Source: an uncultured Prevotella sp. (GTDB taxonomy: Bacteria > Bacteroidota > Bacteroidia > Bacteroidales > Bacteroidaceae). Taken from it: a stretch of DNA of 64,000 nt. Each line of letters opens with the position of its first letter. Positions within the stretch are counted from its first letter, which is position 1. The notes beneath the pieces are model-generated. The model had not been told where the DNA came from. It worked only from the letters and a program-made list of their open reading frames with translations, and did not search any database. Position numbers and translations under genes: made by a program. The DNA lies in the NCBI GenBank assembly GCA_946415245.1, contig CAMKRS010000004.1:32410-96409 (forward strand). The letters are read 5' to 3'. This document shows, piece by piece, positions 1 to 64,000 of this stretch.

Positions 1-589
1 GGTCAATGATATAAGTCCACATGTTCCGACCATCGGGACACCCTTCAACGATGACCTTACTGACATCTCCTGGAGCAAACAAAGCCTTATCGGCAGCCGC
101 AATCTGCGTGAGAGGCACTTTGACACCATCAGCATCACGGCCCTTCATCCGCTCCCATTGCAATTCCGCCATCGGGTTAGTCACACAAACTTTGATGACG
201 GTACCAGAACGCTCGTTGGCGAGCCACACAGAACGGACATCGTCCATCTCGCCCTCACCGCTGGCGGGCTTATCGACATTGATATAGATGGCATATTGGA
301 AATAAGCATCAGGTTGGCGAACAGCTGTCTTCGGCATCTGTTCTATATCGAGCAGATCAACTTCAGCACTATCCTTGCTCCCCGTGAAGGCGTGGGTAGA
401 AGTACCATCAGGACCGTCAAGGATAGCCTCCTTGTTCAGTCCATCAATAGGTTCTTCATCCGGATAATTCTTTGGGTCATATTCCATACCTGGACCATCG
501 AGGATTTGTCCCCTAATCAGCTTATAGCCCGCGAAAATGGCAGCTATAAGCAAAACTACTACCACTAATAAAACTACCATCTTTTTCAT
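1..589 (-). CDS. hypothetical membrane-anchored protein, truncated by window edge
   Basis: Open minus-strand frame from ATG at 589 to the edge: MKKMVVLLVVVVLLIAAIFAGYKLIRGQILDGPGMEYDPKNYPDEEPIDGLN...; overlaps the upstream gene stop (ATGA). Confidence 0.7.
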   Translation of the reverse strand, partial: MKKMVVLLVVVVLLIAAIFAGYKLIRGQILDGPGMEYDPKNYPDEEPIDGLNKEAILDGPDGTSTHAFTGSKDSAEVDLLDIEQMPKTAVRQPDAYFQYAIYINVDKPASGEGEMDDVRSVWLANERSGTVIKVCVTNPMAELQWERMKGRDADGVKVPLTQIAAADKALFAPGDVSKVIVEGCPDGRNMWTYIID

Positions 590-1665
590 TTGCGTTTCGC
601 CTTTCTAATAAGTACAATGGCACAAATCAGGGCGATGAGAAGCACGGCAATCACAACAGAGGCGATGATGAGAATCAAGTTTGCTCTGGACTGAGTGGCC
701 TGACTGTTTTTCTCGACCACATTGACGAAAGGATTGACCTGATAGGCACGCAAACGGGGGCAGAAGACCAGATTACACTCTTTGGCGAACTCTGCATAAC
801 GATGGGCTCGCTTAATATCACCATCATCAGCCAGACGCTCAGACAAAAAGAGGAGCGAAGCCTGATTCATGACTGCACAACGGATATCGTCGAGGGCCGA
901 CTTTCCCAGCCAATAGCAAACCATATCGTGATTGTTGAGATTGGCATAGACCATTGAGCGGTAGAAAGTAGCATAGGCACCTTCGTGCGTGTTGTCTGTA
1001 GCTTTCTTGATCCATTGATCGCTGAGTTCCAAAGCATCTTGAAACTGTTGTCGGGCATTCAGGATATCCATTTTCATATGATACCACTCATCGCTGCCCT
1101 CTTCGATGACCATCAACACAGAATCGCGATAGTGATTCTGCAAGTCGAAATATTTTTGGCGGACATCTTTGAGCTGGGTATATAACCCGATTTCTCCACA
1201 GACGTGCATCCAGGCATTATAATAATCGACGAGGCCCTGATTATCAAGAACAGACTTGTTAACCATACGAAGTTGTTCCAGTGACTCCAAATGCCTATCA
1301 GTTCGAGAACATTGATAAGCCAGCAAGCTGCGGTAACGCCCTATGAGATCAGGACGATGAAGAGAATCGGCAAGACTGATGCAGAGTTCGGCATAATGCA
1401 GAGCCGAGTCATTTTTATAGGGTTCGTAAAGCCAGAACAGTTTCTCGGCCATCGGGAAGCGGCCTTCTACGCTTTTCTCCATCTGGAGACTATCCTGATA
1501 ACTGGCTATCTTTTGCTTTCGCTCAGCTACGTACTGAGGCGACTGAAGGATGGCGTCGTCAATCTGCTGATAGAGTGCGTCGAGGTCAAAAGACTCTTTT
1601 TCCTGGGCAGAAATTGTATGGGTAAGTCCCAAGGCAACAAAAAATAAGAGTATGCGTATCATCAT
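586..1665 (-). CDS. secreted TPR-like protein with C-terminal TM segment (resembles N-terminal half of DUF6377-type proteins)
   Basis: ORF 586..1812; signal peptide MMIRILLFFVALGLTHTISAQ supports start at 1665; TM near C-terminus. Confidence 0.6.
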   Translation of the reverse strand: MMIRILLFFVALGLTHTISAQEKESFDLDALYQQIDDAILQSPQYVAERKQKIASYQDSLQMEKSVEGRFPMAEKLFWLYEPYKNDSALHYAELCISLADSLHRPDLIGRYRSLLAYQCSRTDRHLESLEQLRMVNKSVLDNQGLVDYYNAWMHVCGEIGLYTQLKDVRQKYFDLQNHYRDSVLMVIEEGSDEWYHMKMDILNARQQFQDALELSDQWIKKATDNTHEGAYATFYRSMVYANLNNHDMVCYWLGKSALDDIRCAVMNQASLLFLSERLADDGDIKRAHRYAEFAKECNLVFCPRLRAYQVNPFVNVVEKNSQATQSRANLILIIASVVIAVLLIALICAIVLIRKAKRK

Positions 1666-1806
1666 GCAATCCCTTTCATCGTTAAGTTGATAATCTGACG
1701 GCAAAGATAAGCATTTTTCTTGATTCTTCCAAAGAAAAATGCAAGGAATTACAACTATTCTTACTTTTCCAGGGTCAAAAAGACGATACCATAAACGAAA
1801 AAGAAG

Positions 1807-2180
1807 ATGCAAAGATTGTTTTTAGGAGCAGCGATGACCATGATTATGCTGCTTTGAGGTAGTCATCAAACCCCGTGTGAACAAGCAGCAACCGCTGAAT
1901 GAAATGGCCCAGGTTGGCGCCCGTATGTTCAGTGTGGAGGAGGCCACCCGCTATGCTGGTGGAATGGCCGACTCACACTGATGGGTGGCGACCGCTACAC
2001 ACCTATCCCAGAGGGCGTTACCTTCGAAGATATCATGATGCGACCAGACAAGTCGATTCCTGAGGTCGACGGCCTCGATCCCTATTCAGAACAGAAGGGT
2101 ATGAACATCGGTTATGCTTTCTCCGTGAAGAATTCACCTCGCTAACGTTCCCCAACATCGCTTACCGAGTGGAGTTTTAA
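1807..2180 (+). pseudogene. remnant of TonB-dependent outer membrane receptor
   Basis: MQRLFLGAAMTMIMLL (signal-peptide-like) stop; EVVIKPRVNKQQPLNEMAQVGARMFSVEEATRYAGGMAD; frameshift to LMGGDRYTPIPEGVTFEDIMMRPDKSIPEVDGLDPYSEQKGMNIGYAFSVKNSPR; frameshift to YTFPNIAYRVEF*. Confidence 0.75.
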
Positions 2181-3455
2181 TCTATACCAGATAGTTTGAA
2201 GGATGCCTCGCATAGCAAGATAGACAATCTGCGCTAACCATAAGCCGTGATTGCCTAAAGTCTTCTCTGACAACAGATAGACAGCGAAGAAAACAAGAGC
2301 CGAAATAAACGACGAAACAAGCATGCCACGAGTGGCTGTGATGCCGATGAAGATGCCGTCCCATATAAAAGCGACACAACCTGCTGCAGGTATCAGCCAA
2401 GCCCACAAGATGTATTTTCGTGAGGTTTCGATTACCTGAGCCTCATCTGTCAGCAAGGCGACAATCCACGAGCCTCCTACCATATATAATAAGGTATAGG
2501 CTGAGGTCACGATGAGCATCCACATCCAAAGTCTGCGCAACGTTTCGTGGAAGGCGGTGATATTATGGGCTCCATAGGCCTTGCCTCCTAATGCCTCACC
2601 AGCGTAGGCAAAGCCGTCCATGAAATAGGAGAAGAAGAGATAGAGTTGTATCAACACCGTATTCACAGATAAGATAATGGCTCCTTGGCGGGCACCTGCT
2701 GCAGTAAAGAAGAGGTTGACAGCCACCAGACAGAGGGTGCGGAGGAAAATGTCGCGATTAATAGCGAAGAAGGCTCCCATTTTCCGGAACAACCGGTCTT
2801 TACGGAAATACCGGAATAACCGACTGTAATTACTCGCCAGCAGACCCACAGCCATCAGCAATCCTGCATATTGCGCAATAACTGTTCCGAAGGCCACACC
2901 CTCGATCTTCATCCCAAAACCATAAACGAGGGTCAGCGAAGCAAGGATATTCACTATATTCTGCATGATGCTGATGAACATCGGAAAGCGGGTGTTCTGC
3001 ATGCCGATATACCAACCCATCAGACTGAACAAGGCGAGGGAAGCGGGTGCGCCCCAAATGACGATATTAAAATAGGTGGAGGCGAAGGGAACGACATCCG
3101 ATGTTGGTCCTATCAGCCAGAACATCAGCCACTTAAGCGGAACTTGGAATAAAATCAGTAGCAAGGCAATACCCAAGGCTATCGACACCGAACGTACCAA
3201 TAATCTTGTGACTTCTGTGAAATCCCTGCGTCCTAAGGCTTGAGCCGTCAATCCGCTACTGCCCATACGGAGGAAACCGAAAAGCCAGTAGACGAGATTG
3301 AAAATCATCGAACCCACCGCCACAGCCCCAATATAGACGGGACTACCCATATGACCCACGATGGCAACATCGATCATCCCCAGTAGCGGTACGGTGATGT
3401 TCGACACGATCGAAGGCAGAGCTATCTGCAATATCTGGCGGTCTCTTTGGTTCAT
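2142..3455 (-). CDS. MATE family efflux transporter
   Basis: MNQRDRQILQIALPSIVSNITVPLLGMIDVAIVGHMGS... typical MATE/DinF N-terminus, multi-TM. Confidence 0.9.
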   Translation of the reverse strand: MNQRDRQILQIALPSIVSNITVPLLGMIDVAIVGHMGSPVYIGAVAVGSMIFNLVYWLFGFLRMGSSGLTAQALGRRDFTEVTRLLVRSVSIALGIALLLILFQVPLKWLMFWLIGPTSDVVPFASTYFNIVIWGAPASLALFSLMGWYIGMQNTRFPMFISIMQNIVNILASLTLVYGFGMKIEGVAFGTVIAQYAGLLMAVGLLASNYSRLFRYFRKDRLFRKMGAFFAINRDIFLRTLCLVAVNLFFTAAGARQGAIILSVNTVLIQLYLFFSYFMDGFAYAGEALGGKAYGAHNITAFHETLRRLWMWMLIVTSAYTLLYMVGGSWIVALLTDEAQVIETSRKYILWAWLIPAAGCVAFIWDGIFIGITATRGMLVSSFISALVFFAVYLLSEKTLGNHGLWLAQIVYLAMRGILQTIWYRLKLHSVSDVGER

Positions 3456-3520
3456 ATCGGTTGCAAAGTTACGCATTTTTTTGGCGCGTGCCAAAATTTT
3501 GCTTAACTTTGCAGCCTGTT

Positions 3521-4939
3521 ATGACGATACTCCTCATAGTGATAGGCTATTTTGCGGTACTTTTCGGTATCAGTCACCTGACAAGTCGTAAGGCCAATAA
3601 TAACATGTTCTATCGTGCCAACCGCAAGGCACCTTGGTATATGGTGGCCTTTGGCATGATTGGTGCCTCCATCTCTGGCGTTACCTTCGTATCGGTACCT
3701 GGTATGGTGCTGACGTCGCAGATGACCTATCTGCAGATGTGTCTCGGCTTTATCGTAGGCTATCTCGTCATCGCTTTTGTGCTGCTACCACTCTATTACC
3801 GGCTCCAATTGACAAGTATCTACACCTATTTAGGACAACGCTTAGGCAACCGTTCTTATCAGACAGGCGCCTGGTTCTTCCTACTTTCGAAGATGGTGGG
3901 TGCTTCCGTCAGGTTCTATGTAGTGTGTATCATCTTGCAGCAGTTCGTGTTCGAGCCGGCTGGTATTCCTTTCATTGTGAATGTAGTAGGCATGGTGTTG
4001 CTCATCTGGCTCTACACCCGCAGAGGCGGCATCGGCACGCTGGTGTTTACGGATACCTTTCAGACCACTTGTCTGTTTACAGCCCTGGTACTCATCATCC
4101 TGGAAGCCATCGGACAATTGCATCTTTCTGTAGGCGAGGCAGTTAATACGATTGCCAATAGCGAGATGAGCCGTATCTTTGTGTTCGATGACTGGGTGTC
4201 GCCTCACAACTTCTGGAAACAGTTTCTGAGTGGGGCCTTTATCGCCATCGTGATGACGGGACTTGATCAGGACATGATGCAGAAGAACCTGACCTGCAAG
4301 ACTTTACGTGATGCGCAGAAAGATATGTGTACCTACGGCGTTGCTTTCGTACCAGCCAACCTGCTTTTCCTCGCTCTTGGTATCCTGTTGACAATGAACC
4401 TAGGTACAGAACTGAAGGGCGACGAATTACTCCCCACCTTTGTTCAAGGCACCTCTACTATTCACTATTCACTATTCACTATTCACTTATTCGTCCTTGG
4501 CATTGTAGCCGCTTCGTTCTCGAGTGCCGACTCCGCCTTGACATCGCTTACCACCAGTTACTGCGTCGATATTCGTCGTCAGCCTGATAATGAGTTACTG
4601 AGAAAGCGCATGCATGTGGTGATGTGTGGCATCTTTGTGTTGTTCATCCTTCTGTTCAGAGCCGTTAACTCTACCTCGCTTATCGATGCCGTTTACATCC
4701 TCGCCTCCTATACATACGGCCCACTGCTTGGACTGTTTACCTTCGGACTATTTACCAAAAAGTGGCCCAACGACCGTCTTGTACCCTATATCTGCATCGC
4801 CTCGCCTCTGATTTGTTATGCTCTCGATATAGCCACACAACATATCTGGAACTATCGTTTTGGCTATGAACTGCTGATGCTCAATGGTCTCCTTACTTTC
4901 GTCGGATTGTGGTTGACTGCAGAAAAAAAGCAAAAATGA
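3521..4939 (+). CDS. sodium:solute symporter (SSS family)
   Basis: RANRKAPWYMVAFGMIGASISGVTFVSVPGMV...SSADSALTSLTTSYCVDI. Confidence 0.9.
   Translation: MTILLIVIGYFAVLFGISHLTSRKANNNMFYRANRKAPWYMVAFGMIGASISGVTFVSVPGMVLTSQMTYLQMCLGFIVGYLVIAFVLLPLYYRLQLTSIYTYLGQRLGNRSYQTGAWFFLLSKMVGASVRFYVVCIILQQFVFEPAGIPFIVNVVGMVLLIWLYTRRGGIGTLVFTDTFQTTCLFTALVLIILEAIGQLHLSVGEAVNTIANSEMSRIFVFDDWVSPHNFWKQFLSGAFIAIVMTGLDQDMMQKNLTCKTLRDAQKDMCTYGVAFVPANLLFLALGILLTMNLGTELKGDELLPTFVQGTSTIHYSLFTIHLFVLGIVAASFSSADSALTSLTTSYCVDIRRQPDNELLRKRMHVVMCGIFVLFILLFRAVNSTSLIDAVYILASYTYGPLLGLFTFGLFTKKWPNDRLVPYICIASPLICYALDIATQHIWNYRFGYELLMLNGLLTFVGLWLTAEKKQK
4458..4492 (+). repeat. heptamer tandem repeat (CTATTCA)x4 plus partial unit
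   Basis: Four perfect CTATTCA units, in frame inside the SSS symporter (STIHYSLFTIHLF). Confidence 0.95.
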
Positions 4940-4962
4940 AAGACTTTTTTCACTTTTAACCT

Positions 4963-4992
4963 TTTGTTTCTCACTTTTTTATTGTACCTTTG
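4963..4992 (+). promoter_or_regulatory. Bacteroidetes-type promoter upstream of xylanase
   Basis: TTTG (4963-4966), 18 nt, TACCTTTG (4985-4992). Confidence 0.6.
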
Positions 4993-5022
4993 CAGCGCAA
5001 ATCATAACTTATAGAATCAACA

Positions 5023-7605
5023 ATGAACAATTATCTGAAAAAAAGCATTTTGGTATACGCTGCCGGCCTCTTCACAATGACCGCCAGTGCACAGTTATCA
5101 ACCAATCCTGACAAGTTTCTGGGTAACATCACAACTGGTGGCCAAGTTGACTCTGGAAAAGAAAAATTCTATCAACTATGGAACCAAATTACGTGTGAGA
5201 ATGAAACTAAATGGGATGCCACTGAACCCTCACAAGGCAACTTCACTTTTAGTGGTGGTGACAGGTCGGCGAACTATGCTAAGCAGCATGGTTTCCCATT
5301 TAAGTATCATACCCTCGTTTGGGGTGCCCAATATCCAAGTTGGATGAACAACCTTTCTACAGATGAACAGAATAAGGCCCTTGAGGAATATTTTGATGGA
5401 GTGAAGGCACATTATCCTAATTTGGAAATCATCGATGTGGTAAATGAGGCTATTACTGGTCACCAACCTGCACCCTACAGAGGCGCATTAGGTGGTGAAG
5501 GTCGGACGGGTTATGATTGGATTATCAAAGCTTTTGAGATGGCACATGAACGTTGGCCAAATGCCATTCTCGTGTATAACGACTATAATTCTTTCACTTG
5601 GCAGAGATCACAATTCATAGATCTTGTCAGAACACTCCGTGACGCAGGCGCTCCTATTGATGCCTATGGTCATCAGTCACATGATATAACAGATATCAGC
5701 AAGAATGACTTTATTAAGTACATGAAAGAAGTGCATGATGCTTTGCAAATGCCTATGTATAGTACGGAGTTCGACATCGGCACGAGTGATGATCAAAAAC
5801 AATTAACGCAATATAAAAATATTATCCCTGCCCTTTGGGAAGCCGATTATTGCGCAGGCATCACACTTTGGGGTTATATCTACGGACGTACTTGGACTAC
5901 TGATGGTAACTCGGGCATCATCAAGAATGGCAATGATCGTCCTGCTATGACTTGGTTGCGTGAATATATGAAGAGCGATGCTGCCAAGAATGCCAAGAGT
6001 CCGTTCCCTGGCTTCAAGAAAGAGGCCTCCATCTATGTAAAGCCTCTATCCATAAGAGTTGCCAAAGGTGATGTACTTCCCATTAAGGTACATGCCTCGA
6101 TGGCAACGAAGACCATTGAGAAAGTTGAGCTTTACGTTGGAGATGATTTGATTGCCACGATGACAGAAGAACCATATGTTACGGAGTGTACAGCAAATAC
6201 AATAGGTTGGAACACTTTGAAGGCTGTTGTAACAACAACCGACGGTTCTACTTATGAACGTCTGTCACGTTTCAATGTACCCAACTCAACAACGAAACGT
6301 GAGCCTTTTAATGAAACTCCAGCAGAGCTGCCGGGCACTATTGTTGTAAGCGAATACGACAAAGGCCCAGCAAATGTTTCATATAATAATGCTTCACGAA
6401 CTGCCACCACTACTACCAAAGATGGTGGATGGATGGAGTATACCGTCGATGTAAAGGAAGATGGGGTTTATTCATTTGATGCCGAAGTGGCTTCGGCAAA
6501 CACGAACGGACGCTTCCATCTTGCTGAGTATTCTCTTGATGGTTTGGTGTTCCTCACAGATTTTATTACGGTTCCCAAGACTGGCAGCACCACCGAATTC
6601 CAAACTATGCATTATGCCCTCAAGAAGCCTCTGACGGCTGGACAGCATAGGCTCTGCCTGAATATCGACAAAGGCGGGTTCTGTATTAAAAGCCTTACCT
6701 TCCAAAAAGACAGTCAGGATGAGAATATCAGTGTCAGCTTCTCAGAAGATACACCTGTAGCCATTCTCGGAGGCGAGAAAGCTACCATTACTGTGAATGC
6801 ATCATCTACGACGAGCACTATTGCCAACGTAAAGATGTATATCAACAATCTGCTGATTGCCACGCTCACAGAGGCTCCCTATACCATTGAGTATGAGCCT
6901 ACAGAGCAAGGACGTTATGAGATCATTGCCATCGCTACTGATGTTGACGGCAAGTCTAGCACGGCATCTTATACCCTGAATGTCAATCCTAAGCGTGAAC
7001 CGTTTGCTGGTGGCAAACCCATCAACATTCCTGGCACGCTGCAGGCCGAGTATTACGATAAGGGTGGCGAAGGTGCCGCTTATCATGATGGTGAAGCAGA
7101 GAATAGAGGTGACGCCAATTACCGTACAAACGATGGCGTGGATATCGTAAATGGTAATAACGGCAAGGTCATCGGTTATACAAATACTGGCGAGTGGGTG
7201 GAATACACAATCAATGTAAAGGAAACCGGAACCTACAAATACGTAGCTACTGTTTCTTCAGGCACCACTGGCTCAGGCTTCTCCATCAACATAAGGAATG
7301 GTAATACCGTCACGAAGCTGGCGGATGTCAAAGTTCCACAGACGGGTAACAACGACTGGGGAACCTACAAGACGGTAGAAGGAACCGTAGAACTGGAGGC
7401 TGGCGAGCAGATACTTCGCCTTACCATTACTGGTTCCAATTGTAATATTGATAAGATTCAATTCAGTTTAGTAACAGGCATCAATGGCGTGACTATCGAT
7501 GAGCCATCGTCGAATGATGCGCTTTACAACCTCTCTGGCCAGAAGGTGAATGCTAACTATAAGGGCATAATCATCCAGCGTGGCAAGAAGCAGGTGAACA
7601 AATAA
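5023..7605 (+). CDS. secreted GH10 endo-1,4-beta-xylanase with CBM6-like modules and C-terminal YNLSGQKV...[10 protein letters not shown] tail
   Basis: GH10 motifs ([30 protein letters not shown]); two downstream YDKG...GWMEYTV / GEWVEYTI modules. Confidence 0.9.
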
Positions 7606-7622
7606 AAAACGTAATTTACGGA

Positions 7623-9689
7623 ATGGAAAACAAGACATTTAAGCGTACGACAGTAACGTCGGCACTACCCTACGCCAACGGCGGCGTACACATCGGTCAT
7701 CTGGCTGGTGTGTATGTGCCCGCTGATATCTATGTGCGCTATCTCAGACTGAAAAAGCGCGAAGTATTGTTTATCGGAGGTTCAGACGAGCATGGTGTGC
7801 CTATCACGGTTCGTGCTCGCAAGGAGGGTATCACTCCACAGGATGTCGTAGACCGCTATCATAAAATGATTAAGGACTCTTTCGAAGAGTTTGGTATCTC
7901 GTTCGATATTTATAGCCGTACTACTTCAGAAACTCACCATAAGTTTGCTGCCGAGTGGTTTAAGAAACTCTACGACGAGGGCAAACTGACGGAGGAGACC
8001 ACTGAACAGCTCTACGACGAGGAGGCTAAACAGTTCCTTGCCGACCGCTATGTAACGGGCGAATGTCCTCATTGCCACAACGAGGGTGCCTATGGTGACC
8101 AGTGCGAGAAGTGCGGACGCGATCTTTCGCCTACAGAGTTGATTAATCCGAAGTCTACCATCTCTGGTTCTACACCTGTGCTGAAGAAGACCAAGAACTG
8201 GTATCTTCCTTTGAACGAGTACCAGGATTGGTTGAAGCAGTGGATCCTCGAGGAGCACAAGGAGTGGCGTCCGAACGTTTATGGTCAATGTAAGAGTTGG
8301 CTCGATATGGATCTTCAGCCTCGTGCAATGACTCGCGACTTGGATTGGGGTATCCCCGTGCCTGTAAAGGATGCTGAAGGAAAAGTGCTCTATGTATGGT
8401 TTGATGCGCCTATCGGCTATGTATCAAACACCAAGGAGCTGTGCGAGAAGGAGCCTGAGAAGTGGGGCAACTGGGAGAAGTGGTGGCAGGACGAGGATAC
8501 CCGTCTGGTGCACTTCATCGGTAAGGACAACATCGTGTTCCACTGTATCATCTTCCCTGTGATGATGAAGGCTCACGGCAAGTATATCATGCCTGATAAC
8601 GTACCTGCCAACGAGTTCCTGAACCTTGAGAACGATAAGATCTCTACCTCTCGTAACTGGGCTGTATGGCTCCATGAGTATCTGGTAGATATGCCTGGCA
8701 AGCAGGATGTATTACGCTATGTATTGACAGCCAATGCACCTGAGACCAAGGACAACAACTTCACTTGGAAGGATTTTCAGGATCGTAACAACAACGAGCT
8801 CGTAGCCGTATATGGAAACTTCGTGAATCGTGCCCTCCAGCTGACAAAGAAATACTGGAATGGTGTGGTTCCTGCTTGTGGCGACTTACTCGATGTAGAT
8901 AAGCAGGCCCTTGAGGAGTTCAAGGATGTGAAGGAGAAGGTGGAGGCATTGCTGGAGCAGTTCAAGTTCCGTGATGCACAGTTCGAGGCCATGAACCTCG
9001 CCCGTATCGGCAACCGCTATATCACCGAGTGCGAGCCTTGGAAGGTTTGGAAGACAGACCCCAAGCGTTGTGAGACCATCCTAAACATCTGCTTACAACT
9101 CACAGCCAACCTCGCTATCGCATTTGAGCCGTTCCTGCCATTCTCTTCGAAGAAACTCCGTGAAATGCTGAATATCGATTCATTTGAGTGGGAGCAGTTG
9201 GGTAGCACAGATCTCCTGAAAGCTGGTCATCAATTGGGTGAACCCGCCTTACTTTTCGAAAAGATCGAGGACGAGGTGATTCAGAAACAACTCGACAAGC
9301 TTGAGGCTACCAAGAAAGCCAATGAGGCAGCCAACTATAAGGCCGCTCCTATCAAGGATACCGTCAGTTTCGAAGAGTTTGAGAAACTCGATATCCGTGT
9401 AGGTCTGGTAAAGGATTGTCAGAAGGTGAAGAAGAGTAAGAAACTCCTGCAGTTCACCATCGATGATGGTTCAGGCACTGATCGCACCATCTGTTCAGGT
9501 ATCGCTGCTTTCTACGAGAACCCCGAAGAGCTTATTGGCAAGCGCATCCTATTTGTAGCCAACTTCGCACCTCGCCAGATGATGGGCATCGAGAGTCTGG
9601 GTATGATCCTCTCAGCCGTCGATGCTGACGAGAGCCTCAGCGTGGTCACTACTACCAAGGATGTCAAGCCTGGTAGTCAGGTAGGATAA
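7623..9689 (+). CDS. metG: methionyl-tRNA synthetase with C-terminal tRNA-binding domain
   Basis: [28 protein letters not shown] (KMSKS-like), C-terminal [14 protein letters not shown]. Confidence 0.97.
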
Positions 9690-9709
9690 TAAAAAACAAA
9701 AAAATTAGG

Positions 9710-9746
9710 CCTGGGTCTTCAGTCTGACAATAACTGATGACCCAGG
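9710..9746. terminator. hairpin between convergent metG and nuclease genes
   Basis: CCTGGGTCTTCAG / CTGATGACCCAGG followed by TCTTTTT. Confidence 0.7.
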
Positions 9747-10591
9747 TCTTTTTCTTTGCATGCGGCAATAATCTGCTCAATGACCTCGTCCATCTTAGGC
9801 ACATTAGCGACAATATACGAGGGATAGTCGGCACAGAGTACCACAAGGTTCATGGCCTTCACCTTTACCCCATAGTGGGCCTCGAGCATATATCTGTAAA
9901 GATTCTGCTGGATACAGTAATGATAGAATGGGGTGTCGGGCAACGAGATACCGTTGAATCCTCGTTTACCACCAAAAGCTTCCACTATAGGCTGTCCTAA
10001 GACATTCACCACCTTGCTGCTACGTTTCCAGTCGTAGATGGTAAACTCACCATCCATCTCTTTGCACACCATATCGATGGTACCCGCGATGTTCAGGTCT
10101 GTGTCATAAACGGGCCATTCCTGACGATAGGGGTGTATGTCGTAGTCCATAACAAAGCGGAGGAAGTGTTGTCGCTCCTTTTCCACGCTGATCATCTCCG
10201 TCTGATCTTCAAAGGTAAACGGACAGACTTTAGCGAAAGTCCCGTCGCGAAAATAACTCTCCGTCTGCTCGTGTACAAAGGTGCCAACCTCACGGGCCAT
10301 CTGTCCATTCCGCTCCCATTTCTTCAACGTCTCATCGACAGGAATACCATAACGCTCATACTGTCGCTGAGCTGCTGCCTGGGCATCGAATTTCTCAAAG
10401 AAATAGGCAATCAGCGAACTCACAGGCAATAGTCTGGTCTGTCCCTTATAGGTATATACATGCTGCTCAGGCTCAAAGTCTATAAACTGGTCCTGATCAT
10501 ACTTTCCAGCATCGGTAAACCGCAGCATCTTCTCCTCTATCTCTTTCGACCGAGGTATCGCAAATGGTATTTCTAAGGGTTGGTTAGTCAT
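9719..10591 (-). CDS. PD-(D/E)XK nuclease-like protein (RecB/Cas4-like fold)
   Basis: GTFVHEQTE ... NIAGTIDMVCKEMDGEFTIYDWKRS. Confidence 0.65.
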   Translation of the reverse strand: MTNQPLEIPFAIPRSKEIEEKMLRFTDAGKYDQDQFIDFEPEQHVYTYKGQTRLLPVSSLIAYFFEKFDAQAAAQRQYERYGIPVDETLKKWERNGQMAREVGTFVHEQTESYFRDGTFAKVCPFTFEDQTEMISVEKERQHFLRFVMDYDIHPYRQEWPVYDTDLNIAGTIDMVCKEMDGEFTIYDWKRSSKVVNVLGQPIVEAFGGKRGFNGISLPDTPFYHYCIQQNLYRYMLEAHYGVKVKAMNLVVLCADYPSYIVANVPKMDEVIEQIIAACKEKDLGHQLLSD

Positions 10592-10687
10592 CGTTTCTTT
10601 GCTTTTTGCGTGCAAATATACAAACTTTTTTTAAAAGAGCAACGTTTTTTCCAATAAAATGATTACCTTTGCAGAAAATCAACCAAT

Positions 10688-11659
10688 ATGAAGGAACTAT
10701 ATTACGCTGACAAGAACCGCTACTCTAACGGAATAGAGTATAAACGTTGTGGACGTTCAGGCGTCTTGCTGCCTAAAGTAAGCCTGGGCTTCTGGCATAA
10801 CTTCGGAAGTGTCGACCCTTACGAGCGCAGTCGTGAGATAACCCATTATGCCTTTGATCATGGTATCACCCATTTCGATCTGGCCAACAACTATGGTCCT
10901 GTATACGGCTCTGCTGAAGAGACGATGGGCAGGTTGATGGACGAGGATTTCCGTCCGTATCGCGATGAGCTCTTCATCTCTTCAAAGGCAGGTTATGACA
11001 TGTGGCCTGGCCCCTATGGTGACTGGGGATCACGTAAGTATCTCATTGCTTCATTGGATCAGAGTCTGAAACGAATGAAGATTGACTATGTCGACCTCTT
11101 CTATAGCCATCGCTATGACCCTGAGACCCCTTTGGAGGAGACGCTTCAAGCACTTGTGGATATTGTACGGGCAGGTAAGGCGCTCTATGTAGGCATCTCC
11201 CGTTGGCCGCTAGAGGCAACGCGTTTTGCTGCAAAATATCTGAAGGAACGTGATGTGCCTTTGCTTATCTATCAGGGCAAACTGAATATGCTCGACCGAG
11301 AGCCGCAGGAAGAGGGTATCCTTGATTTCTGTGCAGAGGAAGGTATCGGCTTTATTTCATTCTCGCCTTTGGCACAGGGTCTACTTACCGACCGTTACCT
11401 CAATGGCATTCCTCAGGACTCCCGCATGTCAAAAGGCAAGTTCCTGAGGGAGGATATGCTTACACCTGAATTACTCAAAAAGCTACGTCATTATAACGAG
11501 GTGGCCCAAAATCGCGGAGAGACATTGGCAGAGATGGCTCTGGCGTGGATTCTCCACCAGAAGGGCGTTACTTCTGTTCTGGTAGGTGCCAGCAGCACGA
11601 CACAATTGGAGAAGAACTTACGTTGCGTAAATGCAACGCCGTTTGATGAAGATTTATAA
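10688..11659 (+). CDS. aldo/keto reductase (YghZ-like)
   Basis: GFWHNFG, HFDLANNYGP.YGSAEE, DYVDLFYSHRYDPETPLEET. Confidence 0.9.
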   Translation: MKELYYADKNRYSNGIEYKRCGRSGVLLPKVSLGFWHNFGSVDPYERSREITHYAFDHGITHFDLANNYGPVYGSAEETMGRLMDEDFRPYRDELFISSKAGYDMWPGPYGDWGSRKYLIASLDQSLKRMKIDYVDLFYSHRYDPETPLEETLQALVDIVRAGKALYVGISRWPLEATRFAAKYLKERDVPLLIYQGKLNMLDREPQEEGILDFCAEEGIGFISFSPLAQGLLTDRYLNGIPQDSRMSKGKFLREDMLTPELLKKLRHYNEVAQNRGETLAEMALAWILHQKGVTSVLVGASSTTQLEKNLRCVNATPFDEDL

Positions 11660-11694
11660 CTCGGATTATTCAGAATACTCAGATTACCCAGACT
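11659..11694 (+). repeat. 9-bp tandem repeat x4, consensus ACTCAGATT
   Basis: ACTCGGATT ATTCAGAAT ACTCAGATT ACCCAGACT, ending 1 nt before the STAS ATG. Confidence 0.8.
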
Positions 11695-11695
11695 T

Positions 11696-11998
11696 ATGAC
11701 ACAAATCATTAAAGAAGAAGGAAAGACCATCGTTAAAACTGGTGAGCGCGTAGATACCTTGAACGCTGCACAATTTGAACGGGAAGTGGAGGCTGTATTG
11801 GAACCTGGCATCGACCTGGAATTTGACTGCACAGACTTGCAATACATCTCAAGTTCTGGCCTGCGTGTCATTCAAGAGATGATGCGTATCGTCACCCGAA
11901 AGCTCAATGGACAAATCAAAGTGACACATGTAAGTGCGCCTATCTTCAAAATCTTCCACATGACCGGATTTACCCGGATTATTACCATTGAAAAATAA
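11696..11998 (+). CDS. STAS-domain anti-sigma factor antagonist
   Basis: DLEFDCTDLQYISSSGLRVIQEMMR; ~100 aa single domain. Confidence 0.85.
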   Translation: MTQIIKEEGKTIVKTGERVDTLNAAQFEREVEAVLEPGIDLEFDCTDLQYISSSGLRVIQEMMRIVTRKLNGQIKVTHVSAPIFKIFHMTGFTRIITIEK

Positions 11999-12015
11999 AA
12001 AGGTAAAAGAAGCAT

Positions 12016-12711
12016 ATGGCAGACATTTTCAACAAGGAAGCCTTGGAAGCGCTGGATGCCAAGAGTGAGGCGGAGGAGATGGCACGTGTGGCCTCACCAA
12101 AACTGAAACTGGTGCTTGGCGCCATGTTGGCTATGGTGGCTGTGGGCGTCTATTGGTGCGCCTTTGGTACCATCAATGATAAAGTGACGGCTCAAGGTAT
12201 TGTCTTCCCCTTTGGAGAGGTTAAGGCCGTCAATGACTCTACCATCGGCACCAACGATCGAGTACTGGTGAGTCACGGCCAGGCTTGGTTGGTGCCTGAA
12301 ACACAAGGCCGGGAAATGCTCTGCTATGTAACCTTCAACGACCTGAGGAAACTGAAACTTGGACAACAGGTACAAGCCACACCCGCTGACCTGCAGCGTG
12401 AAAACTGGGGTTATGCCTACGGAACGGTGAAGGGTATTGAACAGTACCCAACCACAAAGGATGATGTCATACGACGGTTAAAACTGGATCCGCTGGCAGC
12501 GTTCATCAAAGATGGTGAGGCCATTTACGAGGTGCGGGTCATACTCGATGAGCAAAATGGACATCTTGTCTGGAGCCGTGAAAAGAGCCAAGGGCTGAAG
12601 ATTAATACGGGCTCGCTCTGTAATATTCAGATCATCACCCAGCAGAAACCCGTCTGGCGAGTACTCATCGGTGCCGTTGACAACGCAGTAGAATCAGCAA
12701 CAGGCAATTGA
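12016..12711 (+). CDS. HlyD-like membrane fusion protein of NHLP-type exporter
   Basis: Single N-terminal TM, barrel-like segments, position directly before two NHLP-type ABC transporters. Confidence 0.7.
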   Translation: MADIFNKEALEALDAKSEAEEMARVASPKLKLVLGAMLAMVAVGVYWCAFGTINDKVTAQGIVFPFGEVKAVNDSTIGTNDRVLVSHGQAWLVPETQGREMLCYVTFNDLRKLKLGQQVQATPADLQRENWGYAYGTVKGIEQYPTTKDDVIRRLKLDPLAAFIKDGEAIYEVRVILDEQNGHLVWSREKSQGLKINTGSLCNIQIITQQKPVWRVLIGAVDNAVESATGN

Positions 12712-12718
12712 CAGGAGC

Positions 12719-14851
12719 ATGAGCAAGGTCGTGAAAATGCCAATGGTGATGCAGATGGAATCTGTGGAGTGTGGCGCAGCCTCATTGACAATGATTCTAG
12801 CGCATTACGGCAAGTGGTTGCCCTTGGAGGAGGTACGTGCGGCTTGTGGTGTTTCACGCGACGGCAGTTCGGCAAAAGATATCGTACTAGCCGCCAGGAA
12901 CTACGGTTTGGAGGCAGAAGGCTATCAGGTAACACCTGAAGCACTCGAGGGCATGCAACCCGCCATCATTCATTGGAACTTCAATCATTTTGTTGTCTTC
13001 CGAGGCTTTAAGAACGACATCGCCTGTCTGAACGACCCCAATGCAGGGCCTATAGATGTGCCCATCGATGATTTCAGAAAATCCTTCACGGGTGTAGCCC
13101 TGACGTTTGCCCCTACAGAGGCTTTTGAAAAGGAGGGACACCGTACCCGCATCCTGTCATATGTCAGGAAATACCTTCAAGGGGCTGGCGAGGCCTTCTG
13201 GCTCACTTTCATCTTTGCTCTCTTAGCGGCTTTCGTCGCCCTCGTCATCCCTCTCTTTACCCGTACCTTCCTTGATGAGATTCTCTCAGGCAAGAACCGC
13301 GACTGGAGCTCGACCTTCTTCCTGCTCATGGGAACGGTGGCGCTATTCCAATTCATTTTGGTATTACTACAAGCCCGCTATGCCAAACGAATAGCCGGAT
13401 CGTTGGCCTTGAAAGGAAATGTAAAGTATCTCAACCATGTACTGCGATTGCCCATCTCTTTCTTCGCCATGCGAAGCGTGGGTGAGTTGCAACAACGCCA
13501 ACATCTGAATGAGACCATCACACACTCACTGGTGGAAGTGCTGGCACCACAAATCATCAACATCGCCCTACTCGTACTCTACCTCGCCCTGATGCTCAGT
13601 TATTCGGTCATACTGACCTTAGTTGGTATCATTGCTGCTGTGGTCAATCTGCTTATTGTACAGTACCATTCCAATCAACGTATCAACCTCATCCACTCTA
13701 TGGAACAGAGCACAGGCAGATATTTCTCTGCTACCGTTTCATGTATTGATAATATGGAGAGTATCAAGGCTGCGGGTGCTGAGACGGGTTTCTTTGAATA
13801 CTGGAGCGGTCTTTGGGCCAAAAAATTCAATATGGAAGGTAACGCCACCGAACAACAATTGAAAATGGGGTTGCTGCCTATCCTCGTAAACGGACTGGTC
13901 AATACCACCATCCTCATACTTGGTGCCTTATTGATTCTGAAAGGAGAACTTTCAGTAGGTATGCTTTTGGCCTTCCAAGGATTTATGTCATCGTTCCTTT
14001 CACCTGTCAACGACATCGTCAATGCCTCGAAGACCATCGTAGTGATGCGCAGCCAGATGGAGCGTATCGAGGATGTGATGAAATTCCCAGAAGACCACCG
14101 CGAGAATGAGGGAGAAATGTTTGAGGGCAAATTGGGTGGACTGGTAGAATTGAAAAACGTCACCTTCGGCTACTCCACCCTCCAACCTCCGCTTATCGAG
14201 AATTTCAACCTACGTATCGAACCTGGTCACAGCGTGGCCATCGTTGGGAGCAGTGGTTGCGGCAAGTCGACACTTGCAAAACTCATCTCCGGACTCTATA
14301 AACCGTGGTCGGGAGAGATCCTCTTCGATGGAAGACCCATAGAAAGTATTTCTTCTGAGGAACTGACAAACTCCGTAGCCGTCATCGACCAGAATGTTGT
14401 ACTCTTCGACGATACCGTTGCCCAGAACATCCGTATGTGGGACGAGAGTATCGAGGACTTCACACTGATGATGGCCTGTAACGATGCCCAGATACGTGAT
14501 GATATCGTCAGTCGTCCTGATGGATTCGGCACAAAACTCGTCAGAGGCGGACAGAACTTCTCCGGTGGCCAACGTCAGCGGATGGAAATAGCCACAGCCT
14601 TGGCTAAAGAGCCCGCTGTGCTGATTATGGACGAAGCCACCTCGGCCCTCGATCCGAAGACAGAAGATGAGGTGATGGCTTCAATCCGTCTGATGGGACC
14701 CACACAAATGATTATTGCACATCGTCTCTCAACCATCCGTGACTGTGACGAAATCCTCGTCATGGATCAGGGAAGGATTCTCCAGCGTGGCACCCACGAG
14801 ACGCTGATAGAGCAGGAAGGATTATATAGGGATTTAATGAAGAGTGAATAG
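12719..14851 (+). CDS. NHLP-type bacteriocin export ABC transporter with N-terminal C39 peptidase
   Basis: C39 motif QMESVECGAASLTMILAHYG, His motif HWNFNHFVVF, Walker A GSSGCGKST, FSGGQRQRMEIATAL. Confidence 0.92.
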   Translation: MSKVVKMPMVMQMESVECGAASLTMILAHYGKWLPLEEVRAACGVSRDGSSAKDIVLAARNYGLEAEGYQVTPEALEGMQPAIIHWNFNHFVVFRGFKNDIACLNDPNAGPIDVPIDDFRKSFTGVALTFAPTEAFEKEGHRTRILSYVRKYLQGAGEAFWLTFIFALLAAFVALVIPLFTRTFLDEILSGKNRDWSSTFFLLMGTVALFQFILVLLQARYAKRIAGSLALKGNVKYLNHVLRLPISFFAMRSVGELQQRQHLNETITHSLVEVLAPQIINIALLVLYLALMLSYSVILTLVGIIAAVVNLLIVQYHSNQRINLIHSMEQSTGRYFSATVSCIDNMESIKAAGAETGFFEYWSGLWAKKFNMEGNATEQQLKMGLLPILVNGLVNTTILILGALLILKGELSVGMLLAFQGFMSSFLSPVNDIVNASKTIVVMRSQMERIEDVMKFPEDHRENEGEMFEGKLGGLVELKNVTFGYSTLQPPLIENFNLRIEPGHSVAIVGSSGCGKSTLAKLISGLYKPWSGEILFDGRPIESISSEELTNSVAVIDQNVVLFDDTVAQNIRMWDESIEDFTLMMACNDAQIRDDIVSRPDGFGTKLVRGGQNFSGGQRQRMEIATALAKEPAVLIMDEATSALDPKTEDEVMASIRLMGPTQMIIAHRLSTIRDCDEILVMDQGRILQRGTHETLIEQEGLYRDLMKSE

Positions 14852-14853
14852 CC

Positions 14854-17022
14854 ATGGCCATCTATATCAAACAGATCAATAAGCGTAGACAGCTGGAGCG
14901 AAGCCTCCTGGCAGAAGCCCTGGACCGTGGCGCCCAGAGATTGGGATTCCTGCGCCGAAAGAAGGCTATACCACAAACAAGCCAATCGGCACTCAGGCAG
15001 ATTCTCGATGCATTAGGCATCAAGGACTATGACCTGGAGGAGAATGACATCGTTTCGCCTGAGGAGCAACTGACAGGCATTCTACGACCCCGTGGCATTC
15101 TCATGCGTCGTATTCGTCTGACTGGCGAATGGTGGCGCGAATGTGTCGGACCTCTGCTCGGCTACGCCAAAGATGGTCAGCTTCTGGCCCTGACGCCCAC
15201 CAGCAGCGGACTAGGTTATCATTACCGCGACCGCAATGGCATCATCAGAAATATCGGCAAGAAGGAGATGGAACAAGAACTCAAGCCCATAGCCTTAACA
15301 TTTACCAAACCACTACCCTTGCGGGCGCTAGGTATCAAGGATCTGATCAACTTTGCTTGGGATGTCGTATCTGGACCCAATGCCTTGATGCTCTGTCTGG
15401 CAGCCCTTGTCGTAGTGCTACTGGGTATGTTTACCCCTATGGCCAACAAACTTATCTTTGATACGGTCATTCCTACGGGCGATGCCTCCGACCTGTTGCC
15501 TATCACAGGACTGCTGTTAGGAGCCACCATCGGTACGATGCTGCTCACACTCACCCGTAACCTCTATATTACCCGTGTGCAGCATATCGTTGACCTTCAC
15601 ACCCAGAACTCTATCATGGCCCGTACCTTTCTGCTCTCGCCCACCTTCTTCTCCAAGAACGCCAGTGGCGAACTGAGTGCCAAGATCAATAATGTGTCTA
15701 TCCTCTCTGGCATGATCAATGAGACCATCATCGGCGCAGGACTCTCTGCCGTACTCTCACTGATTTATCTCATGCAGCTGTGGATCTACGGCCGATCACT
15801 GCTCTTCCCCGCCCTTGGCATTCTGGCCCTTCAGACAATTATCCTCTTATTGGTTTACAGACGGACGGTCCGTATCCAGGGCATGTACACTGAGAAAGCA
15901 ACCAAGCTCAGCGGATTAGAATATAATATGTTTGCCGGCATTCAGAAAATCAAGTTGACGGGCTCTGAGAACCGCGCTTTTACTCGATGGCTCGACCATT
16001 ATACCGACCAGGCGCGACTGCTCTATAATCCTGCCTTTATCTCTCGTATGTATTCGGCTCTGACCGCCTTCCTCGCTATCGGAGGCACCATGCTCATTTT
16101 CTGGTCTACCCTCTCAAACAACGTCTCGCCGTCCGACTATATCGCATTCAGTTCAGCCTTTGGCATGATGACGGCAGCGATGGCACAGATGAAAAACATA
16201 GTGCCGACACTGGCACAAATCAAACCTCTCCTGAACTCCGTTAAACCCATTCTGGAAGCTGTGCCTGAGATGGAAGCCAAGGCCCCGCAAGTGGAAGACC
16301 TGTTTGGTGGCATTGATGTCAGCGGACTGAGTTTCCGCTATGAAGAAGAAGGGCCGCTGGTACTTGATAACCTCTCACTGCGCATAGAACCTGGTGAGTA
16401 TGTAGGACTCGTAGGTCGTTCAGGTAGTGGCAAGTCTACGTTTATGCGATTGCTTCTAGGCTTTGAACAACCACTCTCAGGAGGTATCTATTACGACAAT
16501 TACGACCTGGCGAAAGTCGATAAGACCAGTCTGCGCCGGAGGATTGGCTGTTGTCTGCAAAGTGGCAACCTCTTCACAGGCGACCTCTTCCAGAATATCA
16601 CCATCACAGCACCTTGGGCTACACATGAAGACGCTTGGGAAGCTCTGCGGATGGCAAGCCTTGAGGAAGATGTGCGCAGAATGCCTATGGGACTGAATAC
16701 CCTCATCAGCGAGAGCGGTAGTGGTCTCAGTGGTGGACAGAAACAGCGTATCCTTATCGCCAGAGCCCTGATCTCGAAACCCGACATCATCTTCTTCGAC
16801 GAAGCCACGTCTGCTCTTGACAATATCTCTCAGAAGCAAGTCAGCGAAAATCTCGACCAGCTTAACTGTACCCGTGTTGTCATTGCCCAGCGCCTGTCTA
16901 CTATCCGTCATTGCGACCGTATTATCGTGCTCGACAAAGGCAAGATCGCCGAACAAGGCACCTACGAGGAACTCATGGAGCGGAAAGGCCTCTTCTACGA
17001 AATGTCATTACGCCAATTATAA
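14854..17022 (+). CDS. NHLP-type ABC transporter permease/ATPase (second subunit)
   Basis: Long cytosolic N-terminus, TM domain, GRSGSGKST, LSGGQKQRILIARAL. Confidence 0.88.
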   Translation: MAIYIKQINKRRQLERSLLAEALDRGAQRLGFLRRKKAIPQTSQSALRQILDALGIKDYDLEENDIVSPEEQLTGILRPRGILMRRIRLTGEWWRECVGPLLGYAKDGQLLALTPTSSGLGYHYRDRNGIIRNIGKKEMEQELKPIALTFTKPLPLRALGIKDLINFAWDVVSGPNALMLCLAALVVVLLGMFTPMANKLIFDTVIPTGDASDLLPITGLLLGATIGTMLLTLTRNLYITRVQHIVDLHTQNSIMARTFLLSPTFFSKNASGELSAKINNVSILSGMINETIIGAGLSAVLSLIYLMQLWIYGRSLLFPALGILALQTIILLLVYRRTVRIQGMYTEKATKLSGLEYNMFAGIQKIKLTGSENRAFTRWLDHYTDQARLLYNPAFISRMYSALTAFLAIGGTMLIFWSTLSNNVSPSDYIAFSSAFGMMTAAMAQMKNIVPTLAQIKPLLNSVKPILEAVPEMEAKAPQVEDLFGGIDVSGLSFRYEEEGPLVLDNLSLRIEPGEYVGLVGRSGSGKSTFMRLLLGFEQPLSGGIYYDNYDLAKVDKTSLRRRIGCCLQSGNLFTGDLFQNITITAPWATHEDAWEALRMASLEEDVRRMPMGLNTLISESGSGLSGGQKQRILIARALISKPDIIFFDEATSALDNISQKQVSENLDQLNCTRVVIAQRLSTIRHCDRIIVLDKGKIAEQGTYEELMERKGLFYEMSLRQL

Positions 17023-17034
17023 ACTATAGAGAAG

Positions 17035-17190
17035 ATGAATAAAAAAGGTATCCGCAAAAATAAAGAAGAGCTGGCATCAGAACGACGCCAACTCACTCTG
17101 GATGAATTGTCAAGGGTAACGGGAGGTGTTACTGCACCTTCGACGTCATCGGGCCACGTACACCCTTATAACTCTTCAAAAAAGCCTTAG
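17035..17190 (+). CDS. putative double-glycine leader peptide, candidate cargo of the adjacent exporter (51 aa)
   Basis: MNKKGIRKNKEELASERRQLTLDELSRVTGG|VTAPSTSSGHVHPYNSSKKP*; absent from the supplied ORF list; 12 nt after the second ABC gene. Confidence 0.7.
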   Translation: MNKKGIRKNKEELASERRQLTLDELSRVTGGVTAPSTSSGHVHPYNSSKKP

Positions 17191-17932
17191 CAGAACCGAA
17201 GCTGAGGAACATATCCAAACGCACGGGGATATGGTTCTCATCGTCGGTCACGTAGAAACGGATCAGCTCATGGCTCTTGCCATTTTCATTCTCCCAGAAC
17301 GAGAATACCAGACAACGGAACTTCTCCTTGGTGCTATCCATCTTATAATTGGTCTTACCGCGATAGCTCAGCCAGGAGTTTGACAAGCTACGTGCGTCAC
17401 TAATAGGCATGGGAATCACCTCGCCCTTCTTCAGCTTCGCCGCATCAAAGTTACGGGCACGAAGGAAGATGGACATCATATCATAGATACAATTCTTATA
17501 AGTACTCGTCTTCCAATGGACTGCACCATCGGCATCGATACGATGCTTTTTCAACTGGCAGTTGCCACCAGGATAAGAATACCACACCTCATCAACATAG
17601 TAACGACTTCCCTCACGGGCTCCCTTACGGAAATAAAGGGGCGAGAGATCGGGATTACAGTAGCTGAGCAGGGTGTCGCGCATCATGAAATACTTATCGA
17701 GAGTATTGTTACCCCTCGTAATCAGGTATGAACGCCAGGCATCCTTTCCTTCAAACTTTGTCATTTTGGTATCCATCGTAGCGGTACCTACCGTAAACCA
17801 GATAAGTTTCCAGTTAAACTTCAGGTCATATTCCAATACCTCGCCCGACTTAAAGGCCGTATTCTCGATGCCACACTGCGCCTGAGCCATCATTGGCATA
17901 AGGGCGAAGAGGTAAATCACGATTTTTTTCAT
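17129..17932 (-). CDS. DUF3108-like secreted protein
   Basis: Signal peptide MKKIVIYLFALMPMMAQAQ; FKSGEVLEYDLKFNWKLIWFTVGTATM; LKSYKGVRGPMTSKVQ C-terminus. Confidence 0.75.
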   Translation of the reverse strand: MKKIVIYLFALMPMMAQAQCGIENTAFKSGEVLEYDLKFNWKLIWFTVGTATMDTKMTKFEGKDAWRSYLITRGNNTLDKYFMMRDTLLSYCNPDLSPLYFRKGAREGSRYYVDEVWYSYPGGNCQLKKHRIDADGAVHWKTSTYKNCIYDMMSIFLRARNFDAAKLKKGEVIPMPISDARSLSNSWLSYRGKTNYKMDSTKEKFRCLVFSFWENENGKSHELIRFYVTDDENHIPVRLDMFLSFGSAKAFLKSYKGVRGPMTSKVQ

Positions 17933-17968
17933 TGTCATATTAATTATTTATCTTATCACTTTTCACTC

Positions 17969-19963
17969 CTATAGTTTCACTCCCTTAGTTTTGAGATATT
18001 CCTTACCCAACTGCTTAGCCCGCTCAAAGTTACGGTTCTTTAACTTCTTCTCCTGATCGGGCTTCTGCTTGGTAATAGCAGCAGGTTTCTGGCGGAAACG
18101 AGGCAGTTCTGTCATGTTCCAAGATTTAGTCACATCCCATTTCTCCTTACATTCTATCTCCTGAGGATAATAATAGACCGATTCTGCCTGACGGTCGGCA
18201 GCATAGTCACCTGTATCCCAGATACCATTGCCGTTAGCATCAACAAAGGCACGCATATAGTACTTGCCTGGTGTGAGATACTCAAATCGCGCCGAGCCGT
18301 TCTTCACACGTACTTCTCTCTCAGGTGTGTCTGAACTGCTGAGCAGCTGTACAATAATCGAGGTATCGGCCACCGCCAGACCGCTGACATTGATGATCAG
18401 CAGACTGAACTCATCCGGTCCTTTCACCTTGATACCTTGTTTATTGGCTTTAGAGATGGTGCCATAGATATCGATGAAGGCGGCAGAATCGACCTCAAAG
18501 CTGTATTCCGTTTCCAGACGCCAGTCAACCAACAACTCGTATTGTCGTACAGAATTTTCCATCTGCCGGAACTCACAGGGCGCCTGATACCATACAGAGT
18601 CGATCATCGAATAAAGATGAATCTTCGAAGTGTCGCAAACCTCCAATGGTGTGGGCATCTCAACGGTAATTCGTGAATAGGGAGTAGCCGCAGAAGGCAC
18701 ATTGTATTTCACTTCCAGAGGCTTGACGGGATAGATGGAGTCGTAGGGCTGGTCGTTTTTCTTGCGCTTCTCCTGTTGCTTTTGCCATTTTTCCATCTCC
18801 TTGGCCAGTTCTTTCACACGCTTCTCATGCATAACCTTAGGCAACATCTCCACAGCAGAGTCGGTATAAAGCACCAGATTACCCAATGTATCGGTCATAT
18901 GATAGGTAATATCCATGCGAAGGGTGTCCTGATTGACGAGTGCAGTATCGCGCAACCAATAGTGGATGGTGTCGCATTTCTCGTTGGTCTCTACGACAAA
19001 GGCACTGTCTGAATTGAAGTTTAAGCCCTTGATTTCAGGTACTATCGAGTCTCCATAGGTAAAATACATTGATAGCTTGTTCGGCTCGACACGTTCTGTC
19101 TTCAACAGATAGCGGTCTGTCTGAGGGTGTGTAAACGCCAAAAGCGTGACATCATCGGGCAAGAAATGCGTATAAGGCACTTGTCGCAGCGCATCGATAT
19201 GCAGCGAGTCGCGCCAGATGGTATCTGTACGGGTATCTGGCTTCGACGATGGACTGTATTCCTCATGATTAAAAGCTATCATCTCACCTTTCTGTTTAAA
19301 GCAGAAGTCACCATCCATATCCTGAAGGGCATAGGCACGATAATTGCCAGGCGCCACACCTTTTACCACAAAATGACCTCGACCGTCTGTACGAGAGATA
19401 CGCATCAGTGGTTTCGTGGTAAAAACAGTGTCCGACAAATCATCATAGAGTCCGACGGCAATACCTTTTATAGGCTCCAAGTTACTGGCATCCAACACAT
19501 AACCAGCAATCTCGAAGGTATCAATCTGCTCACCTGTCGAGAAGGTAAAGGTATAGTTACCCAAGGGGTTGCCCTCATTATTATCGGTAATGGCGTCACT
19601 GAAGTCGATGGTATAGGTAGTGTTCTCCTTCAATGTATCCTTCAGTTCCACCACAATCTTCTTGCCGGCACCCTTGATTTCCGGCATCTCCAACTGAGGC
19701 GGCGAGACAATCACTTTCTCACTTGCATTGTCTATTTTGATAAACTCATCGAAATAAATGGTAATCTTTTTCGTATTGACATTGGTAGCCCTGTCTTCTG
19801 GCGTACTACCTACCACCACAGGAGGGTCATCGTCATACCAACCACCATCGGGCTGTCCCATACGGGCACAAGCAATGAAAAGTAAAAAGGTAAAAAGGTA
19901 AAAAGGTAAGAAGAGCTCCTTACCCTTACACCTTCTATTGATTACTTCAAATAGCTTCTTCAT
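17969..19963 (-). CDS. Ig-like domain lipoprotein
   Basis: Lipobox FIAC; STPEDRATNVNTKKITIYFDEFI...NTTYTIDFSDAITDNNEGNPL. Confidence 0.8.
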   Translation of the reverse strand: MKKLFEVINRRCKGKELFLPFYLFTFLLFIACARMGQPDGGWYDDDPPVVVGSTPEDRATNVNTKKITIYFDEFIKIDNASEKVIVSPPQLEMPEIKGAGKKIVVELKDTLKENTTYTIDFSDAITDNNEGNPLGNYTFTFSTGEQIDTFEIAGYVLDASNLEPIKGIAVGLYDDLSDTVFTTKPLMRISRTDGRGHFVVKGVAPGNYRAYALQDMDGDFCFKQKGEMIAFNHEEYSPSSKPDTRTDTIWRDSLHIDALRQVPYTHFLPDDVTLLAFTHPQTDRYLLKTERVEPNKLSMYFTYGDSIVPEIKGLNFNSDSAFVVETNEKCDTIHYWLRDTALVNQDTLRMDITYHMTDTLGNLVLYTDSAVEMLPKVMHEKRVKELAKEMEKWQKQQEKRKKNDQPYDSIYPVKPLEVKYNVPSAATPYSRITVEMPTPLEVCDTSKIHLYSMIDSVWYQAPCEFRQMENSVRQYELLVDWRLETEYSFEVDSAAFIDIYGTISKANKQGIKVKGPDEFSLLIINVSGLAVADTSIIVQLLSSSDTPEREVRVKNGSARFEYLTPGKYYMRAFVDANGNGIWDTGDYAADRQAESVYYYPQEIECKEKWDVTKSWNMTELPRFRQKPAAITKQKPDQEKKLKNRNFERAKQLGKEYLKTKGVKL
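19883..19906 (-). repeat. octamer repeat (TAAAAAGG)x3 encoding the lipoprotein signal-peptide core
   Basis: Three perfect units; minus strand translates as FYLFTFLLF. Confidence 0.9.
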
Positions 19964-19995
19964 ATTTTACCTTTTTACCCTTTTACTTTTTTACC
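19964..19995. repeat. octamer repeat ATTTTACC TTTTTACC CTTTTACT TTTTTACC
   Basis: Same unit as 19883-19906, intergenic between GH3 and lipoprotein genes. Confidence 0.85.
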
Positions 19996-19997
19996 TT

Positions 19998-21491
19998 TTA
20001 CTTGTTCAGCGTCAACAGCTGCTCAATGGTCTCACGGCTATTGCTCAGACGGGGCACTTTGTGCTGACCACCTAGCTTACCACGAAGCTTCAGCCAGTCA
20101 TTGAAGAGATTCGGCCGCGCCTTAATGATCTCAAGATGCTGCAGGGTGATGTTCTTGTAACGCTTAGCCTCGTAATCGGAATTGACCTCCTGCAGGCGTT
20201 GGTCGAGCAAATCGGAGAACTGCTGCAGATCATCGGGCTGCTTGGCAAACTCGATGAGCCACTGGTGACGACATTTCGCATTGGCATCCATGAACACAGG
20301 TGCGGCAGTGTATTCAGACACCTCTGCCCCCGTCTTTTCACAAGCGTAGGCCAATCCCTTCTCAGCATTATCAACGATTAGCTCCTCGCCAAAGGCATTG
20401 ATAAAGTGTTTCGTACGACCAGTAATGATAAACTTATAGGGATTGGTCGAGGTAAACTGGATGGTATCTCCAATTTCATATCGCCACAGTCCGCAGCAGG
20501 TAGAGATAACCATTGCATAGTTCTTGCCTGTCTCTACACCCCAAAGTGGAACGGCATCACCTCCATCCATGGGGATAAACTCATAGAACACATCATAATC
20601 GAGCATGAGCAGCATCGACTTGTCGTTCGGATCATTCTGCAGACCGAAGAACCCTTCACTGGCATTATAGGTCTCCATATAATGCATCTTGGGCGAGGTG
20701 ATAAGTTGCTCATACTGCTTGCGATAGGGAGTAAAGGCCACACCTCCGTGGAAGAACACTTCGATATTCGGCCAAACCTCCTCCAGATGCGTTTTACCCG
20801 ATATCTCCATCATTCTGGTAAGCACGGACAACATCCAAGAAGGAACACCCGAAATGTTCGTCACATTCTTGTTCATCGCCTCGCGAGCTATCTTGTCACG
20901 TTTGATCTCGAAATCAGAAATCAAAGCTGTCTTCTTCTTGGGAATACGCACCAGATTAGCCAGTGGATTGATATTCTCAATAAGGATGGCGCTGAGATCG
21001 CCTACCAACGAGTCTTTCAGATTATAGTTGGGTGCATGGCTGCCGCCAAGAATCAGCGACCGTCCATCGAAAATACGTGATTTAGGATTGTTCTGCAGAT
21101 ACATCGCCACTGCATCAAAACCGCCCTTATAGTGCATCCGTTTCAAACCCTCGCGACTGACGGGAATAAATTTCGACTTGTCATTGGTAGTTCCCGACGA
21201 TTTGGCATACCATTTCACGCGACCAGGCCAGAGGACGTCTGTCTCTCCATGACGCATGCGGTCGATGCTATCCTTCAACTCTTCGTAGGTGTTGATTGGG
21301 ATATTTCTTGTGAAATCGTCATAGCCTTTCATTGTGGCGAAGGCATGATTCCGACCGAATTCCGTTTCTTTTGCCTCAGCAATCAGCCGGCCCAACACTG
21401 CTTCCTGCAATGCCTTTCCCTCGTTCTGATGTTTCTCCAACTCCAGTTGGCGAGACTCAAACACTTTTCTTACTATGCCAGTAATACTCAT
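19998..21491 (-). CDS. GH3 auxin-responsive promoter family protein (acyl-adenylate-forming fold)
   Basis: WYAKSSGTTNDKSKFIPVS, HYMETYNASEGFFGLQ, YRYEIGDT-like motif. Confidence 0.9.
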   Translation of the reverse strand: MSITGIVRKVFESRQLELEKHQNEGKALQEAVLGRLIAEAKETEFGRNHAFATMKGYDDFTRNIPINTYEELKDSIDRMRHGETDVLWPGRVKWYAKSSGTTNDKSKFIPVSREGLKRMHYKGGFDAVAMYLQNNPKSRIFDGRSLILGGSHAPNYNLKDSLVGDLSAILIENINPLANLVRIPKKKTALISDFEIKRDKIAREAMNKNVTNISGVPSWMLSVLTRMMEISGKTHLEEVWPNIEVFFHGGVAFTPYRKQYEQLITSPKMHYMETYNASEGFFGLQNDPNDKSMLLMLDYDVFYEFIPMDGGDAVPLWGVETGKNYAMVISTCCGLWRYEIGDTIQFTSTNPYKFIITGRTKHFINAFGEELIVDNAEKGLAYACEKTGAEVSEYTAAPVFMDANAKCRHQWLIEFAKQPDDLQQFSDLLDQRLQEVNSDYEAKRYKNITLQHLEIIKARPNLFNDWLKLRGKLGGQHKVPRLSNSRETIEQLLTLNK

Positions 21492-21639
21492 TCCTTTTTG
21501 CGCAATTCGGCTGCAAATTTACGCAATTCCATTGTAATAGGGGAAAATTTTACGTTTTTTTTATATTATTTCTTGGTAGTTTCATCTGTTTTGCTTACTT
21601 TTGTGAACTGAAGTCTGCAACCGATAGAGAGAAGAAATC

Positions 21640-22647
21640 ATGAAGCCCTTCAGACATATCTTGTTTTCAGCCATCCTCCTGGCCTTTGCCAACGAGGCTG
21701 CCGCCCAGACGCTCACTCAATCCGCGCGCAGGGCGAGACTCGATAGTGCCCTCACAGCCCGCTACTACCGCACACCCTACGACACCAACTTTGTAATCAG
21801 GCCCGAGGGTAAGCTCACGTTAAAGCTCAGACTAAACCAGACTGGCAATGACTTCCATGCCAAGGGTACGGTGAACGACGTCTATTCTGAAGCCGATCTC
21901 AAGACCAGCCACAAGACCACCATGAGCATCGGCGCCTCCTATCGTGGCATTTCCGCTGCTGTTGCCATCAATCCTGCCAAGATGAAAGGTTTGTACAAAG
22001 ACTACGAGTTCAACCTCAACTACTATAGCAGTCGGCTGAGTCTTGATTTCAGCTACCAGCGGTCGGAAACACTGGCAGGCGATTTCACAGGCGACAAAGG
22101 CGACTTGCGCCTGGAATCGGGAGAAGCACTGCTGAAAGTATTGAACATAGCGGGCTATTACACCTTCAACCACCGGCGCTTCTCATATCCTGCAGCCTTC
22201 ACACAGAGCTACATCCAGCGCCGCTCGGCAGGCTCATGGCTCGCAGGTATCAGCTATCAGGGCGGTAGCATCAAGACCACCGACGACCTAAAAGCAAGGA
22301 ATCCCAACGCCCCCGATGTCCGTATCTACATCGGACATGTAGGCATCGGCGGCGGCTATGGCTACAACTGGGTACCCAGCAGGAAATGGCTGCTCCATTT
22401 ATCCATACTGCCCACCGTCGTGGTTTACAATCGTAATAATATGACCGTCAATGGCGAGCGCAAGGAGGCGCAACACATGCGTCTTAACATGCTTTTCAAT
22501 GAGCGTGCTGCTGTCGTCTACAACTTCTCACCCCGTTATTTCGCCAGTCTTACCGCCGTGGTCAACAACTCTGTCTTTAAGGATGACAATGTCACAGTCA
22601 ACCAGAACAAATGGCGCGCCCGTGCCTCTTTCGGTATGAGGTTATAA
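21640..22647 (+). CDS. DUF4421-like outer membrane protein
   Basis: Signal peptide ...ANEAAAQ; YYRTPYDTNFVIRPEGKLTLKLRLNQTG; beta-rich. Confidence 0.75.
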   Translation: MKPFRHILFSAILLAFANEAAAQTLTQSARRARLDSALTARYYRTPYDTNFVIRPEGKLTLKLRLNQTGNDFHAKGTVNDVYSEADLKTSHKTTMSIGASYRGISAAVAINPAKMKGLYKDYEFNLNYYSSRLSLDFSYQRSETLAGDFTGDKGDLRLESGEALLKVLNIAGYYTFNHRRFSYPAAFTQSYIQRRSAGSWLAGISYQGGSIKTTDDLKARNPNAPDVRIYIGHVGIGGGYGYNWVPSRKWLLHLSILPTVVVYNRNNMTVNGERKEAQHMRLNMLFNERAAVVYNFSPRYFASLTAVVNNSVFKDDNVTVNQNKWRARASFGMRL

Positions 22648-22659
22648 ATTAAAGCAGAT

Positions 22660-24060
22660 ATGGGTAAAATAATCGTTGCAGGCATAGGACCTGGCAGTAA
22701 AGAGGACGTCACTCCTGCTGTGATTGAGGCAGTACGAGAGGCCGATGCCATAGTGGGATATAAATATTATTTCCAGTTCATCGAGGAATATGTAAAGGAC
22801 GGGGGTGATTGTATCGACACAGGCATGAAGAAGGAGCGTGAACGGGCTGAACAGGCGTTCCTTTTAGCAGAACAGGGAAAGACCGTCGTTGTGATTTCTT
22901 CTGGCGATGCAGGACTCTATGGAATGGCGCCACTTATCTATGAGATGAAGATGAAACAATCTTCAGACATCGAGATTGAAGTATTACCAGGTATCTCGGC
23001 TTTTCAGAAAGCAGCCTCATTGCTGGGCGCTCCTATTGGCCATGATGTCTGCTTGATCTCGTTGTCAGACCTGATGACACCTTGGGATGTCATTGAGCGA
23101 CGTATCAAAGCTGCAGCCGTAGGCGATTTCGTCACAGCCATCTATAATCCCAAATCACATGGCCGTTATTGGCAAATCTATCGCTTACAGGAATTGTTCT
23201 TGAAGTATCGTTCTGCCGAAACGCCAGTAGGCTATGTCCGTCAGGCAGGTCGTGAAGAACAGGAAATCAAAGTTACAACGCTAGAGAAGTTCGACCCAGA
23301 AGAGGTGGATATGTTTACGGTTGTTTTGATAGGTAATTCACAATCGTATCTCGCTGACGATAAGTTTATTACACCTCGTGGCTATTATCGTGAAAAGGCA
23401 AGCGATAACACGAAGATTGGTCAAGACATAATGATAGAGTCGTTCCGTACAATCTCTAGCGAGTTAAAACGACAAGACTATTCTTTAGACCATAAATGGG
23501 CTTTGCTACACGCCATCCACACCACAGCTGATTTCGATATGGAGAATATCCTCTATACTGACCCTTGCGCTGTGGAGACCCTATATAATAAGGTGGCGAA
23601 CGGACAACTTAAAACCATCATTACTGATGTAACGATGGTAACCAGCGGCATCCGTAAAGGAGCTCTTCAGCGCTTGGACATCGAGGCCAAATGCTATCTC
23701 TCTGATCCACGAGTTGCAGAATTGGCTACTAAAGAAGGTATCACTCGCACCCAAGCCGGTATCCGCCTAGCTGTTGAGGAACACCCTAATGCTCTCTTTG
23801 CTTTTGGCAATGCCCCTACAGCACTTATGGAACTCTGTGACTTGATTCGCAAGGGCAAGGCTCAACCTACTGGTATCATCGCTGCACCTGTGGGTTTTGT
23901 GCATGTTCGCGAGTCTAAACACATGGTAAAACCTTTCAAGGATATTCCCAAGATTATCGTCGAGGGCAGAAAGGGAGGTTCTAATCTTGCTGCGACACTG
24001 TGTAATGCGATTCTTACTTTCGACGATGCAGCACAACTTAAACCTGGACGAGATTTATGA
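22660..24060 (+). CDS. fused precorrin-3B C17-methyltransferase / precorrin-8X methylmutase
   Basis: N-terminal CobJ/CbiH (GIGPGSKEDVTP, SSGDAGLYGMA), C-terminal CbiC/CobH (DVTMVTSGI, FGNAPTAL, AAPVGFVH). Confidence 0.93.
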   Translation: MGKIIVAGIGPGSKEDVTPAVIEAVREADAIVGYKYYFQFIEEYVKDGGDCIDTGMKKERERAEQAFLLAEQGKTVVVISSGDAGLYGMAPLIYEMKMKQSSDIEIEVLPGISAFQKAASLLGAPIGHDVCLISLSDLMTPWDVIERRIKAAAVGDFVTAIYNPKSHGRYWQIYRLQELFLKYRSAETPVGYVRQAGREEQEIKVTTLEKFDPEEVDMFTVVLIGNSQSYLADDKFITPRGYYREKASDNTKIGQDIMIESFRTISSELKRQDYSLDHKWALLHAIHTTADFDMENILYTDPCAVETLYNKVANGQLKTIITDVTMVTSGIRKGALQRLDIEAKCYLSDPRVAELATKEGITRTQAGIRLAVEEHPNALFAFGNAPTALMELCDLIRKGKAQPTGIIAAPVGFVHVRESKHMVKPFKDIPKIIVEGRKGGSNLAATLCNAILTFDDAAQLKPGRDL

Positions 24061-25286
24061 AGTTCATCGTCATCGGAATAACAGACAATCCAAAGCCTTT
24101 CTTCACGCCAGAAGTGCTAGAGATTATCAGACAGGGAAAGGTCTTCTCTGGTGGCAAGCGTCACCATGAGATTGTTGCACCCTTCCTACCCGCTGACGCC
24201 CAGTGGATTGACATCACCGTTCCCCTCGATGCCGTCTTCGAGCAATACTATTCACTCTTCACTAATCACTATTCACTACCAATCATCGTCTTCGCAAGCG
24301 GCGACCCCCTCTTCTTCGGCTTTGCCAATACCATCAAGCGCAAGTTACCCGAGGCCGACATCGTGGTTTATCCCACCTTCAACTCCCTACAGTTGCTGGC
24401 CCATCGCCTCGTGATGCCTTATCACGATATGCGGATTGTCTCTCTTACAGGTCGTCCTTGGTCAGAGTTCGACAAAGCACTCATCGAAAGAACTCCGAAG
24501 ATAGGCATCCTCACAGATCGCGAACATACGCCATCTGCCATCGCCCAGCGCATGCTCGACTATGGCTACGATTCCTACCAGATGTCAGTTGGAGAGCATT
24601 TAGGAAATCCATCTTTGGAAAAAGTCACTACCCTCTCCCTCGAAGAAGCCACCCATCGTGACTTCTCCATGCCCAACTGCGTGATTATCTATTCTCTTAC
24701 CTCTTACCTCTCACCTCTCACCTCTAAATATGGAATACCCGATGCAGACTTCGCCCTGCTCGATGGTCGCGAGAAGATGATTACTAAAATGCCCATTCGT
24801 CTGCTCACACTTCAGGCCCTCGAACTACCCAAGCATCATGTTTTTTGGGACATTGGCTTCTGTACAGGTAGCGTATCGATAGAGGCTCGCCTGCAATTCC
24901 CTCATCTAACAATCTGCGCTTTCGAAATCCGTCCTGAATGCGAGGCTATCATTAATGAAAACGCCCGTCGCTTCGGAACTCCAGGCATTGATATCCACAT
25001 TGGCGATTTTCTCGAAACTGACATTTCCACACTCCCACGTCCTGATGCCGTTTTCATCGGAGGACACGGAGGACGTCTCAAGGAAATCATTGCGAAGGTC
25101 CTGACGGTCTTGTCAGAAGGTGGCGTCATCGTCTTCAACAGCGTCACTTCTCCAAAAGTTCCTATCGACAGTCGCCAACTATGGAACGAAGCCTGTCAGG
25201 AATTTGGCTTGCAACAAGAGCCGCCCTTACATATTCAACTCAACGATTATAACCCAATAGAAATACTTAAAATCCAAAAATATTGA
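24057..25286 (+). CDS. precorrin-6Y C5,15-methyltransferase, CbiE-CbiT type
   Basis: FASGDPLFFG; VFWDIGFCTGSVSIEA; PDAVFIGGHGG. Confidence 0.92.
   Translation: MKFIVIGITDNPKPFFTPEVLEIIRQGKVFSGGKRHHEIVAPFLPADAQWIDITVPLDAVFEQYYSLFTNHYSLPIIVFASGDPLFFGFANTIKRKLPEADIVVYPTFNSLQLLAHRLVMPYHDMRIVSLTGRPWSEFDKALIERTPKIGILTDREHTPSAIAQRMLDYGYDSYQMSVGEHLGNPSLEKVTTLSLEEATHRDFSMPNCVIIYSLTSYLSPLTSKYGIPDADFALLDGREKMITKMPIRLLTLQALELPKHHVFWDIGFCTGSVSIEARLQFPHLTICAFEIRPECEAIINENARRFGTPGIDIHIGDFLETDISTLPRPDAVFIGGHGGRLKEIIAKVLTVLSEGGVIVFNSVTSPKVPIDSRQLWNEACQEFGLQQEPPLHIQLNDYNPIEILKIQKY
24248..24275 (+). repeat. heptamer repeat CTATTCA CTCTTCA CTAATCA CTATTCA
   Basis: Four units in frame inside CbiE; same unit as 4458-4492. 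Confidence 0.9.
24695..24722 (+). repeat. heptamer repeat (TCTYACC)x4
   Basis: TCTTACC TCTTACC TCTCACC TCTCACC then TCTAAA, in frame at the CbiE/CbiT junction. Confidence 0.95.
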
Positions 25287-25289
25287 AGT

Positions 25290-25565
25290 ATGAAAACAAA
25301 ACATGTACAATATGAAACTCATGGCACTTGCTCGAAACTGATCGATGTAACTGCCGACGAGAACAATGTGATTCAGCAGGTGTTTTTCCTTGGAGGATGC
25401 AACGGTAACCTTCAGGGTGTTAGCCAATTAGTACGCGGTCAGCATATCGACGATGTTATCAAACGTCTTGACGGCATCCGCTGCGGCACAAAAGGCACTT
25501 CCTGTCCAGACCAGCTCTGCAGAGCCCTTGAGCAGTTAAAACAGGCCCCGCTTGAAGACAAATAA
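25290..25565 (+). CDS. TSCPD domain protein
   Basis: FLGGCNGNLQGVSQLVRGQ...GIRCGTKGTSCPDQLCRAL. Confidence 0.85.
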   Translation: MKTKHVQYETHGTCSKLIDVTADENNVIQQVFFLGGCNGNLQGVSQLVRGQHIDDVIKRLDGIRCGTKGTSCPDQLCRALEQLKQAPLEDK

Positions 25566-25571
25566 AAGCGG

Positions 25572-27446
25572 GTGAATATGAGGGTTGCGATTATACAGAT
25601 AAGCGAAGAGGGCAAGCATATTGCAAGTTTGCTGCTGAGTCAGATATTTGCCCAGAAAGATGAGGGTGAAATGAAGGAGCTGCGAGAGCAGAGCCAAGTT
25701 CAATTGAGCTCTGCCGAGTCGCGACTGAATTCGAACGAAGTTCAAATTATTAGCAGAGCAAATGTTGGCAAGCGATGGAAAGATTTCGATGCGTTTGTGT
25801 TCATCGGAGCGATGGGGATTTGCGTGAGGACGATCGCCCCTTATATCAAGGATAAGCACAAAGATCCTGCTGTGGTATGTGTCGACAGTATGGGACTGAA
25901 TGCAATCTCTGTGCTCAGCGGACATATAGGCGGTGCCAACAATCTGACGCGAGATATTGCTGCAATGATTGGCGCCCGTGAGGTCATCACTACCCAGAGC
26001 GACAATGCCGGACTATGGGCACTCGATACTTTAGCAGAACGATTCAACTGGGCCATCGCCAGCGACGACGATATGAATGAGTGTATCTATGCTTTCGTCA
26101 ATCGCGAACCTACAGCCTTACTAATGGAAATCTGCGATGAGGGTACGGACTATCTGGAGAAGACATTGCCTGAGCATGTGACAGTTGTAAAAAGCCTCGA
26201 AGAGGTAGATTCCAAGAAATTTAAGCTGGTCATCCTGGTAACGCCCTACAACCTATGTGCACCATACGGTGTACTCGAGCTGCATTTCGTGCCGATGATA
26301 GCAGCATTGGGCTTTGGACTCGCCCATCATCCTGATGACTACGAGGACATCTACGACGAAATTGACGAGGCCATGAGTCAGATAGGTGTATTGCCTTGCT
26401 ACAAACGCTATTGCACCATCGATGTGAAACAGGATGAAGATTTTTGTGCAATGCTCGTCGATGATTTAGGAGAAGAGCTGGTGTTCTACACAGCAGAGGA
26501 ACTCGCCAAGGTTGAGGTGCCCAATCCCAGCAAGACCGTTCAGAATCATGTGGGTACACCCAGTGTCTGTGAGGCTGCTGCCATCTTGGGCTCGAATCAT
26601 GGAAAGCTGATCGTTCCAAAAGTAAAAGGTAGGAACTGGACGGCTGCCCTCGCCATTGACTACAAATACTTACGGGAAAATAAAGGCCATATTGAAATCG
26701 TTGGTGCAGGACCTGGCGATCCTGATCTGGTAAGTGTCCGGGGACGGAAGATGCTGGAGAAGGCTGACCTTATATTATATGCAGGATCATTGGTGCCTAA
26801 GGCTTTGACGGAGTGCCATAAGTCTGGCGCTGTGGTTCGTTCGTCTGCTGATATGAATCTCGAAGAGCAATGTACCTTGATGAAGGAACACTACGACAAG
26901 GGTCATTTCATCGTTCGTCTGCATACAGGCGATCCTTGTATCTTTGGGGCTATTCAGGAGCAGATGGCGTTCTTCGATGAGCATCAGATGGACTATCATA
27001 TCACACCAGGCATCTCGTCTTTCCTCGCAGCAGCAGCAGAGTTGAGGAGCCAGTTTACGATTCCCGAGCGCACGCAGACCATCATTCTGACGCGTGGTGA
27101 AGGGCGTACACCGATGCCAGAGAAAGAACAGTTGCATCTTTTGGCCAAGAGTCAGAGCACGATGTGCATCTTCCTCTCTGCTGCGATCGTCGATGATGTG
27201 CAAAAGGAGCTCTTACAGGAATATCCAGAAGATACGCCCGTTGCTGCCTGTTATCATCTCACGTGGCCAGATCAGAAGATCTATCGAGGCGTATTGAAAG
27301 ACCTTGCGAAGATAGTCCATGACAACAAACTCACCCTCACCACGATGCTCGTTGTTGGTGAGGCGATTGATAATCGTCAGGGACTTTCAGAACTCTATTC
27401 CAAGTATTTCACCCACCTGTTTAGAAAAGGGGAAGAGCCATCATGA
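25572..27446 (+). CDS. fused cobalt-precorrin-5A hydrolase (CbiG) / precorrin-4 C11-methyltransferase (CbiF)
   Basis: CbiG: FIGAMGICVRTIAPYIKDK, VLSGHIGGANNLTRDIA; CbiF: GAGPGDPDLVSVRG, LHTGDPCIFGAI, TPGISSFLAAAA; GTG start at 25572 or ATG at 25578. Confidence 0.93.
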   Translation: MNMRVAIIQISEEGKHIASLLLSQIFAQKDEGEMKELREQSQVQLSSAESRLNSNEVQIISRANVGKRWKDFDAFVFIGAMGICVRTIAPYIKDKHKDPAVVCVDSMGLNAISVLSGHIGGANNLTRDIAAMIGAREVITTQSDNAGLWALDTLAERFNWAIASDDDMNECIYAFVNREPTALLMEICDEGTDYLEKTLPEHVTVVKSLEEVDSKKFKLVILVTPYNLCAPYGVLELHFVPMIAALGFGLAHHPDDYEDIYDEIDEAMSQIGVLPCYKRYCTIDVKQDEDFCAMLVDDLGEELVFYTAEELAKVEVPNPSKTVQNHVGTPSVCEAAAILGSNHGKLIVPKVKGRNWTAALAIDYKYLRENKGHIEIVGAGPGDPDLVSVRGRKMLEKADLILYAGSLVPKALTECHKSGAVVRSSADMNLEEQCTLMKEHYDKGHFIVRLHTGDPCIFGAIQEQMAFFDEHQMDYHITPGISSFLAAAAELRSQFTIPERTQTIILTRGEGRTPMPEKEQLHLLAKSQSTMCIFLSAAIVDDVQKELLQEYPEDTPVAACYHLTWPDQKIYRGVLKDLAKIVHDNKLTLTTMLVVGEAIDNRQGLSELYSKYFTHLFRKGEEPS

Positions 27447-29254
27447 TTCTAGTATTCGGAGGAACAACGGAAGGTCGTAAAGCAGCGGAAGTGCTCGAAG
27501 AGGCAGGATCACCTTTCTTTTATAGTACGAAGACAGGTGAGCAAGAGCTATCGCTACACAATGGCGAGCGCATTGATGGAGCGATGGATGCTGAAGCGAT
27601 GAAGGCTTTTATTGATAAGCACTGCATCCGTCTCATCGTGGATGCAGCCCATCCCTTTGCCTCTCAACTCCATCATACGATAGCTGTTGTTGCCTCAGAC
27701 AGACATATTCCTGTTATCCGCTATGAGCGCATCTATCCGCCACGCGACCCTGATATCACTTGGATTGACGACTATGTTCAAGTACCTACGGATATTCATT
27801 CACTGCTCGCCACAACAGGCGTTCAGAGTATCAGCAAACTGAAATGGCTGGAGGCGCTAGGAATCAAAGTCTTCTACCGAATTCTGAACCGCGAGAGCAG
27901 TCTCCTGTTAGCCTATGAACAGGGCGTCACTGATGATCAGCTATGCTACTTTGAAGATAGCAATGATATCGAAGTCGATGCCGATGCCATTCTGCTAAAG
28001 GAAAGTGGTCTGAGTGGAGGCTTCTGCGAGAAAGTAGCTGCAGCCCGAGCCAAGGGCATGCGTATCATCGCCCTCAAGCGCCCAGAGTTGATACAGGGGG
28101 ATAGTATCAACGGCCCTTACGGATTGCGAAGGGCGGTGGAGAAGCTATTGCCTGAGTTCTATCCTTTGCATAGCGGACTGACAACGGGGACTTGTGCCAC
28201 AGCTGCGGCGATTGCTGCGACCATCAGACTAATAAAAGGTGAGATGCCTAAGGAAGTGCCTGTGATGCTGCCTGATGGTGAGACGATTATGGTGGCGGTG
28301 GACTATGGCGAGGATTATGCCTACTGCACCAAGGAAGCTGGTGATGACCCTGATGTGACAAATGGCATCGAGGTTCGCGCCAAGGTAATTGCATCGGATA
28401 ATCACGGACTGACACGGACTGATCCAATTTGCGCAGAAAAAGAAGTCCGAAATAGTCCGCAAAAGTCCGTTGCTATATATGGAGGCGAGGGGGTTGGACG
28501 ATTCACCTTGCCAGGTTTCGACTACCCTCCTGGTGAGGCTGCTATCAACAAGGCTCCAAGGGAGATGATTCGCCACAATCTCCAAACTATTCTCTCACCT
28601 CTCACCTCTCACCTCTTACCTCTAAAAGTCACCATCTCCGTGCCTGACGGCGAGGAGATTGCACGCAGAACGTTTAATCCCCGTTTGGGTGTTGAGGGAG
28701 GCATCAGCATTATAGGTATGTCTGGTATCGTCAAGCCATTCAGCGAGGAGGCGTTTATCGATTCTATCCGCAAGTGTATGGAGGTGGCGAAGGCATCAGG
28801 CTCAGAGCGTGTGGTGATTAATAGTGGTGGCAAGAGTGAGCGATTTGTGAAGGCACTCTATCCAGACTTGCCAAAACAAGCGTTTGTGGAATATGGCAAC
28901 TATATCGGTGAGACGATGAAGATAGCCCACGAACTCAACATCCCCAAGGTGACGCTTGGTGTGATGCTGGGCAAGGCCGTCAAACTTGCAGCAGGACATC
29001 TCGACACTCATAGTCGCAAGACCACAATGGACCTCGGCTTTATCCAACAGATGTTGCAAGAATCAGGCATCACCATCGATATTAGCGACATCACGCTGGC
29101 AAGAGAGTTGTGGAAGAGAATCCCAACAGGACAACTGCAAATATTTGCACAAACAGTCACCCGCCATTGTGCTGAGCATTGCCTACCTCTTTTGCCTAAC
29201 GGCGAACTCACGATATTACTGATTGATGACAACGGAAAGATATATGAAATATAA
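27443..29254 (+). CDS. fused precorrin-6A reductase (CbiJ/CobK) / cobalt-precorrin-5B C1-methyltransferase (CbiD)
   Basis: GGTTEGRKAAEVLE; HSGLTTGTCATAAAIAA, FNPRLGVEGGISIIG, YGNYIGE. Confidence 0.93.
   Translation: MILVFGGTTEGRKAAEVLEEAGSPFFYSTKTGEQELSLHNGERIDGAMDAEAMKAFIDKHCIRLIVDAAHPFASQLHHTIAVVASDRHIPVIRYERIYPPRDPDITWIDDYVQVPTDIHSLLATTGVQSISKLKWLEALGIKVFYRILNRESSLLLAYEQGVTDDQLCYFEDSNDIEVDADAILLKESGLSGGFCEKVAAARAKGMRIIALKRPELIQGDSINGPYGLRRAVEKLLPEFYPLHSGLTTGTCATAAAIAATIRLIKGEMPKEVPVMLPDGETIMVAVDYGEDYAYCTKEAGDDPDVTNGIEVRAKVIASDNHGLTRTDPICAEKEVRNSPQKSVAIYGGEGVGRFTLPGFDYPPGEAAINKAPREMIRHNLQTILSPLTSHLLPLKVTISVPDGEEIARRTFNPRLGVEGGISIIGMSGIVKPFSEEAFIDSIRKCMEVAKASGSERVVINSGGKSERFVKALYPDLPKQAFVEYGNYIGETMKIAHELNIPKVTLGVMLGKAVKLAAGHLDTHSRKTTMDLGFIQQMLQESGITIDISDITLARELWKRIPTGQLQIFAQTVTRHCAEHCLPLLPNGELTILLIDDNGKIYEI
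28593..28620 (+). repeat. heptamer repeat (TCTYACC)x4
   Basis: TCTCACC TCTCACC TCTCACC TCTTACC then TCTAAA, in frame in CbiD. Confidence 0.95.
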
Positions 29255-29951
29255 AGACCTCTTTATCGATTTTGACGATACCCTTTACGACACTCATGGC
29301 AATGCTGTTATTGCCCTGAGCGAGACGTTTGATTATTTTCATTTGGACCGCTATTTCGAAGACCCACAGGTATTTTATGATGCTTACTGGACTGCGAATA
29401 TCGATCTTTGGACGCAGTACGCCAAAGGTGAAATCACGCGTGATTGTCTGATAGTGGAACGTTTCCGTCGTCCTTTAAGTGTAGGCAAAGGGATTGAAGT
29501 TACAAAAGAACTATGTCTGGAAATAAGCGACAAGTTTCTTGATTTCTGCGCCTCGAAGCCTGGCGTCATCGATGGTGCACACGAACTGATGGACTACCTG
29601 AAGCGAAAGGGCTATCGGATGCACATGTGCAGCAACGGTTTTCACGAAGTGCAGTATAAGAAGCTAGATGCGTGTAGTCTGCACGATTATTTCAATACCA
29701 TTATTTTGAGCGAAGACGCTGGCGTCAACAAACCCTCGAAAGACTATTTCGACTACGCCCTCAAAGTATCTGGAGCCAATCGCGAAACCACACTCATGAT
29801 AGGCGACAATCTGCAAAGCGATATTCTTGGCGCTTTGAATGCTGGCCTCGATGCCATGTTGTTCAATCGCTGGCAAGTACCATCAGAGGAGCTTCCACAA
29901 GATCTCACCTTCGTTGTGGACAACCTCTGCGACATCATGGAAATCCTTTAA
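29244..29951 (+). CDS. HAD hydrolase, YjjG-like
   Basis: FIDFDDTLYDT, SNGFHEVQYKK, MIGDNLQSDILGA. Confidence 0.88.
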   Translation: MKYKDLFIDFDDTLYDTHGNAVIALSETFDYFHLDRYFEDPQVFYDAYWTANIDLWTQYAKGEITRDCLIVERFRRPLSVGKGIEVTKELCLEISDKFLDFCASKPGVIDGAHELMDYLKRKGYRMHMCSNGFHEVQYKKLDACSLHDYFNTIILSEDAGVNKPSKDYFDYALKVSGANRETTLMIGDNLQSDILGALNAGLDAMLFNRWQVPSEELPQDLTFVVDNLCDIMEIL

Positions 29952-29977
29952 TTCGTGTAATTAGCGAATTCGTAGTC

Positions 29978-31009
29978 TTATTCTCCTGTTTCGTTCTTCC
30001 GCTTGCCAAAAAGGACGACAGCAATGACGGGAGCGCCCACCAAGGCTGTGACGCTATTAACAGGCAAAGCTCCCTCGAAGCCAGGCATACGAGCAATAAA
30101 ATTACAGAACAGAGCTAGCACAGCCCCACAAAGGGCTGTGGCAGGCATCAAGGTGCGATGATCAGAAGTGCGAAAGATGGCGCGAGCCAGATGAGGGACA
30201 GCCAGTCCGATGAACATGATTGGTCCGCAATAGGCTGTGACAATGGCGACTAATATGCCAGAAGAAACAATTACCAGCATACGACTGCGACGGATGTTAA
30301 GGCCTAGATTCGATGCATAACGGTCGCCCAATAGCATCAGGTTCATATCCTTCACCAACAGACAAGCCAAAGGCAACAAGATGCACATCAGTACAATGAA
30401 CAACACCATCTCATCGCCAGAGACTCTCGAAAACGAGCCCAGTCCCCACACGACAAACGACTTGACATCCTCTTCTGGAGCGAGGAACTTCAAGACACCA
30501 ATAATGGCATTGGCCAGATAACCTATCATCACACCGATAATTAACAAGGTGACGTTACCTTTCACTTTCTGCGACAACCAGAGTATCAGCAGCAATACGG
30601 CCATTGCACCTACGATAGCTGCCACACTCATAGCCGCATCACCCAAATAGCCCAATCGGGAGAGGGCTACGCCACCAATCTTTCCTGACAACAAGACCAC
30701 GAAAGCGACACCAAGGGCAGAACCATTGCTGATACCCAATACAGACGGACCTGCCAAGGGATTACGGAAGACCGTCTGCATCTGAAGTCCACTAACTGCA
30801 AGACCAGCACCTGCCACAATCGCCGTCAATGCCTGAGGCAGACGACTATTGAAAATGATATTCGTCCAAATCTCGTTGGAGTCGTCGCCCATCAGAATAC
30901 GACACACGTCTGCCACAGGAATCTTAACAGAACCGATAAGCAGGTTGATGATTAGCAACACCAGAATACCTGCGATAAGCGTCAATATAAGTGGCAGCGT
31001 CCGCTTCAT
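29978..31009 (-). CDS. FecCD/BtuC-type ABC transporter permease
   Basis: SRLPQALTAIVAGAGLAVSGLQMQTVFRNPLAGPSVLGISNGSALG; GPIMFIGLAVPHLAR. Confidence 0.93.
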   Translation of the reverse strand: MKRTLPLILTLIAGILVLLIINLLIGSVKIPVADVCRILMGDDSNEIWTNIIFNSRLPQALTAIVAGAGLAVSGLQMQTVFRNPLAGPSVLGISNGSALGVAFVVLLSGKIGGVALSRLGYLGDAAMSVAAIVGAMAVLLLILWLSQKVKGNVTLLIIGVMIGYLANAIIGVLKFLAPEEDVKSFVVWGLGSFSRVSGDEMVLFIVLMCILLPLACLLVKDMNLMLLGDRYASNLGLNIRRSRMLVIVSSGILVAIVTAYCGPIMFIGLAVPHLARAIFRTSDHRTLMPATALCGAVLALFCNFIARMPGFEGALPVNSVTALVGAPVIAVVLFGKRKNETGE

Positions 31010-31010
31010 G

Positions 31011-32123
31011 CTATTTCAATAGTCTGTAATAGGTAGGCTGATAATCGGGCTCTACGAGTTCTGGGTGGAAGATAGCTACAAAGTCCTTCAACAGGACATC
31101 AGGCTGGACAGGAGAAATCTCATAATAGGCCTGCTGCTTCATATTGCAATAGATGACCTTTTTCTCCTTGAAAGCCTTAAAGAGATCATTGCGGGGTTCA
31201 GAAGTTCTCAATGCCTCATAAGTAAAATCTCCAGGAAAACTATTCAAGATGCGCCAATAGTCAGCTTTGGCAGCGAGGGCATACATCTTCTCAAATTCCA
31301 GGTCTTCGCCAGCCGTCTCTTCATCATTGATAACATAGTCAGCACCTGCATCACGGAATATCTGTGCCAGATAGTTCTTGCCTCCAACAGCATGCCAGTT
31401 GCCATAGTGCATCTCACCACTGAATACCGTCGGATGAGTCTCTGCCTTGCTAGCCTTTTCCTTCAGGTCATTATATCGGCTCTCGATACCAGCAAATACT
31501 TCGTTGGCCTCGCGCTCCTTACCGATAAACATCCCCACGAACTTAATCCACTCAGCCTGACCCAACGGATCAAGTTCCTGATATCCCAAATGAGGCACCA
31601 ATGTAATGCCTGTCTCCTTGATAGCATCATAGCCACCACGCTTCGAAGGCGAGATAAAGATGACATCAGGATTGGCAGCCAGCACTAGTTCTGTGTCGAA
31701 GTTACCCTCCATACCGATCTTCACAATACGACCGTCCTTCACACGCGCCAAGATATCCTTGTTGAAGAGGTTCTTCGTGCCTGTTATACCTTTCACCACA
31801 TCGTGGGCATCGAGGATGGTGAAATTCGACAACTGCAAGGCCGTCATACAGATAGTATTATTGATAGGTACACGAATCTTTGTATAACCATTGGGCACAC
31901 TCACGTCGTCGCTTTGCACTAAAGCAAAGTGGTCGTTCTTCCCCACATCCACTAATCGAATATCAGCAGAGTCACGCACACTGAAACCTGTGGCATACTT
32001 GACATCGATGGTAGCGATGGAATCATTTGAAGCCGTATCAGCTGATGCCTGCGACTGTGCATTCTTCCCAGAACAAGCACAAAGAACGGCACATATAACC
32101 AACAAAAAGGCTGTTTTCTTCAT
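31011..32123 (-). CDS. periplasmic substrate-binding lipoprotein (BtuF-like)
   Basis: Lipobox VLCAC; NPDVIFISPSKRGG; start corrected to MKKTAFLLV at 32123. Confidence 0.88.
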   Translation of the reverse strand: MKKTAFLLVICAVLCACSGKNAQSQASADTASNDSIATIDVKYATGFSVRDSADIRLVDVGKNDHFALVQSDDVSVPNGYTKIRVPINNTICMTALQLSNFTILDAHDVVKGITGTKNLFNKDILARVKDGRIVKIGMEGNFDTELVLAANPDVIFISPSKRGGYDAIKETGITLVPHLGYQELDPLGQAEWIKFVGMFIGKEREANEVFAGIESRYNDLKEKASKAETHPTVFSGEMHYGNWHAVGGKNYLAQIFRDAGADYVINDEETAGEDLEFEKMYALAAKADYWRILNSFPGDFTYEALRTSEPRNDLFKAFKEKKVIYCNMKQQAYYEISPVQPDVLLKDFVAIFHPELVEPDYQPTYYRLLK

Positions 32124-32150
32124 TTCTTTAGCAATATTTCTTATTTGTCT

Positions 32151-32181
32151 GCAAAAGTACAAAATATTTTTGTATTTTTGC
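32151..32181. promoter_or_regulatory. palindromic divergent promoter region btuF-like / cobS
   Basis: GCAAAAGTACAAAATATTTTTGTATTTTTGC; TATTTTTG on plus and TACTTTTG on minus. Confidence 0.6.
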
Positions 32182-32198
32182 AAGCAAATTCGAATAAT

Positions 32199-32978
32199 AT
32201 GCAAATAAATATCGACCAAACCAAATGGTACGACAGAATTTGGGCCGCGTTCATCTTTTTCACGCGATTGCCCTTCTGGCGACTGCATGAACCATCGAAG
32301 GATAGCTACAAATCTGTTGTTGAGTATTGGCCTTTGACGGGCTGGCTCACTGGAGGTGCGATGGCAGCGACACTTTACTTCGGAAGTCTTGTGCTGCCTT
32401 ATGCCGTTGCCATTTTGTTAGCGATTGCGGTGAGACTGCTGATCACGGGTGCCTTGCATGAGGATGGTTTGGCAGATTTCCTCGATGGCTTCGGAGGTGG
32501 AGGCTCAGACCGCGAGCGTATCCTCACCATCATGAAAGACTCGCACATCGGGACTTATGGCGTTATCGGACTTCTCCTTTACCATCTGTTGTTGTTTGCG
32601 ACACTCTTATCGTTGTCGCCCATCATGGCAACTCTGACCATTCTGGCAGCAACACCCTACGCTAGGATGGTGACAGCAGAACTCATTCTGATGATGCCCT
32701 ACGCCAGACGGGAGGAAGAAGCCAAGAACAAAACCATTTATCGGAAGTTCAGCGCTTGGGCAGGCATCGGCCTCGCCATACAAGGCTTGTTGCCAATGGG
32801 CTTGTATCTTTGGTATACAGAATTATCTTGGGAGATGATTATCTTTATACCTTGTCTCGTGATGTATTTCCTCTATCTGCTCATCTGGAACAAGCTTCGT
32901 GGTTATACAGGTGATTGTTGTGGAGCCGTTTGTCTGTTGGTAGAGCTGACAGTATATTTAGTGGTATGTGCGCTATGA
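32199..32978 (+). CDS. cobS: adenosylcobinamide-GDP ribazoletransferase
   Basis: FFTRLPFW, GALHEDGLADFLDGFGGG, RERILTIMKDSHIGTYG. Confidence 0.95.
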   Translation: MQINIDQTKWYDRIWAAFIFFTRLPFWRLHEPSKDSYKSVVEYWPLTGWLTGGAMAATLYFGSLVLPYAVAILLAIAVRLLITGALHEDGLADFLDGFGGGGSDRERILTIMKDSHIGTYGVIGLLLYHLLLFATLLSLSPIMATLTILAATPYARMVTAELILMMPYARREEEAKNKTIYRKFSAWAGIGLAIQGLLPMGLYLWYTELSWEMIIFIPCLVMYFLYLLIWNKLRGYTGDCCGAVCLLVELTVYLVVCAL

Positions 32979-33484
32979 AAAAGATTATTCTGATTACTGG
33001 TGGACAGCGCTCAGGCAAGAGCAGTAAAGCTGAGGAACTGGCATTAAGCCTGAGTCCGAATCCCGTTTATATGGCCACAGCCCATATCTGGGACGAGGAA
33101 TTTCGTGAGCGTGTTCGCAAGCACCAGGAACGTCGTGGTCCTCAGTGGACAAACATCGAGGAAGAAACAAAATTAAGCCTACACGATATGACGGGCAGAG
33201 TGGTCGTTATTGACTGCGTGACACTCTGGCTGACGAATTTTTTCTTTGCTCATAACTCCGATGTCGATAAATCACTTGAATTGGCTAAGGCTGAGTTCGA
33301 TAAGTTCACAGAGCCTGATGCCATCTATATTTTTGTCACCAATGAAATTGGTAGCGGTGGTGTCAGCGACAATGCTATCCAACGAAAATTTACCGATCTT
33401 GAAGGCTGGATGAACCAATATATTGCCTCCAAAGCTGACAAAGTAATTTTGATGGTTAGTGGAATAGAAGTTAAAATCAAATGA
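32975..33484 (+). CDS. cobU: adenosylcobinamide kinase/guanylyltransferase
   Basis: LITGGQRSGKSSKAEELA, VVIDCVTLWLTN, VTNEIGSGGV. Confidence 0.95.
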   Translation: MKKIILITGGQRSGKSSKAEELALSLSPNPVYMATAHIWDEEFRERVRKHQERRGPQWTNIEEETKLSLHDMTGRVVVIDCVTLWLTNFFFAHNSDVDKSLELAKAEFDKFTEPDAIYIFVTNEIGSGGVSDNAIQRKFTDLEGWMNQYIASKADKVILMVSGIEVKIK

Positions 33485-34548
33485 AGACGTTCGACATACA
33501 ACCTACTGACAAGTCGATACAGGCAGTGATCCAAGAAAAGATCGACAACCTGAACAAACCCAAAGGCGCACTAGGCCGTCTAGAAGAGTTGGCGATGCAA
33601 ATCTGCCTGATTCAGCAGACATTGGAACCTTCTCTGGCACATCCTTGTCATTTGCTCTTGGGTGGCGATCATGGCATTGAGCGCGAGGGAGTCAGTGTCT
33701 CGCCTCGTGAGGTCACTTGGCAACAGATGATTAACTTCACTCGTGGTGGTGGCGGCGTCAACATGTTTTGTCGTCAACACGGCTTCAAACTCCGCATTGT
33801 TGATGTGGGTGTTGACTATGACTTGTCTAAGGTTGATGGTATTATCGACCGCAAGATAGCACGCAGCACTAAGAACTTCCTATACGAACCAGCGATGAGC
33901 GAAGAGGAATTCGATCGTGCTATTCAGATTGGCTCTGACCTCGTTGACGATTGTGCTGCTGAGGGTTGTCGCATACTCTGCATTGGCGAAATGGGCATTG
34001 GTAACACCTCGCCTTCGAGCATCTGGATGAGTATCTTTGGCAACATCCCCCTCAAAGACTGCATCGGTGCAGGTGCCGGCCTCAACGACGATGGCATCCG
34101 CCATAAATACGAAGTGCTATCAAAGGCTGTGTCACAATGGGGTCAGGATACTTTGTGTCATGGACATGTCACAAAGTATCCTGACCCCATTGTGACACTC
34201 CGCTATTTCGGTGGTTTTGAGATGATTGCCGCTATTGGTGCGATGCTCCGAGCAGCAGAACGGCATCTTGTGATATTAGTCGATGGCTTCATCATGACAG
34301 CTTGTGCTATGGCTGCCATCAAGCTTTACCCAGCCTCGCAAGACTACATGATCTTTACTCATTGTGGCGATGAATCTGGCCACAAGATGATGCTTGACAT
34401 TATAGATGCCAAACCCCTACTCCATCTTGGCCTCCGTCTTGGCGAAGGCACAGGCGCCCTTTGCGCTTTCCCAATCATCGACTCCGCCGTCCGTATGATG
34501 AACGAGATGAACAACTTCGACAACGCGAAGATTACTAAATACTTCTGA
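33481..34548 (+). CDS. cobT: nicotinate-nucleotide-dimethylbenzimidazole phosphoribosyltransferase
   Basis: LNKPKGALGRLEELA, GDHGIEREGVS, EMGIGNTSPSS, LRLGEGTGALCAFPII. Confidence 0.95.
   Translation: MKTFDIQPTDKSIQAVIQEKIDNLNKPKGALGRLEELAMQICLIQQTLEPSLAHPCHLLLGGDHGIEREGVSVSPREVTWQQMINFTRGGGGVNMFCRQHGFKLRIVDVGVDYDLSKVDGIIDRKIARSTKNFLYEPAMSEEEFDRAIQIGSDLVDDCAAEGCRILCIGEMGIGNTSPSSIWMSIFGNIPLKDCIGAGAGLNDDGIRHKYEVLSKAVSQWGQDTLCHGHVTKYPDPIVTLRYFGGFEMIAAIGAMLRAAERHLVILVDGFIMTACAMAAIKLYPASQDYMIFTHCGDESGHKMMLDIIDAKPLLHLGLRLGEGTGALCAFPIIDSAVRMMNEMNNFDNAKITKYF
34129..34198. repeat. perfect 29-bp inverted repeat with 12-nt loop inside cobT
   Basis: GTGTCACAATGGGGTCAGGATACTTTGTG - TCATGGACATGT - CACAAAGTATCCTGACCCCATTGTGACAC. 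Confidence 0.95.
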
Positions 34549-35503
34549 TGACGATGCTGGCTGCGACCAGCAATACCATCAATATCTCAGCCGTTCGATT
34601 CACGCGGACGGCTTTTTTCATATCATCAGTGGTGAGAGGTCGATCGTTGATGCCGATATAGGGCTTGTCGAAAAGTTGGCCGAAATAATAGTGAGGCCCA
34701 CCAAAACGACAATTAAGAATGCCAGCAAGGGCGGCTTCCGGATAGCCGCTATTGGGAGAAGCGTGATTTCGTCCGTTCTTCCAGACAAAACGCAATAGTC
34801 CCAAATGCCCATTGGCCAAGATCATCAGCAAGGCCGTGAGGCGGGCGGGGATATAGTTGGCAATGTCATCGATATGAGCAGCCCAACAGCCGAAGTCACG
34901 ATAGCGCTCTGTCTTGTAGCCTATCATCGAGTCGAGAGTATTCACCATCTTATAAGCCAACATACCAGGAGTACCTAGAATAGCAAACCAGAACAAAGGA
35001 GCAATCACACCATCGCTCAGATTTTCTGCCAAGGTCTCCAAAGCAGCAATACGAACCTCTTGCGCAGACAGTTCTGATGTATCGCGTCCTACGATACGCG
35101 CCACTTGCTGACGGCCTTCTTCAAGCGAGCGATCAAGGGCTAGAAAGACTGCCCGTACCTCACGAATGAGTGTCGTTCCCGCCAAACAATAAAAGATAGC
35201 CAGAATATCGAACAGATAAAGAAGCACGGGTATCTGATACACCTGTTCATGAGTACCGTCGAAAATAAGCAGAGCGAAAATGCCTAAGAGTTTTCGAAGC
35301 ATCCAGACGACGACAAAGACAAAAAGAATTAGTCCGATAGCAGTCAGAGCACCTTTCAACTTACGATAACTCCCCTTGTTCAGGCTGTGTTCGAAGGTAG
35401 AAATAACCTTGCCGAACCACACGATAGGATGTGGCAGTCGCACTGGGTCGCCAAAGATGAGGTCGAGCACCCAACCTATCAAAAGGGTTATCGCATTAGC
35501 CAT
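34535..35503 (-). CDS. cbiB: adenosylcobinamide-phosphate synthase (CbiB/CobD)
   Basis: LIGWVLDLIFGDPVRLPHPIVWFG, ETLAENLSDGVIAPLFW, NSGYPEAALAG. Confidence 0.95.
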   Translation of the reverse strand: MANAITLLIGWVLDLIFGDPVRLPHPIVWFGKVISTFEHSLNKGSYRKLKGALTAIGLILFVFVVVWMLRKLLGIFALLIFDGTHEQVYQIPVLLYLFDILAIFYCLAGTTLIREVRAVFLALDRSLEEGRQQVARIVGRDTSELSAQEVRIAALETLAENLSDGVIAPLFWFAILGTPGMLAYKMVNTLDSMIGYKTERYRDFGCWAAHIDDIANYIPARLTALLMILANGHLGLLRFVWKNGRNHASPNSGYPEAALAGILNCRFGGPHYYFGQLFDKPYIGINDRPLTTDDMKKAVRVNRTAEILMVLLVAASIVIRSI

Positions 35504-36923
35504 TAGTCAGAATTTTGTAAATCTGGTCGATGTCCATATGTTGACGTACGTGGTCAGCCAACTTGTTATACTGTTCTTCCTTAAAGTCAGCAAGACTTTG
35601 TTCAGAATGAATAGAAACGGTCTTATCTTTGAGCAAATATTCAATCACAGGGGCATTATCGAGAAAACCGTGAATATAGGTGCCGATGCAATGGTCGGTC
35701 TGCAAGATAGCCTCAGCAGTATCACTGACGCCCTGATGAATCTCATAGCCTTGACACTCGTGACCTTCGAACAAAAACGTTACTTGCTTAGTGGTCTTCT
35801 CAGGTGTCATCGTGGTATGAATAGGCAGAAGACCGAGGCCAGGCAGACTCGTGATACTGCCTTCGATACCATCAGGATCTTCAACCGTCTGACCTAACAT
35901 CTGATAACCGCCACAAATGCCAATCACCATCTTTCCATCGCGATGTGCACGCTGAATAGCCTGTGCACAACCATTACGACGCAGTTCCATCAAATCGTCG
36001 AGTGTGGCTTTGGTACCTGGCAGAATGATGATGTCAGCCTGTTGGATATCAGAGGTATTATTGGTATAGAAAAGATTGATACGTGAGTCACGCTCTAACG
36101 TATCAAAATCAGTATAGTTGCTGATATGTCGCAACAACACCACAGCAACATTCACCTTACCCTCAGCCAATTGACGACGTTTCTGCTCCAATGCTACACT
36201 ATCTTCCTCATCGATATAGATATCTTTATAATAAGGTATCACGCCCAAGACGGGCACACCACAAATATCTTCGAGCATCTTGCGACCCTCATCAAAAAGA
36301 CGCATATCGCCACGAAACTTATTGATGATAATGCCCTTGATAAGTTGTCTGTCTTCTGGGCTCTGCAAAGCGATGCTGCCATAGACGGAAGCAAACACGC
36401 CCCCTCTGTCGATATCGCCCACCAAAATGACATCTGCCTTTGCATGTCGCGCCATCGACATATTCACCAAATCGCGATCTTTCAGATTGATTTCTGCGAT
36501 ACTGCCAGCACCCTCCATCACAATGGGATTATAGCGTTTGGCCAAATGATCGAAAGCATCGCAGACCTCTTTGCGGAAGTCGATTTCCGATGTTCCACGA
36601 CGCCAGTAATCGTAGGCATCTTTGTTGCCGATGGGCTTGCCATTCAGAATGACTTGGGAAGTATGGTCGCTTTGGGGCTTCAACAGCAAGGGGTTCATGT
36701 CCGTATGACAAGGAATGCCCGCAGCCTCAGCCTGAACAGCCTGAGCGCGTCCTATCTCGAATCCTTCTGGTGTAGCATAAGAGTTCAGTGCCATATTCTG
36801 AGCCTTGAAAGGTGCAGGCTGATAACCATCCTGACGGAATATCCGACAGAAAGCTGCTGCAACGATACTCTTACCGACATCGCTGCCTGTACCTGCGAAC
36901 ATAATAGGATGCAACTGCTTCAT
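35496..36923 (-). CDS. cobQ: cobyric acid synthase (CobQ/CbiP)
   Basis: MFAGTGSDVGKSIVAAAFCRIFRQDG, FKAQNMALNSYATPEGFEIGRAQ, IGICGGYQMLG. Confidence 0.95.
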   Translation of the reverse strand: MKQLHPIMFAGTGSDVGKSIVAAAFCRIFRQDGYQPAPFKAQNMALNSYATPEGFEIGRAQAVQAEAAGIPCHTDMNPLLLKPQSDHTSQVILNGKPIGNKDAYDYWRRGTSEIDFRKEVCDAFDHLAKRYNPIVMEGAGSIAEINLKDRDLVNMSMARHAKADVILVGDIDRGGVFASVYGSIALQSPEDRQLIKGIIINKFRGDMRLFDEGRKMLEDICGVPVLGVIPYYKDIYIDEEDSVALEQKRRQLAEGKVNVAVVLLRHISNYTDFDTLERDSRINLFYTNNTSDIQQADIIILPGTKATLDDLMELRRNGCAQAIQRAHRDGKMVIGICGGYQMLGQTVEDPDGIEGSITSLPGLGLLPIHTTMTPEKTTKQVTFLFEGHECQGYEIHQGVSDTAEAILQTDHCIGTYIHGFLDNAPVIEYLLKDKTVSIHSEQSLADFKEEQYNKLADHVRQHMDIDQIYKILTNG

Positions 36924-38179
36924 ATCTGATAGAGATGGGTATAACTGGCTAAAACATTCTTGTATCGGAACACGGGTGTAGGGACAGGCTCACCTTTAGC
37001 ATCGTAAACCTGAACAATGCTTTTAGGCACTTCGCCCACAAATTGGGTATAATGAAACTCGTGGCCTCTGTATTCCTTGCCATCGAGCATAAATTGACGA
37101 TAGCCCAGCGAGAGTTTGCGGTCTACCTTGCACGCAGAAATCTTGTAGGGTAGCACACCGCACATCGGATACTCGCCCTCATCAGTCACGATGCTCTCAC
37201 ATAGATACATCATACCTCCACATTCTGCCACAATTCTCCCACCCTGCTCTGCATAATCACGAATCGCTTTCCTGCAAGTTTCATTCCCCACCAATGTCTC
37301 CAAATGCTTCTCAGGATAGCCGCCTGGGAGATAGAGCAAATCGATACCATCAAACAAAGGTACCTCCGTCTCAGGATCGAAACACCTTACCTTTTCGAAT
37401 CTGTCGAGGGTTTCCTGATAGAGAAAGCTAAACGACTCCGCATTGCGAGCCAAAAGGACAGATTGTTCCCACCTTGGGAATGAATTGTTCCCACCTTGGG
37501 AATCATTTGTTCCCAGCCTGGGAATAAAAAGCTTGCTTAGCTCCTGCCATCTGACATGTTCCTCCAGAAGATTCATCAGCACTTTGCTCTCTGGCTGCTG
37601 CGAGAAGTCGAGTCCTAAGTAGCGAGAGCCTTGTTCTAACGAAGGATTCTTGGGCAGATAGCCGAAGCATTCGACGCCCAGATCCTCACACACCTGCTGC
37701 AACATCGAAAAGTGTTTTTCCGACCCTACCTTATTAAAGATGACGCCTGCGATGCGCACATCCTCTCTGAAATGGATAAAGCCCGATAGCAATGCCGCCA
37801 TCGAATAAGCAGCCGACTTTGCATCGACCACCAAGACCACAGGAACATCCAGCACACGGGCTATCTCATACGACGAGCCTTTCTCACGATCATAGCCGTC
37901 GAAGAGTCCCATCATCCCCTCTACGATACATACATCAGCACCTGAACCATAATGCATAAACAGCTCTCGCACATGCTCTGGCGAAGCCATAAACGTATCA
38001 AGATTGATGCTGGGTCGTCCGCAAACAGCCTCATGGAACTTCGTGTCAATATAGTCAGGTCCGCACTTGAAAGGCTGCACCTTCATCCCCTTCGAGGTCA
38101 GCAACGCCATCAGTCCTCTGGCAATTGTCGTCTTGCCAGAGCCGCTCGTGGGTGCTGCTATGAGAAATGCCTTCTTCAT
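36920..38179 (-). CDS. cbiA: cobyrinate a,c-diamide synthase (CobB/CbiA)
   Basis: APTSGSGKTTIARGLM, FKCGPDYIDTKFH, YLPGGYPE, AECGGMMYLC. Confidence 0.95.
   Translation of the reverse strand: MKKAFLIAAPTSGSGKTTIARGLMALLTSKGMKVQPFKCGPDYIDTKFHEAVCGRPSINLDTFMASPEHVRELFMHYGSGADVCIVEGMMGLFDGYDREKGSSYEIARVLDVPVVLVVDAKSAAYSMAALLSGFIHFREDVRIAGVIFNKVGSEKHFSMLQQVCEDLGVECFGYLPKNPSLEQGSRYLGLDFSQQPESKVLMNLLEEHVRWQELSKLFIPRLGTNDSQGGNNSFPRWEQSVLLARNAESFSFLYQETLDRFEKVRCFDPETEVPLFDGIDLLYLPGGYPEKHLETLVGNETCRKAIRDYAEQGGRIVAECGGMMYLCESIVTDEGEYPMCGVLPYKISACKVDRKLSLGYRQFMLDGKEYRGHEFHYTQFVGEVPKSIVQVYDAKGEPVPTPVFRYKNVLASYTHLYQI
37463..37528. repeat. three 22-bp palindrome-bearing tandem repeats inside cbiA
   Basis: TTGTTCCCACCTTGGGAAT at 37463 and 37485, TTGTTCCCAGCCTGGGAAT at 37507. 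Confidence 0.9.
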
Positions 38180-38180
38180 C

Positions 38181-40244
38181 TTACTTAAATCGCAACTTTA
38201 ATCCTATTACCAACATACGTCCTGGTGAATAGAGCGCATATTTGCGTGTAGAGGAGTCGATGCGACGATCTACGCGATCGAAGATGTTGTCAACACCAAG
38301 ACTGGGTTCCAGAAGAGCCCACTTCACGATGTCAAAGCTATGGGTGGTCTGAATGTTCCAGACACCATAGCCAGGTGCATTCTCATAAGTGCCCGTATAG
38401 TAGGTTTTCGACTGCAAGCGACCGTTTAGATTGACATTCAGTCCATATCGTCCCCACGAATGATGATAGTTTGCCGTGATGGTAGCTGTGTGGCGAATAC
38501 TGCGTTCTAGAACCGTCCATTGATCTTCACTCTTGCTGCGGGCATAAGTATAAGCGTAATTGGCAGAGATGTTGAAATCTCGGAAAATATTGGCAGAGAC
38601 ATTCAACTGAACGCCTTTCACATCGCCCTTATCGCTGTTCTGATAACGTGCATAGCTCACCATCTTATCAGCCTGTTCTTGTGTCATCTCAGGAAACTCG
38701 CCCATCAGCATCTGCCGTGTTGCATCGTCGACATCTATATTTTGCTTTACCACCATATCGTTGATGCGGTTCAGATATCCCGTCAGACTGATGGCAATCA
38801 TATCATTACGATACTCAGCATTGAGCGAGAAGTAATTGCTCTTTTCAGGTTTCAGATTTTGATTGCCAAAACTGACTTGTGCCTTACCACGATTTACAGA
38901 GAAGTAGTGATAGTATAGTTCGTCGAGGCCAGGAGCACGGAAACCCGCAGAGTATGTCACACGAAACCGGAAACTACCTGGTGCATACATCAAGGTGGCT
39001 TTGGGTGTCAGATGCTGATTGAATGTCTCATGATGTGTCAGTCGCAAACCAAGTGTAGCTGTAAAGTCTTTAAGGAACTTCATCTCGTGCTGAGCATAGG
39101 CAGCCAATGAATAGACATGCTGGTCGATATTGCCACTAGTGGCTGTGAGATAATCCTTTCGCCAGTCGGCACCAAAGATAGTTGTAGAATGCCTTGACAA
39201 ACAAAGAATTGCCTTCGCCTGTCCTTCCATCATACGCTGTTTTTTCGACTGCACATAGTCGCCAACGGCGTTCGTCTTGGTCTCCACATCATATTCCTTT
39301 CCATAACGGAATCGGTCTGTTACAAAGTCAAGCTGTAACGAATTCTTAGAAGTGAATTTATAGATTCCACCCACATTCCACCTGAAACCCTTATAGCGCA
39401 TCTCATAGTCAGTGCCGCCAGTGATGTCATCGCGACTATTTGGGCGATCGGTGATTTTATAGGAATAGTCTAAGCTCGCATTCAGCGCTAGATGCTGATT
39501 GGGAGAATAGGTGAATTTCTGTCCAATGATATTGGCCCGGTAGCCTGTTGACAAAGGGGCTATCGATGGTTGTGTTTCTGTGTCTGAACCTTTTAAGTAT
39601 TCCAAATCGTTGTTTCGATAGCTGTCGGTTTGGTCGTGGGTAAACGACGTATAAGATCCAAAACCATTCTTAAAGATGTCGAGCGTAACAGACTCTGTGA
39701 ACACACCATGCCCAGATAATCTGGTATCGGATGTGACACCCATGAGGTCCTGTGTCGGCTGGTCGGTAATGATATTGATGACACCTGCGATGGCGTCTGA
39801 ACCGTAAAGTGAAGATGCTGCACCATCGAGTACCTCAATACGTTTCACTCGCAACATATTGATACGATTCAGGTCGACATTGTTCGAAATATCGCCAGAC
39901 AGTTTCTGTCCGTTGATCAGAATAAGAATGTACTTGTTGCCTAATCCGTTAAGTCGCAGCTGAGAGCCCATACTGTTTGGCGCCATCGACACCTGTGGCA
40001 TCATACGTTGAAGGGCACCATCAAAAGTAGTAATGCCTTGCTCTCTTATTTCCTGAGAGGAGATGACACGTACTGGTGTTGCCGTGCTTTTCAGTCGTTG
40101 GTGATGACCAGAACCTGTCACAACGACAGGGTTGAGATTATAAGTGTAGGCCACGGTGTCGCGGCGTTCCACCTTGTGTATTTGCGAGAACGCAACACCC
40201 CCACATGACAAAGCGATAAGAAGACCACATATTTTCTTTACCAT
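38181..40244 (-). CDS. TonB-dependent receptor (BtuB-like)
   Basis: NPVVVTGSGHHQRLKSTATPVRVIS, SSLYGSDAIAGVINIIT; downstream of cobalamin riboswitch. Confidence 0.9.
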   Translation of the reverse strand: MVKKICGLLIALSCGGVAFSQIHKVERRDTVAYTYNLNPVVVTGSGHHQRLKSTATPVRVISSQEIREQGITTFDGALQRMMPQVSMAPNSMGSQLRLNGLGNKYILILINGQKLSGDISNNVDLNRINMLRVKRIEVLDGAASSLYGSDAIAGVINIITDQPTQDLMGVTSDTRLSGHGVFTESVTLDIFKNGFGSYTSFTHDQTDSYRNNDLEYLKGSDTETQPSIAPLSTGYRANIIGQKFTYSPNQHLALNASLDYSYKITDRPNSRDDITGGTDYEMRYKGFRWNVGGIYKFTSKNSLQLDFVTDRFRYGKEYDVETKTNAVGDYVQSKKQRMMEGQAKAILCLSRHSTTIFGADWRKDYLTATSGNIDQHVYSLAAYAQHEMKFLKDFTATLGLRLTHHETFNQHLTPKATLMYAPGSFRFRVTYSAGFRAPGLDELYYHYFSVNRGKAQVSFGNQNLKPEKSNYFSLNAEYRNDMIAISLTGYLNRINDMVVKQNIDVDDATRQMLMGEFPEMTQEQADKMVSYARYQNSDKGDVKGVQLNVSANIFRDFNISANYAYTYARSKSEDQWTVLERSIRHTATITANYHHSWGRYGLNVNLNGRLQSKTYYTGTYENAPGYGVWNIQTTHSFDIVKWALLEPSLGVDNIFDRVDRRIDSSTRKYALYSPGRMLVIGLKLRFK

Positions 40245-40306
40245 ACTCGCCTGCAAAGGTACACATTATTTTATATAATTACAATTATTTCACGAAAAAA
40301 CGTTTC

Positions 40307-40396
40307 CTACGCCTTGTGATTGTAGTACCTGATAAATAGGGCCACGCCTGTAAAGGCTATGATAAATTCGAGGGCTACGATAAAAATGTACTGCAT
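40307..40396 (-). CDS. 29-aa single-TM peptide (candidate small protein)
   Basis: MQYIFIVALEFIIAFTGVALFIRYYNHKA*; between flavodoxin-like gene and TonB receptor. Confidence 0.45.
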   Translation of the reverse strand: MQYIFIVALEFIIAFTGVALFIRYYNHKA

Positions 40397-40417
40397 AATA
40401 ATTCTGGTTTTAACGAG

Positions 40418-40819
40418 TTACAGGTTTGGAGAGATGGCACAAATCCAATTTTCAAGGTTCCGCCCAGAAATGCCGGTATAGAGTTGGTCACCGATGATAT
40501 GTGCTCCCTTACCTCTGAGTCTGTCACAAAACTCCTTGGTTATGGTTCCACTATCCCGTTTGTTTCCTTGCGCCACAACGACAGCAATGTTCTTACCGCT
40601 TAGATTAACTTCGCTTAACAGCAAATAAACATACTGCCAATGCGGTGTAAGAAAGCCATCAGACTGGAATTCTACGGCAAGGACAAGACTCTGGCAGTTT
40701 TCAATCTGCCTGTTGTTCACACTCTGGACGCTGATGGTCTCAGCACCCAATTTGTCGGCTATCTCCTCAGCAATAGCCTGACCGCTGTCGTACACGACGA
40801 CAATTGATTCATGTTTCAT
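40418..40819 (-). CDS. flavodoxin-like protein
   Basis: MKHESIVVVYDSGQAIAEEIADKLGAETISV...NIAVVVAQGNKRDSGTITKEF. Confidence 0.6.
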   Translation of the reverse strand: MKHESIVVVYDSGQAIAEEIADKLGAETISVQSVNNRQIENCQSLVLAVEFQSDGFLTPHWQYVYLLLSEVNLSGKNIAVVVAQGNKRDSGTITKEFCDRLRGKGAHIIGDQLYTGISGRNLENWICAISPNL

Positions 40820-40859
40820 AATCCCACAAAAATGTTAGTTGCGCTTCATGCCCTTACAT

Positions 40860-41060
40860 CGAGAGCATTCGGCTGGTTTCCGATAAAGGCTGGTCTTCAG
40901 ACTTTCCTCCACTCCCAAGCGCCTTCTCGTCCAAACGGGCAATGGCGTTGATGCTTAGGAGCCATAATGGAGTTCACTGCTGCGGGACAGTCGGAGATTC
41001 ACACTCCAGTTCCCAATTAAGCACAGCTAAGTGCACCTTTACGGGCGATTCTTTTCAGAA
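40860..41060 (-). ncRNA. cobalamin riboswitch
   Basis: Minus strand: GGGAACTGGAGTGTGAATCTCCGACTGTCCCGCAGCAGTGAA ... B12 box AGTCTGAAGACCAGCC (40888-40903). Confidence 0.9.
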
Positions 41061-41189
41061 CCACGCTGCAAAATTACAAAAAAATCATAATCCATCATGC
41101 AGAATACCTATTTTTTTTATGTGTAAGAGCAAATTTTTCTCTTTTCGCTATTCACTTATCACTTTTTTTCGTATCTTTGCCCCCAAGAA

Positions 41190-41400
41190 ATGGCAATCTG
41201 GTGGCTGATGCCGCCACGATGTAAGGGAATCCGGTGAGAGTCCGGAACTGTTCCTGCAGCTGTAATCCCCCTTAGAAAGGGTCTGTTCGTATAACGCCAC
41301 TGACATGTTGTCGGGAAGGTAGAGCAGACCGGGGAAAGTCAGAAGACCTGCCAGAAAACTTGATAAGTACGTTCGCTCAGGAGTTAGCGACGCGGAAAGC
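41190..41400 (+). ncRNA. cobalamin riboswitch
   Basis: AAGGGAATCCGGTGAGAGTCCGGAACTGTTCCTGCAGCTGTAATCC ... B12 box AGTCAGAAGACCTGCC (41337-41352). Confidence 0.93.
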
Positions 41401-41409
41401 TTTTTTGAC

Positions 41410-43557
41410 ATGAAACGATTACTAACAGTAAAACTGCTGTCTTTATGTGCAGTCTTATCTGTCGAAGCCCAGAGTGACGTCTGGCGGTCTGACAGTTTGC
41501 AGGAGGTAGTAGTGACAGGTACTGGAACCCAGCACCTGCTGAAAGATGCGCCCGTTCAGACGGAGGTCATCACCTCTAAGATGCTCCGTAACTATGCAGG
41601 TCGGAGCATTGAGGATATTCTCTCTGGTCTGACAGCTTCGTTTGCTTTCAACGAGGACGATATGGGTTCCCAAATGCAATTGAATGGTCTGGGCAACAGC
41701 TATATTTTAGTACTGATCGACGGCAAGCGCATTCATGGCGATGTGGGAGGACAGAATGATCTCTCGCTCATCGATCCGCAGAATATCGAAAAGATTGAAA
41801 TCGTAAAGGGAGCTTCATCGGCCCTTTATGGCTCCGATGCCATTGCGGGTGTAATCAACATCATCACAAAGAAACACAACGAGGGACTGCTCATTGAAAA
41901 CAGTACCCGAGGTGGCAGCTACGGCGACTTACGTCAGCACAACGGCCTAGGCATTTCTATTGGGAAGTTGAAGAGTTACACCAATTTCCAACTGCAACAC
42001 TCCGACGGTTGGCAGAACACCGCAACGGAAGACCCCAGGCAGACAGAGCGCCTGATAGAAGACTCCAGAAATATGACCGTCAACCGCCATACCAACTGGC
42101 AGGTAAGCGAACGTCTGACCTATGAGCCTATGAAGAATTTGGAGCTTTATGCCGAGGGAAGTACCTACTGGAAACGTATCTATCGTCCAAGTGGCAAATA
42201 CGCAGCTGTCGATGTGAAGACCTATGACATGGAGTATCGTAACCAGAGCGTGGCTGCTGGTGGCAAGTGGAGTCTTAACAAGTCTGATCAAGTGACGCTC
42301 GATGTAAATTGGGACCGCCACGCCTACTATTATTATTTCACGGCCATCACCCTTACCGATGGTTATGACCCGCAAGGTAACTTCACACCCTATTATCCCT
42401 ATTTCCCCGACGATGAGGAGTTGCAGAGTGACCAGCGCCGTATCATGGCACATCTGAAAGGCATCTTCTCGCTTCCCATGAACAACCGCCTGAGTGCAGG
42501 TTTTGAATGGCGTTACGACTATCTCGAAGCACCGATGCGCGTAGATGGGGGTGTGGCACGTGACAATACAGAGGCCGCATACATTCAGGATGAATACAAC
42601 TATGCTTTCAACAGCCGTCTTTCATTCAATCTGACTGGTGGTCTGCGATTCAATCATAATGAACAGTTCGGCAATCGACTTACGCCCAAGGTATCGGGTA
42701 TGCTCTCCATCGGCAAAGACTTGCGACTGAGGGCTACCTGGAGCCAGGGTTTCAAGACACCCACTCCCAAGGAGCAGCATTACCGTTATGTCAAGTATAT
42801 GAACGCCACCTATTTATATTTAGGCAATGAAGCGCTCACTCCTCAAACCTCCAACTACTATGCCATCAGCGGTGAGTACAACTGGCAAGGACTGAACCTG
42901 ACGGTAACGGGCTATATCAACAATGTCGACAATATGATTACCCTGGTGACGATTCCCAATTCAAAAGCACCAGCAGAATACATCGTGAAATACGACCCTC
43001 GGAAGACCCGCCAGTATCAGAATCTGGAGTCGGCAGTCACCAAGGGCATCGATGTTTCATTGCGCTATCGCATCAATCAGGAATGGATGGCGGGTGCCAG
43101 TTATAGCTACCTCGATACTGATGCCAAGCAGTATGACACAACACATGAGAAACTGGTTGATGTCGTCATCGATGGTACAGCTCATCACAAGGGCAGTTGG
43201 TTTGCCACCTGGAACCACGCTTTCAACAACGGTTATCAGCTGGGGGCAGGTCTCTATGGCCGTATGTCTAGCACCCGTTATTATCAGATCGATGGCAATG
43301 GTAAGGGTTATCAGATCTGGCGTATTGCCACGAACCATGAATTCCCTGTGAGCAAGAAACTGCTCTTCCGTGTGGAGGCCGGAGTTGATAATATCTTCGA
43401 TTATGTTGATCGTACCTATCACGGCCTGCACTTAGGCACCACCACTCCAGGACGAACAATATATGGTACATTAACCATCCGATTTACTCATGGCAAAAAG
43501 CTTCAAATTACAAACAATAAGTCTAATTTAAAATCAAGTGACAATGAAGAAGATTAA
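41410..43557 (+). CDS. TonB-dependent receptor (BtuB-like)
   Basis: LQEVVVTGTGTQHLLKDAPVQTEVI, SSALYGSDAIAGVINIIT; immediately downstream of riboswitch. Confidence 0.92.
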   Translation: MKRLLTVKLLSLCAVLSVEAQSDVWRSDSLQEVVVTGTGTQHLLKDAPVQTEVITSKMLRNYAGRSIEDILSGLTASFAFNEDDMGSQMQLNGLGNSYILVLIDGKRIHGDVGGQNDLSLIDPQNIEKIEIVKGASSALYGSDAIAGVINIITKKHNEGLLIENSTRGGSYGDLRQHNGLGISIGKLKSYTNFQLQHSDGWQNTATEDPRQTERLIEDSRNMTVNRHTNWQVSERLTYEPMKNLELYAEGSTYWKRIYRPSGKYAAVDVKTYDMEYRNQSVAAGGKWSLNKSDQVTLDVNWDRHAYYYYFTAITLTDGYDPQGNFTPYYPYFPDDEELQSDQRRIMAHLKGIFSLPMNNRLSAGFEWRYDYLEAPMRVDGGVARDNTEAAYIQDEYNYAFNSRLSFNLTGGLRFNHNEQFGNRLTPKVSGMLSIGKDLRLRATWSQGFKTPTPKEQHYRYVKYMNATYLYLGNEALTPQTSNYYAISGEYNWQGLNLTVTGYINNVDNMITLVTIPNSKAPAEYIVKYDPRKTRQYQNLESAVTKGIDVSLRYRINQEWMAGASYSYLDTDAKQYDTTHEKLVDVVIDGTAHHKGSWFATWNHAFNNGYQLGAGLYGRMSSTRYYQIDGNGKGYQIWRIATNHEFPVSKKLLFRVEAGVDNIFDYVDRTYHGLHLGTTTPGRTIYGTLTIRFTHGKKLQITNNKSNLKSSDNEED

Positions 43558-44734
43558 GTATTTCGTGTTGGCATTCGTAGCCGTTTGCCTCACCGCAGGT
43601 TTTTCTGCCTGTGAAAAAGAAAAGGAAGTAGAGAAGATCGTTGAGAAGGAAGTCATCAAGAAAGACACGGTGACCATCGAGAAGACCGACACCGTCGTGA
43701 AGAATGAACCATCGTCAAACTGGGAGCGCTATCAGCAACTCGTTACTGCCGACGTAAAGGCCCAGAAGTCGCACGACAAGGTGATCCTGCTCGTAGCTTT
43801 CGGTTCTACATGGCAGCAGGCTTTCGATGCCTTCGACCTGACCATCGATGCCTACAAGAATGCATTCCCTGAGTATGATGTATTCCTGAGCTATTCTTCA
43901 GCCATCTGTATCAACCGTGCCGCTGCCGGTGAGAATGCTGCCGATGGTGCAGAGATCCGTAACTACTATGCTCCTCCCTTCTGGCTCAATGCCTTTGCTG
44001 CCGAGGGTGTGCAGTACAGCGAGATCGTGGTTCAGTCGCTCCAGGTAATTCCCGGCGAGGAGTACACCCGTGTAATCAACTACATCAAGGACTTCGCCAA
44101 CAACTCTAATGGCGACCTCGACGATAGCTATCTGGCCAATGTTGAACTGAAACTTGGTGTACCCCTGCTGCAGGATGCTGAGACCGATGTAGAGCTCGTG
44201 GCTAAGGAACTGAACACTCTTTATAGCACATATGCTGCACAAGGCGTCGTTGCTTTCATGGGTCATGGTAATCCCGATGAGTACGATACCTATAAAGCCA
44301 ATGTCCGCTATACCCAGCTCGAAGAGGCTCTGCAAAAGTACAACAAGAACTACTTTGTAGGAACGGTGGATATGATGGAGAACTTCAAGACTCACGTTTG
44401 GGGTCGTATGACAGCTGCTGGCATCACTACCGGTAAGGTGTTCCTCCATCCGCTGATGTCCATCAACGGTGACCACGGTCACAACGACATGGGTGGCGAT
44501 GACGATGACAACTGGCAGGACGGCGTAGGCTTCACACCGAATGAGGAAGGCGAAGTAGAAGACACTTCTTGGAAGATGTACTTCCAGCACCTGGGTTATG
44601 AGTGCGACGACAACACCGTATTGCCTTACGGATTGCTCGAACTCACCCCGATCCGTAAGGTCTGGATGGAGCACACAAAATACGCTATCGATGGTCCGGC
44701 CCTCGAGTATTACCACTCCAAGAATCCTGAATAA
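43544..44734 (+). CDS. CbiK-like sirohydrochlorin cobaltochelatase with lipoprotein signal
   Basis: Signal/lipobox MKKIKYFVLAFVAVCLTAGFSAC; VILLVAFGSTWQQAFDAFD; AFMGHGNPDEYDTY; HPLMSINGDHGHNDMGGD. Confidence 0.88.
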   Translation: MKKIKYFVLAFVAVCLTAGFSACEKEKEVEKIVEKEVIKKDTVTIEKTDTVVKNEPSSNWERYQQLVTADVKAQKSHDKVILLVAFGSTWQQAFDAFDLTIDAYKNAFPEYDVFLSYSSAICINRAAAGENAADGAEIRNYYAPPFWLNAFAAEGVQYSEIVVQSLQVIPGEEYTRVINYIKDFANNSNGDLDDSYLANVELKLGVPLLQDAETDVELVAKELNTLYSTYAAQGVVAFMGHGNPDEYDTYKANVRYTQLEEALQKYNKNYFVGTVDMMENFKTHVWGRMTAAGITTGKVFLHPLMSINGDHGHNDMGGDDDDNWQDGVGFTPNEEGEVEDTSWKMYFQHLGYECDDNTVLPYGLLELTPIRKVWMEHTKYAIDGPALEYYHSKNPE

Positions 44735-44774
44735 TAGGTCTGTTAATTAATATATAAGTTAGTATTAGTATTGA

Positions 44775-44806
44775 AAACGGATGCTGTCGTGAGGCAGCAT
44801 CCGTTT
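44775..44806 (+). terminator. Rho-independent-like terminator after CbiK gene
   Basis: AAACGGATGCTG - TCGTGAGG - CAGCATCCGTTT. Confidence 0.8.
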
Positions 44807-44807
44807 A

Positions 44808-45269
44808 TTATAGCTTTATCTCCATGGTCGTTTTCTGTACCTTCATTCCCATGTGCTTGTAGAAGCTCCATGCCGGATCATTCCCCTCCCACACGTTCAG
44901 GGTGATGTTGTTGCAGCCTATTGATAGGGCATAATCGCGGACATGCTCATACAATGCTTTTCCGACATGTCTGCCGCGAGCCTTTTCATCCACACAGATG
45001 TCATCAATATACAGCGTCTTGATGTCCTCTAACAATTTGTCGTCCCTGACTTCTGTTATCAGACAGAATGCATGTCCCAATACCGTTCCGTCGTCAAACA
45101 CGAAGACGGGTTTGCTGTCATCCTCCAATAGGGCTTCCAGTTCTTGCTCGTTATACTTGGTTGTATTGGGCTTGAACAAGTCCGGACGTATCACATGATG
45201 CACCATGTCTACCTGATGCAGCAGTTCAATGATACGACCGATATCCTTCTTATTCGCTTTTCTAATCAT
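44808..45269 (-). CDS. GNAT family N-acetyltransferase
   Basis: MIRKANKKDIGRIIELL...DDICVDEKARGRHVGKALYEHV. Confidence 0.88.
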   Translation of the reverse strand: MIRKANKKDIGRIIELLHQVDMVHHVIRPDLFKPNTTKYNEQELEALLEDDSKPVFVFDDGTVLGHAFCLITEVRDDKLLEDIKTLYIDDICVDEKARGRHVGKALYEHVRDYALSIGCNNITLNVWEGNDPAWSFYKHMGMKVQKTTMEIKL

Positions 45270-45279
45270 TCTTCTTTGC

Positions 45280-46305
45280 TTATTTCAGATTTTTCTTTGC
45301 TTGTTCTTGTGCCTCGATGACCTTGTCACACCATTGGTCGAACTCCGGGTCTTCCACTTGCAGTTCCGGATGGGCGAGAATATAGCTGACACAACGACGC
45401 ACACCCTCGTCGAAACGAGTGGTAGCCTGGAATCCGGGAACGGCACGCTTCAACTTTGTGCAGTCGAAGATGACCGTTGCCGCCTTGTCACCAATGAGGT
45501 TTCCCTCCAAATCATAATCCTTTGGACAAACAGCTGCCAGGAATTCGGAAGCCACATGATAAAGCTTGGGTGTAACGTTCAAAGCGTTGCCCACACACTC
45601 ATAGATCTGATCCCACGTCAGCTGCTCATCACTCATTATCTGGAATGCCTCACCGATAGCCTTCGGATTACCAAGCAGACCGATAAAACCGCGTGCAAAG
45701 TCCTCGTTCCAAGTCAGTGTCCACAGAGAAGAACCGTCACCATGCACCAGCACGGGCTTGCCCTCTTGCATACGCTTCAGAACAGCCCAACTGCCTTTCG
45801 GTCCGTGAATACTCAAGGGCACACCGCGTTCGCAGTAGGTATGCGAGGGGCGCACGATGGTCACGGGAAATCCGTTCTCGCGGTATTCGTGCATCAGCAG
45901 TTCCTCGCAGGCAATCTTGTTGCGTGAATACTGCCAGTGGGGATTCGCCAACGCTGTTCCCTCGGTGATATAAGGACTGCGCGCCGGCTTGGCATAGGCC
46001 GAGGCTGATGAGATATAGACATACTGCCGGGTCCGTCCGCTGAACAATCGGATATCACGCTCCACCTGTTCAGTCACAAAACCTATGAACTCGCAGACGG
46101 CATCAAACTGCGTATCGCCCAATAGACGCAGCACGGTTTCCGTATCGTCAATATCGGCAATCACTTGTTTCACACTTTCGGGCACCTCATGCTTACGGGT
46201 GCCGCGATTCAGCAACCACAACTCATGGCCGCTCTCTGCTAACTGTCGGGTAATGGCACTGCTAATCGTGCCCGTACCACCAATCATTAGAATTCTCATA
46301 GACAT
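45280..46305 (-). CDS. NAD-dependent epimerase/dehydratase family protein
   Basis: MRILMIGGTGTISSAITRQL; VYISSASAYAKP...YSRNKIACEELL. Confidence 0.88.
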   Translation of the reverse strand: MSMRILMIGGTGTISSAITRQLAESGHELWLLNRGTRKHEVPESVKQVIADIDDTETVLRLLGDTQFDAVCEFIGFVTEQVERDIRLFSGRTRQYVYISSASAYAKPARSPYITEGTALANPHWQYSRNKIACEELLMHEYRENGFPVTIVRPSHTYCERGVPLSIHGPKGSWAVLKRMQEGKPVLVHGDGSSLWTLTWNEDFARGFIGLLGNPKAIGEAFQIMSDEQLTWDQIYECVGNALNVTPKLYHVASEFLAAVCPKDYDLEGNLIGDKAATVIFDCTKLKRAVPGFQATTRFDEGVRRCVSYILAHPELQVEDPEFDQWCDKVIEAQEQAKKNLK

Positions 46306-46326
46306 CTATATTTTCTTAAATCCATC

Positions 46327-46986
46327 TTACTTTTCATTCTCTGCTATTTCAATAAGTTCCTCCATTTTATCGATAATGAAGTCGGCTCCGGCATCTTTGA
46401 GTTCCTCTCTGCTACCGTTGCCCCAAGTCACACCGCAAGTCTTTGCTCCGGCATTGGCTCCCATCAGAATATCTACGGCCATATCTCCGACAACGAGCGT
46501 CTCGCTGGCATCAAAGTGCATCACAGCGAGGGTCTTCAGCACAGGTTCCGGCTTGGGCTTCGCCTCCTTCACGTCATCGGCCCCTATTAAATAAGATATG
46601 TAATCCGCAATGCCCATATCACGAGTCAGTTCCATGAGGGAATTGCGCGAACGCGACGAAGCAATAGTAAGCACGAAGCCTTGCGCCTTCAGGGTTTCCA
46701 AGGTCTTGACAACACCGGGAAATGCTTCCGGCGTGATCTTCTGCAGATTCTCATTGAAGATTCTGCGGTAGGTTTCAGCACATCGAGGGATGAGTTCTTC
46801 CTGAATATCCGGAAACAGTGTCCTGAAACACCCGGCCAATGGCAGACCAATGGTCGATGCACACTCAGCCTCCGTGCGACTTGGCAGTTGCATCTCCTTG
46901 ATGGCCATCTGCATGGTAGTGACGATGTTCCGTCTGGTATCACCCAGCGTCCCGTCAAAATCAAATATCATCAGTTTTATACTCAT
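46327..46986 (-). CDS. HAD phosphatase (phosphoglycolate phosphatase-like)
   Basis: MIFDFDGTLGDTR, TLVVGDMAVDILMGANAG. Confidence 0.9.
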   Translation of the reverse strand: MSIKLMIFDFDGTLGDTRRNIVTTMQMAIKEMQLPSRTEAECASTIGLPLAGCFRTLFPDIQEELIPRCAETYRRIFNENLQKITPEAFPGVVKTLETLKAQGFVLTIASSRSRNSLMELTRDMGIADYISYLIGADDVKEAKPKPEPVLKTLAVMHFDASETLVVGDMAVDILMGANAGAKTCGVTWGNGSREELKDAGADFIIDKMEELIEIAENEK

Positions 46987-47013
46987 ACCTCTTATTCCAT
47001 TCAAGCCACAAAC

Positions 47014-48042
47014 TTACTTGATATACTTCACCTTCGAAGCATCGCGAGGCTTGGCAGCGGGCTGCTCCTCGGGGTAGCCGATAGCAAGGATGTAGTTCAG
47101 CTTATAATCAGCGGGGATGTCAAGACGGTCGAAGAAGAACTTACACTTTTCGTTCGACAGCAGAAAGCGTACGGGACCACCAAGGCAGCAGGTGCCGAGG
47201 CCCAACGACTGCGCTGCCAACATCATGTTCTCACCCAGCAGTCCAGCATCCAGTTCGCCACCTCCATTGGCTGGAGTGCAGACACAGATGAGGGCTGGCG
47301 CACCATAAAACTGACTTCTGCCAGCTGCCTCGTTCACGTCGGCTATCAGCTTCTGATCCTCCACCACACGGACAATCCACGGCTGGCGGTTCATGCCGCT
47401 GGGTGCATTGATGCCACACTTGACAACGGTCTCCAGTTTTGCATGCTCCACGGGCTTGTCGAGATACTTGCGGATAGAACGACGCGCCATCATATTGGTC
47501 AGTACAGGATTCACTTCCATCTGCATATCTGCCTCGATGGCAGCCACCTGATCGCGTGACTCATAGCGTTTGATGACCTTACCATCGCGTCCGATGAGGA
47601 ATTTGGTGAAATTCCACTTGATATCACCACCTCCTGCCTGTGCTTTCAGCCAAGTATAGAGCGGATGTGCCTTCTCGCCGTTCACATCAATCTTGTCAAA
47701 CTGCGGGAAGTGGATGTCGAAATTAGCCGTACAGAACTGGTGAATCTCCTGAATCGTGCCAGGCGCCTGCTGGCCGAACTGGTTGCAGGGGAAATCGAGG
47801 ATCTCGAAACCCTGACCATGATACTTTTGATAAAGCGGCTCCAGATCTTTATACTGTGGCGTGAATCCGCATCTCGTGGCGGTATTCACAATCAGCAGCA
47901 CCTTGCCCTTGTACTCGGCAAGAGACACATCCTTGCCACCATCATCCTTCACTGTGAAATCATACACACTACTCTGTGCTGTCATTGTCAGCACACTCAC
48001 CATTGCCATCAGGCAGAACATAAGTCTTTTCATCATTTTCAT
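47014..48042 (-). CDS. secreted glutathione peroxidase - nitroreductase fusion
   Basis: VLLIVNTATRCGFTPQYKDLEPLY, FPCNQFGQQAPG, WNFTKFLI fused to MMARRSIRKYLDKPVEHAKLETVVKCGINAPSGMNRQPW. Confidence 0.9.
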   Translation of the reverse strand: MKMMKRLMFCLMAMVSVLTMTAQSSVYDFTVKDDGGKDVSLAEYKGKVLLIVNTATRCGFTPQYKDLEPLYQKYHGQGFEILDFPCNQFGQQAPGTIQEIHQFCTANFDIHFPQFDKIDVNGEKAHPLYTWLKAQAGGGDIKWNFTKFLIGRDGKVIKRYESRDQVAAIEADMQMEVNPVLTNMMARRSIRKYLDKPVEHAKLETVVKCGINAPSGMNRQPWIVRVVEDQKLIADVNEAAGRSQFYGAPALICVCTPANGGGELDAGLLGENMMLAAQSLGLGTCCLGGPVRFLLSNEKCKFFFDRLDIPADYKLNYILAIGYPEEQPAAKPRDASKVKYIK

Positions 48043-48046
48043 TTTA

Positions 48047-48147
48047 TTTGTTGGTTTGTCCGGCAAATATACGCAAAAATTCCCGAAATGCTGCTTTTTT
48101 GCCTCGGGATTTATGTTTTATTGGGAAAAAAGTTCAGGATGCGAGGC
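48047..48147 (-). repeat. ~101-bp promoter/leader repeat, copy A
   Basis: Near-identical to 53288-53388 (about 8 mismatches by eye); directly upstream of a minus-strand start codon. Confidence 0.9.
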
Positions 48148-48273
48148 AAACGTCGAAAGACGTGGGGGTAAACGTCGAAGGTGATTTGGAAGCAGCCCAT
48201 ATTCTTCATACCTTTGCACTGTCAAAAGTCAAACGACGAAAACATAGTATTAACAATTTAAATAGTAAAAGTT

Positions 48274-48639
48274 ATGAAGAAAATGATTATCGCCCTCGTG
48301 GCAATGGTGATGATGGCAATGAGTACTAACGCTCAGAGTATTGACAACAACAGCAAGCTGACCTTCGATCGCATGGCAAGCTATCTGGAACTGACCGTCA
48401 ATCAGATAGAACCCGTGAAGAAGGCAATGGCTCAGTTCGACAACATGTTGGGAACCATCAACCAACAACAGGATGCCTCTATAGCTGGTGAGGCTTGGGA
48501 AACAATCCAGAATCGCCATAAGCAGACGATGAAGAAGATTCTCAGCGAGAAGCAGTATGACAAGTACGTGAAGACCCTCGACCTGACGGCCAAGAATACA
48601 GCCGAGCGCATCATGGATCAGCAGTTGGCCAACAGATAA
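48274..48639 (+). CDS. small secreted hypothetical protein
   Basis: Signal peptide MKKMIIALVAMVMMAMSTNAQ; no recognised domain. Confidence 0.7.
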   Translation: MKKMIIALVAMVMMAMSTNAQSIDNNSKLTFDRMASYLELTVNQIEPVKKAMAQFDNMLGTINQQQDASIAGEAWETIQNRHKQTMKKILSEKQYDKYVKTLDLTAKNTAERIMDQQLANR

Positions 48640-48742
48640 ACTCACTTGTATACACATACATTATTAATGTAGCATCTCTTCCGCATAGAGATTATGCGGG
48701 AGAGATTTTGTTATCTCAGGAATTATTCGTAAATTTGCAGCG

Positions 48743-49747
48743 ATGAAGAAGATACAGGTAAAAGATGTGTGGTTGTTCGTGGCGCAGGTGCTGCTGTTGT
48801 CGCTGACTCTGCTATCGCCAGGACTCATCAGCTATGTCACAAGCCACAACCCCCAATTGGCCTGGGAGTCGTTGACGGTATCAGCCTATTGGCTGGCTCC
48901 GGCTATTGTGGTCTATCTCCTTAACTTCTACCTGTGCGTCCCCCTATTGTGGTTCCGTCATCGTCGCTGGCAGTTCGTTGTAGCCAATATCGTTCTCATT
49001 TTGGCCACCAACGCCCATGTGATCTTTAAAGATTTCAAATCACTGCCCGATTATTTACTGGCAGGCTATTCCTCATTTCTGATTTTTGCCCTGCTCGTCA
49101 ATTTGATGGCTATCGGTATTGCCCTGAGCATCCGCTATGTCATGCGACAGAGCGAGAAGAAACAGAAAGAGGTAGAGGCGGAACTGGCATGGTTGAAGAA
49201 TCAGATCAATCCCCATTTCCTGTTTAATACCCTCAACAACATTTCCAGTCTGACGCAGATTGATGCTGACAAAGCCCAAGACACCGTGATGCAGTTGAGC
49301 GACCTACTGCGCTATGCGATGTATGAGACCAACAAGCCGAAAGTGCCGCTTGAGGGCGAAGTGGAGTTCATGCGTAACTACATCGAACTGATGAAACTGC
49401 GTTGTAATGAGATGACGACTGTTAATGGTCAATGGTCAATAGTCAATGGTCAATCAGAAGTAGCTCCTTTGCTCTTCATTTCTCTCATCGAGAACGCTTT
49501 CAAGCACGGTATGAACAGCAATGCACCAGCCACTATCGACATCAGTCTGACGCAGAAAGACGGTACACTCGTCTTCACTTCCGATAACACCAACAACCCC
49601 AAGCCCACCAAAGACCGCAGCGGTTCGGGCATCGGACTGGAGAACACCCGTCGCCGTCTGGATCTCCTCTATCAGGGTCGCTACCAATGGGAGCAGACCA
49701 TCACGCCAGAGAATATCTATCACGTCAAAATCACCCTTCAGCTATGA
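48743..49747 (+). CDS. LytS/YehU-type sensor histidine kinase
   Basis: WLKNQINPHFLFNTLNNISSL, FISLIENAFKHG, GIGLENTRRRLDLLY. Confidence 0.93.
   Translation: MKKIQVKDVWLFVAQVLLLSLTLLSPGLISYVTSHNPQLAWESLTVSAYWLAPAIVVYLLNFYLCVPLLWFRHRRWQFVVANIVLILATNAHVIFKDFKSLPDYLLAGYSSFLIFALLVNLMAIGIALSIRYVMRQSEKKQKEVEAELAWLKNQINPHFLFNTLNNISSLTQIDADKAQDTVMQLSDLLRYAMYETNKPKVPLEGEVEFMRNYIELMKLRCNEMTTVNGQWSIVNGQSEVAPLLFISLIENAFKHGMNSNAPATIDISLTQKDGTLVFTSDNTNNPKPTKDRSGSGIGLENTRRRLDLLYQGRYQWEQTITPENIYHVKITLQL
49421..49455 (+). repeat. heptamer repeat (GTCAATG)x5
   Basis: GTTAATG GTCAATG GTCAATA GTCAATG GTCAATC in frame within the kinase (VNGQWSIVNGQ). Confidence 0.95.
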
Positions 49748-50466
49748 TACCTATGACCTGCATGATTGTTGATGACGAGCCTTTGGCCGTCCGCCTCTTG
49801 GAGTCGTATGTTGAGAAGACGCCTGACCTCCAGTTGTTGGCCTCCTTCACAGACTCCATCACTGCCATCAACGCCATCAAGGCGCAGAAGCCCAACCTGC
49901 TGTTCCTTGATATCCAGATGCCGAATATCGACGGAATGGAATTAGCCCATAGTCTGCCGGAAGAGACGCGTGTGATCTTTACCACTGCTTTTAAGGAATA
50001 TGCTTTCGAAAGCTATGAGGTGAATGCACTCGACTTCTTGCTGAAACCTATTCGTTACAACAAGTTCCTCGCAGCCGTCGAAAAAGCCAGGAAATTATAT
50101 CAGCAAGAACCCGTTGCCCAGCCTCAACAGCCCAATACCGTCTTTATCCGCGTCGATGGTGAATGGCGCAACATATCCATCGACCAGATCACCTACGTCA
50201 ATGGTATGAAAGACTATGTGCTGTTCTATCTCGACAACGAGCCCAAGGCGCTGATATCCCATCTGACGATGAAAGCCGTTGAGGACATGTTACCCAAAGA
50301 CCGCTTCCTACGCATCCATCGCTCCTATATCATTGCCGTTGATAAGATTCAGAAGGTTGACCGCAACGATTGTGTCTACATCGGCAAGGAAATCATCCAT
50401 ATTCCTGACGGCTACTTACAAACCTTCCGTCAATTCCTCGAAACCCGTTCAATAGAAAAGAGATAA
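49744..50466 (+). CDS. LytTR family response regulator
   Basis: CMIVDDEPLAVRLLESYV, LLFLDIQMPNIDGMELA, LytTR C-terminus RFLRIHRSYIIAVDKI. Confidence 0.95.
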   Translation: MIPMTCMIVDDEPLAVRLLESYVEKTPDLQLLASFTDSITAINAIKAQKPNLLFLDIQMPNIDGMELAHSLPEETRVIFTTAFKEYAFESYEVNALDFLLKPIRYNKFLAAVEKARKLYQQEPVAQPQQPNTVFIRVDGEWRNISIDQITYVNGMKDYVLFYLDNEPKALISHLTMKAVEDMLPKDRFLRIHRSYIIAVDKIQKVDRNDCVYIGKEIIHIPDGYLQTFRQFLETRSIEKR

Positions 50467-50469
50467 GAT

Positions 50470-52095
50470 ATGAAAATGAGAAAAAGACTTATACTATTTA
50501 TCACTTTTGCAACGCTACTGACAACAGGATATGCTCAGGGGTTCAAGAATCCTGTGCTGCCGGGATTTCATGCCGACCCAAGCGTGTGCAGGGCGGGAGA
50601 TGACTTCTATCTTGTAAACAGCACGTTTCAGTATTTCCCTGGCGTGCCGGTGTTCCACTCGAAAGATCTCATCCATTGGGAACAGGTGGGAAACTGTCTG
50701 ACACGACCCTCGCAGGTGGACTTGAAGGGCACCGACGGCAACAGCGGCATCTACGCACCAACCATCCGCTACCACAAAGGGCGGTTCTATATGGTGACAA
50801 CGGTGTTCCCCTCGCGCCGTCACTTCTACGTGTGGACAGACAATCCCGCTGGGGAGTGGTCGGAGCCTATCGTGATTGACTTCGCCATCGGCAGCTGCGA
50901 CCCCACGCTCTATTGGGAGGATGATAAGTGCTATTTCCTGTGGAAGGAGGGCGACATCAAGATATGCGAGATTGACGTAGAGACGGGTAAGCAAATGGGC
51001 GAGATTCACCATCTGGGAACGGGCCTTGGCGGACGTTATCCTGAGGGACCGCACATCTACAAAAAGGATGGTTACTACTATCTGCTGCTGGCAGAAGGAG
51101 GCACGGAGCACGGCCATCATGTGAACATCCTACGCAGTCGCAGTCTCTTCGGTCCCTACGAACCGAACCCAGCCAATCCCATTCTCTCGCACTTCAATAT
51201 GAAGATGCAGAACAGTCCGATTCAGGGGCTTGGACATGCTGATCTGGTACAGGCTCCAGACGGTTCTTGGTGGATGATATGTCTGGGCTATCGCACCAGC
51301 GGCTATCTGCAGCATGTCATGGGCCGCGAGACAATGCTGGCACCCGTGAAATGGGAAGCAGGTGAATGGCCTGTGGTGAATGGCGATGGCACGTTGCAGA
51401 TAGACATGCAATGCAAGACGCTGCCTTTGGTGCCGATGGCGCCAGAACCTGTGAGAGAAGAATTTAACTACGTCAAGCGTGATGCCCCTGCTGATAGCTA
51501 CCATTCTTTGGGACTGCCAATGGGCTGGATGAGTCTCTGCAATCCCGATTATACCAAATACTCGCTGACAGAACGCAAGGGATTCCTGCGCCTCCGTCCC
51601 AGCACGATTGACCTCAGTGAGACAGCTAATCCAACCTTTGTGGCTCGCCGTCAGACAGAACTGAACTTCACTGCTACTGCGCTGTTCGACCTCTCACACC
51701 TCACAGAAGGTATGCAGGCTGGTATCACCGCCTATGCGGCTGCGCTGAACCATTATGATGTGGTGGCAGAGCGTCGCAACGGAAAACTTTTCGTTAAGTC
51801 AAATGTCCGCCTTGGACAGACCAATCATAGTGAGCGGGAGATAGGATTAACTGGCAAAAGTGTCTATCTGCGCATTACCTCCGATCGTGACTTCTACTAT
51901 ATGATGGTATCGGAGAACGGCACAGATTTCACCACTTTGGCCAAGATGGAATACCGTTTCCTCAGCACAGAAACCATTGGTGGTTTCACTGGTGTCATGC
52001 TCGGCCTCTTTGCGCAGAGCAACCAGAAGAATGACCTAGGATATGTGGATGTGGATTGGTGTGAAACATACGACTCACGGAAACTGGTCCCGTGA
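50470..52095 (+). CDS. GH43 family glycosidase (beta-xylosidase/arabinofuranosidase type)
   Basis: FKNPVLPGFHADPSVCRAGDDFYLVNSTFQYFPGVPVFHSKDLIHW; C-terminal beta-sandwich. Confidence 0.92.
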   Translation: MKMRKRLILFITFATLLTTGYAQGFKNPVLPGFHADPSVCRAGDDFYLVNSTFQYFPGVPVFHSKDLIHWEQVGNCLTRPSQVDLKGTDGNSGIYAPTIRYHKGRFYMVTTVFPSRRHFYVWTDNPAGEWSEPIVIDFAIGSCDPTLYWEDDKCYFLWKEGDIKICEIDVETGKQMGEIHHLGTGLGGRYPEGPHIYKKDGYYYLLLAEGGTEHGHHVNILRSRSLFGPYEPNPANPILSHFNMKMQNSPIQGLGHADLVQAPDGSWWMICLGYRTSGYLQHVMGRETMLAPVKWEAGEWPVVNGDGTLQIDMQCKTLPLVPMAPEPVREEFNYVKRDAPADSYHSLGLPMGWMSLCNPDYTKYSLTERKGFLRLRPSTIDLSETANPTFVARRQTELNFTATALFDLSHLTEGMQAGITAYAAALNHYDVVAERRNGKLFVKSNVRLGQTNHSEREIGLTGKSVYLRITSDRDFYYMMVSENGTDFTTLAKMEYRFLSTETIGGFTGVMLGLFAQSNQKNDLGYVDVDWCETYDSRKLVP

Positions 52096-52100
52096 GTCGT
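52070..52100 (+). terminator. hairpin terminator overlapping GH43 3' end
   Basis: ACGACTCACGG - AAACTGGTC - CCGTGAGTCGT TTGCTT. Confidence 0.75.
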
Positions 52101-52104
52101 TTGC

Positions 52105-52614
52105 TTAATTCTTCAGCAGATATTTAATGATGAGATATCCACCGATGATCTGAAGCAGCAGGCCAGGCCAGCCGACGGTGAAATCGGCGATGGTGGCAGC
52201 AATACCGCCAGTGAGAATTAACTCACCGAGTGCTCCAATGGCTTTTGTTACAAGTATGACACCGATGAGAATTGGCAGACTGATGGTCTTGAAGTGCTGA
52301 GCAGCCAGTCCCGCAACAAGGGCAAGTACAGCGAGCTTCATCGTCATCACGGGCAGTACCTCGGTGGCAGGCATACCTGTCAGTAGATGATTCACCAGCG
52401 GCGAAGCCAGCGCTGCGAGCAGTCCCGTCTTCCAGCCGAACTTATAGGCTCCGACGAGGATGACCAATGACAGGGGCGAGAAGATGATACCGCCCTGTGG
52501 GATGAGGTGGAACACCTGAGGCAATACCAGATTGCAAGCTACGAATATCGCTGCCCACATATAGGTCTTTGCCTCGTCATAATTCAATGTGTAAAGTCTT
52601 ACTGTTGCTTCCAT
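52105..52614 (-). CDS. ECF transporter S component-like membrane protein
   Basis: NLVLPQVFHLIPQGGIIFSPLSLVILVGAYKFGWKTGLLAALASPLVNHLLTGMP. Confidence 0.65.
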   Translation of the reverse strand: MEATVRLYTLNYDEAKTYMWAAIFVACNLVLPQVFHLIPQGGIIFSPLSLVILVGAYKFGWKTGLLAALASPLVNHLLTGMPATEVLPVMTMKLAVLALVAGLAAQHFKTISLPILIGVILVTKAIGALGELILTGGIAATIADFTVGWPGLLLQIIGGYLIIKYLLKN

Positions 52615-52666
52615 ATCGTTGATTGTTTAATTAGAAATTCACGTTGATACCGCCCGAGACCAAGGC

Positions 52667-53284
52667 CTACTCGTATTCTTCAGGCTTCTTGGGCAACAAC
52701 GGTTTTATCTCACGTTCAAAGATACCCTTTTCAACAATTCTATAGTGCGGGCGATATGCCTCACGGTATTCAGGAGAATGGCTGATGGCATATTTCCCAA
52801 CAGTGAGGATGCTGTCAATAAACGCACGGTCTTGTCCCGAGCGGGAGAGCCCAAGTTCCATCTGGTCAATCGTACTAATAATCTTGTGCCATTCGTCACG
52901 CCAAGACTCAACAGAAGGACGCTTCTCTGAATTTGCGCTACGGATAAAGGCATCAAGCAGTAAGTCTTCCGTTATCAGATTCTCCTTGATGGCTCTGATG
53001 CTGACACGAATGTACTGACCATTAACACCACATGACTCATAATACCAAGGCATCAAATCATCAAGACTGGTCGTTTGCAACTCCTCGTCAAGATACGCCT
53101 TTACCCTCTGCCTGTCAGACACCAGGTGCTCGGCTCCCATATAGTCCTGAAAACACGACTTGTAGATGTCTAACAGCCGGGACTCTGGATAAGTCTCCAT
53201 CTGTCTGCTGACAAAACCACGTATATCCTGTGCAGGAAGCATATAGGGAAACAGCATGGCACAAAAGAAGAGTATTACTTTCAT
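52667..53284 (-). CDS. secreted hypothetical protein
   Basis: Signal peptide MKVILFFCAMLFPYMLPAQ; no recognised domain. Confidence 0.65.
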   Translation of the reverse strand: MKVILFFCAMLFPYMLPAQDIRGFVSRQMETYPESRLLDIYKSCFQDYMGAEHLVSDRQRVKAYLDEELQTTSLDDLMPWYYESCGVNGQYIRVSIRAIKENLITEDLLLDAFIRSANSEKRPSVESWRDEWHKIISTIDQMELGLSRSGQDRAFIDSILTVGKYAISHSPEYREAYRPHYRIVEKGIFEREIKPLLPKKPEEYE

Positions 53285-53287
53285 TTC

Positions 53288-53388
53288 TTTGTTGGTTTGT
53301 CCGGCAAATATACGCAAAAAATCCCGAAGTGCTGCTATTTTGCCTCGGGATTTATGTTTTATTGGGAAATTCTTTCAGGATACGAGGC
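53288..53388 (-). repeat. ~101-bp promoter/leader repeat, copy B
   Basis: See copy A; contains TCCCGA/TCGGGA hairpin and TATATTTG on minus strand. Confidence 0.9.
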
Positions 53389-53396
53389 CCGCAGGC

Positions 53397-54890
53397 TTAT
53401 CTTACGGTTGTAAATGGCTCGTCGAGGGTGAAAGTTCGCTCATATCCCTTCGTCTTTACGGTGTAGGTATTGCCAATTTTGAAGGCTGGACTGCTGACGA
53501 GACTGGCACTGCGACGTAAGGAGAAGGGGATGGTAACGGTATTGATCTGTTTGCCGTTGCCATCATAGATATAGATAGGTTCATTCTTTACAACGTTAAG
53601 TCCGATAAGGAGGGCTGTGGGTTGTTTGGCATCCTCGTTGGAGGGCACAGAAGGCATTTCACCCATCCCACCTCCGACGGAGAAGATGGTGCCGCCTTCA
53701 ACGACAAGAGGCGCAAAGTCGCAATCAAGTCCCTCTTCGGGCGAGCCTACCTGACTCCAAGCGTAAACGGTACCCCCTCGGATGATGATGGCAGGGGTGG
53801 TATCCTCTTGGTTGTTGTTGCCGCCAAAGGGCATGAAGAAACCACCCTTCGGATTGGAGTCGACGGCGTCGTTACCCATGCTTCTGGCGATGACATTGGC
53901 ATCGTTAAACTCGATGGTGGCATTGGCGTTGATGGCGTCATCAGTGGTCTGCACGTCCACATTACCACCATTGAAGATGACGCCCTCCTTGCCCTCGATG
54001 CCTTCGGCACCAGCCGTAGAGGTCCTGACGGTTATGTTGCCGCTGTTGATCGTGATTTTGCCCTTCGAGGCAATGCCCTTGGTGGATGCAACATACTTAT
54101 GCTTACCTGCAAAGCCACCACCGAAGCCTTCAAAACCGTCCTCGTTGGTGCTATCGTTTTCCTCAGGACGCATTCCACCGAAATTAGGAAAACCTTCGCC
54201 AGGGAAACCTCCACCAGGAAATCCGCCACCGAAATCAGGTCTGGGAAAGTTTCCAAAGTCAGGCATCCCGCCGCCAAAATTCGGCATACCACCTCCGAAA
54301 TCCGGCATTCCACCGCCGCCGAAGCCGAAGGGCTTTTCGCCAAGATTGTCGCCTGAGGTCGTCACATTGAGGGTGAGTTCCTCGATAGTGATATCTTTCT
54401 TGGTCTTGATGCCGCGACAACCGTCGCCCGTAGCGATGATATTGAGTGTACCTTTGCCAGAAAGCAACAGCTTGTCCTTTGCCCAAATGGTGGCAGCCTT
54501 GTGGTTGGCGGTATCGTTGCAGGCAGTGATGGTCAGCGTATTGTTCGTACCCTTCGCGGCTACGACCTCCACCTTCTTCTTATTCTTCAAATCGAGAGGG
54601 GCCCCTTCTTGACTGGTCAGCGTCAGACCGTCAAGTTCTATTTTAGCCTTGCCAGCGGTCTTCAGGGTGAGTTGTCCGTTGTCACTCTTGCCCATCAGAC
54701 GGAGGGTGAGTTTATGCTCTTTGTACAAACTCTCTATGTTCACGTTAGCACCATCGACGATGACATTCACACTGTCCTTGGTATTCTGCTTTACCTCCGC
54801 TTTTGCGCCATTGTAACGGATGGTGATATCCTCTGCATAACACATACTGGCCATCATCAGGGTCAGTATCCACAATAGGTTTCTTTTCAT
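53397..54890 (-). CDS. secreted carbohydrate-binding domain-containing protein with Gly-rich MPDFGGG repeats
   Basis: Signal peptide MKRNLLWILTLMMASMCYA; IELDGLTLTSQEGAPLDLKNKKKVEV; GGMPDFGGGMPNFGGGMPDFGNFPRPDFGGGFPGGGFPGEGF. Confidence 0.75.
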   Translation of the reverse strand: MKRNLLWILTLMMASMCYAEDITIRYNGAKAEVKQNTKDSVNVIVDGANVNIESLYKEHKLTLRLMGKSDNGQLTLKTAGKAKIELDGLTLTSQEGAPLDLKNKKKVEVVAAKGTNNTLTITACNDTANHKAATIWAKDKLLLSGKGTLNIIATGDGCRGIKTKKDITIEELTLNVTTSGDNLGEKPFGFGGGGMPDFGGGMPNFGGGMPDFGNFPRPDFGGGFPGGGFPGEGFPNFGGMRPEENDSTNEDGFEGFGGGFAGKHKYVASTKGIASKGKITINSGNITVRTSTAGAEGIEGKEGVIFNGGNVDVQTTDDAINANATIEFNDANVIARSMGNDAVDSNPKGGFFMPFGGNNNQEDTTPAIIIRGGTVYAWSQVGSPEEGLDCDFAPLVVEGGTIFSVGGGMGEMPSVPSNEDAKQPTALLIGLNVVKNEPIYIYDGNGKQINTVTIPFSLRRSASLVSSPAFKIGNTYTVKTKGYERTFTLDEPFTTVR

Positions 54891-55023
54891 GTTTTTTGTC
54901 CTTATTTGCTTGTTTGACGAACAAAGACCGAAAAAGTTTATCGAGGCGCTCAAATGTGAATAATACGTTTTTGGAACTTTTTAGATGGCTTTTTAGAAGA
55001 AAAGCAGTACCTTTGCAGCCGAA

Positions 55024-55824
55024 ATGGCAATACAAGATGCAATATTCAGACGCTCAGAATTATTGCTGGGCAATGAGGTGATGGAACGCATCGCCCAGAA
55101 ACGCGTGATCATCTTCGGCGTGGGCGGTGTAGGCTCGTGGTGCGCTGAAAGTCTGGTGCGAAGTGGTATCAGACAGTTGACGATTGTGGACAGCGACCGC
55201 GTGTGCATCACCAATATCAACCGTCAGTTGATGGCCACAACGAAGACCGTAGGACAGGTGAAGGTGGAAGCGCTGAAAGAGCGTCTGCTCAGCATCAATC
55301 CCTCAGCAGAGATTACGGCGTTGCAGAAGATCTTCTCGCAAGAGACTGCTGAGGAGTTCGATCTTGATAGCTACGATTACATCATCGATGCCATCGATTC
55401 TTTGAAGGATAAGGCACTACTGATTCTGATGGCTTGCCGTACAAAGGCAAAGTTCTACTCTTCGATGGGGGCCGCTCTGAAATTAGATCCTACACGCATC
55501 AAGATCACAGAGTTCTGGAAGGTGCAAGGCGACCCACTCGCCCGTGCTTTGAGAAAAAAGTTCAAATCGCAGAAGCAGTTCCCAAAGCGTAAATTCCAAT
55601 GCATTTATAGTGATGAACTATTGGAGAACAAAGGCCACAATGCCACCTGCGGCACCGAGCAATGTATGTGCCCCAAAGCGAAAAATGGTCCAGGCGACCA
55701 AAGTCTCCTGAACCATGAATGGTGTTCTGCGAAAGCTCAGATCAACGGTACCCTGGCTCACATCACCGCCATCTTTGGATTTATGTTGGCGGGATTAGTG
55801 ATCCAAGACATTACGACGGCTTAG
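55024..55824 (+). CDS. tcdA: tRNA threonylcarbamoyladenosine dehydratase-like ThiF family protein
   Basis: FRRSELLLGNEVMERIAQKRVIIFGVGGVGSWCAESLVRSGI. Confidence 0.92.
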   Translation: MAIQDAIFRRSELLLGNEVMERIAQKRVIIFGVGGVGSWCAESLVRSGIRQLTIVDSDRVCITNINRQLMATTKTVGQVKVEALKERLLSINPSAEITALQKIFSQETAEEFDLDSYDYIIDAIDSLKDKALLILMACRTKAKFYSSMGAALKLDPTRIKITEFWKVQGDPLARALRKKFKSQKQFPKRKFQCIYSDELLENKGHNATCGTEQCMCPKAKNGPGDQSLLNHEWCSAKAQINGTLAHITAIFGFMLAGLVIQDITTA

Positions 55825-56531
55825 TCTTCCTTAACTATCGGATAAAGTTCAATAAACTCGCCCTGATGGTTCTGACCGTCATTGATGAGTTCTGCGAATT
55901 TCTGGCCAACGGTCTCGATATCGTGGAAGCCGGGAAGCGCCATATTGCCGTTCAGATCAGTGGTCGTAGGACCTGGGTGAACGGAAAATATCTCCACAGG
56001 CGTATTGCTCTGTTGGAATTCAATGGCCATCACACCCATCATCGCATTCTGTGCTGCCTTGCTGGCCACGTATGCCAGCGGATGCCAGTAAGGACTGATC
56101 TCTGAGGGCACGGTGACGTTGGCGATACGACCAGCGTTCTTGGCAATCAGCGGTATCAGCGCCTTGGTGAGGGCGAAGGTACCGATGAAGTTCACATCAA
56201 GCGTCTCACGAATGACACTGATCTCTGTATGCTCGCTGTCCACACTCATATCGCCAGGAATACCGGCATTGTTCACGAGCAGAGTCAGCTCCGGATATTT
56301 CTCGTTGATCTCCTTGGCAGCCTTTTCGATGCCATCGAGGTCTTTCAGTTCGATATTCACCCATCCAAGCACATCGATGCCCTGAGCTTTCAACTCACTG
56401 ATGGCTTTCTCTGCACGCTGCCCATCACGTGCGCCGATAATCACTTGCCAGCCGCTGAGGCCGAGGTGTTTTGCAATTCCATAGCCGATGCCTTTATTGG
56501 CACCTGTTACTAATACAGTCTTTTTACTCAT
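55821..56531 (-). CDS. SDR family oxidoreductase
   Basis: VLVTGANKGIGYGIAKHLG, LVNNAGIPG, YVASKAA. Confidence 0.92.
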   Translation of the reverse strand: MSKKTVLVTGANKGIGYGIAKHLGLSGWQVIIGARDGQRAEKAISELKAQGIDVLGWVNIELKDLDGIEKAAKEINEKYPELTLLVNNAGIPGDMSVDSEHTEISVIRETLDVNFIGTFALTKALIPLIAKNAGRIANVTVPSEISPYWHPLAYVASKAAQNAMMGVMAIEFQQSNTPVEIFSVHPGPTTTDLNGNMALPGFHDIETVGQKFAELINDGQNHQGEFIELYPIVKED

Positions 56532-56827
56532 TTCTTATCTTTTTTGGTTGGTTTTACTTCCTTTGCCTCGTACTTGATTTTTTTAAAACCCTCGATGATG
56601 GCGGGAACGGTGGTCTTGTCTGCATCATACTCGATGGTAACGGTTTTGTCGTCGAGGTTGGTTTTGATGCTCTTGATACCCTTCTCGAAGCGGATGTTCT
56701 CCTTAATCTTCTTCTCACAGTTGGCGCAATGCATCTGTGGATTGGTGGTCAGTACAACGGTCTTGACATCTTTGCCAAAGCAACTTCCTGCTATGGCCAA
56801 TGCAATGAATAATGCTTTTGTTCTCAT
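56528..56827 (-). CDS. secreted heavy-metal-associated (HMA) domain protein
   Basis: Signal peptide; MHCANCEKKIKENIRFEKGIKSI. Confidence 0.88.
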   Translation of the reverse strand: MRTKALFIALAIAGSCFGKDVKTVVLTTNPQMHCANCEKKIKENIRFEKGIKSIKTNLDDKTVTIEYDADKTTVPAIIEGFKKIKYEAKEVKPTKKDKK

Positions 56828-58803
56828 ATCTTTTCCCAATTTAATCTTATTCCTATATAATAAATGGCGCCGTGAACGGGTCCCCACACCATCGTTGCGT
56901 CGAAATTCGGACCCCAAGGATCATCAGCTGCGATGATAGGATTCTTCTGCCGACAACTTGTGATATTCTCGCCACCAGCGTAGATGCTCCAATGCCGGAA
57001 GAAACGGGTAACCTGTGCATTCAGTTGCTCGAAGCCCCTGTAGCGAGAGTCCCATGCAGGGATTCCATCAGCAATCGTATAGGCATCTGGCAATCGTCCA
57101 CCACCATTGAGTTGCAGTGTCACATCAAACTGCCACTTACCCAAGCCAGGCTTATACTGAGCGGTGATGAGTCCTTTATATTTATTGGTCAAAGGCTTTT
57201 CGCGAAGCACGCCACCATAGGTCGATTTCACATTGGTACAACGGTAGGTAGCAGTCATCGTGAAGCCATCGAAGAGTTCGCTGGTTGCCTCCACCTGCCA
57301 GGTATGCGAATAACTATCGCCCACAAGGTTGGTAAAGTGGACGGCGTGTGGATTGCTGTCCATATCTACGAGCATCTGGTTCAGAAACGTGGTATAATAA
57401 TACTCCGCACTGAGTTCCAGCTTTCTTTCGCCAATGGGGATGCTGAGGGCAGCGCTGAGGCCGTAGTTCCAAGCTTCCTCTTGGTCGAGGTCATCGTCGA
57501 TGACAATCTGTCGATTGCTGGCCAACAGGTAGTTATATTCTGCCATCACATGGTTGGTACGGTAGCCTTTGCCGATACTACCGCGCAGAGTTACGATGTC
57601 GTTGGGAGAGTACTTTAAGTGCATACGCGGCGTGACAAAACTGCCGTAGATGTTGCTGTGGTCCCAACGCAGACCACCCATCAGCGTGAATTGCTCACCA
57701 ACCTTAAACGTATATTGAGCATAGGCACCTGGTGTGGTCTCATCGAAGTCAAACTTGTCGTGGTTCAGGCTCACACCAGTGGATAAACTGTGGTGTTCAT
57801 TAAAATCAGTCTCGAACAGCAGCGAAGCATAACCATTGCGCTGGTCGGAGTTGTACTGCTTATGTCCGTAGAGCGCATTCTCATGGTGCAACGAACCAGA
57901 GAGGATCAAGGCGATGTTCGACGAGTGTTCTGGGTCGAAGATATAAGCGTTTTTTGCGAAAGCCTCGTAGCGCTCGTTGGTGATATCGATTAAATAGGGG
58001 TGAGAGGTAAGAGATGAGTGGTGAGAGGATACCTGTCCACCTTCGCGGTGCTCCTTCAATCCTTTTATCGCTGCCTGGAAGATATAGTTGTCGCTAACCC
58101 ATGCCCAACGGCTCATCAGCGACCCCTGTCGTACTTTGGGCATATCCGCAAAGCTGTCATCGTTCTCGTCATGTGCTTTGTCAAGTATCTCATAGTGACC
58201 CAACAAAGCCGTACTCCAACGATCTGACAGATGCAGGTTCGCTCCAAGGTTCGCCTCTAACTTGCCCTTTGTATTATAATAGAGGTTCGCGTCAGCAAAG
58301 GGTGTTGCCTGCGGCTTCTTGAACTCCACATTGATTTGTCCTGTGATGCTCTCGTAACCATTTTTCACCGAAGAAGCCCCTTTCGACACCTGAATGCTCT
58401 GCATCCACGGGCCAGGGATATAGCCTAGCGAATAGGGAGCCGCCGCACCGCGATAATTGGGAATATTCTCCGTCAGCATCTGCACGTAAGTACCACTCAG
58501 ACCTAACAGTTTAATCTGCTGTGCACCTGTCGCAGCATCGGCATAGTTCACATCGACAGAGGGATTGGTGGTAAAACTCTCGCCGAGATTGCAGCAGGCG
58601 GCACGCAACAATTCCCCACTGCCGATAAAATCGGTATTGCCAAGGCCCTTCGACTTTGCATGAGTCCCGTGAGCAGACACGTTGACCTCCCGCAACTGCT
58701 CTGCGCGCCAGACACTATCCGACTTTTCAGAGACCTGTCCGTAAGTCCCCGAAACCGTCAGCAATGTGACAATCATCCAGCCGAAGAATCTCTTGCTCAT
58801 CAT
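56824..58803 (-). CDS. TonB-dependent receptor, translationally coupled to HMA protein
   Basis: LREVNVSAHGTHAKSKGLGNTDFI; plug SIQVSKGASSVKNGYESITGQINVEFKKP. Confidence 0.9.
   Translation of the reverse strand: MMSKRFFGWMIVTLLTVSGTYGQVSEKSDSVWRAEQLREVNVSAHGTHAKSKGLGNTDFIGSGELLRAACCNLGESFTTNPSVDVNYADAATGAQQIKLLGLSGTYVQMLTENIPNYRGAAAPYSLGYIPGPWMQSIQVSKGASSVKNGYESITGQINVEFKKPQATPFADANLYYNTKGKLEANLGANLHLSDRWSTALLGHYEILDKAHDENDDSFADMPKVRQGSLMSRWAWVSDNYIFQAAIKGLKEHREGGQVSSHHSSLTSHPYLIDITNERYEAFAKNAYIFDPEHSSNIALILSGSLHHENALYGHKQYNSDQRNGYASLLFETDFNEHHSLSTGVSLNHDKFDFDETTPGAYAQYTFKVGEQFTLMGGLRWDHSNIYGSFVTPRMHLKYSPNDIVTLRGSIGKGYRTNHVMAEYNYLLASNRQIVIDDDLDQEEAWNYGLSAALSIPIGERKLELSAEYYYTTFLNQMLVDMDSNPHAVHFTNLVGDSYSHTWQVEATSELFDGFTMTATYRCTNVKSTYGGVLREKPLTNKYKGLITAQYKPGLGKWQFDVTLQLNGGGRLPDAYTIADGIPAWDSRYRGFEQLNAQVTRFFRHWSIYAGGENITSCRQKNPIIAADDPWGPNFDATMVWGPVHGAIYYIGIRLNWEKI
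57999..58026 (-). repeat. heptamer repeat (TCTYACC-type)x4 on minus strand
   Basis: Plus: GGTGAGA GGTAAGA GATGAGT GGTGAGA, in frame in TonB receptor (SSHHSSLTSHP). Confidence 0.9.
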
Positions 58804-58852
58804 TTCGGCTGCAAAATTACGAATAACTGAGTGAAATGCCAAATAAAAACAG

Positions 58853-59254
58853 TTAAAGATGTACCTCTTTATCCACCACCTCGCCATGCAGAATCTTAAA
58901 AGAATTCAGATGGACGCCCTCGTGGAGAGAGAGAATGGCGTAGCGGATGGTGGGGTCGTTGGCCAAGCGGAGGTCCTCCTGAGAGGGGCGCGAGGGCGAA
59001 GCAGGATGACTGTGCCAATTGGCGAGAATCTTTAAGCCATTCTGACGCGCATACTTCAACGCAGCAAACTGATCCTTCGGGGCGAAAGAGAAATGCTCTG
59101 ACGAGTGGTCGATATTCTCCATCCAATAGTTCTCCGTCACCTCGTCTTCCTCGTCGCCGCTAATACCCAGCAGGTAACCGCACGTCTCATTCGGTGCGTC
59201 CTGCCGGGCCTGGCTAATCAATTCATCTATAATAATCTGTGGAATCTTCATCAC
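58853..59254 (-). CDS. JAB/JAMM (M67) metallopeptidase-like protein
   Basis: ETCGYLLG, NWHSHPASPSRPSQED (JAMM HxHPxxxxxPSxxD). Confidence 0.9.
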   Translation of the reverse strand: MMKIPQIIIDELISQARQDAPNETCGYLLGISGDEEDEVTENYWMENIDHSSEHFSFAPKDQFAALKYARQNGLKILANWHSHPASPSRPSQEDLRLANDPTIRYAILSLHEGVHLNSFKILHGEVVDKEVHL

Positions 59255-60064
59255 TTAGTGGTTTTTGAGGTCGCAGGCGGCCTGTTCGTAATCTATCAGA
59301 TGGTCGATAGTGGGGTTTGTGCCGCAGATGGCACACGAGTCACGATGCTTCACGGGAACCGTGCGGAACTGCATGGTCTTGGCATCGAAGGTGAGTAGAC
59401 GGTTGGTCAACAACTCGCCGATACCCGTAAAGTATTTCAATGTCTCTGCAGCCTGGATGGTACCCAGCATACCAGCGATAGCACCTAATACTCCTGCCTG
59501 CGAACAGGTGGGAACGGCTCCAGCTGGAGGTGGTTCCTTGAACATACAACGATAGCACGCCGTGCCAGGCAAATGGGTAAACGTCTGTCCGTTGAAGCGC
59601 AGGATGCCACCATGCGAGAAAGGCTTGCCTGCCATCACACACGCATCGTTAATGAGAAACTTCACAGGAAAGTTGTCCGTACCGTCGACGATGAAGTCAT
59701 ATTCCTTAATGATGTCGAGCGCATTTGATGAGTCAAGGAACTCGTAATAGGTATCCACCTTCACATCAGGGTTGATGGCCTTGATCTTCTCCTCGGCACT
59801 CTTCACCTTCGGCACACCTACGTCCTTCGTAAAGTGAATCACCTGGCGCTGCAGGTTCGAGAGATCCACCACATCAGCATCTACGATACCGATGGTGCCG
59901 ATGCCCGCCGCAGCGAGGTAGAGCGATACGGGAGCCCCCAGTCCACCAGCACCCACCACGAGCACACGTGCGTTCATTATCTTCTCTTGTCCTTCCACAC
60001 CAACATCCTGCAATAGGATGTGTCGCGAGTATCGCTGTATCTGTTCTTCTGTAAAGTCAATCAT
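59255..60064 (-). CDS. HesA/MoeB/ThiF family E1-like adenylyltransferase
   Basis: RYSRHILLQDVGVEGQEKIMNARVLVVGAGGLGAPVSLYLAAAG; CxxC motifs. Confidence 0.93.
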   Translation of the reverse strand: MIDFTEEQIQRYSRHILLQDVGVEGQEKIMNARVLVVGAGGLGAPVSLYLAAAGIGTIGIVDADVVDLSNLQRQVIHFTKDVGVPKVKSAEEKIKAINPDVKVDTYYEFLDSSNALDIIKEYDFIVDGTDNFPVKFLINDACVMAGKPFSHGGILRFNGQTFTHLPGTACYRCMFKEPPPAGAVPTCSQAGVLGAIAGMLGTIQAAETLKYFTGIGELLTNRLLTFDAKTMQFRTVPVKHRDSCAICGTNPTIDHLIDYEQAACDLKNH

Positions 60065-60092
60065 AATCTTCAATTTTCAATCTTCAATCTTA
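60065..60092 (-). repeat. heptamer repeat spanning Ubl stop codon
   Basis: Plus: AATCTTC AATTTTC AATCTTC AATCTTA. Confidence 0.85.
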
Positions 60093-60300
60093 AGCATCCT
60101 CCTCCCATAAAATACAGGAAATCGACCTTGTCGCCTTCCTTGAGTTGGATACTCTCCCAGTCCTCACGCTCGGCAAACTCCTCGTTCACCTGCACGCTGA
60201 CCATCTCGGGCTGTTGCACATCGTTCTGCTGAATCAGTTCACTCACATTGAGCGGCAGGCTCACTTCCTGCGCGTCTCCATTTACATAAATCTTTGCCAT
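60070..60300 (-). CDS. MoaD/ThiS-like ubiquitin-fold sulfur carrier with residues after the GG motif
   Basis: MAKIYVNGDAQEVSLPLNVSELIQQ...LKEGDKVDFLYFMGGGCLRLKIEN*. Confidence 0.85.
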   Translation of the reverse strand: MAKIYVNGDAQEVSLPLNVSELIQQNDVQQPEMVSVQVNEEFAEREDWESIQLKEGDKVDFLYFMGGGCLRLKIEN

Positions 60301-60320
60301 AATCATTTGAGTTTGAATCT

Positions 60321-60454
60321 GGGTGCAAAGGTACGGCGATTTTCACGATGCTACAATCCCACAGGGATGGTAAATCGCATACCATATCAAGGGTATGCAG
60401 AATGCCAAGAACGTGCGATTGTGGGAGTGCCAAAACCGCCGTACCTTTGCACCC
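60321..60454. promoter_or_regulatory. dyad-symmetric divergent promoter region
   Basis: GGGTGCAAAGGTACGGCG (60321-60338) / CGCCGTACCTTTGCACCC (60437-60454), TACCTTTG on both strands. Confidence 0.85.
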
Positions 60455-60473
60455 GAACTCAAACGTTATTTTT

Positions 60474-60953
60474 ATGGCAGAAAACAAGAAATTAAGCATC
60501 ATCGCTTTCAGTGGCGATTTTGACAAACTGACAGCAGTATTTACATTAGGTACGGGCGCGGCAGCAGTGGGGTACGAAGTGAACATTTTCTTCACCTTCT
60601 GGGGGCTCGATGCCATCAAACAAAAGCAGGGCCGAAGCTTTACCGGCGGCAACTGGCTGACAAAGATCTTTGGCTTTATGATGGGTGGTCTGAAAGTCAC
60701 TCCTACCAGCCGCTTCAACTTCCTCGGTGCCGGTCCGAAAATCTTCCGCTACCTGATGCGGAAGAACAACGTGGCGACGCTCGAAGAACTGGTCGAGGCG
60801 GCGAAGGCACTGGGCATTAACCTCTATGCCTGCGAGATGGCAATGCACGTGCTCGGTCTGAAGAAGGAGGACTTCATCCCTGAGGTGAAGGATGTGCTCG
60901 GCGTGGCGTCGTTCCTCAATCTCTCAGAAGGCGGACAGACATTATTTATTTAA
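60474..60953 (+). CDS. DsrE/DsrF/DrsH-like family protein
   Basis: KLSIIAFSGDFDKLTAVFTLGTGAAAVGYEVNIFFTFWGLDAIK...NLYACEMAMHVLGLKKEDF. Confidence 0.88.
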   Translation: MAENKKLSIIAFSGDFDKLTAVFTLGTGAAAVGYEVNIFFTFWGLDAIKQKQGRSFTGGNWLTKIFGFMMGGLKVTPTSRFNFLGAGPKIFRYLMRKNNVATLEELVEAAKALGINLYACEMAMHVLGLKKEDFIPEVKDVLGVASFLNLSEGGQTLFI

Positions 60954-60965
60954 ATTGGTAAGGAT

Positions 60966-61190
60966 ATGGCAACAAAAGTATTAGACATCACGAAGGAGCA
61001 CTGCCCGATGACCTTCGTCAAGACAAAGATTGAGCTGTCGAAACTACAGCCGGGCGACACACTCGAAGTATTGCTCTCTGAGGGCGAACCGCTCGACAAC
61101 GTGCCCCGCAACGCCCGCGAGCAGGGCTATAACGTGCTCTCCGTAGAGCATGTAGAAGGCACTACACACAAAGTAACAATCAAAAAGTAA
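60966..61190 (+). CDS. TusA-like sulfur carrier
   Basis: KVLDITKEHCPMTFVKTKIELSKLQPGDTLEVLLSEGEP. Confidence 0.92.
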   Translation: MATKVLDITKEHCPMTFVKTKIELSKLQPGDTLEVLLSEGEPLDNVPRNAREQGYNVLSVEHVEGTTHKVTIKK

Positions 61191-61230
61191 AAAAGGTAAA
61201 ATAAGTATAACATTAAAAACTCAAACGATT

Positions 61231-62670
61231 ATGGCAGATTCTAATTTACAGCGCAGTGTGACCACTGCAACCGCCAGAAGACTGGCTACGACCACAAAAA
61301 CCGCCCCGCAGATGGGCTCCATCACCCCGAGGCTATTGCTGAAACTCCTGCCCTGGGTACAGGTCAGCGGCGGCACGTTCCGCGTAAACCGCACGAAGGT
61401 GGAGTTACGAAAGAACGACCGCCTACCCATCCAGTATGTCAACGGTGTGCCCTCGTTTACGGCGAAGAACCTCAAGGCGATTCCCCTCTTCTCTGAATTC
61501 GACGACGAGATACTGCACCGTCTGGTGAGTTCGTTCGAGGCAAAGGAGATAGATGTCGACAAGTTCTTCGTAGAGGAAGGCAAGGACAAGCAGCGCTTCT
61601 TCATCGTGGCCAGCGGTCAGGCAGAGGTCATCAGCAAAGGCCCTCACGGCGAGGACCTGCGGATCGCGCTTTTGGGCGACGGCGAATATTTCGGCGAGGC
61701 CGACCTGCTGGATGAGCAGGAATCGACGGTCAGCGTGCGCGCCATCACTCCAACGGTGTTCCTTGGCCTGAAGCTGAAGGAACTGATCAAGTTTATCAAG
61801 GAAGTGCCTGATTTCCGCGAGACCTTCACAAAGGCTGTCGATAAGCAGTTGCGCCTGAAGGCATCGGTGAACGACAACGGCGAGAAGCACATCGATCTGG
61901 TGAGCGGTCATGAGGAAGACAACATCATCCCTGAGACTTACATCGATTACGAGGAGAATCCGACGGAGTACTCGCTGAACACATTGCAGACGGTGGTGCG
62001 TGTGCATACCCGTGTGAGCGACCTTTATAATAATCCCTACAACCAGTTAGAGGAGCAGCTTCGCCTCTCGATTGAGAGCATCAAGGAGCGTCAGGAGTGG
62101 GAACTCATCAACAACAAGCAGTTCGGTTTGCTGGCTGCCGCCAACCCTGCCTACCGCATCACCACCCGTTATGGTGCGCCCACACCCGACGACCTCGATG
62201 AGTTGTTGTCACTGGTGTGGAAAGAGCCGGCTTTCTTCATCGCTAACCCACGTGCCATCGCTGCTTTCGAGCGCGAATGTACCTGGCGCGGTGTACCGCC
62301 TGTAACCGCAGATCTCTTCGGCACAAAGGTCATCCTATGGCGCGGCGTGCCCCTGATTCCTTCAGACAAGGTGGAGGTAGAAGGCCAGTACTTGACAGGT
62401 CGCGGTGTTGGCACAACCAAGATTATCCTCGTGCGCGTCGGTGAGAAGAATCAGGGTGTCATCGGTCTGCACCAGAGCGGTATTCCTGGCGAGATTGCCC
62501 CGTCTTTGAGTGCCCGTCTGATGGGTCTCGACAAGTTCGGCGTGGCCTCTTATTTGCTCACGAAGTACTTCTCATTGGCCGCGCTTACCGACGACGCCAT
62601 CGCCGTGCTCGAAAATGTCGAGGTTGGCTATTATCACGATTATCAGCATCGTAACAAAGTAGAGAAATAA
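61231..62670 (+). CDS. Family 2 encapsulin shell protein with cNMP-binding-like insertion
   Basis: ARRLATTTKTAPQMGSITPRLLLKLLPWVQVSGGTFRVNR (Family 2 N-terminus); insertion aa ~83-190 with IPLFSEFDDEILHRL...GDGEYFGEADLL; HK97-like C-terminal part. Confidence 0.88.
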   Translation: MADSNLQRSVTTATARRLATTTKTAPQMGSITPRLLLKLLPWVQVSGGTFRVNRTKVELRKNDRLPIQYVNGVPSFTAKNLKAIPLFSEFDDEILHRLVSSFEAKEIDVDKFFVEEGKDKQRFFIVASGQAEVISKGPHGEDLRIALLGDGEYFGEADLLDEQESTVSVRAITPTVFLGLKLKELIKFIKEVPDFRETFTKAVDKQLRLKASVNDNGEKHIDLVSGHEEDNIIPETYIDYEENPTEYSLNTLQTVVRVHTRVSDLYNNPYNQLEEQLRLSIESIKERQEWELINNKQFGLLAAANPAYRITTRYGAPTPDDLDELLSLVWKEPAFFIANPRAIAAFERECTWRGVPPVTADLFGTKVILWRGVPLIPSDKVEVEGQYLTGRGVGTTKIILVRVGEKNQGVIGLHQSGIPGEIAPSLSARLMGLDKFGVASYLLTKYFSLAALTDDAIAVLENVEVGYYHDYQHRNKVEK

Positions 62671-64000
62671 TGATAGATATTCAGAATATTAACGGATACG
62701 GTATCGAGGACCCTGGCTTCGCGCTGCTACGAGAAGTGGCCCAAAAGTACTGCCCCGAAGAATTGCAGGCGGAAAGGAAGGCGATACTTCCGGATGAAAG
62801 CCTCAATCTGACCGAGCTGGAAGCTAGTTTCAATCAGCTGCTGGCGGGCGGAAGTGGCTATGGTGATCTTCCTTACATCGGCGATTCTGAGGCTGAGACC
62901 AGAGCCATCCCCAAGGACGATGGTTTCGGCATCGGCATCCCTGAGACACAGAAGCTGCGCGACCTGCACTACGAGGAGGCGGACACGCTGAACTCGGAGC
63001 AGATCAAGCGCGACTTCCCCGTGCTCAATCAGAAGGTGAACGGCCACGACCTCGTCTGGCTCGACAACGGTGCCACGACGCAGAAGCCGAACCAGGTCAT
63101 CGACAAGATCTCGGACTATTACCGTAATTATAATTCGAACATCCATCGCGGGGCGCATACCCTTGCTGCCCGTGCGACGGATGCCTACGAGGAGGCACGC
63201 GAAAAGGTGCAGCGGTTTATCAACGCCGCCACCAGCGAGGAGATCATCTTCGTGCGCGGCACCACCGAGGGCATCAACCTCGTGGCGCAGACTTACGGAC
63301 GACAGTTCCTGACACCAGGCGATGAAGTGATTGTCTCTGAACTCGACCATCATGCCAACATCGTGCCCTGGCAGCGCGTGGCTCAGGAGAAGGGCGCCAC
63401 CCTGCGCGCCATTCCCACCGATCAGAACGGCGACCTGATTCTTTCTGAGTTCGAGCGCCTCATCACGCCTCGTACGCGGTTTGTCTCAGTGGGTCATGTC
63501 AATAACACCTTCGGCACGATCAACGATGTGAAGCGCATCATCGAGATTGCCCATTCGCACAATATTCCTGTGCTGATTGATGGCGCACAGAGTATTGCTC
63601 ACACACCTGTCGATGTGCAGGCTTTGGGTGCAGATTTCTTCGTGTTCAGCGGTCATAAAATCTACGGGCCTAATGGCATCGGCGTGGTCTATGGTCGCAA
63701 GGAACTCTTAGACAAGATGCAGCCCTGGCAAGGTGGAGGCAACATGATTAAAGACGTTACCATCGAGCGTACGGAGTACAACGTGCCCCCTGCCCGTTTC
63801 GAGGCTGGTACACCCAATGTGGCTGATGCCATCGGACTAGGTGCTGCCCTCGACTATGTGTCGCACATCGGTCTGCGCAATATCGAGCACCATGAGCACC
63901 AGCTGACGGAGTATGCCCGTGAGCAGCTCGCCCAGATTCCTGGTCTGACGCTTATCGGCAATCCCAAGAACCGCGTGTCTGTCGTGTCGTTCGTCCTCGA
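62670..64000 (+). CDS. SufS-type cysteine desulfurase with ~107-aa N-terminal extension, truncated by window edge
   Basis: LVWLDNGATTQKPNQVID, SNIHRGAHTLAARATDAYEEAR, ELDHHANIVPWQ, FSGHKIYGPNGIGVVYG; no stop before edge. Confidence 0.92.
   Translation, partial: MIDIQNINGYGIEDPGFALLREVAQKYCPEELQAERKAILPDESLNLTELEASFNQLLAGGSGYGDLPYIGDSEAETRAIPKDDGFGIGIPETQKLRDLHYEEADTLNSEQIKRDFPVLNQKVNGHDLVWLDNGATTQKPNQVIDKISDYYRNYNSNIHRGAHTLAARATDAYEEAREKVQRFINAATSEEIIFVRGTTEGINLVAQTYGRQFLTPGDEVIVSELDHHANIVPWQRVAQEKGATLRAIPTDQNGDLILSEFERLITPRTRFVSVGHVNNTFGTINDVKRIIEIAHSHNIPVLIDGAQSIAHTPVDVQALGADFFVFSGHKIYGPNGIGVVYGRKELLDKMQPWQGGGNMIKDVTIERTEYNVPPARFEAGTPNVADAIGLGAALDYVSHIGLRNIEHHEHQLTEYAREQLAQIPGLTLIGNPKNRVSVVSFVL

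Follow-up and report, generated by a model that had tools for sequence, protein, structure and literature searches.

Selection on a double-glycine recognition segment, but none visible on the residues behind it, in a 51-aa ORF that follows an NHLM-type C39 exporter in a rumen Prevotella

The NHLP/NHLM export system is described by the models TIGR03796, TIGR03797 and TIGR03794 (Haft et al. 2010, PMC2887384), and NHLP cores are described as hypervariable after the double glycine (PMC2887384). In LahT, recognition is reported to proceed via Leu-12, Leu-7 and Val-4 ahead of the double Gly (PMC6363468). A comparable arrangement is found in the window (the whole 64-kb stretch of DNA that was analysed) of a rumen Prevotella, in which a tiny double-glycine peptide gene lies directly behind peptide exporter genes.

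The operon runs from a STAS gene over a short HlyD, a C39-ABC gene (ABC1) and a peptidase-less ABC gene (ABC2) to the 51-aa ORF, and is followed by a convergent DUF3108 gene (Table 1). ABC1 scores 882.4 bits against TIGR03796 (NHLM_micro_ABC1), above the cutoff of 853.3, ABC2 reaches 681 bits against TIGR03797 (NHLM_micro_ABC2; curated cutoff 709), and the HlyD-like adaptor gives a partial match of 85 bits to TIGR03794 (curated cutoff 156). The closest solved relative of the ABC1 C39 domain is LahT (6mpz, E 3.2e-53), the catalytic Gln, Cys, His and Asp are retained, and the exporter genes are under strong constraint (dN/dS 0.03-0.05). The C39 exporter that had been proposed upstream of the peptide is thus a genuine NHLM C39 system. 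Its adjacency needs a correction: the ORF belongs to the same operon and starts 12 nt (17023-17034) downstream of the second ABC gene's stop codon, but its immediate neighbour is the peptidase-less ABC2, with the C39 gene one further away. No TolC-like gene was seen beside the operon, no modification gene was recognised within it, and no immunity gene was recognised in the operon or between exporter and DUF3108. In most related operons compared (L037, L041, L044, L047), ABC2 is followed by a second HlyD and a TolC-like gene, and further genes in some of them encode an RsbW-like kinase, a periplasmic-binding-type protein and a probable sensor phosphatase; against these, the window operon (11696-17022) has only STAS and the shorter HlyD.

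Table 1. Positions of the exporter operon, the small ORF with its parts and the convergent gene in the window.
Feature	Position	Strand	Remarks
STAS anti-sigma-factor antagonist, first gene of the operon	11696..11998	+	PF01740 E 1.2e-12; TIGR00377 above cutoff
HlyD-like adaptor, short (231 aa)	12016..12711	+	TIGR03794 partial
NHLM ABC1: C39 peptidase, permease, ATPase	12719..14851	+	TIGR03796; Peptidase_C39 PF03412; closest 6mpz
NHLM ABC2: permease/ATPase without peptidase	14854..17022	+	TIGR03797
Double-glycine peptide ORF, 51 aa	17035..17190	+	ATG 17035, stop TAG 17188-17190; product MNKKGIRKNKEELASERRQLTLDELSRVTGGVTAPSTSSGHVHPYNSSKKP
Hairpin GAGTTGGCGTCGTTCTGATGCCAGCTC within the leader ORF	17068..17094	-	T-rich tail TTCTTTATTT at 17067-17058; conserved in six close relatives
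C39 recognition segment L(-12)TLDEL(-7)SRV(-4)TGG	17092..17127	+	sole part with protein-level selection; registers as in LahT
Post-GG "core" VTAPSTSSGHVHPYNSSKKP, 20 aa	17128..17187	+	antisense to the last DUF3108 codons from 17129 on
Convergent DUF3108 gene, overlapping the core codons	17129..17938	-	PF11306 E 3.7e-53

The ORF exists as the preliminary description gave it, with the same coordinates and the same 12-nt gap, and encodes a leader of 31 aa carrying L-12, E-8, L-7, V-4 and GG. Leu, Leu and Val stand in exactly the registers recognised by LahT, with Glu-8 in addition. With the motif L/M/I/V-x3-[ED]-L-x2-[VIA]-x-GG, a strict pattern which other substrates could escape, it is the sole matching short ORF in the window, and it has the claimed L-x-x-x-E-L-x-x-V-x-GG arrangement. 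The chance expectation of such an ORF is 0.01, or 0.005 when only ATG ORFs of 35 aa or more are counted (first-order Markov sequences of the same length). Across its own assembly (1.88 Mb, 52% complete), the corresponding DNA pattern matched the 51-aa ORF and one site within a 220-aa open frame, and the same strict pattern yielded no further GG leader peptides in G000, G090, G031 and the genome of L035.

An ORF occupies the same place in eight relatives, giving nine loci with the window. The close set consists of the window and five relatives (ABC2 91-94% identical), and three more relatives (about 81%) serve as outgroups. The relatives' ORFs begin with an ATG 9-12 nt past the ABC2 stop and have their stop within or close to the same convergent DUF3108 gene. 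Conservation in related genomes, which had been named beforehand as a check, was borne out in that GG motif and position are kept in all nine loci. L-12, E-8, L-7, V-4 and GG are invariant across the six close orthologs, and the three outgroups keep I-12, L-7, V-4 and GG, with M at -8. Although the nine leaders align up to the GG, the residues beyond it do not: the cores read VTAPSTSSGHVHPYNSSKKP, VTAPSMSSENVPPYSSSRKP, VTALSTTSDHEPPYNS, VTAPSTSSDRVPPYNS, VNQARHQD, MNQAHHYND, VHKNRPQP (twice) and IHGYSVGKRGKNAN.

Selection reads the ORF as protein, as judged from its codons, only within the C39 recognition segment, which sits between the hairpin and the DUF3108 stop. In the six close orthologs, the codons of TLDELSRVTGG show a pN/pS of 0.15 at a pS of 0.50, near the 0.50-0.61 of the neighbouring genes, and 14 of 20 changes fall on third positions (p=0.0009); these tests concern a small sample of six sequences and 11 codons, and the split into zones was chosen after the hairpin was noticed. 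The earlier proposal of a recognition motif of the C39-substrate type is therefore upheld, with selection at the protein level and registers that match LahT. An initial signal of protein selection on the whole leader (p=0.0014) was discarded, as splitting at the hairpin traces it to the recognition segment alone.

The N-terminal part behaves differently. A hairpin followed by a T-run lies on the minus strand 35 nt beyond the DUF3108 stop, is more stable on this strand than on the plus strand and is conserved in all six close orthologs (z -3.2 to -6.1); it probably serves the convergent DUF3108 gene as its intrinsic terminator. In the ORFs of the three outgroups, a similar scan found no such hairpin. 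In the six close orthologs, the leader codons over the hairpin have a pS of 0.22 and a pN/pS of 0.58, and their codon-position bias is not significant (p=0.19). By these measures K8-L20 evolves like an overlapped opposite-strand terminator rather than like a protein. The charged leader, which had been cited as evidence for a substrate, loses its weight accordingly, with K8-L20 antisense to a terminator-like hairpin and devoid of significant codon-position bias.

After its first codon, the core is the antisense of the conserved DUF3108 tail. This overlap is shared by the window and three relatives; the cores of the other five loci are encoded in extra spacer ahead of the DUF3108 tail and comprise 8-14 aa of unrelated sequence, with the outgroup cores VHKNRPQP and IHGYSVGKRGKNAN stopping short of that tail. 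In the peptide frame, pooling the overlap class gives a pS of 0.006 and a pN of 0.141 (pN/pS about 22), so that nearly all core differences in this class alter amino acids. In the DUF3108 frame, third positions change 12 times per 20 codons in the overlap, compared to 10-16 in other blocks (mean 13.1). These silent sites vary at a normal rate, so no additional constraint from the peptide frame is visible. The 20-aa mature peptide proposed as the product is hence hardly a conserved one, given its antisense origin, its amino-acid-changing differences and the unrelated 8-14-aa cores of close relatives. Nor does the peptide qualify as a class II (unmodified) bacteriocin, with a core that shows no constraint and no recognised immunity gene. 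Hypervariable cores are common among exported peptides, so missing purifying selection is no proof of missing function.

The overlapping core was probably derived through spacer loss, because all three outgroups encode short cores before the DUF3108 end. A single origin is not rejected (one-clade test, p-AU 0.107). An ABC2 tree that nested short-core forms among overlapping ones was set aside for its weak support; the concatenated tree is a star within the clade, so how often and in which direction the core changed is judged from the three outgroups.

GG peptides beside ABC1 in the NHLM operons of the genus carry 0-31 residues after the GG, with cores of 5-31 aa in most operons. Seven loci whose ABC1 is 54-56% identical (L207, L208, L209, L211, L212, L213, L215) have 0-3 residues, and their peptides directly precede HlyD. 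In another genus, a GG leader peptide (L241:1447-1557) has none, and in L215 and L241 the start codon of HlyD shares bases with the peptide stop (ATGA). A model built from three peptides with 0-3-residue tails gives a match to the window peptide (E 0.005). As a peptide ending at GG cannot free cargo by cleavage there, some leaders either act otherwise or are vestigial. The leader peptides of L208 and L211 have weak Nif11 similarity. L129 (G013), L192, L193, L194 and L210 carry GG peptides with a short core and, at the N-terminus, a hydrophobic (membrane-like) helix; in most of them a coiled-coil-like stretch lies ahead of the GG motif. The region upstream of one NHLM exporter (L047:600-2900) holds an array of eleven GG peptides, all different but with long leaders that resemble each other. 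The close relative G399 has two unlinked GG peptides (L151:231 and L154:1465; cores KKPPKPKFEG and KKKPTPPFKEK), which are possibly further substrates.

Based on this comparison, the 51-aa ORF very likely encodes a peptide that is a genuine C39 partner for an exporter of a known type. With the exporter, the motif, its conserved position and the selection on it as computed results, the best explanation overall (probability roughly 0.6) would be a real co-translated gene whose product is docked by C39 and cleaved at GG, while the sequence of its tail is unconstrained. The ORF would be translated together with the NHLM exporter, and the peptide would dock on the C39 domain of ABC1 via L-12, L-7 and V-4; cleavage after GG and then export would follow, and anything leaving the cell would be a short hydrophilic tail of unconstrained sequence. 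An ancestral core of 8-14 aa was probably replaced in the window when a spacer deletion let the frame run on into antisense sequence of the DUF3108 tail. That the ORF is no gene at all but merely the antisense of DUF3108 tail and terminator agrees with the evolution of its core and N-terminal half. Such a by-product is nevertheless highly improbable, as the recognition segment between hairpin and DUF3108 stop evolves as protein, the outgroups retain GG motif and spacing where no such hairpin was found, and the motif is hardly expected by chance.

Alternatively, VTAPSTSSGHVHPYNSSKKP could be a functional unmodified microcin or signal peptide of an ordinary C39 substrate with the usual hypervariability, in line with the short variable cores that are the rule beside the exporters of the genus and with the cores described for NHLP. 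This appears unlikely, since the core changes are those that DUF3108 silent sites permit, at an ordinary rate with neither constraint nor acceleration, and an immunity or modification gene was not recognised. Perhaps the tail does not matter and it is the recognition segment that works on the exporter, for example by blocking or gating the C39 site or through a part in assembly or regulation. The confinement of selection to this segment and the peptides with 0-3 or no residues after GG speak for such a role, which is tentative at best because cores of 5-31 aa are found in the majority of operons in the genus. Selection confined to the motif and an unconstrained tail would make the recognition segment, and not a 20-aa product, the conserved working part, and the related leaders with 0-3 residues after GG suggest that the leader itself may be that part. 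A broader idea, that Prevotella-type NHLM exporters use a dedicated, translationally coupled, cargo-less double-glycine leader as gate, plug or regulator of C39 instead of a precursor, is doubtful; if true, the peptide in the window would be one of these leaders, its tail having turned into arbitrary antisense sequence. Nothing relevant on cargo-less GG leaders was found in the literature, and the few papers that mention TIGR03796 or the NHLM bacteriocin system did not appear, by title and abstract, to deal with Prevotella. Antimicrobial mining routinely takes the residues after GG, which here yields a peptide not preserved by evolution, whereas the recognition tag is preserved. As sister operons end at or just past GG, caution is advised against the blind synthesis of such "cores". 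This raises a testable question, whether a C39 exporter depends on a leader peptide as such.

Compared to described systems, the locus shares with NHLP/NHLM the row of C39-ABC, peptidase-less ABC and HlyD genes and a GG-leader precursor whose conservation stops at GG. It differs in having no nitrile-hydratase or Nif11 leader (the NHLP, TIGR03793, and Nif11, TIGR03798, precursor domains gave no match to the peptide up to E 0.1) and no recognised modification enzyme, in a leader of 31 instead of about 70-83 aa, in an adaptor of only 231 aa and in a core that overlaps an unrelated gene. The recognition segment also resembles the CCRG-2 family RiPP (NF033456), although the match is weak (13.5 bits) and under the curated cutoff of 24. 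LahT (AMS/PCAT, 6mpz) belongs to a lanthipeptide cluster, and cleavage in the window system is a prediction, but L-12, L-7, V-4 and GG, which this closest solved C39 domain recognises, are all present in the window peptide. While the Bacteroidales PCAT clusters with GG-motif precursors (PMC10352776) were chosen for modification enzymes, of which the window operon shows none, they have the same gene order and the same pairing of C39 exporter and GG peptide.
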